From Rhodanobacteraceae bacterium (lineage in GTDB: Bacteria; Pseudomonadota; Gammaproteobacteria; Xanthomonadales; Rhodanobacteraceae): a DNA stretch of 39,129 nucleotides. The stretch is taken from the NCBI GenBank assembly GCA_021325475.1, contig JAJPHA010000030.1, positions 1 to 39,129 of the forward strand, in the 5' to 3' direction. The notes beneath the pieces are model-generated. The model worked only from the letters and a program-made list of their open reading frames with translations. It ran no database searches and had not been told where the DNA came from. Below are positions 1 to 39,129 of this stretch, piece after piece (position 1 is the first letter of the stretch; each line of letters opens with the position of its first letter). A program made the position numbers and the translations under genes.

Positions 1-48
1 GATCGAGCTGGTGGTGCCTTCGATGTCGGTCAGGATCGCGCGGATCAC
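1..48 (-). CDS. mtnC: Enolase-phosphatase E1 (MtnC), N-terminal fragment cut by the window edge
   Basis: Reading leftward from a GTG at 48, the 16 visible codons give (M)IRAILTDIEGTTSSI. This matches the N-terminus of acireductone synthase MtnC, a HAD-family enzyme, and the DIEGTT segment carries the nucleophile aspartate of HAD motif I. In this family the protein converts 2,3-diketo-5-methylthiopentyl-1-phosphate to the acireductone that MtnD uses next. The GTG overlaps the stop of the PH-domain gene (GTGA), which implies coupled translation. The rest of the gene lies outside the window. The call rests on 16 residues plus strong context (mtnB and mtnD directly upstream). Confidence 0.85.
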   Translation of the reverse strand, partial: MIRAILTDIEGTTSSI

Positions 49-476
49 GTCGCCGGCTCCGCCGCCGCATGCTCGACGCTCGCGGCGTAGGCGGTCTCGA
101 TCGCGCGCTTGACCGCGACCGGATCGGCCACGCGCTCGAAGACCAGGCTGCTCTCGCCGCGGCCGGTGACGCGCACGTCGCCAAAGCCGAGCACGCGCCC
201 CCAGAACGACTGCGTGAGATCCACCGTCTCGATCGCGCTCAGGCGGATCTCCTCGGTCTCGCGGCCGACGATGCCGGTCTTGCGCACCACGCGGCGGGTG
301 GTCACGCCAAGCTCGATCTCGCGCAGGCGCAGCCATTCGTAGATCGTGCCGAAAATGCCGACGATCAGCGGAATCAGCAGGATCCACAGGATCAGCCGGC
401 CCTTGGCGGTCCAGTGCAGGGCGAAGCGGGCGACCACGCGCTCGCCCGGCGCCAGCGATTCGTCGAGGTAGCTCAT
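45..476 (-). CDS. Membrane-anchored bacterial PH-domain protein
   Basis: 143 aa. A hydrophobic segment at about residues 28-48 is followed by a bacterial PH (DUF304/bPH2-type) domain at about 57-130. The family hallmarks are visible: VTTRRVVRKTGIVGRETEEI, then a SAIETVDLTQS stretch and a GRVLGFGDVRV strand. The ATG at 476 overlaps the mtnD stop (ATGA), and the stop overlaps the mtnC start (GTGA), so it sits in frame-coupled fashion inside the methionine salvage operon. A longer upstream reading in the same frame is the shadow of mtnD. Bacterial PH-domain proteins of this kind have no settled biochemical function, and no catalytic residues are evident. A role in methionine salvage would be inference from position only. 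Confidence 0.8.
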   Translation of the reverse strand: MSYLDESLAPGERVVARFALHWTAKGRLILWILLIPLIVGIFGTIYEWLRLREIELGVTTRRVVRKTGIVGRETEEIRLSAIETVDLTQSFWGRVLGFGDVRVTGRGESSLVFERVADPVAVKRAIETAYAASVEHAAAEPAT

Positions 477-1033
477 GCGGTCACCGGCTCGGCGGCAAGA
501 CGCGGGAAACGGCTGGCGATGTCGTCGCCGGTGAAATTCGCCACCCAGCCGGCGGGATTGGTGAACAGGCGGATGGCGACGAAGCTCGGCGCCTCGCTCA
601 TGTCGAACCAGTGGCGCGTGCCGTCGGGCACGCCGATCAGGTCGCCGGCCTGGCACAGCACTTCGTATACTTTTTCGCCGATGTGCAGGGTGAACAGGCC
701 GCGTCCGGCGACGAAGAAGCGCACCTCGTCCTCGGCATGGGTGTGCTCGTTGAGGAATTTCTGGCGCAGCGCGGCGCGATCCGGGTGATCCGGCGTCAGG
801 CTGATCACGTCCACCGCCCGGTAGCCCTCCTCGCGCATCAGCCGGTCGATGTCGGCGCGGTACGCGGCGATCACCTCGTCCGGACTTGCGCCCGGTGCGA
901 TCGGCCGGCTCGCGTCCCAGCGCTCGAAGCGCACGCCCACGGCGGCGAGCTCGCGGGCGATCTCGGCGTGCGCGGTCGCGACCCGGAGCGGAGTATTGCC
1001 GTCGGTTTCGTGAAAGATGCGCAAGCGGCTCAT
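473..1033 (-). CDS. mtnD: Acireductone dioxygenase
   Basis: 186 aa, normal length for bacterial ARD. This cupin-fold metalloenzyme cleaves 1,2-dihydroxy-5-methylthiopentene with O2. The Fe form gives 2-keto-4-methylthiobutyrate plus formate, completing methionine salvage. The Ni form gives the off-pathway methylthiopropionate and CO. The metal ligands are visible: H97 and H99 in [14 protein letters not shown]103, and H141 in GTRHWFD, with the family's spacing. The N-terminal HETDGNTP and the central [19 protein letters not shown] are typical. The gene lies between mtnB (4-nt ATGA overlap upstream) and the PH-domain gene (4-nt overlap downstream). Confidence 0.97.
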
Positions 1034-1659
1034 GCGGTCAACCTCCGTAAATCCAGTTCACAGGCGAGCAGGAACTCGAACGCCTCGACGTGGCGTTCGG
1101 CCTCGGCCAGATCGCGGCCCCAGGCATAGAGGCCGTGGCCTTCGATGAGGTAGCCGTGCAGCGGCTGGTTCGCTTCGATCCAGGCATCGACGCGCGCGAC
1201 CAGTTCCGGCATGTCCTGGGTGTTCGGAAACACCGGCAACGCGAGCGCCGTCGCATGGGTGGTCTGGCCGGCGATCGCCTTGAGCAGTTCGTAGCCGGCG
1301 AGGACGACGCGGCCTTCGCGCGCGTACACGCGCGAGGCCACCGTCTGCACCCGCGAATGCGTATGCAGCACGGCCTGGACCTCGCCGAAGCGGCGGTAGA
1401 GCTGCGTGTGCAGTAGGGTTTCCGCCGACGGCCGCGTCGCCGTGCCGACGGCGTGGCCGGCATAATCGATGACCATCACGTCGCTCGGCGTCAACGCGCT
1501 CTTGTCGCGCCCGGAGATGGTGATGGCGATGTGCGCCGGGTCCAGGCGCATCGAGAAATTGCTGCTGGTCGCGGGCGTCAGGCCCTGCGCGCCGAGCCGG
1601 CGGCCGGCGGCGGCGATGGCCTGGGCGCAGACCTGGAAGCGCTCGGGATCGTAGGGCAA
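1030..1659 (-). CDS. mtnB: Methylthioribulose-1-phosphate dehydratase
   Basis: 209 aa, a class II aldolase/adducin-fold zinc enzyme that dehydrates 5-methylthioribulose-1-phosphate to the diketo substrate of MtnC. Visible features are the substrate-binding [11 protein letters not shown] and SGRDKS segments at about 29-55, the zinc-ligand pair H99 and H101 in VLHTHSR, and a third His at 175 in EGHGLYAWG. The start taken is a TTG at 1659, which puts MPYDPERF at the N-terminus. A GGAG lies about 10 nt upstream on the minus strand. It is the first visible gene of the mtnB-mtnD-PH-mtnC operon and couples to mtnD by ATGA. No mtnA or SAM riboswitch is seen upstream. Confidence 0.95.
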
Positions 1660-1728
1660 GGCGGCGCGGCTCCGGCACGGCGGTGGAATCGACCGGCAAA
1701 CTATAGCGGATGCGGCGCGTCCGGTCTC

Positions 1729-1870
1729 GAACCCGTCGCAAAATCTGCTGCGCTCGACGGCTCACGCGCCGGCGGTGCTCGGAAGCCTCATTTACTGCCA
1801 GTAAACTCCGGTTCCTGCGCTCCGGCGGCGCGCAATCCGTCTTCGCTCGCGACGATTTTGGGATGGGTTC
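1729..1870. repeat. Long imperfect inverted repeat in the mtnB/rmuC divergent gap
   Basis: The element is centred on a perfect TTTACTG-C-CAGTAAA palindrome at 1791-1805. The arms stay complementary outward with mismatches: CGCGCC and GGAA blocks, then AAAATC (1740-1745) against GATTTT (1854-1859), then GAACCC (1729-1734) against GGGTTC (1865-1870). It therefore folds as one roughly 140-nt cruciform or hairpin. It fills most of the 268-bp gap between mtnB (minus) and rmuC (plus) and has no coding capacity that looks real. The form is that of an extragenic palindromic (REP/MITE-like) element. It could also influence the two divergent promoters. Confidence 0.7.
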
Positions 1871-1927
1871 TCGTCAACTGCGACGCCGGCCTGTCACAAT
1901 GCGCGCAGTCCACCGGAGGGAGCCGCC

Positions 1928-3445
1928 ATGCCCGCCACGTTCGACTTCGCCAGTCTCGCGTCCGCCGCGCTCGTCGCTTTCGTCGTCGGCGCCGGGCTCG
2001 CGGCGCTGTGGGTCCGCCGCCGCGCGTTCGCCGACGGGCGCGCCAGCCGCGACGTGGAAGTCGCGCAACTGGCCGCCGAGCGCGACACCAGTCTGGAGGC
2101 GCGCCGGCGCATGCAGCACGATCTGGACGCCGCCACGCGCGAGCTCGCCGAGGCGCGGCGGCGGATCGTCGAGATCGCCGCCGAGCGCGCCGAGATGGCC
2201 GGCCGCTACGAGCGCCTGACCCAGGTCGAGCAGGAGCTCGCCGCAGCGCGCGAGCAGGCGCGGCACTGGAACGAGGCGTGCCAGCGCGCCGAGCAGCGCC
2301 TGACCGAAACCGCCACCCGGCTGCAGGAACAGATGCGCGCCGCCGAGGAACGCCAGGCGATGCTCGAGCGCGTCGGCGCCGAGTTCAGCGAGAAATTCAA
2401 GGCGCTGTCGAACGAGCTGCTCGATCAGCACGGCCGCAAGTTCGCCGAGCAGAGCCAGGCCAATCTCGGCACGCTGCTCCATCCGCTGCGCGAGCAGCTC
2501 GGCGAATTCCGCAAGCGCGTCGACGAGGTCTACGACAAGGAAAGCCGCGAGCGCGCGCTGCTCAAGCACGAGATCGATTCGCTGAAAACGCTGAACCAGA
2601 AGATCAGCGAGGAGGCGATCAACCTGACCCGCGCGCTCAAGGGCGACACGCGCGCACAGGGCGCCTGGGGCGAGATGGTGTTGGAGCGCGTGCTCGAGGC
2701 GTCCGGACTGCAGGAGGGGCGCGAGTACGAGACCCAGGTCGCGCTCAAGGACGAGGACGGCGGCCGGCCGCGGCCGGACGTGATCGTGCATCTGCCGGAC
2801 AACAAGGACATCATCATCGACGCCAAGGTCTCGCTCACCGCCTACGAGCGTTTCGTCGCCGCGGTCGACGACACCGCACGCGCCGCGGCGCTGGCCGAGC
2901 ACGTGGCCTCGGTGCGCCGCCACATCGACGCGCTCGGCGCGCGCAGCTACAGCGAGATCGTCGGCGTGAAGACCATCGATTTCGTGCTGATGTTCGTGCC
3001 GATCGAGCCCGCCTTCATCGAGGCGGTGCGCGCCGACGGCGAGCTGTACGGCTATGCCTTGCGCAAGAACATCTCGCTGGTCAGTCCGAGCACGCTGCTG
3101 GCCACGCTGCGCACCGTGGCGCACCTGTGGCGCATCGAGCGGCGCAATCTGAATGCGATGGAGATGGCGCGCCGCGCCGCGCAGTTGCACGACAATTTCG
3201 CGTTGCTGGTCGAGGAATTGATCGCGCTCGGCGAACAACTCGACAAGGCACAGAAGGCGCAGGCGAGCGCCCTGCGCCGCCTGACCGAAGGTGGCAAGGG
3301 CAGCGTGATCCTGCAGGTGCAGAGCCTGGCCGAGCTCGATGCGCCGGTGAGGAAGAGCCTGCCGCGCGCGCTGCTCGCGGCGGCGGGCGCCAACGACGAG
3401 GCCGAGACCGTGCCGGGCGGCGATGCCGCGCCGGCGGGCGATTAA
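1928..3445 (+). CDS. rmuC: DNA recombination protein RmuC homologue
   Basis: 505 aa. An N-terminal membrane anchor (about residues 8-29) is followed by a long charged coiled coil (about 35-190, rich in Ala/Glu/Arg heptads). The conserved RmuC domain (about 195-460) has GAWGEMVLERVLEASGL, DGGRPRPDVIVHLPDNK and IIIDAKVSLTAYERF, a nuclease-like PD-(D/E)xK-type core. E. coli RmuC limits inversions at short inverted repeats, a role that is interesting next to the inverted repeat just upstream. The ATG at 1928 has a GGAGGG seven or so bases before it. Its TAA overlaps the convergent permease stop (TTAA), leaving no intergenic terminator. Confidence 0.95.
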   Translation: MPATFDFASLASAALVAFVVGAGLAALWVRRRAFADGRASRDVEVAQLAAERDTSLEARRRMQHDLDAATRELAEARRRIVEIAAERAEMAGRYERLTQVEQELAAAREQARHWNEACQRAEQRLTETATRLQEQMRAAEERQAMLERVGAEFSEKFKALSNELLDQHGRKFAEQSQANLGTLLHPLREQLGEFRKRVDEVYDKESRERALLKHEIDSLKTLNQKISEEAINLTRALKGDTRAQGAWGEMVLERVLEASGLQEGREYETQVALKDEDGGRPRPDVIVHLPDNKDIIIDAKVSLTAYERFVAAVDDTARAAALAEHVASVRRHIDALGARSYSEIVGVKTIDFVLMFVPIEPAFIEAVRADGELYGYALRKNISLVSPSTLLATLRTVAHLWRIERRNLNAMEMARRAAQLHDNFALLVEELIALGEQLDKAQKAQASALRRLTEGGKGSVILQVQSLAELDAPVRKSLPRALLAAAGANDEAETVPGGDAAPAGD

Positions 3446-4941
3446 CTTGTGCGCCGCAGGCGGCTGTGCCGGTAGCCGTAGCCGAAGTAGATCGCCAGGC
3501 CGATCGCGGTCCACGCCAGCATCAGCGTGGCGTTGAGCCAGTGGATCAGGATCTGCCAGAGCAGCACCACGCAGCTCAGCACGCCGAGCGTGCACACCAG
3601 CGGCGCCCACGGCACACGGAACGTGCGCGGCGCGTGCGGCTGGGTCACACGCAGGATCAGCACGCCGATGCACACGGCGCAGAACGCGATCAGGGTGCCG
3701 GTGGAGACCAGATCGCCGAGCAGGTCGAGCGGGAACACCGCGGCCAGCGCGGCGATGCCGATGCCGGTGATCACTGTGTTGACGTGCGGCGTGTGGTAGC
3801 GCGGATGGATCTTGGCGAACACCGGCGGCAGCATGCCGTCGCGGCCCATGATCATGAAGATGCGCGGCTGGGCGATGACCATGCACAGGATCACCGAGGA
3901 CAGGCCGATCAGCGCGCCGATCTCGACCACCAGACGCAGCCAGCCGAGTTCGGCGTGAGCCTTGATCGCGGTCACCACCGGCTCGGCGGTGCCGAGTTCG
4001 GCGAACGGCACGAGGCCGGTGAGCACCGCCGCCATGCCGATGTAGAGCGCGGTGCAGATGGCGAGTGAGGCGAGCGTGCCGATCGGCAGATCGCGTTGCG
4101 GATTCTTCGATTCCTGCGCCAGCGTCGAGGTGGTCTCGAAGCCGATGTAGGCGAAGAACACCATCGAGGCGCCGCGCAGCACGCCGGACCAGCCGAACTT
4201 GCCGGGTGCCTGGTTCTCCGGAATGAACGGATGCCACAACTCCGGCCGCACGTAGCGCCAGCCGACGGCAATCACGAGCAGGATCAGCGCCACCTTGAGA
4301 ATCACCATCGCCGTATTGGTGCCGGCCGATTCGCGGATGCCGAGATAGCAGAGCCAGGTGAGCGTGAGGACGATGGCGACCGCCGGCAGGTTGAGCCAGG
4401 CGCCGGTGACGACGAGGCGATTGTCGGTGAACGCGAGCGGTGCGCTGGTCAGGATCGACGGCAGGTGCAGGCCGAAGTCGTCGAGCATACTGGTGAAGTA
4501 GCCGGTCCAGCTCACCGCCACGGCGGATGCGGAGACGCCGTATTCGAGCACCATGTTCCAGCCGATGAACCAGGCCGCCAGTTCGCCGAGCGTGGCGTAG
4601 GCGTAGGAATATGAACTGCCCGACATCGGGATCAGCGTGGCGAACTCCGCGTAGCACAGCGCAGTGAAACTGCAGCCGATCGCCGCCAGCACGAAGGCGA
4701 GGATCACCGCCGGTCCGGCGTGTTCCGCCGCGGCCTGGCCGGTGATGACGAAGATGCCGCCGCCGATCACCGCGCCGATGCCGATCGCGGTCAGCCCGAG
4801 CGGGCCGAGCGTGCGTTTCAGGCCCGGGCCTTCGCCCGCGACGTCGGCGAAATCGGTCTTCTTCGCGAACAGGCGGCCGAGCACCGCCGTGGGCGCCGCG
4901 TCGCGCGAAGCCGCCGCGGCGGCGCCAGACGGCAGACTCAT
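3442..4941 (-). CDS. APC-family amino-acid permease (CAT/YhdG type), second of a tandem pair
   Basis: 499 aa, about 12 hydrophobic segments. The APC signature GIGAVIGGGIFVITG lies at about 53-67 in the first helix. Helix 6 carries FFAYIGFETTSTLAQESKNPQRDLP, typical of the cationic/neutral amino-acid transporter branch. The IMGRDGMLPPVFAKIHPRYHTPH loop after helix 8 is also characteristic. Substrate cannot be read from sequence. The ATG at 4941 overlaps the stop of the upstream permease gene (ATGA), so both come from one transcript. It is clearly a paralogue of that neighbour, with an added Ala/Ser-rich N-terminal tail. It converges on rmuC with a 4-bp overlap of stop codons. Confidence 0.93.
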   Translation of the reverse strand: MSLPSGAAAAASRDAAPTAVLGRLFAKKTDFADVAGEGPGLKRTLGPLGLTAIGIGAVIGGGIFVITGQAAAEHAGPAVILAFVLAAIGCSFTALCYAEFATLIPMSGSSYSYAYATLGELAAWFIGWNMVLEYGVSASAVAVSWTGYFTSMLDDFGLHLPSILTSAPLAFTDNRLVVTGAWLNLPAVAIVLTLTWLCYLGIRESAGTNTAMVILKVALILLVIAVGWRYVRPELWHPFIPENQAPGKFGWSGVLRGASMVFFAYIGFETTSTLAQESKNPQRDLPIGTLASLAICTALYIGMAAVLTGLVPFAELGTAEPVVTAIKAHAELGWLRLVVEIGALIGLSSVILCMVIAQPRIFMIMGRDGMLPPVFAKIHPRYHTPHVNTVITGIGIAALAAVFPLDLLGDLVSTGTLIAFCAVCIGVLILRVTQPHAPRTFRVPWAPLVCTLGVLSCVVLLWQILIHWLNATLMLAWTAIGLAIYFGYGYRHSRLRRTS

Positions 4942-6425
4942 GGCCGCGCCGCTTCCGCTTGCGCCATGTGGCTGCGCCGGTAACCGTACAGCGAGTACAA
5001 CGCAAGACCCAGCACTGCCCAGCTCACGAAGAACAGCTTGGCGAACATGGTCAGGCTCAAGAACAGCACCACGCAGCCGAACACCGCGAGCGGGCAGACG
5101 ATCCAGGCCGCCGGCGTGCGGAACGGACGCGACCGCTCGGGCTGGCGCTTGCGCAGGATCAGCACGCCGATGGAGACCATGGCGAAGGCGAGCAGCGTGC
5201 CGGAATTGGAGGTGTCGGCGAGGCGCCCGACCGGCAGCAGCGCCGCCGAGATCGACACCACCAGACCGGTGATCACGGTGATCACGTGCGGCGTGTGGAA
5301 GCGCGTGTGGACCTTCGACAGCGGCTCCGGCAGCAGACCGTCGCGCGACATCGTGAAGAAGATGCGCGTCTGTCCGAACATCATCATCAGGATCACCGAA
5401 GGCAGCGCGACGATCGCGGCGAGGCCGATCCAGTCGCCGATGCGCGCATGGCCGAGCAAGCGCATCACGTGCGCGAGCGGTTCCTTGCTGCACACCAGCG
5501 CCTGCGAGCCTTCGCAGGCGGTGACCATCGCCGGGCTGCTCGGATCGATCGGCAGACCGTCGGCGCCGAGCATCGGCTGCGCGCCGACCGAGCCGGCCGC
5601 GCCGTAGCCGACCAGGAGGTAATAGATCGTGCAGATGCCGAGCGAGCCGATCAGGCCGATCGGGATGTTGCGGTTCGGATTCTTGGTTTCCTCGGCCGCG
5701 GTCGAGACCGCATCGAAGCCGACGTAGGCGAAGAAGATCGAGGCCGCCGCGCCGAGCACGCCGACGCCGCCGGTGGGGCTGCCCCAGCCACCCGGCAGGA
5801 ACGGTTCGAAGTTGGCCGCCTTCACCGCCGGGATGGCGAGCGCGATGAACACGCTGAGCGCGGCGATCTTGATCGCCACCAGCACGGCGTTGACGCGCGC
5901 GCTCTTCGAGGTGCCGATGTACAGCAGCACGGTGACGGCGAGGCCGATCAGGAACGCCAGCAGATTGAACACGCCGCCGGACAGCGGGCCGCTGCGCAGC
6001 GCTTCGGGCAGCGCAATGCCGTTGGCGGCGAGCAGGCCGTTCATGTAGCCCGACCAGCCGACGCAGACGGTCGCCGCGCCGATGGCGTATTCGAGCGCCA
6101 GCGCCCAGCCGACGATCCAGGCGACGAATTCGCCGAACACGCCGTAGCTGTAGGTGTAGGCCGATCCGGACACCGGCACCATCGCCGCGAGTTCCGCATA
6201 GGCCAACGCGGCGAGCGCGCACACCACCGCGGCGATGATGAACGCCACCATCATGCCGGGGCCGGCCTTCTGACCGGCTTCGGCGGTGAGCACGAAAATG
6301 CCGGTGCCGATCACCGCGCCGATGCCGAGCAGGGTGAGCTGGATCGGGCCGAGCTGGCGCTTGAGCGATTTCTTTTCGGCGGTTTCGAGAATCTTGTCGA
6401 GCGGCTTGATGCGCCAGAAGATCAT
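4938..6425 (-). CDS. APC-family amino-acid permease, first of a tandem pair
   Basis: 495 aa, about 12 membrane segments. The helix-1 motif GIGAVIGTGIFVLTAEAGQ, the helix-6 motif FFAYVGFDAVSTAAEETKNPNRNIP and the TMSRDGLLPEPLSKVHTRFHTPH loop place it in the APC superfamily (YhdG/CAT-like) as a secondary amino-acid transporter. An extracytoplasmic loop with two cysteines (ACEGSQALVCSKE, about 308-320) distinguishes it from its downstream paralogue. The ATG at 6425 has a strong GGGAGGG ribosome-binding site on the minus strand. The gene begins a two-gene operon. Whether the pair are isoenzymes or form a heterologous system is unknown. Confidence 0.93.
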   Translation of the reverse strand: MIFWRIKPLDKILETAEKKSLKRQLGPIQLTLLGIGAVIGTGIFVLTAEAGQKAGPGMMVAFIIAAVVCALAALAYAELAAMVPVSGSAYTYSYGVFGEFVAWIVGWALALEYAIGAATVCVGWSGYMNGLLAANGIALPEALRSGPLSGGVFNLLAFLIGLAVTVLLYIGTSKSARVNAVLVAIKIAALSVFIALAIPAVKAANFEPFLPGGWGSPTGGVGVLGAAASIFFAYVGFDAVSTAAEETKNPNRNIPIGLIGSLGICTIYYLLVGYGAAGSVGAQPMLGADGLPIDPSSPAMVTACEGSQALVCSKEPLAHVMRLLGHARIGDWIGLAAIVALPSVILMMMFGQTRIFFTMSRDGLLPEPLSKVHTRFHTPHVITVITGLVVSISAALLPVGRLADTSNSGTLLAFAMVSIGVLILRKRQPERSRPFRTPAAWIVCPLAVFGCVVLFLSLTMFAKLFFVSWAVLGLALYSLYGYRRSHMAQAEAARP

Positions 6426-6552
6426 TGCGTCCCTCCCCGGGCTCGGCTGGTCGTCGTGGAATCTGCGGCAGTAATTCGGATTCGCCGCGGCCGGATGGCG
6501 GGCGCGGCGCGGCTACCATACGCGACGGCCTCACGCCCGGCAACTGCCGGAA

Positions 6553-6580
6553 GTCGGCGCCCGGCCGGGCGCCGGCTTTT
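6553..6580. terminator. GC-rich palindrome, possible terminator
   Basis: A perfect 20-bp palindrome at 6555-6574 (halves CGGCGCCCGG and CCGGGCGCCG) is followed on the plus strand by GCTTTT. It lies between the end of efpL (minus) and the start of the permease operon (minus). The T-run is on the plus side. On the minus strand an adjacent GCCGCGC/GCGCGGC stem-loop just after the efpL stop may contribute. Termination of efpL transcription is plausible but not certain. Confidence 0.4.
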
Positions 6581-6600
6581 CCCGCCGCGCGATGCGCGGC

Positions 6601-7164
6601 TCAGGCGCGACCGCTGAATTCGCCGGTCAGCGTGCTGACCAGGATGCGCTCGCCGACGCGAATGTACTCCGGCACCGGGATCTCGAGGCCGGTATTGAGC
6701 CGTGCCGGCTTCGGACGCTTGGTCGCGGTCGCGCCCTTCAGCTCCGGCGCCGTGTCGACGACGGTGAGCGCCACGGTCGGCGGCAGTTGCAAGCCCACCG
6801 GCACGCCGTCGATCAACTGCACCTGGCAGCCTTCGAGACCGTCGCTGATGAAGCCGGCGGCATCGCCGATCACCTCGCGGCCGAGGATGTACTGGGTGTA
6901 GTCCTCGACGTCCATGAACACGAAGGCATCGCCGTCGTTGTACGAATAGCTGGCCGGCCGGCGTGTGAGTTCGGTCTCCTTGAGCTCGTCCTCGGCGCGC
7001 AGCGAAAGATCGTATTTCTGCCCGCCGGGCACGGCGTAGAGCGCGAAGCGGAAGGTGACGTTGCCGCCGCGCGCGGTCGGCGCGCTGCGTTCGACCTCGC
7101 GCACCTGCCAGACCTTGCCGTTGTACTCGACGACGGTGCCCTTCTTGATTTCCGAAGCCTTCAT
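6601..7164 (-). CDS. efpL: EF-P paralogue EfpL (YeiP-type elongation factor P-like protein)
   Basis: 187 aa, with KOW-like N-domain (about 4-62), central OB domain (about 67-125) and C-terminal OB domain (about 130-185). It resembles EF-P overall, but the ribosome-facing loop reads SAPTARGGN, with Arg32 at the tip, instead of EF-P's lysine-bearing loop. That Pro-Thr-Ala-Arg-Gly loop is diagnostic of the YeiP/EfpL branch, which relieves ribosome stalling at polyproline and related motifs. C-terminal signatures [22 protein letters not shown] and [13 protein letters not shown] are well kept. The start region [17 protein letters not shown] is canonical. The leader contains the heptamer array, so RNA structure may affect expression. 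Confidence 0.92.
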
Positions 7165-7181
7165 GTGTCGATTGCCCTGAT

Positions 7182-7292
7182 GGGAAGTGGGGAGTAGGGA
7201 GTGGGGAGTGGAAAAAGCTTTGCAGCCCTCAGCCCTCGGCCCTCAGCCCTCAGCCCTCAGCCCTCAGCCCTCGGCCCTCAGCCCTCAGCCCG
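7182..7292. repeat. Composite heptamer array 1: G-rich units, spacer, then ten CAGCCCT units
   Basis: Between efpL and the SDR gene, three to four 7-bp G-rich units (GGAGTAG/GGAGTGG, 7191-7211, with a related GGGAAGTGG before them) are followed by a 11-nt AT-rich spacer. Ten head-to-tail heptamers follow at 7223-7292: CAGCCCT with two CGGCCCT variants and a final CAGCCCG. The array then runs into CTCCCCG-type units. On the minus strand the array reads as GGG every seven bases. The efpL leader or promoter must contain it. Array 2 at the window's right end has the same design. Confidence 0.93.
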
Positions 7293-7300
7293 CTCCCCGC

Positions 7301-8068
7301 TCACTTGGGTGCCAGCCGGATCGCGCCATCCACGCGGATCACGCTGCCGTTCATGTAGCGGTTCTCGAGCACGAAGGCGACGGCGTCGGCGAACTCCGCG
7401 GGCGCGCCGAGCCGCGAGGGGTAGGGAACTTGTGCACAAAGGGAATCGTATACTTGTTGCGGCATGCCGTCGACCATCGGTGTATGGAACACGCCGGGCG
7501 CGATGGTCATCACGCGCACGCCGATGCGGGCGAATTCGCGCGCCATCGGCAGGGTCATGCCGATCACGCCGCCCTTCGACGCGGAATAGGCGGCCTGGCC
7601 GATCTGGCCTTCGTAGGCGGCGATCGAGGCGGTGTGGACGATCACGCCGCGTTCGCCGTCCGCGCCCGGCGGATTGTGCTGCATCCGGTTCGCCGCGGCC
7701 TTGGTGACGTTGAAACTGCCGATCAGGTTGACCCGCACAGTGGTCTCGAATTGCGCGAGCGGCATCGGCCCTTCCTTGCCGAGCACGCGGCCGGCGCCGG
7801 GGATGCCGGCGCAGTTGATCGCGACGTTGAGTCCGCCCATGCGTTCGCTGGCCTGGGCGAGCGCGGCGATGACGCCGTCTTCGCTGGTGACGTCGGTGCG
7901 CAGATAGCTCGCGCGGGCGCCGAGTTCGGCCACGGCGGCCGCGCCCTTGTCGTCGTTGATGTCGAGCATCGCCACGCTGCCGCCGCGCGCGATGAGGTGT
8001 CGCGCCACGGCGAGGCCGAGGCCGGAGACGCCGCCGGTCACGACGGCCTTGACTTGATCCAGTTGCAT
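7301..8068 (-). CDS. SDR-family 3-hydroxyacyl-CoA dehydrogenase, HSD10-like
   Basis: 255 aa. The NAD-binding TGGVSGLGLA motif lies at 11-20 and NCAGIP at 85-90. The catalytic triad is S148, Y161 and K165 (TASIAAYEGQIGQAAYSASK). The region around the active site and the C-terminal PSRLGAPAEF...NGSVIRVDGAIR are strikingly like mammalian type 2 3-hydroxyacyl-CoA dehydrogenase (HSD17B10), which acts on 2-methyl-3-hydroxybutyryl-CoA in isoleucine breakdown and on other short-chain substrates. The start chosen is the ATG at 8068, with GGAG upstream. A start 11 codons earlier is possible but would extend the N-terminus beyond the family norm. The role fits the acyl-CoA catabolic genes further right. 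Confidence 0.92.
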   Translation of the reverse strand: MQLDQVKAVVTGGVSGLGLAVARHLIARGGSVAMLDINDDKGAAAVAELGARASYLRTDVTSEDGVIAALAQASERMGGLNVAINCAGIPGAGRVLGKEGPMPLAQFETTVRVNLIGSFNVTKAAANRMQHNPPGADGERGVIVHTASIAAYEGQIGQAAYSASKGGVIGMTLPMAREFARIGVRVMTIAPGVFHTPMVDGMPQQVYDSLCAQVPYPSRLGAPAEFADAVAFVLENRYMNGSVIRVDGAIRLAPK

Positions 8069-8119
8069 GAGCGACTCCGCGAATGGCAGGGAATTGCCCA
8101 TTCTAGCGGATCGTCGCGG

Positions 8120-8612
8120 TCACAGATCGCGCAGGTAGAAGCGATCGCAGCCGAAGTGCCCGGTGCGGCCGAGCGCGGCGGGCAGGCGCCGGAAACCGTG
8201 TTTTTCGTACAACGCCTGGGCCGCGTCCATGCCCGACAGCGTTTCCAGATAGCAGCGCCGGTAGCCGGGCGCGCGCCTCAGCGAGACAGCGCATGAGCAG
8301 CGCATGGCCGGCGCCGCGACCGCGCAGACGCGGCAGGAAGTACATCTTGCGCAGCTCGCAGACGTCGGGGTCGCCGCCGACGAGCTCGGCGATGCCGCCG
8401 CCGCCGCACACGATGCCGTCGAGCTCGACGACGAAGTAGGCGCGGCCGGGCCGCGCGTACGTCGCCGCCATGGCGTCGACTTCGGCGTCGTGGATCGCGA
8501 AGCCCGGGCCGTCGGCGCCGAATTCCGGCATCACGCCGCGGATCAGATCGGCGACGGCGTCATCGTCGCGCGGTTCGATCGGGCGGATCGAGAAGGGTGT
8601 GGTCGTCGACAT
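8120..8612 (-). pseudogene. GNAT-family N-acetyltransferase, frameshifted
   Basis: The N-terminal part starts at the ATG at 8612 (MSTTTPFSIRPIEPRDD) and carries GNAT motifs through the acetyl-CoA-binding LRKMYFLPRLRGRGAGHALL and MRCLAEARAR. The frame then breaks in a GCGCGCGCCC run at about 8266-8277. The remainder, GYRRCYLETLSGMDAAQALYEKHGF and GCDRFYLRDL, continues one base out of frame to the stop at 8120. Both halves are intact family sequence, so a single-base change restores a full gene of about 164 codons. It could be a recent mutation or a base-calling error in a GC run. The substrate is unknown. Confidence 0.85.
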
Positions 8613-8652
8613 CGAGCGCGTGCGCGTGCGGCGTCGTGTCCCGTCATCAAGG

Positions 8653-9462
8653 CTACAACGGCCGGCGGAAATCGAGATCGTAGCGCGAACCGTGCACCAG
8701 CACGTGCACGCGCAGGTTGGTGATGCTGATCGGTCCGCTGGGGTCGGCATCGGCCGCATTCGAATGACCGACGTCGGTCGGATCGATCACGGTCACGCCG
8801 CCGCGGCCGACCACGTCCATGACGTTGTCCGGACCGACGAACGCGGCGGTGTCGGGATCGATGCCGATGCCGAGCGCGAACGGGTTGAGCGCGAGCGCGC
8901 CGAGCAGCCGGCCGAGGCGGTCGGCGCTGGCGCCGCCGGGATCGATCACCAGCCGATTGGACAAGCCGAGGCCGGGCGCGAGAGTCACGCTGCCCATGCG
9001 CGGCGTCGAGCCCTGCGCGCCGCCGGCCAGCATGTGCTCGGCGAGGATCGGCGCGGCCGCGCCGACGCCCGCCACGGCCATGCCTTCGGCGTTGCGCTTG
9101 CGCAGCAGGCGCGCCAGCGGCGTGCCGCCGAGCAGCGTGGACAGGCGCAACGGTTGATCGGCGCACAGGATCGCGAGATCGGCGCGGTCCACGACGGCGA
9201 GCGTGGCTGCCTGTTCGCTGTCACTGCGCTTGGCGAGGTTCAGGCGCTGGATCTGGCGCGCACCGCCGCCGAGCAGACGTTGTTCGATCTCCTCGGGCGT
9301 GCCGTCGTCCGCCGGTGTCGCCGCGACGACGGCCACGGCCGAGCGTTCGCCGAGCAGCGCGAGCAGGCGCTTGAAGATGCCCGGCTCGCTCGCGCCGCGC
9401 ACGCTGAACCCGGCGGCGATCAGATAACCGCGGGATTGGTCCGGAGCGAGGCGTGCGGGCAT
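8653..9462 (-). CDS. Cyanophycinase-like (peptidase S51) protein lacking catalytic residues
   Basis: 269 aa. The fold is recognisable from LALNPFALGIGIDPDTAAFV (about 190-209), LGLSNRLVID, SVTLAPGLG and a GRLLG segment, all aligned to cyanophycinase, which cuts Asp-Arg dipeptides from cyanophycin. The nucleophile elbow that should read GTSAGA reads GVGAAA (132-137), so the serine is replaced by Gly134. The IDQH segment reads IDPG (173-176), so the histidine is gone. The GGDQ loop reads CADQ. It is therefore likely a non-hydrolytic paralogue. It lies 27 bp downstream of the TPR-glycosyltransferase gene. No cyanophycin synthetase gene is in the window. Confidence 0.8.
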   Translation of the reverse strand: MPARLAPDQSRGYLIAAGFSVRGASEPGIFKRLLALLGERSAVAVVAATPADDGTPEEIEQRLLGGGARQIQRLNLAKRSDSEQAATLAVVDRADLAILCADQPLRLSTLLGGTPLARLLRKRNAEGMAVAGVGAAAPILAEHMLAGGAQGSTPRMGSVTLAPGLGLSNRLVIDPGGASADRLGRLLGALALNPFALGIGIDPDTAAFVGPDNVMDVVGRGGVTVIDPTDVGHSNAADADPSGPISITNLRVHVLVHGSRYDLDFRRPL

Positions 9463-9489
9463 GGGCGGTGCGGCAAGTGCGAAGACGGA

Positions 9490-11637
9490 TTATACGGTCG
9501 CCGCGGTTTCCGACAGCATGCTTTCGATGGATTCCTCTAGGATGGCCAACGGTCCTTCGGATTGCGTCAGTTCCGGGTAGTGCAGTCGAATCCGTTGTGC
9601 CAGCCCCTCCCGACGTTCGCTGTCCTGAGCGACCGCGACGGCCAGGCTCGCCAGCTGCGACGGATCGGCGGCGATCAACTCCTCGCAGTGCAGGGCGCGC
9701 AGCATCGCCAGTGATTGGCGACCGCGCATGAACCGACCGGGGCAAGTGACCACCGGCAGTCCGGCCAGCAATGCGTCCAAGCTGGTGTTGCCGCCGGACC
9801 AGTGCAGGCTATCGAGCATGACATCGGAGGCGAGATTGACGCGCAGGTAGTCCGCGCGCGAGAGCACGGGCAGGAACACGAGATGGCGGCGGGCAGAAAG
9901 CCCCATCCGTGAAAACGCCTGCTCGAGCCGTGTGACGAACACCAACATCGATTCCTTGTCGGTGGCAAAGAACACGAATGCCGCCGCTGGATCACGGTGC
10001 GCGATCTCGGCATAGACGGCGTCGTTGTCGGGATGCAGCTTGAACAGCGATTGCGGCACCAGATACAAAGTGCGGTCCGTGGGCAGCCCCAAGGCTGCGC
10101 GATCCGTCGGTGACGGCAAGGCAGGGGTGAGATACTGTGTGCCGAGACCCGGCAGCAGATGAAGCGGCTCGGTGTAATGCTCGGCAGCGTCGGCGGGTTC
10201 CATGTCCCGACAGGATAGGAACGCGTCGATCGTTGGCAGCCCGCTCGTGACCGGATGCCCCCAAGCGCAGAGTTGCCGTGGCGCCAAACGCAACGCGGCG
10301 AGACCGAGCACCCGGAAGTCCATGCCGAGTTCGGGATAGAGGATCAGGTCCGGCGCGAGCTCGCGCAGGCGGCGGACGTTTTCCACGAGCGGTCCGTCCA
10401 GAGAAAGTTCTCCCTGCACGAGCGTTGTGAGGTGTTCGCTCAGTCGATCACGGTAAGTGCCCACGTGCACCAGGATCACTTCGTAGCGTCCGCTGCCGCC
10501 GAGACGCCGCACCCATGAGGCGAAATAGGAGCCCACGGTGCATTCGTGGAAGCGACTGGACACCAGCGCAATCCTTGGTTTGGCGCGAGTGCGTCGGTGC
10601 GAGGTGCTGTCGGAAGGCAGTAGCGCGCCGAGGCAGGCGCTCAACCAGTGGCCCATCTTCCGCTGCGGTTCGCGGTCGTTCTCGCCCTGATAGGCAAGCA
10701 GGAAATTGTCCCAGAGTAGCGCGTCCGGCGGTGGCGCGAGCGTGACCACGCGAGTCGGCGGGTACGTGGCAACGAACTCGTCGAGGCGGTGCAGGAAGTC
10801 CCGGCGCGTGGCCAGGAGCGTTTCCCGATCCGGGTAAACCGAAGGCAGCCCGAGCGCGTAGGCAAGGTCGATCCGCAAACGATCCCCCGGATCGGTCACA
10901 TGTGGGCGCAGTCGCGTCAGCAATTCCCGGCTGGCGCCAACGTCGGCGTGCCGGCGCAATTCGCGGCAGAAGGACAGAACCCAGGGGGTGATCTTTCCAC
11001 CCGCGTGGTCGATGGTTCGCGCGACCACGGTCTTGGCATGCGCGACATCGGCGGCGGCGAGCAGAAGTCTCGCGCACTCCTGCAAGTGGTCCTGTGCGCG
11101 CAATTTGCTGGCCAGCGAAACCAGATCCGCTGCGGCGCGCGCCCTGTCGCTGCCGGCGATTCTGGCCTCGGCAAGCTTGAGGTGCGCGGCAAAGTCCTCC
11201 GGCTGCGCAGCCACGACCCGGTGCAATTCCTCGATTGCTGCTTTCGGGTCGTTGCCCTCGAGCAGCAGCACTCCGAGGTTGAATCTCGCGTCCGTGTTGG
11301 TTGGATCGGCGGCCAGCGCCTTGCGGTAAGCGTCTCCTGCAACCTCCAGCGCGCGTTCTGCCTTGTGAGCGTTGCCGATGCGCAGCCAGCAAACCGAAAG
11401 CGCGCGCCGCAGTTTCGCGTGCGTCGGGTTGATCGCGAGCAGACGCGAGAGATCCTCGATCGCCTCCTGCCAGGATTCGAGCTTGAGCCGTGCGTTGGCC
11501 CGCAGCGTGCGCGCGCCGGGGTGTTCCGGCCAGTGCGCCAGGACAACGCTCGTTGCGTCCAGCACGGCGGCGAATTCGCCATTTCGAAATGCCGCATCTG
11601 CTTGGCGAAGCAACCGTTCCGCTTCGACGCGGTTCAT
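9490..11637 (-). CDS. TPR-repeat protein with OGT/SPINDLY-like glycosyltransferase domain
   Basis: 715 aa. The N-terminus (about 1-260) consists of TPR-type helical pairs (for example LDATSVVLAHWPEHPGAR, IEDLSRLLAINPTHAKLR and YRKALAADPTNTDARFNLGVLL). The C-terminal half resembles family GT41 O-GlcNAc transferases: a conserved Lys in LVPQSLFKLHPDN, DVMLDSLHWSGGNTSLDALL, and GLPVVTCPGRFMRGRQSLAML. It probably transfers a nucleotide-sugar moiety to a protein target in the cytoplasm. The target is unknown. The ATG at 11637 overlaps the HMG-CoA lyase stop (ATGA), so it is the tail of the leucine-catabolism operon even though no metabolic link is obvious. Confidence 0.85.
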   Translation of the reverse strand: MNRVEAERLLRQADAAFRNGEFAAVLDATSVVLAHWPEHPGARTLRANARLKLESWQEAIEDLSRLLAINPTHAKLRRALSVCWLRIGNAHKAERALEVAGDAYRKALAADPTNTDARFNLGVLLLEGNDPKAAIEELHRVVAAQPEDFAAHLKLAEARIAGSDRARAAADLVSLASKLRAQDHLQECARLLLAAADVAHAKTVVARTIDHAGGKITPWVLSFCRELRRHADVGASRELLTRLRPHVTDPGDRLRIDLAYALGLPSVYPDRETLLATRRDFLHRLDEFVATYPPTRVVTLAPPPDALLWDNFLLAYQGENDREPQRKMGHWLSACLGALLPSDSTSHRRTRAKPRIALVSSRFHECTVGSYFASWVRRLGGSGRYEVILVHVGTYRDRLSEHLTTLVQGELSLDGPLVENVRRLRELAPDLILYPELGMDFRVLGLAALRLAPRQLCAWGHPVTSGLPTIDAFLSCRDMEPADAAEHYTEPLHLLPGLGTQYLTPALPSPTDRAALGLPTDRTLYLVPQSLFKLHPDNDAVYAEIAHRDPAAAFVFFATDKESMLVFVTRLEQAFSRMGLSARRHLVFLPVLSRADYLRVNLASDVMLDSLHWSGGNTSLDALLAGLPVVTCPGRFMRGRQSLAMLRALHCEELIAADPSQLASLAVAVAQDSERREGLAQRIRLHYPELTQSEGPLAILEESIESMLSETAATV

Positions 11638-12530
11638 GCGCGCGCCAGTCCGACTTTGCTCTGGTTGGTTCGTCCCAGTTGCGTACTCAACCAGCGGCCG
11701 GTTTCGATCAGCCGGTCGAGATCGACGCCGGTGGCGATGCCCATGCCGTGCAGCATGTAGACCACGTCCTCGGTGGCGACGTTGCCGGTCGCGCCGCGCG
11801 CGTACGGACAACCGCCGGCACCGGACACCGACGCATCGATCACGCCGACACCGAGTTCGAGGCAGGCGAGAATGTTGGCGAGCGCCTGACCGCGCGTGTC
11901 GTGGAAGTGCACGGCGAGCGCCTGCATCGGTACTCGCTCCGCCACCGCCTGGAGCATCGCGCGGGCCTTGGCCGGCGTGCCGACGCCGATGGTGTCGCCG
12001 AGCGAGATCTCGTAGCAGCCGAGTTGGTACAGCCGCGCGGCGACGCGCACGACATCGGCGAGCGGCACCTCGCCCTGGTAGGGACAGCCGAGCACGGTCG
12101 AGACATAGCCACGCACGGCCACGCCGTCCGCACGCGCGCGTTCCAGCACCGGCCGGAAGCGCTCGATCGATTCCTCGATCGAGGCGTTGATGTTCTTGCG
12201 GTTGAACGCCTCGCTCGCCGCGGTGAACACAGCGATCTCGGCGGCGCCGACGGCGCGCGCGCGTTCGTAGCCTTGCAGGTTCGGCACGAGGACCGGGTAG
12301 CGCACGCCCGGTTGCTTGCGGATGCCGGCGTAGACTTCGGCGGCGTCGGCGAGCTGCGGCACCCATTTCGGACTGACGAAGCTGGTCGCCTCGATCGTCG
12401 TCAGGCCGGTGTCGGAGAGCCGGTCGATCAGCTCGATCTTGAGCGCGGTCGGCACCAGCGTCTGTTCGTTCTGCAAGCCGTCGCGCGGCGACACTTCGAC
12501 GATGCGCACGTGGTTCGGGAGCGTACTCAT
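11634..12530 (-). CDS. mvaB: Hydroxymethylglutaryl-CoA lyase
   Basis: 298 aa, normal length. This TIM-barrel enzyme of the HMGL-like family splits 3-hydroxy-3-methylglutaryl-CoA into acetyl-CoA and acetoacetate, the last step of leucine degradation. Visible residues: SPRDGLQNE at 14-22 (D17 metal ligand, R16 catalytic), the metal-binding HFHDTRG with H208 and H210, and the signature GAGGCPYARGATGNVATED with the active-site Cys241. It overlaps both neighbours by ATGA (unknown lipoprotein upstream, TPR-glycosyltransferase downstream). It matches liuE in the liu nomenclature. Confidence 0.97.
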   Translation of the reverse strand: MSTLPNHVRIVEVSPRDGLQNEQTLVPTALKIELIDRLSDTGLTTIEATSFVSPKWVPQLADAAEVYAGIRKQPGVRYPVLVPNLQGYERARAVGAAEIAVFTAASEAFNRKNINASIEESIERFRPVLERARADGVAVRGYVSTVLGCPYQGEVPLADVVRVAARLYQLGCYEISLGDTIGVGTPAKARAMLQAVAERVPMQALAVHFHDTRGQALANILACLELGVGVIDASVSGAGGCPYARGATGNVATEDVVYMLHGMGIATGVDLDRLIETGRWLSTQLGRTNQSKVGLARA

Positions 12531-13177
12531 TGCGGTCGCCGCCGTTGCGCCTCGATCAGGGAGTGTTCGTACTCGGCCGGGGTCTGCCGGATGCGGACCA
12601 GATGCAGTTCGGCCTTGTCCGCGAAGATGCCGCCGCGACGCAGGATTTCCAGCATGCGCGCGCGGTCGCCGCGCACGTACACGTGCAGTTCGTTCGGCAT
12701 CTTGCTCACCGTGCCGTCGAGCTTGCCGTCGATGATCTGCCGGGCGACACGCTCGTGCGCCACCGCGTGGACGTCGATCCGATCGGCGAGGGCTTCGTAG
12801 CGCGCGAAGAAAAACGCCTTCGCCGGCGGTGGCTCCACGCCGTACACCGGTTTCAGTTCGACGAGCCCCTTGAGCGCGGTGTCGGCGACGACGAGATAGT
12901 CCTTGCCGTCGGCGTGCACGTAATTCACCGGCACGTGGATTTCCTTGAGCGGCCCGCTGGGCTCGGTCTGTTCGAGCACCAGAAACCGGCAGCCCTCGTC
13001 GACGAAGAACGCCGTGGCCGTGTCGGTGAGTTTCGCGTCGTCGCCGGTCCACAATCCCTTCCAGCGCGGATCGCAGGTCTCGATGTTGTCGCCGGGCGGC
13101 GACTCGAAGCGCGTCTCGCTGCATCCGCCGAGGAGTGCGGCGACGACGAACAGCGTCGGGCGAAGACGATCGCGCAT
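12527..13177 (-). CDS. Uncharacterised lipoprotein in the leucine-catabolism operon
   Basis: 216 aa. A short hydrophobic signal ends in a lipobox LLGGC with Cys19 as the acylated residue, so the mature protein should be a lipoprotein. The mature part has no family I recognise. It contains two more cysteines (C35 and C62) that could pair in the periplasm. It begins one base after the MCC alpha-subunit stop and ends in an ATGA overlap with mvaB, so it is co-translated with cytoplasmic enzymes of leucine breakdown although it is exported. The function is unknown. Confidence 0.8.
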   Translation of the reverse strand: MRDRLRPTLFVVAALLGGCSETRFESPPGDNIETCDPRWKGLWTGDDAKLTDTATAFFVDEGCRFLVLEQTEPSGPLKEIHVPVNYVHADGKDYLVVADTALKGLVELKPVYGVEPPPAKAFFFARYEALADRIDVHAVAHERVARQIIDGKLDGTVSKMPNELHVYVRGDRARMLEILRRGGIFADKAELHLVRIRQTPAEYEHSLIEAQRRRPQ

Positions 13178-13178
13178 G

Positions 13179-15178
<2,000 letters not shown>

Positions 15179-15182
<4 letters not shown>

Positions 15183-15694
15183 TCGCCGTCCCAGTAATCG
15201 ACCATCGACTCCAGCCGGCCGATGAAGCGGAAACCGTGCGCCCGGCCGTCGCCGTCGCGCGGACCTTCGGCGACGAGGAATTTGCCGGAATCCGGATAAT
15301 CGCAGATTTCCGGATACTCCAGCGTGCTGACCGCGAGGTACTTGAGCTCGGTCGTGCCGGTGTTGATGATCTGGTGTGCGGCCTCCGGGCCGCCCGGCGG
15401 GCAGGCGACGAAATCGCCCGGACGCAGCGGATAGGTTTCCTTGCCGATGCGCACCTCGCCGCGGCCTTCGAGCACGAAGAACATTTCCTCGTTGACGCGG
15501 TGGCTGTGGAACGGAAACGCGCGCTTGCCCGGTGGCACCGCGGTGATGTTGTAGCCGAGCTTGCGCGCGCCGATGCGCGTGGCGACCTCGCCCATGCGCG
15601 CGTCGAACCGTGCGGCGGCCGCGCCTGGCGCCGCGTACTGCTGCGGCCGCGGTTGCAGTTCGACTTCCTCGATGTTGATGATGCGACGGCTCAT
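15179..15694 (-). CDS. Cupin-domain protein of the leucine-catabolism operon
   Basis: 171 aa, a single small cupin. Motif 1 is visible as PFHSHRVNEEMFFVLEG (H63, H65 and a Glu at 69/70). Motif 2 is RPGDFVACPPGGPEAAHQIIN (H107), which supplies the usual four-ligand metal site. The fold suits a metal-dependent enzyme or a small-molecule-binding protein, but the sequence does not say which. It lies 47 bp after the methylglutaconyl-CoA hydratase gene and overlaps the MCC alpha start, so it is co-expressed with leucine breakdown. The start at 15694 gives MSRRIINIEEVEL. The much longer frame upstream is a shadow of the hydratase gene. Confidence 0.88.
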
Positions 15695-15741
15695 GTTCCC
15701 GGCTCCGGCCAATGGCCCACCGCGTCGATGGCGAGCATGCT

Positions 15742-16536
15742 TCATTCCCTCGGTGCCCACTGCGGCGAACGTTTTTCGAGAAACGCGGCGAGTCCCTCCT
15801 GGCCTTCGGCGGAGACCCTGAGGCGCGCGATCAACGCAGCGTTCTCGGCGTCGGCGGCGAGTGCGGCGGCGGGCGTCGCACCGCTTCGGCGCAGCACCAG
15901 TTCCTTCGCCTCGCGTTGCGCCTGCGGGCCACCCTTGGCGAGCAGACGCAGGACGCCATCGACGGCGCCATCGAGCTCCGCGGCGGGCACCACCCGATGC
16001 AGCAGGCCGATGCGGGCCGCCTCGGCCGCATCGAAGGTTTCGCCGCTCAGAAACAGACGTCGCGCCTGGCGCGTCCCGATCGCGGCGATCACGTAGGGCG
16101 AGATCACGGCGGGCACCAGACCGAGCTTGACCTCGGTGAGGCCGAACTTGGCCGCATCCGTGCCGATGGCGATGTCGCAACAGGCGATCAGGCCGACCCC
16201 GCCGCCGTAGGCCGCGCCATTGACGCGCGCGATGGTCGGCTTGGCGAGGAAGTTGAGCGTGCGCATCAGCGTTGCCAGACGTTCGGCGTCGGCGCGGTTT
16301 TCCTCCTCGGCGGCCGCGGCCATGGCGCGCATCCACTGCACGTCCGCTCCCGCGGAAAACGACGCGCCGTGGCCAGTGAGAACGACGGCACGGATCGCCG
16401 GATCGCGCTCGAAAGCGCAGAGCGTATCGGTCAGCTCGGCGATCAGCGCATCGTTGAAAGCGTTGTGCACCTCGGGGCGGTTCAGCGCGAGGTGGGCGAC
16501 GCCTTGGTGTAGAGCGATTTCGAGGAATTCGGCCAT
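15742..16536 (-). CDS. liuC: Methylglutaconyl-CoA hydratase (enoyl-CoA hydratase/crotonase family)
   Basis: 264 aa, crotonase fold. It has the first oxyanion-hole segment SAGADVQWMRAM, the second GAAYGGGVGLIACCDIAIG, and the conserved TEVKLGLVPAVISPYV with the catalytic-region glutamate. Crotonases of this type hydrate 3-methylglutaconyl-CoA to HMG-CoA, between methylcrotonyl-CoA carboxylase and HMG-CoA lyase, both of which are encoded in the same block. Other enoyl-CoA hydratase activities cannot be excluded from sequence alone. The start at 16536 (MAEFLEIALHQG) fits the family. Its upstream region is shared, divergently, with the Fur-controlled iron module. Confidence 0.92.
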   Translation of the reverse strand: MAEFLEIALHQGVAHLALNRPEVHNAFNDALIAELTDTLCAFERDPAIRAVVLTGHGASFSAGADVQWMRAMAAAAEEENRADAERLATLMRTLNFLAKPTIARVNGAAYGGGVGLIACCDIAIGTDAAKFGLTEVKLGLVPAVISPYVIAAIGTRQARRLFLSGETFDAAEAARIGLLHRVVPAAELDGAVDGVLRLLAKGGPQAQREAKELVLRRSGATPAAALAADAENAALIARLRVSAEGQEGLAAFLEKRSPQWAPRE

Positions 16537-16630
16537 GGTGGGGATGCTTTGCGTCCGGCGATCATAGCGGTTACGTCGGCGCGACGAGAACCGGCGCAAC
16601 GGAGTCGATCGCGTGTCACGGTCGAAGCCG

Positions 16631-16661
16631 TTGCATCAGCAAATAAGAACGATTATCATTT
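16631..16661 (+). promoter_or_regulatory. Sigma70-type promoter overlapped by a Fur box
   Basis: TTGCAT (16631-16636), a 17-bp spacer and TATCAT (16654-16659) make a good vegetative promoter. The stretch AATAAGAACGATTATCATTT (16642-16661) overlies the -10 and resembles the AT-rich Fur consensus (GATAAT repeats with inverted ATTATC), in strong contrast to the surrounding GC-rich DNA. Fur-Fe2+ bound here would block transcription of the cupredoxin-FTR1 operon that starts at 16690. Confidence 0.75.
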
Positions 16662-16689
16662 AGCTCATCGACCCTGTCGTGCCGACGGT

Positions 16690-17016
16690 ATGCGAAAGTC
16701 CTTACGAATGTTGCTGCTCCTCGCCGCCGCGAGCACCTGCGCGGTGGCACAGGAGCATGAGGCGAAACTCGCGATCCGCGATCACAAGTTCGAGCCGGCC
16801 GAATTGACCGTGCCGGCCGGCGCCAAGATCAAGCTGCTGATCGAGAATCAGGACGCCACCCCCGAGGAGTTCGAGAGCCACGAGCTCAATCGCGAAAAGG
16901 TGGTGCTCGGCAAGAGTTCGATCACGGTGTACCTCGGTCCGCTCGACCCCGGCCGCTATCCGTTCTTCGGCGATTTCCACCAGGAAACCGCGCAGGGCAC
17001 GCTGGTCGTGCAGTAG
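16690..17016 (+). CDS. Periplasmic cupredoxin-fold protein paired with FTR1 iron permease
   Basis: 108 aa. A signal peptide ends near CAVA-QEHEA (cleavage about residue 20). The mature domain DHKFEPAELTVPAGAKIKLLIENQD and DPGRYPFFGDFHQETAQGTLVVQ is a cupredoxin fold. It has His at 32, 64 and 97 but no cysteine in the mature part, so it is not a type-1 copper protein. Proteins of this kind accompany FTR1 permeases (the EfeO cupredoxin domain or P19-like partners) and are thought to bind or oxidise Fe(II) for uptake. The start at 16690 is the first ATG giving a signal peptide. FTR1 begins 12 bp downstream. A Fur box precedes the gene. Confidence 0.88.
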   Translation: MRKSLRMLLLLAAASTCAVAQEHEAKLAIRDHKFEPAELTVPAGAKIKLLIENQDATPEEFESHELNREKVVLGKSSITVYLGPLDPGRYPFFGDFHQETAQGTLVVQ

Positions 17017-17028
17017 GAGGCGACGGCG

Positions 17029-17865
17029 ATGCTCGGCACCGGTCTTCTGGTATTCCGCGAAGTGCTCGAGGCGGCGCTGATCGTCAGCATCGTCTGTGCG
17101 GCCACGCGTGGTGTGGCCACGCGCGGACGCTTCGTCGGCAGCGGCATCGCCGTCGGCGTGCTCGGCGCGATCGCGGTCGCGTTTTTTGCCGATGCGATTT
17201 CCGCGGCGGTGAGCGGGATCGGCCAGGAGTTGTTCAACGCCACGGTGCTGCTCGCGGCGGTGGTGATGATCGCCTGGCACGCGATCTGGATGGCCAGCCA
17301 CGGCCGCGAGCTGGCGCAGCAGATGCAGCGTGTCGGCCACGCCGTGCAGGCCGGAACGCGCCCGTTGTCGGCGCTGCTGGTGGTGGTGGCGATCGCGGTG
17401 TTGCGCGAAGGCTCCGAGGTCGTGCTGTTTCTCTATGGACAGGCGGCGAGTGGTGCCGGCGCGGTCGCCATCGCCGGCGGCATCGCGCTCGGCGTGGCGG
17501 GCGGCGTCGCCGTCGGGTTCCTGCTGTACTTCGGCCTGCTCGGCATTCCGATGCGGTACTTCTTCTCGGCGACGAACTGGCTGATGCTGTTGCTCGCCGC
17601 CGGGCTCGCCTCGCAGGCGGCCGGCTTCCTGATCCAGGCCGACGTGCTGCCGGCGCTCGGCAATCGCATCTGGGATTCCTCGGCGCTGCTTCCGGACACC
17701 TCGCTGCTCGGCAAGACCCTGCACACGCTGATCGGTTACGACGCGCGGCCGGCCGGCATGCAGCTCGTGTTCTACATGGTCACCGCCGTGGCAATCGCGT
17801 TCGGCATGCGGCGGTGGGGCCATCCGGCGCGCGCGCCGCGTCTCCCGGCGACGACGTCGGCGTGA
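17029..17865 (+). CDS. FTR1-family high-affinity iron permease
   Basis: 278 aa, about seven membrane helices. Both hallmark REXXE iron-binding motifs are present: REVLE at 10-14 in helix 1 and REGSE at 126-130 in helix 4. FTR1/EfeU proteins move ferric iron across the inner membrane, usually after extracytoplasmic oxidation by a partner. It follows the cupredoxin gene by 12 bp under one Fur-regulated promoter, so the pair forms a minimal iron importer without EfeB. It is convergent with the next gene, with only 7 bp between the stops. Confidence 0.95.
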   Translation: MLGTGLLVFREVLEAALIVSIVCAATRGVATRGRFVGSGIAVGVLGAIAVAFFADAISAAVSGIGQELFNATVLLAAVVMIAWHAIWMASHGRELAQQMQRVGHAVQAGTRPLSALLVVVAIAVLREGSEVVLFLYGQAASGAGAVAIAGGIALGVAGGVAVGFLLYFGLLGIPMRYFFSATNWLMLLLAAGLASQAAGFLIQADVLPALGNRIWDSSALLPDTSLLGKTLHTLIGYDARPAGMQLVFYMVTAVAIAFGMRRWGHPARAPRLPATTSA

Positions 17866-17872
17866 TCCTCGC

Positions 17873-18331
17873 TCACGGACCGAAGCCGTCGCGGAAGATC
17901 AGATCGTGGATGACGGTGATGACGCCGGTCATTTCGGCGTGGTTGCCGCAATTGTAGTAAAGCGTCGTCGGCGCATCGATCGGCACATCGAACGTGATGG
18001 TCGACGGCATGGCGACGCCGTTCGCCGAAAGACCCGTGCCGGCATAGGCGTTGCCCGGGCCGGTGCTCGGCGCCGTCTTGATCCAGAACGGATGGATACT
18101 CGAGGTGGAAACGTTGAACGTATACTGCTGCCCGGTATACAAGGTGAGATCGGGGTTTCCGCTCGCGGCGCCGCCATCGATGGCGATGTCCCACCGGTAC
18201 TGACCAAAGCCGCCGCTGATGTTCGGCGTCACGCTGAAGCTGTTGGCGCGCGCAACCGTGGTGCCGATGGCGAGGGCGATGCCGATGCCGATCGAAGCGG
18301 CGCGCGTGGCGGCGATTGGAATGCGGAGCAT
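17873..18331 (-). CDS. Secreted blue-copper (cupredoxin) protein with an IFRDGF C-terminal tail
   Basis: 152 aa from the ATG at 18331. A start 11 codons earlier at 18364 is also open. A signal peptide runs to about residue 29 (TTVARA-NSF). The mature domain has a complete type-1 copper ligand set: H80 in SIHPFW, then C128, H131 and M134 in YYNCGNHAEMTG, with the short C-X2-H-X2-M spacing of amicyanin-like proteins. The C-terminus ends DLIFRDGFGP. Similar IFxDGFE endings recur, as I recall, on secreted proteins of this bacterial group and have no assigned function. It probably transfers electrons in the periplasm or at the surface. It lies between MCC beta and FTR1. Confidence 0.82.
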   Translation of the reverse strand: MLRIPIAATRAASIGIGIALAIGTTVARANSFSVTPNISGGFGQYRWDIAIDGGAASGNPDLTLYTGQQYTFNVSTSSIHPFWIKTAPSTGPGNAYAGTGLSANGVAMPSTITFDVPIDAPTTLYYNCGNHAEMTGVITVIHDLIFRDGFGP

Positions 18332-18379
18332 GGCGACATCCGTGGCTGGCGCCGGGTGTGCCATTGCACCATGGTGCGC

Positions 18380-19987
18380 CTACATGCGGAATACGCCGAA
18401 TCGCTGTTTTTCGACAGGTGCGTTTAGTGAGGCCGAGATCGCCAACCCCAGCACGCGCCGGGTATCGGCCGGGTCGATCACGCCGTCGTCCCACAGCCGC
18501 GCGGTGGCGTAGTAGGGGTGACCCTGACGCTCGTACTGCTCGCGGATCGGCGCCTTGAACGCTTCCTCGTCCTCCTTCGACCAGCGGCCGCCGGCGGCTT
18601 CGATGCCGTCGCGCTTGACCGTGGCGAGCACGCTCGCCGCCTGCTCGCCGCCCATCACGCTGATGCGCGCGTTCGGCCACATCCACAGGAAGCGGGCGCC
18701 GTAGGCGCGCCCGCACATGGCGTAGTTGCCGGCGCCGAAGCTGCCGCCGATGATCACGGTGAACTTCGGCACGTGCGAGCACGCCACCGCGGTCACCATC
18801 TTCGCGCCGTCCTTGGCGATGCCGGCGTTTTCGTACTTGCGGCCCACCATGAAGCCGGTGATGTTCTGCAGGAACACCAGTGGCACGTCGCGCTGATTGC
18901 ACAGTTCGATGAAGTGCGCGCCCTTGAGCGCGGATTCGGCAAACAGAATGCCGTTGTTGGCGATGATGCCGACCGGATAGCCGTGGATGTGGGCGAAGCC
19001 GGTGACCAGGGTCTTGCCGTAGCGCGCCTTGAACTCCTGGAATTCCGAGCCGTCGACGAGGCGCGCGATCACCTCGCGCACGTCGAACGGGTAGCGCGTG
19101 TCGCGCGGCACGATGCCGTAGATTTCCTCGGCCGGGTAGAGCGGCTCGCGCGGCTCGGCGAGCGCGAGCGGCACGCGCTTGACGCGATTGAGGTGACGGA
19201 TCACCTCGCGCGCGATGGCGAGCGCGTGCGCGTCGTTCTCGGCGAAGTGATCGGCCACGCCGCTCACCGCGGTGTGCACCTCCGCGCCGCCGAGCGATTC
19301 GGCATCGACGACTTCGCTGGTCGCGGCCTTCACCAGCGGCGGCCCGCCGAGAAAGATCGTGCCCTGCTCGCGGACGATGATGGTCTCGTCGCTCATCGCC
19401 GGCACATAGGCACCGCCGGCCGTGCACGAACCCATCACCACCGCGATCTGCGGAATATTGCGCGCCGAAAGTCGCGCCTGGTTGTAGAAGATCCGGCCGA
19501 AGTGCTCCTTGTCCGGGAACACCTCGTCCTGCAGCGGCAGGAACGCGCCGCCCGAATCCACCAGGTAGACGCAGGGCAGGTGGTTCTCGAGCGCGATTTC
19601 CTGGGCGCGCAGGTGCTTCTTCACCGTCATCGGAAAATAGGTGCCGCCCTTGACCGTGGCGTCGTTGGCGACGACGAGGATTTCCTGGCCGTGGACACGG
19701 CCGATGCCGGTGACCAGCCCGGCGCCCGGCGCCTGGCCGTCATACATGCCGTGCGCGGCGAGCGGCGACAGTTCCAGGAACGGCGAGCCGGGATCGAGCA
19801 GCGCGCGGATGCGTTCGCGCGGCAGCAGCTTGCCGCGCTCGGTGTGCCGGGCGCGCGCCTTCTCGCCGCCGCCGAGTGCGGCCTCGGCCATCTGGCGCTT
19901 GAGGTCCGCGACGGCCGCGCGCAGGTGCGTGGCGTTGGCCTCGAACTCGGTTGCGCGGGTGTCGATACGTGAAGCGATGGGGGGCAT
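18380..19987 (-). CDS. liuB: Methylcrotonyl-CoA carboxylase, carboxyltransferase beta subunit
   Basis: 535 aa, exactly the usual MCC-beta length. The acyl-CoA carboxyltransferase fold shows [19 protein letters not shown], the [16 protein letters not shown] oxyanion segment in the N-half, and [35 protein letters not shown] in the C-half. The latter is typical of methylcrotonyl-CoA rather than propionyl-CoA carboxylases. It partners with the alpha subunit at 13179-15182. The start at 19987 (MPPIASRID) fits. The gene is separated from the rest of the leucine genes by the copper and iron genes, an uncommon arrangement. Confidence 0.96.
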
Positions 19988-20079
19988 AGCCAAGTCCCCG
20001 GGGTTTCCGGCGATCCAGAAGATACCAGCTTGCCGCGACCGTCTCCGCCCCCGCGGGGCGAATCGCCGGCGCGAAAGCA

Positions 20080-20103
20080 AACCGGCCGCCGAAGCGGCCG
20101 GTT
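20080..20103 (-). terminator. Stem-loop with UUCG tetraloop after the Ala/Gln-rich lipoprotein gene
   Basis: On the minus strand a perfect 10-bp stem (AACCGGCCGC / GCGGCCGGTT) closes a C(TTCG)G tetraloop and is followed by TGCTTTC. It begins 27 nt after the lipoprotein stop. The stability and position indicate a transcription terminator or a 3'-end-protecting hairpin. The U-run is weak. Confidence 0.7.
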
Positions 20104-20130
20104 GCGACTTGCGTTGCGGAGGGCGCGCGT

Positions 20131-20499
20131 TCAGTGCCCGCCGTCGTCCTTCTTCGCGGCTTCCGTGGCCTTTTCCGCGGCTTCCTTCACCTCCTGGGCG
20201 CCTTGCTTGGCCGTCTCCGCGGTCTGCGCGGCACTCGCCGCGGCCGCCTGGCCGGCAATCGCGGCCTGCTGCGCGGATTGCGCGGCGGCGCCGACATCGC
20301 CGGCCTGGGCATGTTGCGCGGCGGCCTGTGCGGCGGTGGTGGCCTGTTGCGCCTGCTGCGCGGTCTGCTGCGCGGCTGCCTGGGTGGCGGCCGCGGCGGC
20401 CTTGGCCTTGGCGGCGGCCTCCTGTGCGGCCTGCTGGGAATCGTTGCTGCACGCGGCGAGTGCGAGCACCGCGGCGACGATCACGAGTTTGCTGTGCAT
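20131..20499 (-). CDS. Small Ala/Gln-rich helical lipoprotein
   Basis: 122 aa. A signal peptide with lipobox LAAC (Cys17) is followed by a low-complexity segment made almost wholly of Ala, Gln, Lys and Glu ([20 protein letters not shown] and similar), ending in a Lys/Glu-rich stretch and KKDDGGH. The composition predicts one long alpha-helix or coiled coil, reminiscent of Lpp-type or LEA-like envelope lipoproteins, but without clear homology. A GGGAG ribosome-binding site precedes the ATG at 20499. It looks like a single-gene unit, with its own possible promoter upstream and a strong hairpin downstream. A stress-envelope role is only inference. Confidence 0.85.
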
Positions 20500-20538
20500 G
20501 GAAGTCTCCCTAGTGTGTCTCAGGTGTCGTTGAAAACG

Positions 20539-20565
20539 TTGGATGATCGGATTGCCGGAAAGTTC
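20539..20565 (-). promoter_or_regulatory. Possible ECF (sigmaE-like) promoter for the Ala/Gln-rich lipoprotein
   Basis: Reading leftward, GAACTT (20565-20560), a 16-nt spacer and TCCAA (20543-20539) resemble the GAACTT / TCnAA elements of sigmaE-type promoters. The site is 40-65 nt upstream of the lipoprotein ATG. The match at the -10 is partial, so this is a candidate only. Confidence 0.3.
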
Positions 20566-20591
20566 ATCCGCCGGCGAGCGGCGTGGCGAGC

Positions 20592-21764
20592 TTACAGCAT
20601 CTCGATGGCGAGTGCCGTGGCTTCGCCGCCGCCGATGCACAGCGACGCCACGCCGCGCTTGCCGCCGCGCGCCTTGAGCGCATGGATCAGCGTCACCACC
20701 AGGCGCGCGCCGGAGGCGCCGATCGGATGACCGAGCGCGCAGGCGCCGCCGTTGACGTTGAGCTTGGCGTGCGCAATGCCGAGCTCGCGCATCGGCGCCA
20801 TGGCGACGACCGCGAATGCTTCGTTCACCTCGAACAGATCGACATCGCCCACCTTCCAGCCGACCTTCTTCAACAGGTGGTCGATCGCGCCGACCGGCGC
20901 GGTGGTGAACCAGGCCGGTTCCTGCGACTGGGTGGCGTGCGCGACGATGCGCGCCAACGGCTTGAGGCCGCGCCGTTTCGCTTCCTCCTCGCTCGTCACC
21001 ACGGTCGCCGCCGCGCCGTCGGAGATGCTCGAGGAACTCGCCGCCGTGACGGTGCCGTCCTTGCGGAAGGCGGGCTTCAGCGTCGGGATCTTGGCCACGT
21101 CGGCCTTGCCGGGCTGTTCGTCGGTGGCGATCTCGACGTCGCCCTTCTTGCCGGCGACCTTCACCGGCACGATCTCGGCCGCGAACGCGCCGGAGGCGAT
21201 CGCCGCCTGCGCGCGCCGTACCGACTCGGCGGCATAGGCGTCCTGTTCCTCGCGGGTGAATTTGTATTTGTCCGCGGTCGCCTCGGCGAACACGCCCATC
21301 GACTGGCCGTCGTAGGGATTGGTGAGCCCGTCCCAGGCCATGTGGTCGACGAGTTTGGCCTCGCCGTAGCGGATACCGGTGCGCGCGGCGACCATGTGCG
21401 GCGCGTTGGTCATGGACTCCATGCCGCCGGCCACGACGATGCTCGCCGAGCCGGCCTTGATCAGATCGTGGGCGAGCATGATCGCCTTCATGCCGGAACC
21501 GCAGACCTTGTTGATCGTGGTGCAGCCCACCGACTTCGGCAGGCCGGCCGCGAGCGCGGCCTGGCGTGCCGGCGCCTGGCCGAGGTTGGCCGGCAGCACG
21601 CAGCCCATGATGACTTCGGAAACGTCCGCCGGCGACACGCCGGCCTGTTCGAGCGCGGCCTTGATCGCCGCCGCACCGAGGCTGGGCGCCGGCACGCCGG
21701 TGAACTGGCCGAGCATGGAGCCAATGGCGGTGCGCTTGGCGCCGGCGATGACGATGGATGACAT
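20592..21764 (-). CDS. Acetyl-CoA C-acetyltransferase (thiolase)
   Basis: 390 aa. The thiolase fold has all catalytic residues visible: acyl-carrying Cys88 in TTINKVCGSGMKA, His346 in ALGHPIGASG and Cys376 in SLCIGGGEATA. The length and the GGMESMTNAPH region fit biosynthetic/degradative acetyl-CoA acetyltransferases (AtoB/PhaA group) that interconvert two acetyl-CoA and acetoacetyl-CoA. Near the leucine genes it could consume acetoacetyl-CoA. The PHA-system gene just to the right leaves room for a polyhydroxyalkanoate role. The start is the ATG at 21764 (MSSIVIAGAKRT). No other PHA gene is present. Confidence 0.95.
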   Translation of the reverse strand: MSSIVIAGAKRTAIGSMLGQFTGVPAPSLGAAAIKAALEQAGVSPADVSEVIMGCVLPANLGQAPARQAALAAGLPKSVGCTTINKVCGSGMKAIMLAHDLIKAGSASIVVAGGMESMTNAPHMVAARTGIRYGEAKLVDHMAWDGLTNPYDGQSMGVFAEATADKYKFTREEQDAYAAESVRRAQAAIASGAFAAEIVPVKVAGKKGDVEIATDEQPGKADVAKIPTLKPAFRKDGTVTAASSSSISDGAAATVVTSEEEAKRRGLKPLARIVAHATQSQEPAWFTTAPVGAIDHLLKKVGWKVGDVDLFEVNEAFAVVAMAPMRELGIAHAKLNVNGGACALGHPIGASGARLVVTLIHALKARGGKRGVASLCIGGGEATALAIEML

Positions 21765-21925
21765 GAGGCTTCTCCGCTGGCTGGAAAACGAAACGGACCG
21801 CGCGGCGATGCCGCGACGCCATGCGTGGCGGCGGGCGGACCGCGCGCGGTGGGAACGACTCGCGCAGGATTATCGCGCCGCAGGGAATCTCAGAACAACC
21901 AGCGGATGCAGCCCCGGCTCTTTGC

Positions 21926-22023
21926 GCCCCCTTGAGTCAAGGGGGCGATCAAACCCTTGCTGCGCAAGGGTTTGATGGGGGTTGTGGAGGTGCGGCGCCG
22001 CGGCCGAAGACAGGAACATGGGG
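21926..22023 (+). repeat. Dispersed palindromic repeat, copy 1
   Basis: About 98 bp, roughly 90% identical to copy 2 at 28606-28703. It has a first hairpin (CCCCCTT / AAGGGGG), then a second with arms ATCAAACCCTTG and CAAGGGTTTGAT around a 5-nt loop CTGCG, then GGGGGTTGTGGAGGTGCG, a GC-rich variable part and GCCGAAGACAGGAACATGGGG. It lies in the 319-bp gap (21765-22083) between the thiolase and the PHA-system gene. I see no gene in the rest of that gap. The loop is the reverse complement of the loop in copy 2. Confidence 0.93.
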
Positions 22024-22083
22024 TTTGATCCAATTGGTAGCGGAGAGCGGCAACGCGATCCGGGTCGCATCGGAATGATGTGG

Positions 22084-22368
22084 TCAGACGGGCGTGCCGA
22101 AATGGCGCACCAGGTGATTCTCGATCTCGCTTTCGATCATCGGCTTGAGCGCGCTCAGCAGGAAACCGAGTTCGGCGCGCACCCGCACTTCCGCCTTGGT
22201 GACGTGGATCTGACCGTTCACCCCGCTGCGACGGAAATGCAGCGTATCGCCGTCCCATTCGGTGGCCAGGCCGAACTTGCGCCCGAGATCGACGGCGGTT
22301 TCCTCGACCACGGCCTTCGCGGCTTTGAGCGATTGCCGGTGACGGTGGCGGATGTCGATCGTGGCCAT
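22084..22368 (-). CDS. Polyhydroxyalkanoic acid system family protein
   Basis: 94 aa. It matches the small PHA_gran_rgn family in length and pattern: an N-terminal MATIDIRHRHRQSLKAAK, a central FGLATEWDGDTLHFRRSGVNGQI, VRAELGFLLSALKPMIESEIENHL at the C-terminal helix. Family members occur near polyhydroxyalkanoate genes in many proteobacteria and also widely where PHA synthesis is not evident. The biochemical role is unknown. The start at 22368 is preceded by AGGGAA on the minus strand. It is divergent from the cupredoxin-kinase locus, sharing a 113-bp gap. Confidence 0.85.
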   Translation of the reverse strand: MATIDIRHRHRQSLKAAKAVVEETAVDLGRKFGLATEWDGDTLHFRRSGVNGQIHVTKAEVRVRAELGFLLSALKPMIESEIENHLVRHFGTPV

Positions 22369-22481
22369 GCAGCAGGTTCCCTGGCGGCGCGGCGCGCGCC
22401 GCGGTGGCTTTGCTATGATGCCGCACCGACCGCATGCCGTGCCAGGCGTGGCGCGGCCGACCTGTAGCCGAAGGGGGACCC

Positions 22482-23144
22482 GTGCGCGCGCTGGCATTCG
22501 TTCTGTGGCTGCTCCCGATCTCGTCCGGCGCGGCGGCGACGATCGCGGGCCACATCGACCTGTTTTCCGAAGGCAAGCCGCTGCGCGCCGAGGAGGCGCA
22601 GGACACGATCGTCTACTTCCGGCCGAAGGTGCCGCTCGCGGCCGTGCCGGTCACGCCGCCGCAGGCGATGAGCACGCTGCGCAAGCAATTCGTGCCGCGG
22701 GTGCTGGCCACCACGGTCGGCAGCGAGGTGCGGTTCCCGAATCAGGACCCGATTCTTCACAACGCCTTCTCGACCTCCAAGGACAATGCTTTCGATGTCG
22801 GCCTGTACGGGCAAGGCGACGGCCAGGCGGTGACCTTCGCGCACGTCGGCTACGTGCGGGTGTATTGCAATGTGCACCATTCGATGATCGGTCACATCCT
22901 GGTGCTGGACACGCCGTATTTCGTGCGGCCCGACGCGAGCGGCAATTTCCGCCTCGCCGACGTGCCGGCGGTGGAGGGCGATCTCGTCGTCTGGAGCGAA
23001 CGGGCGCCGCCCTGGCACAGCGTGATCCACGCCGGCGCCGACGCGCCGGTCAGCGTGCAAATGGAGCTCACCCAGCGGCGCATTCCGACCCACATGAACA
23101 AGTTCGGCAAACCGTATGGCAGAAGCAGTGACGGCGGATACTAG
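22482..23144 (+). CDS. Periplasmic cupredoxin-like protein (methylamine-utilisation-type)
   Basis: 220 aa from a GTG at 22482, which has an AAGGGGGA ribosome-binding site and yields a clean signal peptide (ALAFVLWLLPISSGAAA). The mature protein has a cupredoxin domain with a full type-1 copper set: H93 in PILHNAFS and C129, H132 and M135 in VYCNVHHSMIGH. A C-terminal extension (about 140-220) is beta-rich. Similar proteins are annotated as methylamine utilisation proteins, but no mau genes are here. The last 29 nt overlap the start of the receptor kinase gene, so the two are translationally coupled. The protein may supply a copper or redox signal to that kinase (inference). Confidence 0.85.
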   Translation: MRALAFVLWLLPISSGAAATIAGHIDLFSEGKPLRAEEAQDTIVYFRPKVPLAAVPVTPPQAMSTLRKQFVPRVLATTVGSEVRFPNQDPILHNAFSTSKDNAFDVGLYGQGDGQAVTFAHVGYVRVYCNVHHSMIGHILVLDTPYFVRPDASGNFRLADVPAVEGDLVVWSERAPPWHSVIHAGADAPVSVQMELTQRRIPTHMNKFGKPYGRSSDGGY

Positions 23145-25848
23145 CGAACGCGGCGGCGGCCGCTTCAGTCTGCCGCTGGCGATCAAGTTCTTCGTCGGTT
23201 CGGCGTTCCTGATCGCACTTGCCGTCGGCGCGGCGGTGGTCGTCACCTATCTGCAGGGCGACCGCATCGCCCGGCGTGCCGTGGACAACGCGCTGGCGAC
23301 GAGCTCGGCGGTGCAGAAGGAATTCGAGCAGAATCGGCTGGAGCAGTTGCAGCTCAAGCTGCAATTGATCGCCGCCGATCCCGGCACCGCGAAGTACGTC
23401 GCCCAGGCGGCCGGCACTACCGCGAACCTGCCGGGCTTGAGCGAGAGCAACGAGCTCGACACCAAGTCGATTCCCGATCTGCTGAAGGAGCGCCAGAGCC
23501 AGTTCGGCTTCGATCTCGGCATCGTGCTCGACGCCAAGGGCAACGTGCTCGGGCGCAGCGACCAGACCGAGGCCTATCAGGAATCGCTCGCCACCGATCC
23601 GCTGGTGCGTCCGGCGATCGACAAGGTCCAGCCGTTCAGCGGCTACTGGCGGCTGGGCGACCGCCTCTACCAGGCTGCGATCATGCCGCTGGCGCAGGAC
23701 CAGGATCTGGTCGGCTTCCTGCTGCTGGCGCAGCGCGTCGGCGACGAGCTGTCGACGAAGATGGAGAAGATCAGCGGCGCCGAGATCGCCTATTGGCTGC
23801 CGCAGGGCGACCAGTTGCGGCTGGTCGCCAGTTCGCTCGACGAGGCCTCGCGCAAGGCGCTGCAGGAAGCCGCCTCGACCCAGGTGCCGGAGCTGATGGC
23901 CGCGGTGAAGGCCGGCCATTCGCTGCCGCGCCTGACGTTGCATTTCGCCGGTCAGCAGTGGGCCGCGCAGCTGGCGCCGACCGCGGCCGAGGGCGAGGGC
24001 AGCCTTGGCGCCGTGCTGGCGCTGACCTCGACCGACAAGATCGTGGCGAGCTATCGCGACATTCTGAACTGGGTGTTGATCGGCGGCCTGGTGTCGATGG
24101 CGATCGCGCTGTTGCTGTCCTACGTGCTGGCCAAGGGCATCCTGCGCCCGGTGCGCGCCATGGCCGAAGCGGCCGAGCAGGCCGCGGCGGGCAACTACAA
24201 GACGCGGATCGGCCTCAAGGGCGCGGACGAGCTGGCGCGCCTGTCGCGCGCTTTCGATTCGCTGCTGTCGGATCTGCGCGAGAAGAGCGACATCGAGGGC
24301 TACGTCAGCAATCTGTCGCGCTTCCTGCCCGATCCGGGACGTGAGCCGGCCGCGCCGACGCCGACGAAGGCGCCGACCGTGGCCGCGCCGGAGCCGGCGC
24401 GGCGCGAGACCTTGAGCCTGCTCGGCCTGGAATTCCGCGAACTTGCCGCCGATTCCTCGGCTTCGGCCGAGGAGGCGCTGCAGAGCTTTCAGCGCATCGC
24501 CGCCGCGGTGAAGACGGCCGCGGGCGAGGCGTGCATTCGCCAGAACGCCGGAGCGCGGTTCGTGCTCGGCTTCGCCGGCGTGGCGCGTTGGGCGGCGGCG
24601 TTGCGGGCACTGGCGCAGATCCGCCAGTGGGCGGACCGGGAGGGTCTGGCGGCTGTGCCGGCGGCGCTGGTCTCGGGCACGCTCGTGACCGGCGGTACCG
24701 TCGATGGCGGCACGGCGCTGTTCGGCGTGGCCTGTGCGCATCTGGACCGATTGATCCCGGAGGCCGCGCCCGGGCAGACGCTGCTCACCCGGGCGGCCGG
24801 CGAGGAGCTCAAGACCGCGTTCGGCGAATCGCGTCTGGCCGTTGCCACCGGCGCGGTCTCCGGCAAACGGTTCTACGCGCTCGCGGCGACCGCGCTGGCC
24901 GATCTGCCGGCCGCCGCGTCGGCGCCGTCGACCGCGGCGGCGGAGAGCGAGGCGCCGACGGTCGTGCCGGCAGCGAAATCGTCGGCCCGCATCACGCCCA
25001 CGCGCGGCGGGCGCGCGATGCGTCTCGAGCCCGGCACGGTATTCGGCGGCCGTTACCGCATCCTGTCCGAGCTCGGCGCCGGCGGCATGGGCGTGGTCTA
25101 CAAGGCCCACGATCTCGAGCTCGACGACGTGGTCGCGCTGAAGATGCTGAAGCCGAGCGCGCTGATGGATCAGGAACAGCTCGATCGGCTGAAGAGCGAA
25201 ATCAAGCTCGCGCGCATGATCACGCATCCCAACGTGCTGCGCACGTTCGATTTCGGCGAGGTCGAAGGGCATCCGTACATCTCGATGGAGTACGTGCGCG
25301 GCCTGACCCTGCGCTATCTGCTGAACGAGACCAAGCGCATTCCGTACTCGGCGGGATTGCGCATCGCGCGCCAGTTGTGCGCTGGCCTGGCGGCGGCGCA
25401 CGAGGTCGGCGTGCTGCACCGGGACATCAAGCCGGAGAATCTGATCCTGCAGCAGACCGGCAACGCCAAGTTGATGGACTTCGGCATTGCCCGGCCGATC
25501 CGCCGCGGCGTGAAGGGGCACACTGAACCCGGCACCTTCCTCGGCACGCCGAACTATTCGCCGCCCGAACAGCTCGCCGGCGAGGAGCTCGACCAGCGCG
25601 CCGACATCTATTCGAGCGGCGTGCTGATGTGCGAGATGTTCTGCGGCAAGTTGCCGTTCAGCGGCAGCAACACGCTGGAAATCTACATCGCCCAGACCCA
25701 AGCCGCGCCGATCAAACCCTCGGAGCACTGGCCGGAAATTCCGCCGGCGCTGGAGGCCATCATCCTGCGTTGTCTCGAACGTAGGCCCGAGGACCGGTTC
25801 GCCTCGGCGAACGAGCTGGCGCAGGCATTGGCCAAACTGCGGGCTTGA
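23116..25848 (+). CDS. Transmembrane sensor Ser/Thr protein kinase with HAMP and cyclase-like domains
   Basis: 910 aa. The order is: TM1 at about 24-45, a periplasmic sensor region of about 270 residues (Cache-like in size), TM2 at about 318-338, HAMP at about 339-392, a degenerate nucleotide-cyclase-like domain at about 430-590, an Ala/Pro/Thr linker, and a PknB-type kinase at about 645-910. The kinase looks active: G-loop GAGGMGVV (654-661), VALK Lys676, HRDIKPEN (D770) and DFG (788-790), with an activation segment TEPGTFLGTPNYSPPEQ. This places a eukaryote-like kinase at the output end of a chemoreceptor-style module, where a histidine kinase or cyclase would normally sit. It overlaps the cupredoxin gene and is followed by porin and FHA genes. 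Confidence 0.93.
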   Translation: MAEAVTADTSERGGGRFSLPLAIKFFVGSAFLIALAVGAAVVVTYLQGDRIARRAVDNALATSSAVQKEFEQNRLEQLQLKLQLIAADPGTAKYVAQAAGTTANLPGLSESNELDTKSIPDLLKERQSQFGFDLGIVLDAKGNVLGRSDQTEAYQESLATDPLVRPAIDKVQPFSGYWRLGDRLYQAAIMPLAQDQDLVGFLLLAQRVGDELSTKMEKISGAEIAYWLPQGDQLRLVASSLDEASRKALQEAASTQVPELMAAVKAGHSLPRLTLHFAGQQWAAQLAPTAAEGEGSLGAVLALTSTDKIVASYRDILNWVLIGGLVSMAIALLLSYVLAKGILRPVRAMAEAAEQAAAGNYKTRIGLKGADELARLSRAFDSLLSDLREKSDIEGYVSNLSRFLPDPGREPAAPTPTKAPTVAAPEPARRETLSLLGLEFRELAADSSASAEEALQSFQRIAAAVKTAAGEACIRQNAGARFVLGFAGVARWAAALRALAQIRQWADREGLAAVPAALVSGTLVTGGTVDGGTALFGVACAHLDRLIPEAAPGQTLLTRAAGEELKTAFGESRLAVATGAVSGKRFYALAATALADLPAAASAPSTAAAESEAPTVVPAAKSSARITPTRGGRAMRLEPGTVFGGRYRILSELGAGGMGVVYKAHDLELDDVVALKMLKPSALMDQEQLDRLKSEIKLARMITHPNVLRTFDFGEVEGHPYISMEYVRGLTLRYLLNETKRIPYSAGLRIARQLCAGLAAAHEVGVLHRDIKPENLILQQTGNAKLMDFGIARPIRRGVKGHTEPGTFLGTPNYSPPEQLAGEELDQRADIYSSGVLMCEMFCGKLPFSGSNTLEIYIAQTQAAPIKPSEHWPEIPPALEAIILRCLERRPEDRFASANELAQALAKLRA

Positions 25849-25920
25849 TTTTCAGTCGCTTATGGAACATTCTTGAAGCGGGTTGACAAGCCGACGCCGC
25901 GGGCGTACTGGGGATTCGCC

Positions 25921-27003
25921 GTGTTCCATCGTCGTTTCGGCATCTTGCTGTTGGTACTGTGCGGGCCGGCATTCGCCGCCGGCGAGGCGATCGAATCCAT
26001 GGAGGAACCGGCGAGTTCGCCGTGGACCTGGTTCGGCGACGTGCTGCTGCGCGAGGATCATGTCCACGGCATTCCGCGCACGGTGGAACCCAACATCCAG
26101 CGCGTGTTCGGGCGCGGCCGTTTCGGTGTGCTCTACGATCCGATCCCGACGCTCGAATTCGGCGGCGCGATCAAGCTCGCGGCCGCGAGCAACAGGAATG
26201 CCGAGGATCGCAGCTACAACTTGAACGAGCGCAGCAACGACATCGCCCTCGATCAGTTGTTCGTGCGCTGGCGGCCGACCGAGGCGACGTCGCTGCTCGC
26301 CGGCAAGGCCGTCTTCCCGCTCGAATTGACGCCGCTGGTGTGGGACCAGGATCTGCGCCCGGTGGGCGTGAGCGTGGCGACCTCCGCGCCGGTGAATCCC
26401 AGCGATCGCTTGAGCCTCGTCGCCGGCTACTTCAACGGCAATCTGCCCTACGGCGACGATTCGCGCATCGGTGCCGTGCAGGCGGGCTACCACTGGCACG
26501 AGGGTCAGCCGGCGAGCGCGAGCGTGTTGCTCGCCTATCTCGATTTCAGCAGTCTCGAGCAGCTCACCCTGCAGGGTCTGGCGCGCAGCAACCGCCGCGT
26601 CGGCACGAAGCTCGTGAGCGATTATCGCCTGCTGGATCTGCAATTCGTCGGTCGCCTGCGGCCCGGCGATTGGCCGCTCGAGGCGCGCGTGGATCTGCTG
26701 CGCAATCTCGGTGCCGACGATCAGCGCGACGCCGGCCGGGTCAGTCTCGTGCTCGGCGACCGCCGCGTGCCGCGCGGCTGGGAGCTCGGCTTCGCCGCGC
26801 AGCGTATCCAGCGCGACGCCGCGATGGCGGCGTTCAACTCCGACGAATGGTGGTTCCACAGCTTCGCGCGCGGCGTGATGCCGTGGGTCGGCTACGGTTT
26901 CAACGCCACCTGGAGCGCGCGCCTGGCCGCGTTCCACGAGCGGCGCGACGGCGCGAGCCAGCACACCGACACGATCCTCGTCGACGTCAATGCCCAGTGG
27001 TGA
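25921..27003 (+). CDS. Porin-like outer-membrane beta-barrel protein
   Basis: 360 aa from a GTG at 25921, chosen because it gives a compact signal peptide (HRRFGILLLVLCGPAFAA) with GGGGA upstream. A TTG at 25873 would lengthen it implausibly. The mature chain alternates polar and hydrophobic residues in many strands, is rich in aromatic and Arg/Asp residues, and ends in an aromatic residue (VDVNAQW), all typical of outer-membrane barrels. It resembles the 'putative porin' family. The substrate is unknown. It lies 72 bp after the kinase gene and 51 bp before the FHA gene on the same strand, so it is probably part of the same unit. Confidence 0.75.
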   Translation: MFHRRFGILLLVLCGPAFAAGEAIESMEEPASSPWTWFGDVLLREDHVHGIPRTVEPNIQRVFGRGRFGVLYDPIPTLEFGGAIKLAAASNRNAEDRSYNLNERSNDIALDQLFVRWRPTEATSLLAGKAVFPLELTPLVWDQDLRPVGVSVATSAPVNPSDRLSLVAGYFNGNLPYGDDSRIGAVQAGYHWHEGQPASASVLLAYLDFSSLEQLTLQGLARSNRRVGTKLVSDYRLLDLQFVGRLRPGDWPLEARVDLLRNLGADDQRDAGRVSLVLGDRRVPRGWELGFAAQRIQRDAAMAAFNSDEWWFHSFARGVMPWVGYGFNATWSARLAAFHERRDGASQHTDTILVDVNAQW

Positions 27004-27031
27004 ACCGCGACGGCGAGGCGGCTGTGCTAGA

Positions 27032-27045
27032 GTCTCGCGCGAGAC
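27032..27045. promoter_or_regulatory. Perfect 14-bp palindrome before the FHA gene
   Basis: GTCTCGC-GCGAGAC is an exact inverted repeat located 10 bp upstream of the FHA-protein start. It could be an operator or an mRNA hairpin limiting ribosome access. No clear ribosome-binding site is visible between it and the ATG. Confidence 0.35.
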
Positions 27046-27054
27046 CGTCGGACG

Positions 27055-27927
27055 ATGGCCGTAAGCATGCGCCTGTGTTTTCCGAATCGAGAACATGCCG
27101 ACGTGCTGCTCGCCCCGGGCGATACGGCCATCGGCTCGGCGAGCGACAACGCGATCGTGCTCGCGTTGCCCGGTGTGGCCGCGCACCACGCCAGCATTTC
27201 CGTGCGCGACCGCAGTTGCGTGCTGGTCGTGCGCGACGCGCAGGCGCGTACCCACGTCAACGCGCGTCCGGTGCGCGAAAAGGCGATCCTGCGACTGGGT
27301 GACGTGGTCAGCCTCGATACGGTGCAGTTCATGCTCAAACCCGACCGCGACGACAGCATCCGCACCAAGGTGCCAGCGCAGAAGCCCTCCACCCCGGAGT
27401 CCGCCGAGCCCGGCGCGACGCGCCTGCGGCTGACGCCGCCGAAAGTGGTGCTGCGCGGCGTATCGGGCGCGTACTTCGGCAAGATCATTCCGGTGCGCGG
27501 CAAACTCCTGATCGGCCGCGGCAGCGATTGCGATCTGATCCTGGACGAGCCGGAGATGTCCCGCCACCACGCGGTGATCGAGAACTTCGGCGACGGCATC
27601 TACTTGCGCGATCTCGGTTCGGCGAACGGCACGTTCGTCAACGGTGTGCAGGTGCGCGACGCCGTGCTGCATCCCGACGACCAGATCGCCTTCGACCGCA
27701 ACCGCTTCCTGCTCGAAGCGCCGGGACTGCCGGGTCGCGCGGAAACCGGGCCGGCGTCGGAGCACGACGTGCCGAACATCACCCAGACCATGCAGGCGAT
27801 CCGCGTGCCCGGTGCGGCCCCCGCCGGAGGCAAGAGCGAGCGCAACCGCAACGACATCTGGTGGCTGATCGGGGCCGCGGCGCTGATCGCGATCGGACTG
27901 GCCGTGTTGCTGCTGGTCCGGATCTGA
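27055..27927 (+). CDS. Double FHA-domain membrane protein
   Basis: 290 aa. FHA domain 1 (about 20-95) is degenerate: it keeps AIGSASDNAIVLALPGVAAHHASI but lacks the NG motif. FHA domain 2 (about 150-220) is canonical: IGRGSDCDLIL (R155), SRHHAVI (S169, R170) and LGSANGTFVNG (N191). Its phosphothreonine pocket is therefore complete. A C-terminal TM helix at about 267-288 anchors it with the FHA domains in the cytoplasm. The linker 227-262 contains TQTMQAIRV, a Thr-rich stretch that kinases of this type often phosphorylate. The adjacent Ser/Thr kinase is the obvious partner. The start at 27055 is uncertain, and an ATG at 27067 is possible. Confidence 0.9.
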   Translation: MAVSMRLCFPNREHADVLLAPGDTAIGSASDNAIVLALPGVAAHHASISVRDRSCVLVVRDAQARTHVNARPVREKAILRLGDVVSLDTVQFMLKPDRDDSIRTKVPAQKPSTPESAEPGATRLRLTPPKVVLRGVSGAYFGKIIPVRGKLLIGRGSDCDLILDEPEMSRHHAVIENFGDGIYLRDLGSANGTFVNGVQVRDAVLHPDDQIAFDRNRFLLEAPGLPGRAETGPASEHDVPNITQTMQAIRVPGAAPAGGKSERNRNDIWWLIGAAALIAIGLAVLLLVRI

Positions 27928-27939
27928 GCGGCGTCGCGC

Positions 27940-28569
27940 TCAGCCGCGTTGCAGCGCCGCGCGCGCGGCGTTGCGCGGCCGCGGCAGGCGCGCCAGCATG
28001 AGCAGCGCAAACACCACGGCGTAGATGGCCGGTTCGCGGTGATCGGCCTTCACCAGCCAGAGGAAATGCAGCACGGCGAACGCGGCGGCGACGTAGACCA
28101 GCCGATGCAGCCGCTGCCAGTGGCGGCCGAGGCGCCGCATCGTCGCGCGCGTGGAGGTGAGCGCGAGCGGCACCAGCAGCAGCCAGGCGCCGAAGCCGAC
28201 CGTGAGGTACGGCCGCCGCGCGATGTCGCCGAGCAGTTGCGACCAGAAACCGCCGAGATCGACGGCGACGTAGACGGCCGCGTGCAACGTGGCGTAGAAG
28301 AACGCGAACAGCCCGAGCATGCGACGCACGCGGATCAGCGGCTGCCAGCCGGTGGCGCGACGCAGCGGCGTGACGGCGAGCGTGGCCAGCAGCAGGCGCA
28401 GTGCCCAGTCGCCGCTGCGGTGTTCCAGTTGCGCCACCGGATCGGGGCCGAGCGTGCCGTGGCCGATGTCCCAGGCGAGCATTGCCAGCGGCAGCAGGCA
28501 GGCGACGAACAGCGGCGGTTTGCCGGCGGCGACCGGGTCGTGCCTCAGCCGGGCGAGTACGCGACGCAT
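27940..28569 (-). CDS. msrQ: MsrQ, heme-binding membrane subunit of the MsrPQ methionine sulfoxide reductase
   Basis: 209 aa, about six membrane helices of the ferric-reductase-like fold. Conserved histidines for heme are visible in ATLHAAVYV, in RLHRLVYVAAAFAVLHFLWLVK, and in the first periplasmic region (DIGHGTLG). The RRMLGLFAFFYATLHA segment is a good family marker. MsrQ passes quinol electrons to MsrP in the periplasm. The ATG at 28569 has AGAGG upstream. The gene lies downstream of msrP on the same strand, but a 151-bp gap holding repeat copy 2 separates them, whereas these genes are usually tightly linked. Confidence 0.93.
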   Translation of the reverse strand: MRRVLARLRHDPVAAGKPPLFVACLLPLAMLAWDIGHGTLGPDPVAQLEHRSGDWALRLLLATLAVTPLRRATGWQPLIRVRRMLGLFAFFYATLHAAVYVAVDLGGFWSQLLGDIARRPYLTVGFGAWLLLVPLALTSTRATMRRLGRHWQRLHRLVYVAAAFAVLHFLWLVKADHREPAIYAVVFALLMLARLPRPRNAARAALQRG

Positions 28570-28605
28570 TTGCGAAACCTCTCAACAAGTGGACGATGCC
28601 TTAAA

Positions 28606-28703
28606 GCCCCCTTGAGTCGAGGGGGCGATCAAACCCTTGCGCAGCAAGGGTTTGATGGGGGTTGTGGAGGTGCGACCTCGCAGCCGAAGACAGGCACATG
28701 GGG
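28606..28703 (+). repeat. Dispersed palindromic repeat, copy 2, between msrP and msrQ
   Basis: This is the partner of the repeat at 21926-22023 in the same orientation relative to the window. The sequence differs by a G for A in the first hairpin, by several changes in the GC-rich middle, and by the loop of the second hairpin, which reads CGCAG instead of CTGCG, its exact reverse complement. The arms ATCAAACCCTTG / CAAGGGTTTGAT are unchanged. It lies within the probable msrPQ transcript, read as its complement, so both hairpins form in the mRNA between msrP and msrQ. Confidence 0.93.
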
Positions 28704-28720
28704 GCTGGATCGGCTCTCCC

Positions 28721-29704
28721 CTAGAAATCCCGGCGCAGATCCATGCCGGCATACAACGGCGCCACCTGTTCGGCATAACCGTTGAACGGCAACGTCGCGA
28801 TGCGATTGCCGAACAGGGCAAGGCCGCTGCCGGCGATGCGGCGCTCGGTGCGCTGGCTCCAGCGCGGATGGTCCACCTCGGGGTTGACGTTGGCGTAGAA
28901 GCCGTACTCCTCCGGCGCGGCGACGTTCCAGGTCGTGCGCGGCTGCGTTTCGACGAATTCGATGCGCACGATCGCCTTGATCCCCTTGAAGCCGTACTTC
29001 CACGGCACGACCAGGCGCAGCGGCGCGCCGTTCTGGGTCGGCAGTTCGTGGCCGTACATGCCGACCGCGAGCAGCGTCAGCGGATGCATCGCCTCGTCGA
29101 TGCGCAGGCCCTCGCGGTACGGCCAGTCGAGGATCGGATAGTGCAGGCCCGGCATTTCGTCCGGCCGCGCAACGCTGGTGAAGGCGACGAATTTCGCGCG
29201 CGAGGTCGGCCGGAAGCGCCGCAACACCTCGCCGAGCGGCACGCCGACCCACGGGATCACCATCGACCAACCCTCGACGCAGCGCATGCGGTAGACGCGC
29301 TCCTCGAGCGCGTCCGGTTTGACCAGGTCCTCCAGGGCGAAGCGTCCAGTGATTTCGGCATGGCCGGCGATGTCCACGCTCCACGGCCGCGGCCGGAAGC
29401 GCGCGCCGTTGGCTGCGGCATCGCCCTTGCCGGTGCCGAATTCGTAGTAGTTGTTGTAGTGGCTGGCGTCGCGGTAGCGCGTCTCGGCCTCGCCGCGGGC
29501 GTAATCGGTGCGGCGCGCGATCGGCAACGGCCTGCCCGCCGGCGCTTCCTCCGCCGCCGTTTCCGGGGCCGGTGCGGCGCCGCAGCCGGCGGCGAGTCCG
29601 GCCGCGCCGAGACCGAGCAGTTTCAAGAGCTCGCGCCGGCGCCGGTACACGGATTCCGGTGTGATTTCGTCGGCGGGGACAGGGTGGCGGCGCAGGAAAT
29701 GCAT
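28721..29704 (-). CDS. msrP: MsrP, periplasmic molybdopterin methionine sulfoxide reductase subunit
   Basis: 327 aa, close to the usual 330-335. A Tat-type signal [20 protein letters not shown] (21-40) is present. The sulfite-oxidase-fold domain shows [12 protein letters not shown], the molybdenum-ligand Cys142 in [15 protein letters not shown], and [17 protein letters not shown]. MsrP repairs oxidised methionine in envelope proteins using electrons from MsrQ. A cysteine within the signal (GC at 40-41) could mimic a lipobox, but Tat cleavage is more likely. The start at 29704 gives [20 protein letters not shown], which matches family N-termini. The gene is divergent from the GGDEF-EAL gene with 127 bp between. 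Confidence 0.95.
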
Positions 29705-29763
29705 GATCGGTTCCGGTGGTGCACGCAGCGAAAGACCGGCGTCGGGCGGAAGAAATTCCAGGT

Positions 29764-29794
29764 TTGACGTCGTCTGGCACCGCGGCGCTATACT
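29764..29794 (+). promoter_or_regulatory. Probable promoter of the PAS-GGDEF-EAL gene
   Basis: TTGACG (29764-29769) and TATACT (29789-29794) are separated by 19 bp, slightly long for sigma70. The -10 is the best match in this GC-rich gap, about 40 bp upstream of the ATG at 29832. Confidence 0.45.
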
Positions 29795-29831
29795 GGCATC
29801 GCGCTGGGCAGGGGGGTTGGAACCCGAGGGC

Positions 29832-32800
29832 ATGAACCTCGCAGCGGCTTTCCGGTTTTCCTCGAGTCTGGTGGCGATCATGGACGCCGCCGACGGTCGC
29901 ATCGTGGACGTGAACCCGGCGTTCGAGCAGGCGACCGGCTACCGGCGAGACGAACTCGCCGGCCGACGCACGGTGGAGCTCGATTTCTGGCCGAACCTCG
30001 AGACCCGCGCGCGGATCTGGGCGCACCTGCGCAGCGAACGCTGCGTGCGCGGCGAGCGCGTGGTGTTTCGCGCCCGCGACGGCTCCTTGCGCTCGGCCAC
30101 GCTGTATTGCGAGATGTTCGAGCACCGCGGTGCCAATTGCGTGTTCGCCGTATTCCAGCAGGTGGAGGAGGCCGGCCGCGAACCGGCCGCGATCAATCCC
30201 GATCCGGGCAGCTACCGCGCGTTGTTCCTTGCCGCCGCCGAAGGTCTGTACCGTAGCCTGCCCGCCGGCGGCTGGATCGACGTCAATCCGGCGCTCGCGC
30301 GCATCTTCGGCTACGAATCGCCGGCGGCGATGCTGATCGATACCGGCGGTCGGCGCGCGAGCGAGTTGTACGCCGACGCCGAGCAGGCGGCGCGCCTGTA
30401 CGCGCTGCTCGCCCGCGACGGCCATTTCGAGAACCAGCGCGCCAGGGTGCGTCGTCGTGACGGGTCGCTGGTCTGGATTGCCGAGAACGCGCGCGCGGTG
30501 CGCGACGACGCGGGCCAGGTCCTGTTCTACGAAGGGTCGGTCGTCGACATCACCGCCGAGGTCGAGGCGGAAAACCGTCTGCGCCAGTCCGAGGCGCTCT
30601 ACAAGACCCTGGTCGACAACTGCCGCGACGGCGTGTTCCTTGCCCTGCACGATCGCATCGTCTTCGCCAACCAGGCGCTCGCCGACATCCTCGGCTACAC
30701 CACCGAGGAACTGCGCGGTCGCGCCTACATGGATCTGGTGGCGCCGGAATCGCTCGCCGAACAGCAGGTGCGCCGCGCCGCGCGCGGCGACGGCTCGCGG
30801 TCGGCACAGGACTACGAGGTGCTGGCGCTGCGCAAGGATGGCTCGCGACGCCTGCTGCGCGTGCGCGCCGCGGCGGTGGAATTCGACGGCGAAATCGCCG
30901 CGACCGGCACGATCCAGGACATCACCGACGACCGTCGCCAGCAGCAGGCGCTGGCCGAGGCCGAGCAGAAATATCGCGCCTTGTTCCAGAACGCGGTGAT
31001 GGGCATGTTCCAGAGCCATCCCGACGGTCGCCTGCTGGAGGCGAACGACGCGCTCGCGCAGATTCTCGGCTACGCCGACGCCGCGGCGCTCAAGGCGAGT
31101 GTTGGGCACATGTCGCAGATCTACGCCGATCCGGCCGAGCGCGAACGCATCGTCGCCGATCTGCTCGCGCAGGGGCGCCTGCGCGGCGAGTGCTTCTTCG
31201 CGCGCCGACGCGACGGCAGCACGGCGGTGGTCGAGATCAACGCGCACCTGGTGCGCGATCCTGCCGGCGCGGTGCTCTACGTCGAAGGTTCGGCGCAGGA
31301 CATCACCGCCCGGCGCGCGGCGGAGCAGGCGCTCAAGCACTCCGAGGCGCGCTACCGCACGCTGGTCGAGCACAGCCAGGTCGGCGTGTATCTGATGCTT
31401 GACGACTGCTACACCTACGTCAATCAGGCTTTCGCCGCGATGTTCGGTTACACCGAGGAGGAACTCGTCGGCGCCAACTTCCGCATTCTCGTGCCGCCTG
31501 AATCGCGCGAGCACCAGGAGGACCGCTACCAGCGCCAGGTGCGCGGCGAGGGCAACCGTGGCGACTACGGCATCGTGCTGCAGCGCAAGGACGGCAGCCG
31601 CATCGAGGTGGTGATCAGCGCCGGCACGGTCGAGATGGACGGGCGGCTGTACACCTGCGGCACGATCCGCGATGTCACCGAGCAGCATCGCATCCAGCGC
31701 CAGCTCGAACACAACGCCAGCCACGATCTCCTGACCGGACTGCCCAACCGGGTGGTGTTCGAGCGCGAGCTCGCCGCGGTGATCGCCGAGGCGCGGCCGC
31801 GCGGAACCTGCGACTACGCCGTACTGTTCCTCGATCTGGACGGCTTCAAGCTGGTCAACGACAGCCTGGGCCACGCCAGCGGCGACGTGCTGCTGGTGCA
31901 GATCGCCGATTGCCTGCGCTCGCACCTCGGCAACCAGTGCCTGGTGGCGCGGTACGGCGGCGACGAATTCACCCTGCTGCCGCACGGGCCGTGTTCGCGC
32001 GCGCGCGCCGAACAGCTCGCGCAGCGGGTGCTGGCGTTGCTGGCCGGTTCGTTCGACGTCAACGGCCATCGCGTGTTTTCCGGCGCCAGTCTCGGCGTCG
32101 TGCTCGGCCGTCCGGAATACCAGTCGCCGGAACAGGTGCTGCGCGACGCCGACACGGCGATGTATCGCGCCAAGGCCCGCGGCAAGTCGGCCTACGTGAT
32201 CTTCGACGACGCCATGCACGCCGCGGCGCGGGCGCGGCTCAAGATCGAGACCGAGCTGCGTTTCGCGCTCGAGCGCGGCGAATTCCGGGTGTACTACCAG
32301 CCGATCGTGGATCTCGGCAGCGGCGCGGTGTGCGGTTGCGAGGCGCTGGTGCGCTGGCAACATCCCGAGCGCGGCCTGCTGCTGCCGGCCGATTTTCTCG
32401 GTGTGGCCGAGGAGACCGGCACCATCGTCGCCATGGACTGGTGGGTGCTGGAACACACCTGCCGGAATCTGTTGCGCTGGCAGCGCCGCTTTCCCGCACA
32501 CGCGCAGGTGCGCGCCAACGTCAATCTGGACGAGCGCCAGTTCGCCGAGCCGAACGTGGTCGCGACGCTGCGCGACGTGCTCCGGCGCACCGGCATCGAT
32601 CCCGCCAGTCTCACCCTCGAGATCACCGAAACCGTGTTCCGCCGCGGCCGCGCCGAGGCCGAAGCGACCCTGCACGGCTTGCGCGAGCTCGGCGTGGCGC
32701 TGGTGGTCGACGACTTCGGCACCGGCTACTCGTCGCTCGATTCCTTCGCCACCTCGCCGTTCAACGCGCTCAAGGTGGATCGCAGCTTCGTGCGCGACAT

Positions 32801-33044
32801 GGTCACGAATTTCCGCCACCGCGCCATCGTGCGCACCATCGCCCGCTTCGCGGAGGAACTCGGTCTCGGCCTGATCGCCGAAGGCGTGGAGCTGCCGGAG
32901 CAGGCCGAGCTGCTCGCGCAGTTGGGCTGCAATGGCGCCCAGGGCTTCCTGTACGCGCCACCGCTGCCGCTGGAGGCATTCGAGCAGGTGCTCGATCGCG
33001 GGCTGACCGGATACGGCCGCGCCGCCGCCAACGCTGTTGCCTAA
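29832..33044 (+). CDS. Multi-PAS cyclic-di-GMP protein with GGDEF and EAL domains
   Basis: 1070 aa, no membrane segment, so cytoplasmic. Five PAS domains in series (about 8-115, 127-245, 256-366, 380-495 and 507-615) each begin with a YRALF/YKTLV-like motif and contain an N-x-A...GY core. GGDEF follows at about 627-795 with an intact ARYGGDEF (709-713). The inhibitory RxxD site is absent from its usual place. The EAL domain (about 805-1055) keeps EALVRW (837-839), [22 protein letters not shown] and AEGVEL, so both cyclase and phosphodiesterase residues are present. The start at 29832 has only a poorly spaced GAGGG, so an alternative nearby start is possible. Confidence 0.95.
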
Positions 33045-33064
33045 TTGCTGCGTCGCGGCATAAT
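33037..33064 (+). promoter_or_regulatory. Probable promoter of the serC-serA-pheA-hisC-aroA cluster
   Basis: TTGCCT (33037-33042) and CATAAT (33059-33064) are 16 bp apart, and the latter is about 20 bp before the serC ATG. The -35 overlaps the end of the GGDEF-EAL coding region. A GCGGAG ribosome-binding site precedes the serC ATG. Confidence 0.5.
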
Positions 33065-33086
33065 GGGCCTCCCCAGCGGAGCCCCC

Positions 33087-34167
33087 ATGAGCAGAGCCTA
33101 CAATTTCAGCGCCGGTCCGGCGGCGCTCCCCGAAGTCGTGTTGCGTCAGGCCCAGGCCGAGTTGCTGGAGTGGGGCAAGGCGCGCGCTTCGGTGATGGAG
33201 ATCAGCCATCGCGGCAAGGACTTCATCGCTGGCGCAGGAGTCCGAGCAGGATCTCCGCACCTTGTTGCAGATTCCGTCGAACTACAAGGTGCTGTTCCTG
33301 CAAGGCGGCGCCACCCAGCACTTCGCCCAGATTCCGATGAACTTCGCGCGGCGCGGGCAGGGTGCGGATTACCTCGTCACCGGGCACTGGGGCGAAAAGG
33401 CGCTCAAGGAAGCCACGCCGCTGGTGCAGGCGCGCATCGCCGCGAGCGGCGCGGCAGGCAACTACACGGCGATTCCCGCGCGCGCCGACTGGCGGCTCGA
33501 TCCGGACGCGGCCTACCTGCACTACACGCCGAACGAGACCATCCACGGTGTGGAGTTCCACACCATCCCCGAGGTCGGCGACGTGCCGCTGGTGGCGGAC
33601 CTGTCCTCGACGATCCTGTCGCGGCCGCTGGACGTATCGCGCTTCGGCATCATCTACGCCGGTGCGCAGAAGAACATCGGCGCCGCCGGCCTCGTCGTCA
33701 TGATCGTGCGCGAAGACCTGCTGGCGCGCTGCCCCCGGGACATCCCGAAGATCTTCAACTACGCCGAGCACGCTGCGAACGAATCGATGCTCAACACGCC
33801 GAACACGTTCGGCTGGTATCTCGCCGGACTCGTGTTCAAGTGGCTGCTCGCCCAGGGCGGCTTGGCGGCGATGGCCGAACGCAACCGCGCCAAGGCGGAG
33901 TTGCTGTACGGCTACATCGACGCGTCGGGCTTCTATCGCAATCCGGTCGAGCCTTCGGCGCGCTCGTGGATGAACGTGCCGTTCACGTTGCCGCGCGAGG
34001 AGCTCGATGCGCCGTTCCTGAAGGAAGCCGAGGCCGCCGGCCTGATGGCGCTCAAGGGCCACCGCGCCGTCGGTGGCATGCGCGCCTCGATCTACAACGC
34101 CATGCCGCTCGAAGGCGTGCAGGCGCTGGTCGACTTCATGCGCGATTTCGCGCGCCGCCACGGCTGA
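33087..34167 (+). pseudogene. serC: Phosphoserine aminotransferase SerC, frameshifted
   Basis: From the ATG at 33087 the reading [20 protein letters not shown]...[14 protein letters not shown] is textbook SerC, but it then leaves frame at about 33231. The remainder from [19 protein letters not shown] through the PLP-lysine motif [13 protein letters not shown] to [12 protein letters not shown] at 34167 is intact in another frame. The junction looks as if a Val codon has lost two bases (GCT-G-GCG where GCT-GTN-GCG is expected). Restored length is about 360 aa, the family norm. SerC makes phosphoserine and, with PdxB, feeds vitamin B6 synthesis. Because such an enzyme is rarely dispensable, a sequence error is as likely as a true pseudogene. 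Confidence 0.93.
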
Positions 34168-34204
34168 ACGCGCCGCCAACACCGGACCGACGAGTCACGC
34201 CACG

Positions 34205-35380
34205 ATGTTCAAGATCCAGACCCTCAACCACATTTCCCGCAATGGCTTGAGCCGCCTGCCGGCGAACCTCTACACCATCGCCAACGACGTCGCCGAACCG
34301 GACGCCATCCTGCTGCGTTCGGCCGATCTGCACGGCAAGCCGCTGCCGAGCTCGATCAAGGCTGTGGCGCGCGCCGGCGCCGGCGTCAACAACATCCCGG
34401 TGGCGGAGTTCAGCCGGCGTGGCGTGCCGGTGTTCAACGCGCCGGGCGCCAACGCCAACGCGGTCAAGGAACTGGTCGTCGCCGGCATGCTGATCGCCGC
34501 GCGCAATCTCAACGACGCGCTCGCCTTCGTCGGCAGCCTGGCGCCCGGCGAGGACCTGCACCATCGTGTCGAGGCGGAGAAGAAGCGTTTCGTCGGCAGC
34601 GAACTGGCCGGCAAGACGCTCGGCGTGATCGGCCTCGGCGCGATCGGCGTCAAGGTAGCCAATGCCGCGCATGCGCTCGGCATGCGCGTGCTCGGCTTCG
34701 ATCCGCACATGACCATCGACGGCGCCTGGGCGCTGTCCTCCGACGTGGCCAAGGCCGGTTCGTTGAACGAGCTGTATGCCGCCTCTGACTACATCAGCTT
34801 CCACGTGCCACTCAACGACGCCACCCGCGGCATCTTCGGCCTGGATGCGCTCGAACGCGTGCGGCCGGGCGTGGTGCTGCTCAATTTCGCGCGCGAGGGC
34901 ATCGTCGATCCGGCGGCGCTGCGTCAGGGCCTCGCCAGCGGCCGCATCGGCCGCTACGTCACCGATTTTCCGAGCGCCGACCTGCTCGGCAACGTGCGCG
35001 TGATCGGCCTGCCGCACCTCGGCGCCTCCACCGGCGAGGCGGAGGAGAACTGCGCGGTGATGGTGGTCGATCAATTGCGCGATTTTCTGGAAAATGGAAA
35101 TGTACACAATGCGGTGAATTTCCCGAACACGCGCATGGCGCGCGCCGGCAAGGCGCGGTTGTGCATCGCCAACCAGAACCGGCCGAACATGATCGGCCAG
35201 CTCTCGCACGTGCTCGGCGAGGCCGGCGTCAACATCGCGCAGATGCACAACGCCTCGCGCGGCGATCTCGCCTACACGCTGATCGATCTCGATTCGCCGG
35301 TCACCGATGCCGTGATCGCCGCGATCCGCGGCATCGACGGCATTCTCTCGGTCCGCGCCATCGGCGACGCGGCAGCCTGA
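34205..35380 (+). CDS. serA: D-3-phosphoglycerate dehydrogenase with C-terminal ACT domain
   Basis: 391 aa. Substrate and NAD domains are interleaved: the Rossmann motif [18 protein letters not shown] lies at about 143-160, catalytic-site Arg230 in [10 protein letters not shown], and His271 in [13 protein letters not shown]. The acidic third residue of the usual Arg-Glu-His set is not obvious in [15 protein letters not shown]-terminal ACT domain (about 318-388, [26 protein letters not shown]) would bind serine for feedback control. It oxidises 3-phosphoglycerate to the substrate of SerC. The ATG at 34205 lies 37 bp after serC, an unusual but logical pairing of the first two serine-pathway genes. 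Confidence 0.93.
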
Positions 35381-35394
35381 TCCGCACGACCGCC

Positions 35395-36507
35395 ATGGCC
35401 CGACCGAGGAAGACTGCCCGACCGTCCGCGCCGTCGCTGGCCGCGGCGCGCGCGCGCATCGACGCGATCGACCGCCAGATCCAGGAACTGATCGCCGAAC
35501 GCGCCGGCTGGGCGCGCCAGGTCGGCAAGGCCAAGGGGCCGCTCAAGGCGGCGATCGACTATTACCGGCCCGAGCGCGAGGCGCAGGTGCTGCGCATGGT
35601 GGTGGATCGCAACGAAGGTCCGCTCGCCGACGAGGTGCTGGTGCGGCTGTTCCGCGAGATCATGTCGGCCTGTCTGGCGCAGCAGGAGCCGCTCAAGGTC
35701 GGCTATCTCGGACCCGAGGGAACCTTCAGCGAACAGGCGATGCGCAAGCACTTCGGCCACTCGGCGCACGGCCTGCCGCTGGCCAGCATCGAGGAGGTGT
35801 TCCAGGAGGTCGAGAACGGCAACGCCGATTTCGGCGTGGTGCCGGTGGAGAATTCCGGCGAGGGCACCATCCAGATCACGCTGGACATGTTCCTGTCTTC
35901 GGAATTGAAGATTTGTGGAGAAGTGGAATTGCGCGTACGCCAGTTCCTGCTCTCGCGCACCGGGCGCATCGAGGACATCGAGCGCGTCTACTCGCATCCG
36001 CAATCCTTCGCGCAATGCCGCGGCTGGCTGCGCACGCACCTGCCCAAGGTCGAGAAGGTGCCGGTGTCGAGCAACGCCGAGGCGGCGCGGCGCGCGCGCA
36101 ACGCCGACGATGCCGCGGCGATCGCCGGCGAATCGGCCGCGCACATCTACGGCTTGCGCAAGGTGATCATGAGCCCGATCGAGGATCGCGACGACAACAC
36201 CACGCGCTTCCTCGTCCTCGGGCGGCAGTTCTTCCCCTCGTCCGGACACGATCGCACCTCGGTGCTGGTGTTCATCCAGGACCAGCCGGGCGCGCTGTTC
36301 AACGTGCTCAGTCCGTTCGCGCGTCACGGCATCAGCATGAACCGGATCGAGTCGCGGCCGTCGCATCAGGCGAAATGGGAGTACGCCTTCTTCATCGATC
36401 TCGCCGGCCACATCGACGATCCGCCGATGAAGCAGGCGCTCAAAGAGCTCGAACGCTTGAGCGCGCAGATCAAGGTGCTGGGGTCGTACCCGGTGGCGGT
36501 GCTGTGA
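35395..36507 (+). CDS. pheA: Bifunctional chorismate mutase / prephenate dehydratase
   Basis: 370 aa. An AroQ-type chorismate mutase helix bundle (about 14-97, ARIDAIDRQIQELIAERAGWARQVGKAK) is followed by a prephenate dehydratase domain (about 99-275, VGYLGPEGTFSEQAMRKHFG, GVVPVENSGEGTI and the catalytic TTRFLVLG). A regulatory ACT domain (about 285-365) carries the phenylalanine-binding ESRP motif. It turns chorismate into phenylpyruvate. The start at 35395 is 14 bp after serA, and its stop overlaps the hisC GTG. Feedback inhibition by phenylalanine through the ACT domain is expected. Confidence 0.96.
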   Translation: MARPRKTARPSAPSLAAARARIDAIDRQIQELIAERAGWARQVGKAKGPLKAAIDYYRPEREAQVLRMVVDRNEGPLADEVLVRLFREIMSACLAQQEPLKVGYLGPEGTFSEQAMRKHFGHSAHGLPLASIEEVFQEVENGNADFGVVPVENSGEGTIQITLDMFLSSELKICGEVELRVRQFLLSRTGRIEDIERVYSHPQSFAQCRGWLRTHLPKVEKVPVSSNAEAARRARNADDAAAIAGESAAHIYGLRKVIMSPIEDRDDNTTRFLVLGRQFFPSSGHDRTSVLVFIQDQPGALFNVLSPFARHGISMNRIESRPSHQAKWEYAFFIDLAGHIDDPPMKQALKELERLSAQIKVLGSYPVAVL

Positions 36508-37610
36508 GCTTCGACGCCGGGAAACTCGCCAACGCCGCCACCCGCGCCTTGCGCGCGTACGATCCGGGACACGATCTGCCGGCGCTGCGCCGGCGGTTCG
36601 GCGCGACGCTGGCCGAGCTCGGTTCCAACGAGAATCCGCTCGGTCCGAGCCCGCGTGCGCTGGCGGCGATCGAGGCCGCGCTGCCCGAGGTGCTGCGGTA
36701 TCCCGATCCGAACGGCGGCGCGCTGAAAACTGCGCTTGCGCAACGGCTCGGCGTCGAGCGCGAGCAGATCACGCTCGGCAACGGCTCGCACGAGCTGCTG
36801 ATGCTGATCGCGCAGTGTTTCGCCGGCGCCGGCACCTCGATCGTGTTCGCCGAGTTCGGCTTCGCCGTGTATCCGATCGCCGCCGCGGCGGCCGGCGCCG
36901 AACCGATCCGCGTGCGCGCGCTGCCGCGCGAACACGCGACCATGCCGCGCGGCCACGACCTGGCCGCCATGGCGGCCGCGGTGCGCGGCGACACACGCAT
37001 CGTCTACCTCGCCAATCCGAACAACCCGACCGGCACCTGGGTGGACGACGCGGCGCTCGCCGAATTCCTCGCCCGCGTGCCGCCAACGACGCTGGTCGTG
37101 GTGGACGAGGCGTATGCGGAATACGTGACCGATGCCGCGCTGACCACGGCCTTGCGTCTGCTGCCGCGTCACCCGAATCTGATCGTCACCCGCACGTTTT
37201 CCAAGGCGTATGCGCTGGCCGGATTGCGCGTGGGCTACGCGATCGGCGCTGCGCCGGTCGCGGCCATCCTCGAACGCCTGCGCGAATCGTTCAATGTCAA
37301 TTCGCTCGCGCTCGCCGCCGCCGAGGCGGCGCTCGGCGACGCCGCGCATGTCGCGCAGGTGCGCGCGTGGAATGCGGCCGAACGCGCCTGGCTGACTGCG
37401 CAATTGCGTGCGCGCGGTCACATCGTGCCGGAATCGCAGACCAACTTCGTGCTGATCGATTTCGGCCGCGATGCCGCGGCGATCGAGCGCACTCTGTACG
37501 AGCGCGGCGTGATCGTGCGGCCGATGGCCGGCTACCATCTGCCGGAGTGTCTGCGCATCAGCGTCGGCACGCGCGCGGAGAACGAGCGCCTGCTCGCCGC
37601 GCTGCCATGA
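36504..37610 (+). CDS. hisC: HisC-type PLP aminotransferase (histidinol-phosphate / aromatic amino acid)
   Basis: 368 aa from a GTG at 36504 that overlaps the pheA stop (GTGA). Fold type I aminotransferase features are SNENPLGPSP, NPNNPTGTW (N174), VVVDEAYAEY (D201, Y204), and the PLP Schiff-base Lys234 in TRTFSKAYALAGLRVGYAIG. An Arg near the C-terminus (LRISVGTRAENERLL) binds the substrate carboxylate. The sequence is that of histidinol-phosphate aminotransferases. Because it sits between pheA and aroA with no other his genes, a main role in transaminating phenylpyruvate or hydroxyphenylpyruvate is plausible (the hisHb/HisC2 situation of pseudomonads). Substrate specificity cannot be settled from sequence. 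Confidence 0.93.
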   Translation: MSFDAGKLANAATRALRAYDPGHDLPALRRRFGATLAELGSNENPLGPSPRALAAIEAALPEVLRYPDPNGGALKTALAQRLGVEREQITLGNGSHELLMLIAQCFAGAGTSIVFAEFGFAVYPIAAAAAGAEPIRVRALPREHATMPRGHDLAAMAAAVRGDTRIVYLANPNNPTGTWVDDAALAEFLARVPPTTLVVVDEAYAEYVTDAALTTALRLLPRHPNLIVTRTFSKAYALAGLRVGYAIGAAPVAAILERLRESFNVNSLALAAAEAALGDAAHVAQVRAWNAAERAWLTAQLRARGHIVPESQTNFVLIDFGRDAAAIERTLYERGVIVRPMAGYHLPECLRISVGTRAENERLLAALP

Positions 37611-38914
37611 GCGCGCGGCGCATCGACTGGGTCTCGGCGCCGGCCGGCCCGCTGCGCGGCGAGCTCCGCGTGCCGGGGGACAAGTCGATCTCGCATCGCG
37701 CCATCATGCTGGCCGCGCTGGCCGAGGGCGCATCGCGCATCGCGGGTTTTCTCGAAGGCGAGGACACGCGCGCCACGGCGCGCGCGTTCGCGCAAATGGG
37801 CGTGCGGATCGAGGCGCCCGCGGACGGCGAACGCGTCGTGCACGGCGTCGGCCTGCACGGATTGTGCGCGCCGGCGGACGCGATCGACTGCGGCAATGCC
37901 GGCACGGCGATGCGCCTGCTGACAGGTCTGCTCTGCGCGCAGCGCTTCGACTCGCGACTGACCGGCGACGCCTCGCTGTCGCGTCGGCCGATGCGCCGGG
38001 TGATCGAGCCACTGACCCGCATGGGCGCGCAGATCGACGCGGAACCGGGCGATGTGCCGCCGTTGCGCATCCACGGCGGGCGCGCGCTGCGCGGCATTGC
38101 CTACGAGTCGCCGGTGGCGAGCGCGCAGGTGAAGTCGGCGGTGCTGCTCGCGGGTTTGTACGCCGACGGCGAGACCTCCGTGCGCGAGCCGCAGCCGACG
38201 CGCGACTACACCGAATCCATGCTGGCCGCCTTCGGCTGGCCGGTGACCTACGCACCGGGCTTGGCACGGCTCACCGGCGGCCATCGTCTGCATGCGACCG
38301 AGCTGCGCGTGCCGGCGGATTTTTCCTCGGCGGCGTTCTTCCTCGTCGCCGCGACGATCGTGCCGGGATCCGAGCTCGTCCTGCGCGAGGTCGGGATGAA
38401 TCCGCGTCGTACCGGCCTGCTGGAGGCGTTGCGCGCCATGGGCGCCGACATCCGCGTCGAGAACCCGCGCGGCGCGGGCGCGTTCGCGGTGGCCGATCTC
38501 GTCGTGCGGCATGCGCCGCTCGCGGGCAGCGACGTGCCGGCGGAGCTTGTGCCCGACATGATCGACGAGTTTCCGATCCTGTTCGTCGCCGCCGCCGCCG
38601 CGAAGGGCATGACCCGCATCCGCGGCGCGGCCGAACTGCGGGTGAAGGAATCCGACCGCATCGCGGTGATGGCGAACGGCCTGCGCGCGCTCGGCGTGCG
38701 CGTCGAGGAGACGCCGGACGGTGCCTCGATCGAGGGCGGGGCGATCGACGGCGGCGAAGTCGATGCCGCCGGCGATCACCGCTGCGCGATGAGTTTCGCC
38801 GTGGCCGGCGCGATCGCGCGCGACCCCGTGCGCATCCGCGATTGCGCCAACGTCGCCACCTCGTTTCCCGGCTTCGTCGAACTCGCCAACGGCTGTGGCT
38901 TCGCGTTGAGTTGA
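37607..38914 (+). CDS. aroA: 3-phosphoshikimate 1-carboxyvinyltransferase (EPSP synthase)
   Basis: 435 aa. The inside-out alpha/beta barrel shows LRVPGDKSISHRAIMLAAL at the N-terminus, CGNAGTAMRLLTGLL for PEP binding, SLSRRPMRRVIEPL, the shikimate-phosphate segment ASAQVKSAVLLAGL, and the catalytic Asp in DMIDEFPILF. RVKESDR comes near the C-terminus. The SAQVK and SLSRRPM patterns are closer to class II enzymes than to the E. coli class I type. It joins shikimate-3-phosphate to PEP on the way to chorismate, the substrate of pheA next door. The ATG at 37607 overlaps the hisC stop (ATGA). cmk and rpsA often follow in relatives but lie outside the window. Confidence 0.97.
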   Translation: MSARRIDWVSAPAGPLRGELRVPGDKSISHRAIMLAALAEGASRIAGFLEGEDTRATARAFAQMGVRIEAPADGERVVHGVGLHGLCAPADAIDCGNAGTAMRLLTGLLCAQRFDSRLTGDASLSRRPMRRVIEPLTRMGAQIDAEPGDVPPLRIHGGRALRGIAYESPVASAQVKSAVLLAGLYADGETSVREPQPTRDYTESMLAAFGWPVTYAPGLARLTGGHRLHATELRVPADFSSAAFFLVAATIVPGSELVLREVGMNPRRTGLLEALRAMGADIRVENPRGAGAFAVADLVVRHAPLAGSDVPAELVPDMIDEFPILFVAAAAAKGMTRIRGAAELRVKESDRIAVMANGLRALGVRVEETPDGASIEGGAIDGGEVDAAGDHRCAMSFAVAGAIARDPVRIRDCANVATSFPGFVELANGCGFALS

Positions 38915-38935
38915 TGGTGGCGGAGCCTTATTCTG

Positions 38936-39129
38936 GGAGTGGGGCGAGCTCTGGGAAATCGGAAATCGGAAGCGGGTGAGTGGTCAGCGGTGAGCGGTGA
39001 GCGGGAAGAGCCGCTAAGCCCTCAGCCCTCGGCCCTCAGCCCTCAACCCTCAACCCTCAACCCTCAGCCCTCAGCCCTCAGCCCTCAGCCCTCAGCCCTC
39101 ACCCCTCAGCCCTCAGCCCTCAGCCCTCA
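38936..39129. repeat. Composite heptamer array 2 downstream of aroA, cut by the window end
   Basis: Starting 22 bp after aroA, DNA is arranged in 7-bp steps. G-rich units come first: GGAGTGG, GGCGAGC, then GGAAATC twice, GGAAGCG, GGTGAGT, GGTCAGC, GGTGAGC twice and GGGAAGA (38936-39009). After a short GCCGCTA spacer come 16 units of AGCCCTC at 39017-39128, with variants GGCCCTC (one), AACCCTC (three) and ACCCCTC (one). The array continues past the window edge. Order and spacing mirror array 1 at 7182-7292. No gene is present in this 215-bp tail. Confidence 0.93.

Follow-up and report, generated by a model that had tools for sequence, protein, structure and literature searches.

Four genes that are read from the same strand in a Rhodanobacteraceae genome, encoding a copper protein, a receptor serine/threonine kinase, an outer-membrane barrel and an FHA-domain protein, raise the question of whether they form one signalling unit, what such a unit would sense and which protein would read its output. 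The window, which is the whole stretch of DNA that was analysed (39,129 nucleotides, contig JAJPHA010000030.1), contains these genes as four plus-strand open reading frames (Table 1), whose closest neighbours are all minus-strand genes, thiolase and PHA_gran_rgn before the four and MsrQ and MsrP after them. Gene calls and domain searches bear out the initial annotation in this respect, and the overlap that it had reported between the cupredoxin and kinase genes is exactly 29 nucleotides by coordinates. The cupredoxin frame is open from 22434, with 22482 as the likelier start; the porin gene begins with TTG at 25873, an internal GTG at 25921 being also possible; and the start of PHA_gran_rgn at 22368 was inferred from domain limits, its frame being open to 22497. 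A consensus promoter scan of 22000-28800 gave no promoter site, and terminator-like sites from the consensus scan numbered 3, with 3.3 expected. Past MsrP, positions 29508-33044 encode a PAS-rich GGDEF-EAL protein, and a GGDEF-EAL match near MsrP occurs again in L002, L003, L037, L206, L122, L123 and L144.

Table 1. Features of the locus and its flanks, in window coordinates
Feature	Position	Strand	Basis
Cupredoxin, type-1, predicted to be secreted, with C-terminal CarboxypepD_reg-like domain	22482..23144	+	ORF, ligands, fold match
Receptor Ser/Thr kinase, 910 aa	23116..25848	+	ORF, Pfam domains, catalytic residues
Periplasmic Cache-type sensor of receptor, between two membrane spans (limits approximate)	23257..24030	+	dCache_3/CHASE4
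HAMP domain of receptor	24124..24282	+	PF00672, 45.8 bits
Degenerate class III cyclase-like domain of receptor	24403..24915	+	Foldseek, hhalign
Protein kinase domain of receptor	25054..25815	+	PF00069, 185 bits
Outer-membrane barrel, Porin_5-like	25873..27003	+	PF16930, 29.1 bits
Double-FHA protein with membrane anchor, canonical domain 2, degenerate domain 1 and linker motif ITQTMQAI	27055..27927	+	
Candidate promoter P1, extended -10 TTGCTATGAT, upstream of cupredoxin	22410..22419	+	sequence reading
Candidate promoter P2, extended -10 TGCTAGAGT, before FHA	27025..27033	+	sequence reading, recurrence
PHA_gran_rgn gene, divergent neighbour (flank)	22084..22368	-	PF09650
MsrQ (flank)	27940..28569	-	NF003831
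MsrP (flank)	28721..29902	-	NF003767

The window cupredoxin searched alone matches no Pfam or NCBIfam family, and at the loose limit of E 0.1 it still matches neither Copper-bind nor CarboxypepD_reg, which were found at that limit in 33 and 29, respectively, of 37 aligned cupredoxins. The type-1 copper ligands (His, Cys, His and Met) are invariant in all 37. The best matches of the cupredoxin profile in the PDB are copper nitrite reductases, amicyanin and plastocyanin, and the predicted fold resembles pseudoazurin (Foldseek E 2.2e-5) and plastocyanin, in a model with a mean pLDDT of 72 and low confidence around the first His. By its ligand set and predicted fold the protein is classified as a putative type-1 cupredoxin, and its N-terminus suggests that it is secreted.

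Pfam recognizes three regions in the receptor: HAMP, a weak dCache_3 match (27.1 bits, cut-off 25.7) and the kinase domain. Among 31 receptors examined, dCache_3 was matched in the sensor region of 24 and CHASE4 in that of 23 (E 0.01), and HAMP was present in 30. The residue set expected of a Hanks-type serine/threonine kinase (Lys, Glu, HRD Asp, Asn and DFG Asp), represented in the window by K676, E695, D770, N775 and D788, is retained in 38-39 of 39 kinases, the exception apparently being L070, which has no Pfam kinase match; by this set the window protein is predicted to be such a kinase. Identity as a PASTA-type PknB kinase was rejected, as the kinase scored 298.6 bits with NF033483 (curated cut-off 450), aligning at residues 640-907 to positions 2-267 of the 563 in the profile, and had no PASTA match in Pfam. 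A defence system was also considered and set aside; the PADLOC matches sit on the kinase domain, belong mostly to PD-T4-6 models and were taken as generic.

In residues 430-600, between HAMP and the kinase, Pfam recognizes no cyclase in any of 29 members, and the resemblance of this stretch to PDB profiles is weak (best E 0.017). When the receptor model was searched with Foldseek, all of the best 50 matches listed were nucleotide cyclases; the mean pLDDT of this model is poor overall (56.6), most of residues 430-600 lying in blocks of 55-86. An hhalign comparison with sister receptors whose cyclase domain is intact (E 4.4e-5, probability 69%) pairs a window Glu with the first of the two metal-binding aspartates of class III nucleotide cyclases, and a window GA with the GD of the intact domains. 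These comparisons support a degenerate class III cyclase fold as the predicted middle domain of the receptor. Cyclase activity is unlikely because the metal-binding aspartates are replaced, and the domain may be what is left of an earlier state in which the receptor signalled through a cyclase. The architecture that the initial annotation had proposed for the kinase is recovered in its HAMP, kinase and cyclase-like domains and, weakly, in dCache_3, with the correction that the cyclase-like domain is degenerate.

Whether the cupredoxin and the receptor belong together can be judged from other genomes. The cupredoxin is present in 84 of 200 genomes of the order, representing 41 of 69 genera. In 40 regions from 37 genomes of the order, chosen by cupredoxin among 100 non-window places listed (all at least 89 bits), the cupredoxin is in every case (40/40) followed by a same-strand receptor match no more than about 0.6 kb away. 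The outputs of these receptors are a kinase in 34, a degenerate kinase in one, GGDEF-EAL in two and none recognised in three, one of which (L073) ends its open reading frame with the sensor match and lay outside the Pfam scan. In the class, where 69 of 274 genomes have a cupredoxin match, 40 regions chosen among the places listed include 24 with a receptor match within 2 kb of the cupredoxin: directly downstream in 21, about 1.9 kb downstream in one and about 1 kb upstream in two. Outputs in these 24 are GGDEF-EAL (15), kinase (five), class III cyclase (three) and histidine kinase (one); the other 16 cupredoxins have no receptor match in the fetched stretch. The sensor profile used to find receptors includes HAMP, and weaker matches may be only generic kin; among the six first loci, the match in L006 and L007 was confined to the kinase domain or the HAMP region, so that both were set aside, and L046 duplicates L005. 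Because the order of cupredoxin and receptor recurs, the locus is more than a chance arrangement, and the pairing of these two proteins that the initial annotation had put forward is upheld in the 40 order regions. Two irregular cases were seen: in L086 a GGDEF-EAL receptor beside the cupredoxin is split over three open reading frames and looks broken or misassembled, and large frames that have no Pfam match follow the kinase at L057:5404-6840, L058:7135-8871 and L059:7075-8400, three loci with no porin match.

A DUF3034 barrel and a truncated globin share the fetched stretch with the cupredoxin in 19 of 84 loci, one of which (L102) has no receptor, and DUF3034 occurs alone in one more. Loci with both genes comprise L126, L128, L129 and 19 between L063 and L102, and the N-terminus of the truncated globin, judged on L126 and L129, resembles a signal peptide. 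These neighbours bear on two other readings of the cupredoxin. It could be an electron carrier for a periplasmic enzyme, with a receptor that senses something else and a locus that is shared since the same condition calls for both. Such a role would suit the PDB matches of the cupredoxin profile, the 19 loci with barrel and globin and the 16 of 40 class cupredoxins that have no receptor near, but it accounts poorly for a pairing that spans four output types and all 40 order regions; moreover, the cassette encodes no partner enzyme, and MsrPQ is a neighbour only, many loci having MsrQ and MsrP beside FHA without the cassette. The electron-carrier role is considered unlikely, if still worth weighing. 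Alternatively, the signal could be a gas or nitrogen oxide instead of copper, the cupredoxin working with a periplasmic globin and copper serving only the redox step. The joint occurrence of DUF3034 and truncated globin, which recurs on three of four named plasmid stretches, speaks for this idea, yet neither gene was seen in the window's locus, the single Bac_globin match of the window genome lies on another contig, and the window genome has no DUF3034 match in a search that likewise gave none in any control genome. Gas sensing appears distinctly improbable. The preferred reading, that the cupredoxin is the input partner of the receptor and that copper or redox state would be what is sensed, is retained in what follows.

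The third gene of the series keeps the same company. The Porin_5 match of the window protein exceeds the cut-off of 22 bits and is partial (160-327 of 535), and Porin_5 was matched in 14 of 16 aligned porins (E 0.01). Strong porin matches (>180 bits) occur in 26 of 200 genomes, every one of which also holds the cupredoxin (26/26); the two share a contig in 23 of them and are split between contigs in three draft genomes. The porin thus belongs with the cupredoxin and kinase, as had been proposed. In G041 the cupredoxin, kinase and FHA genes are present and a porin match is absent. The porin and the DUF3034 barrel were tried as one family and rejected, there being no profile similarity (E 0.27).

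The FHA gene has a different history. Where FHA does not have the cassette as a neighbour, it faces PHA_gran_rgn head to head in 6/7, 15/15 (L130-L144) and 34/35 loci of three sets that share a few genomes; the exceptions are L119 in the set of seven and L194, which has no PHA match, in the set of 35, and the arrangement is likewise missing from L147, examined with L130-L144. In three genomes of the window's genus the alignment with the window breaks off at 22425 or 22437 and picks up again at 27017 or 27066, so that the piece missing from them is the cupredoxin, kinase and porin. In G110 about 27 kb separate the cassette from FHA, in G003 the two are far apart, and FHA is kept in G040 although that genome has no PF00069 match. 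Thus, the cupredoxin, kinase and porin genes are a cassette that lies between PHA_gran_rgn and an older FHA gene, and several changes of cassette state are needed on the FHA tree. In G660, a draft genome, two copies of the FHA gene were seen (L162 on C149; C41), one of them a few kb from the cupredoxin.

The FHA gene also has, in the window's lineage, its own conserved candidate promoter-like element. The motif TG[CT]TANA[GT]T occurs 32-56 nucleotides before FHA (mostly about 35) in 52 of 63 genomes of the window's family (f1) and f4, where letter shuffles give an expectation below one; the motif was picked after viewing the sequences, and this comparison is a guide only. Elsewhere it precedes FHA in 4/12 genomes of f2, 0/9 of f12 and 0/1 of f11. 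As for P1, the candidate upstream of the cupredoxin, TTTGCTATGATGCCGCA is also found between PHA_gran_rgn and FHA in the cassette-less genome G654. In f12 the FHA element is absent from all nine and FHA begins close behind the porin, which makes co-transcription of porin and FHA likely there. A single, uniform four-gene operon is rejected because FHA adjoins PHA_gran_rgn where the cassette is missing and, in the window's lineage, has its own promoter-like element. The initial annotation had presented one locus of four genes and had named independent scattering of the genes in relatives, or separate promoters and unrelated regulation for each, as the evidence that would overturn it; for FHA, an older resident that persists where the cassette is missing and carries its own putative element, such evidence was found in part, and the claim of one uniform locus of four is not supported.

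What then ties FHA to the kinase is its binding site. Pfam finds two FHA stretches in the fourth protein. FHA domains that read phosphothreonine carry the residues GR, S-x-x-H and N; domain 2 of the window protein has them (GR/SRH/NGT), whereas domain 1, with GS and AAHH, does not, so that the double-FHA reader described earlier is confirmed as to its second domain and corrected as to its first. Identity as the SctD/YscD ring protein of type III secretion was rejected (TIGR02500, 40.4 bits against 86). The GR, S-x-x-H and N residues of domain 2 were scored in 85 distinct genes, the duplicates L002 (=L161) and L003 (=L167) being omitted. Genomes in which the cassette adjoins FHA have an intact site in 22 of 29 cases, those with the cassette elsewhere in 2 of 12 and those without the kinase in none of 44, kinase-less meaning no receptor-kinase match at E 1e-90 in genomes of which the larger were scored for part of the candidates and some are incomplete. 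Five unresolved genes were assigned by reading the junctions, L147 by the absence of a porin in its stretch; before that step, and with the duplicates, the counts were 21/29 linked, 3/5 unresolved, 1/9 unlinked and 0/44 with no kinase, and without the duplicates 20/27 linked. The relay from kinase to FHA protein suggested in the initial annotation gains from this pattern, in which the phosphothreonine site tracks the kinase.

FHA paralogues were intact in 7/7 of a first sample and in 20/20 from kinase-less genomes (kinase absence being established by search in 17 and by absence of the cupredoxin in three). Both the window genome (L150, G000:C137) and G012 (L151, G012:C2) have a double-FHA paralogue, its domain 2 intact, no more than 3 kb from a different Ser/Thr kinase. 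A strict rule is disfavoured by seven of the 29 linked genomes, in which the site has decayed in spite of the kinase; L167, from the window's genus, is among them. Decay is seen as well in three kinase-less members of that genus (L163-L165), whose nearest relatives are mostly intact. In L130-L143 the FHA genes with decayed sites still read as open frames, some of them close to MsrQ and MsrP; retention of decayed genes hints at a second, phosphate-independent role. The linker between FHA domain 2 and the membrane span contains TQ[TVAS] in 27/29 linked, 7/12 unlinked and 14/44 kinase-less genes and in 0/7 paralogues, compared to 1.9, 0.5, 1.4 and 0.2, respectively, expected from shuffled linkers. 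The window's version falls inside the Thr-rich segment 230-262 singled out in the initial annotation, and by analogy with OdhI and GarA the motif is a candidate phosphorylation target.

Shared descent could produce the same pattern if FHA were an ordinary neighbour whose site decays by lineage, unrelated to the kinase. Independent pairs on FHA trees were few (0-3 informative, nearly all in the expected direction) and not significant (p 0.25-1), the gene survives where the cassette is missing and is preceded by a promoter-like element of its own, and the seven decayed linked genes fit this account as well. It is opposed by the contrast of 0/44 with 22/29, by L163-L165 set beside their mostly intact relatives, by the intact paralogues of kinase-less genomes, and by a likelihood test of correlated change between kinase presence and the intact site, which gave p 0.0002 on a tree made without the FHA2 columns and p 0.0008 with all columns, several fitted rates being at the set bound and few events possibly driving the result. 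The same test for linkage gave p 0.056 and 0.20. The fitted rates place loss of the kinase after decay of the site. The association is partly one of lineage, and the model test supports a tie to the presence of the kinase, linkage not being firmly supported. An explanation by lineage and no more is judged rather improbable; the working interpretation remains that domain 2 is maintained as a reader of the kinase.

The window may be understood as the Ser/Thr-kinase form of a modular signalling pair that connects periplasm and cytoplasm. The secreted cupredoxin would inform the receptor's Cache domain of how far it is loaded with copper or of its redox state; HAMP would relay the change through the spent cyclase domain to the working kinase; and FHA domain 2 of the membrane-anchored protein would read the phosphothreonine made by the kinase, a coupling backed by correlated decay, perhaps on the TQT linker of the FHA protein itself. 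The porin, which is linked to this pair, probably feeds or protects the periplasmic step, and the cassette is probably transcribed from P1, with P2 as the candidate element for FHA. The model as a whole, a cupredoxin-reporting Cache-HAMP receptor kinase that is read by FHA domain 2 and encoded by a cassette plus an older FHA gene, is favoured with slightly better than even confidence. A wider proposal is tentative, possible without being probable: that there is a general class of receptors in which a separate secreted cupredoxin is the input subunit and metal or redox state the signal, the Cache-HAMP receptor having been refitted in evolution for output through a cyclase, cyclic-di-GMP, a histidine kinase or a Ser/Thr kinase, the last of these recruiting a local FHA reader whose site is retained only as long as the genome has that kinase. 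Of what is new, two points stand strongest: cupredoxin and receptor form a pair whose outputs are exchangeable, and the FHA reading site tracks the kinase. If the model is right, Ser/Thr kinase signalling in bacteria gains a copper or redox input, this receptor kinase acquires a partner and a phosphorylation motif that can be tested, and a function is suggested for proteins labelled 'methylamine utilization protein'; a natural experiment is also at hand in the numerous related genomes that either have or lack the kinase and in which the FHA binding site tracks it.

No paper on the pairing of cupredoxin and receptor was found in the open-licence literature, which does not imply absence from print; the passages of PMC6769254 that were considered contain nothing on it, and no open-licence paper was found that joins the label 'methylamine utilization protein' with GGDEF or truncated hemoglobin. 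That label is a record annotation, carried on plasmids of Caballeronia and Comamonas (the Novosphingobium record has another label), where a related cupredoxin directly precedes an EAL-domain protein in three of four stretches and is followed by a short Cache-domain fragment in the fourth. These plasmid pairs differ from the window in having the GGDEF-EAL type of output and, on three of the four stretches, in carrying DUF3034 and truncated globin where the window has kinase, porin and FHA genes. With amicyanin, plastocyanin and pseudoazurin the window cupredoxin shares its predicted fold and four type-1 ligands, and its C-x2-H-x2-M spacing is that of amicyanin; unlike these small blue copper proteins it comes with a receptor gene and has an additional, CarboxypepD_reg-like domain, and most kinase-type cupredoxins have a conserved C-terminal tail. 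Residues 430-600 of the kinase share the predicted fold of class III nucleotide cyclases, from which they differ in the replaced aspartates. A further parallel is offered by the PknB-type receptor kinases with their FHA substrates GarA, OdhI and FhaB, which have in common with the window a transmembrane kinase and an FHA protein with a Thr-bearing linker as candidate target; the window FHA protein matches the FhaB and OdhI models below their cut-offs, as the window kinase does NF033483, over its kinase part only. Compared to those kinases, the window receptor has a Cache-type sensor, encoded beside a separate copper protein, and a degenerate cyclase domain between HAMP and the kinase.
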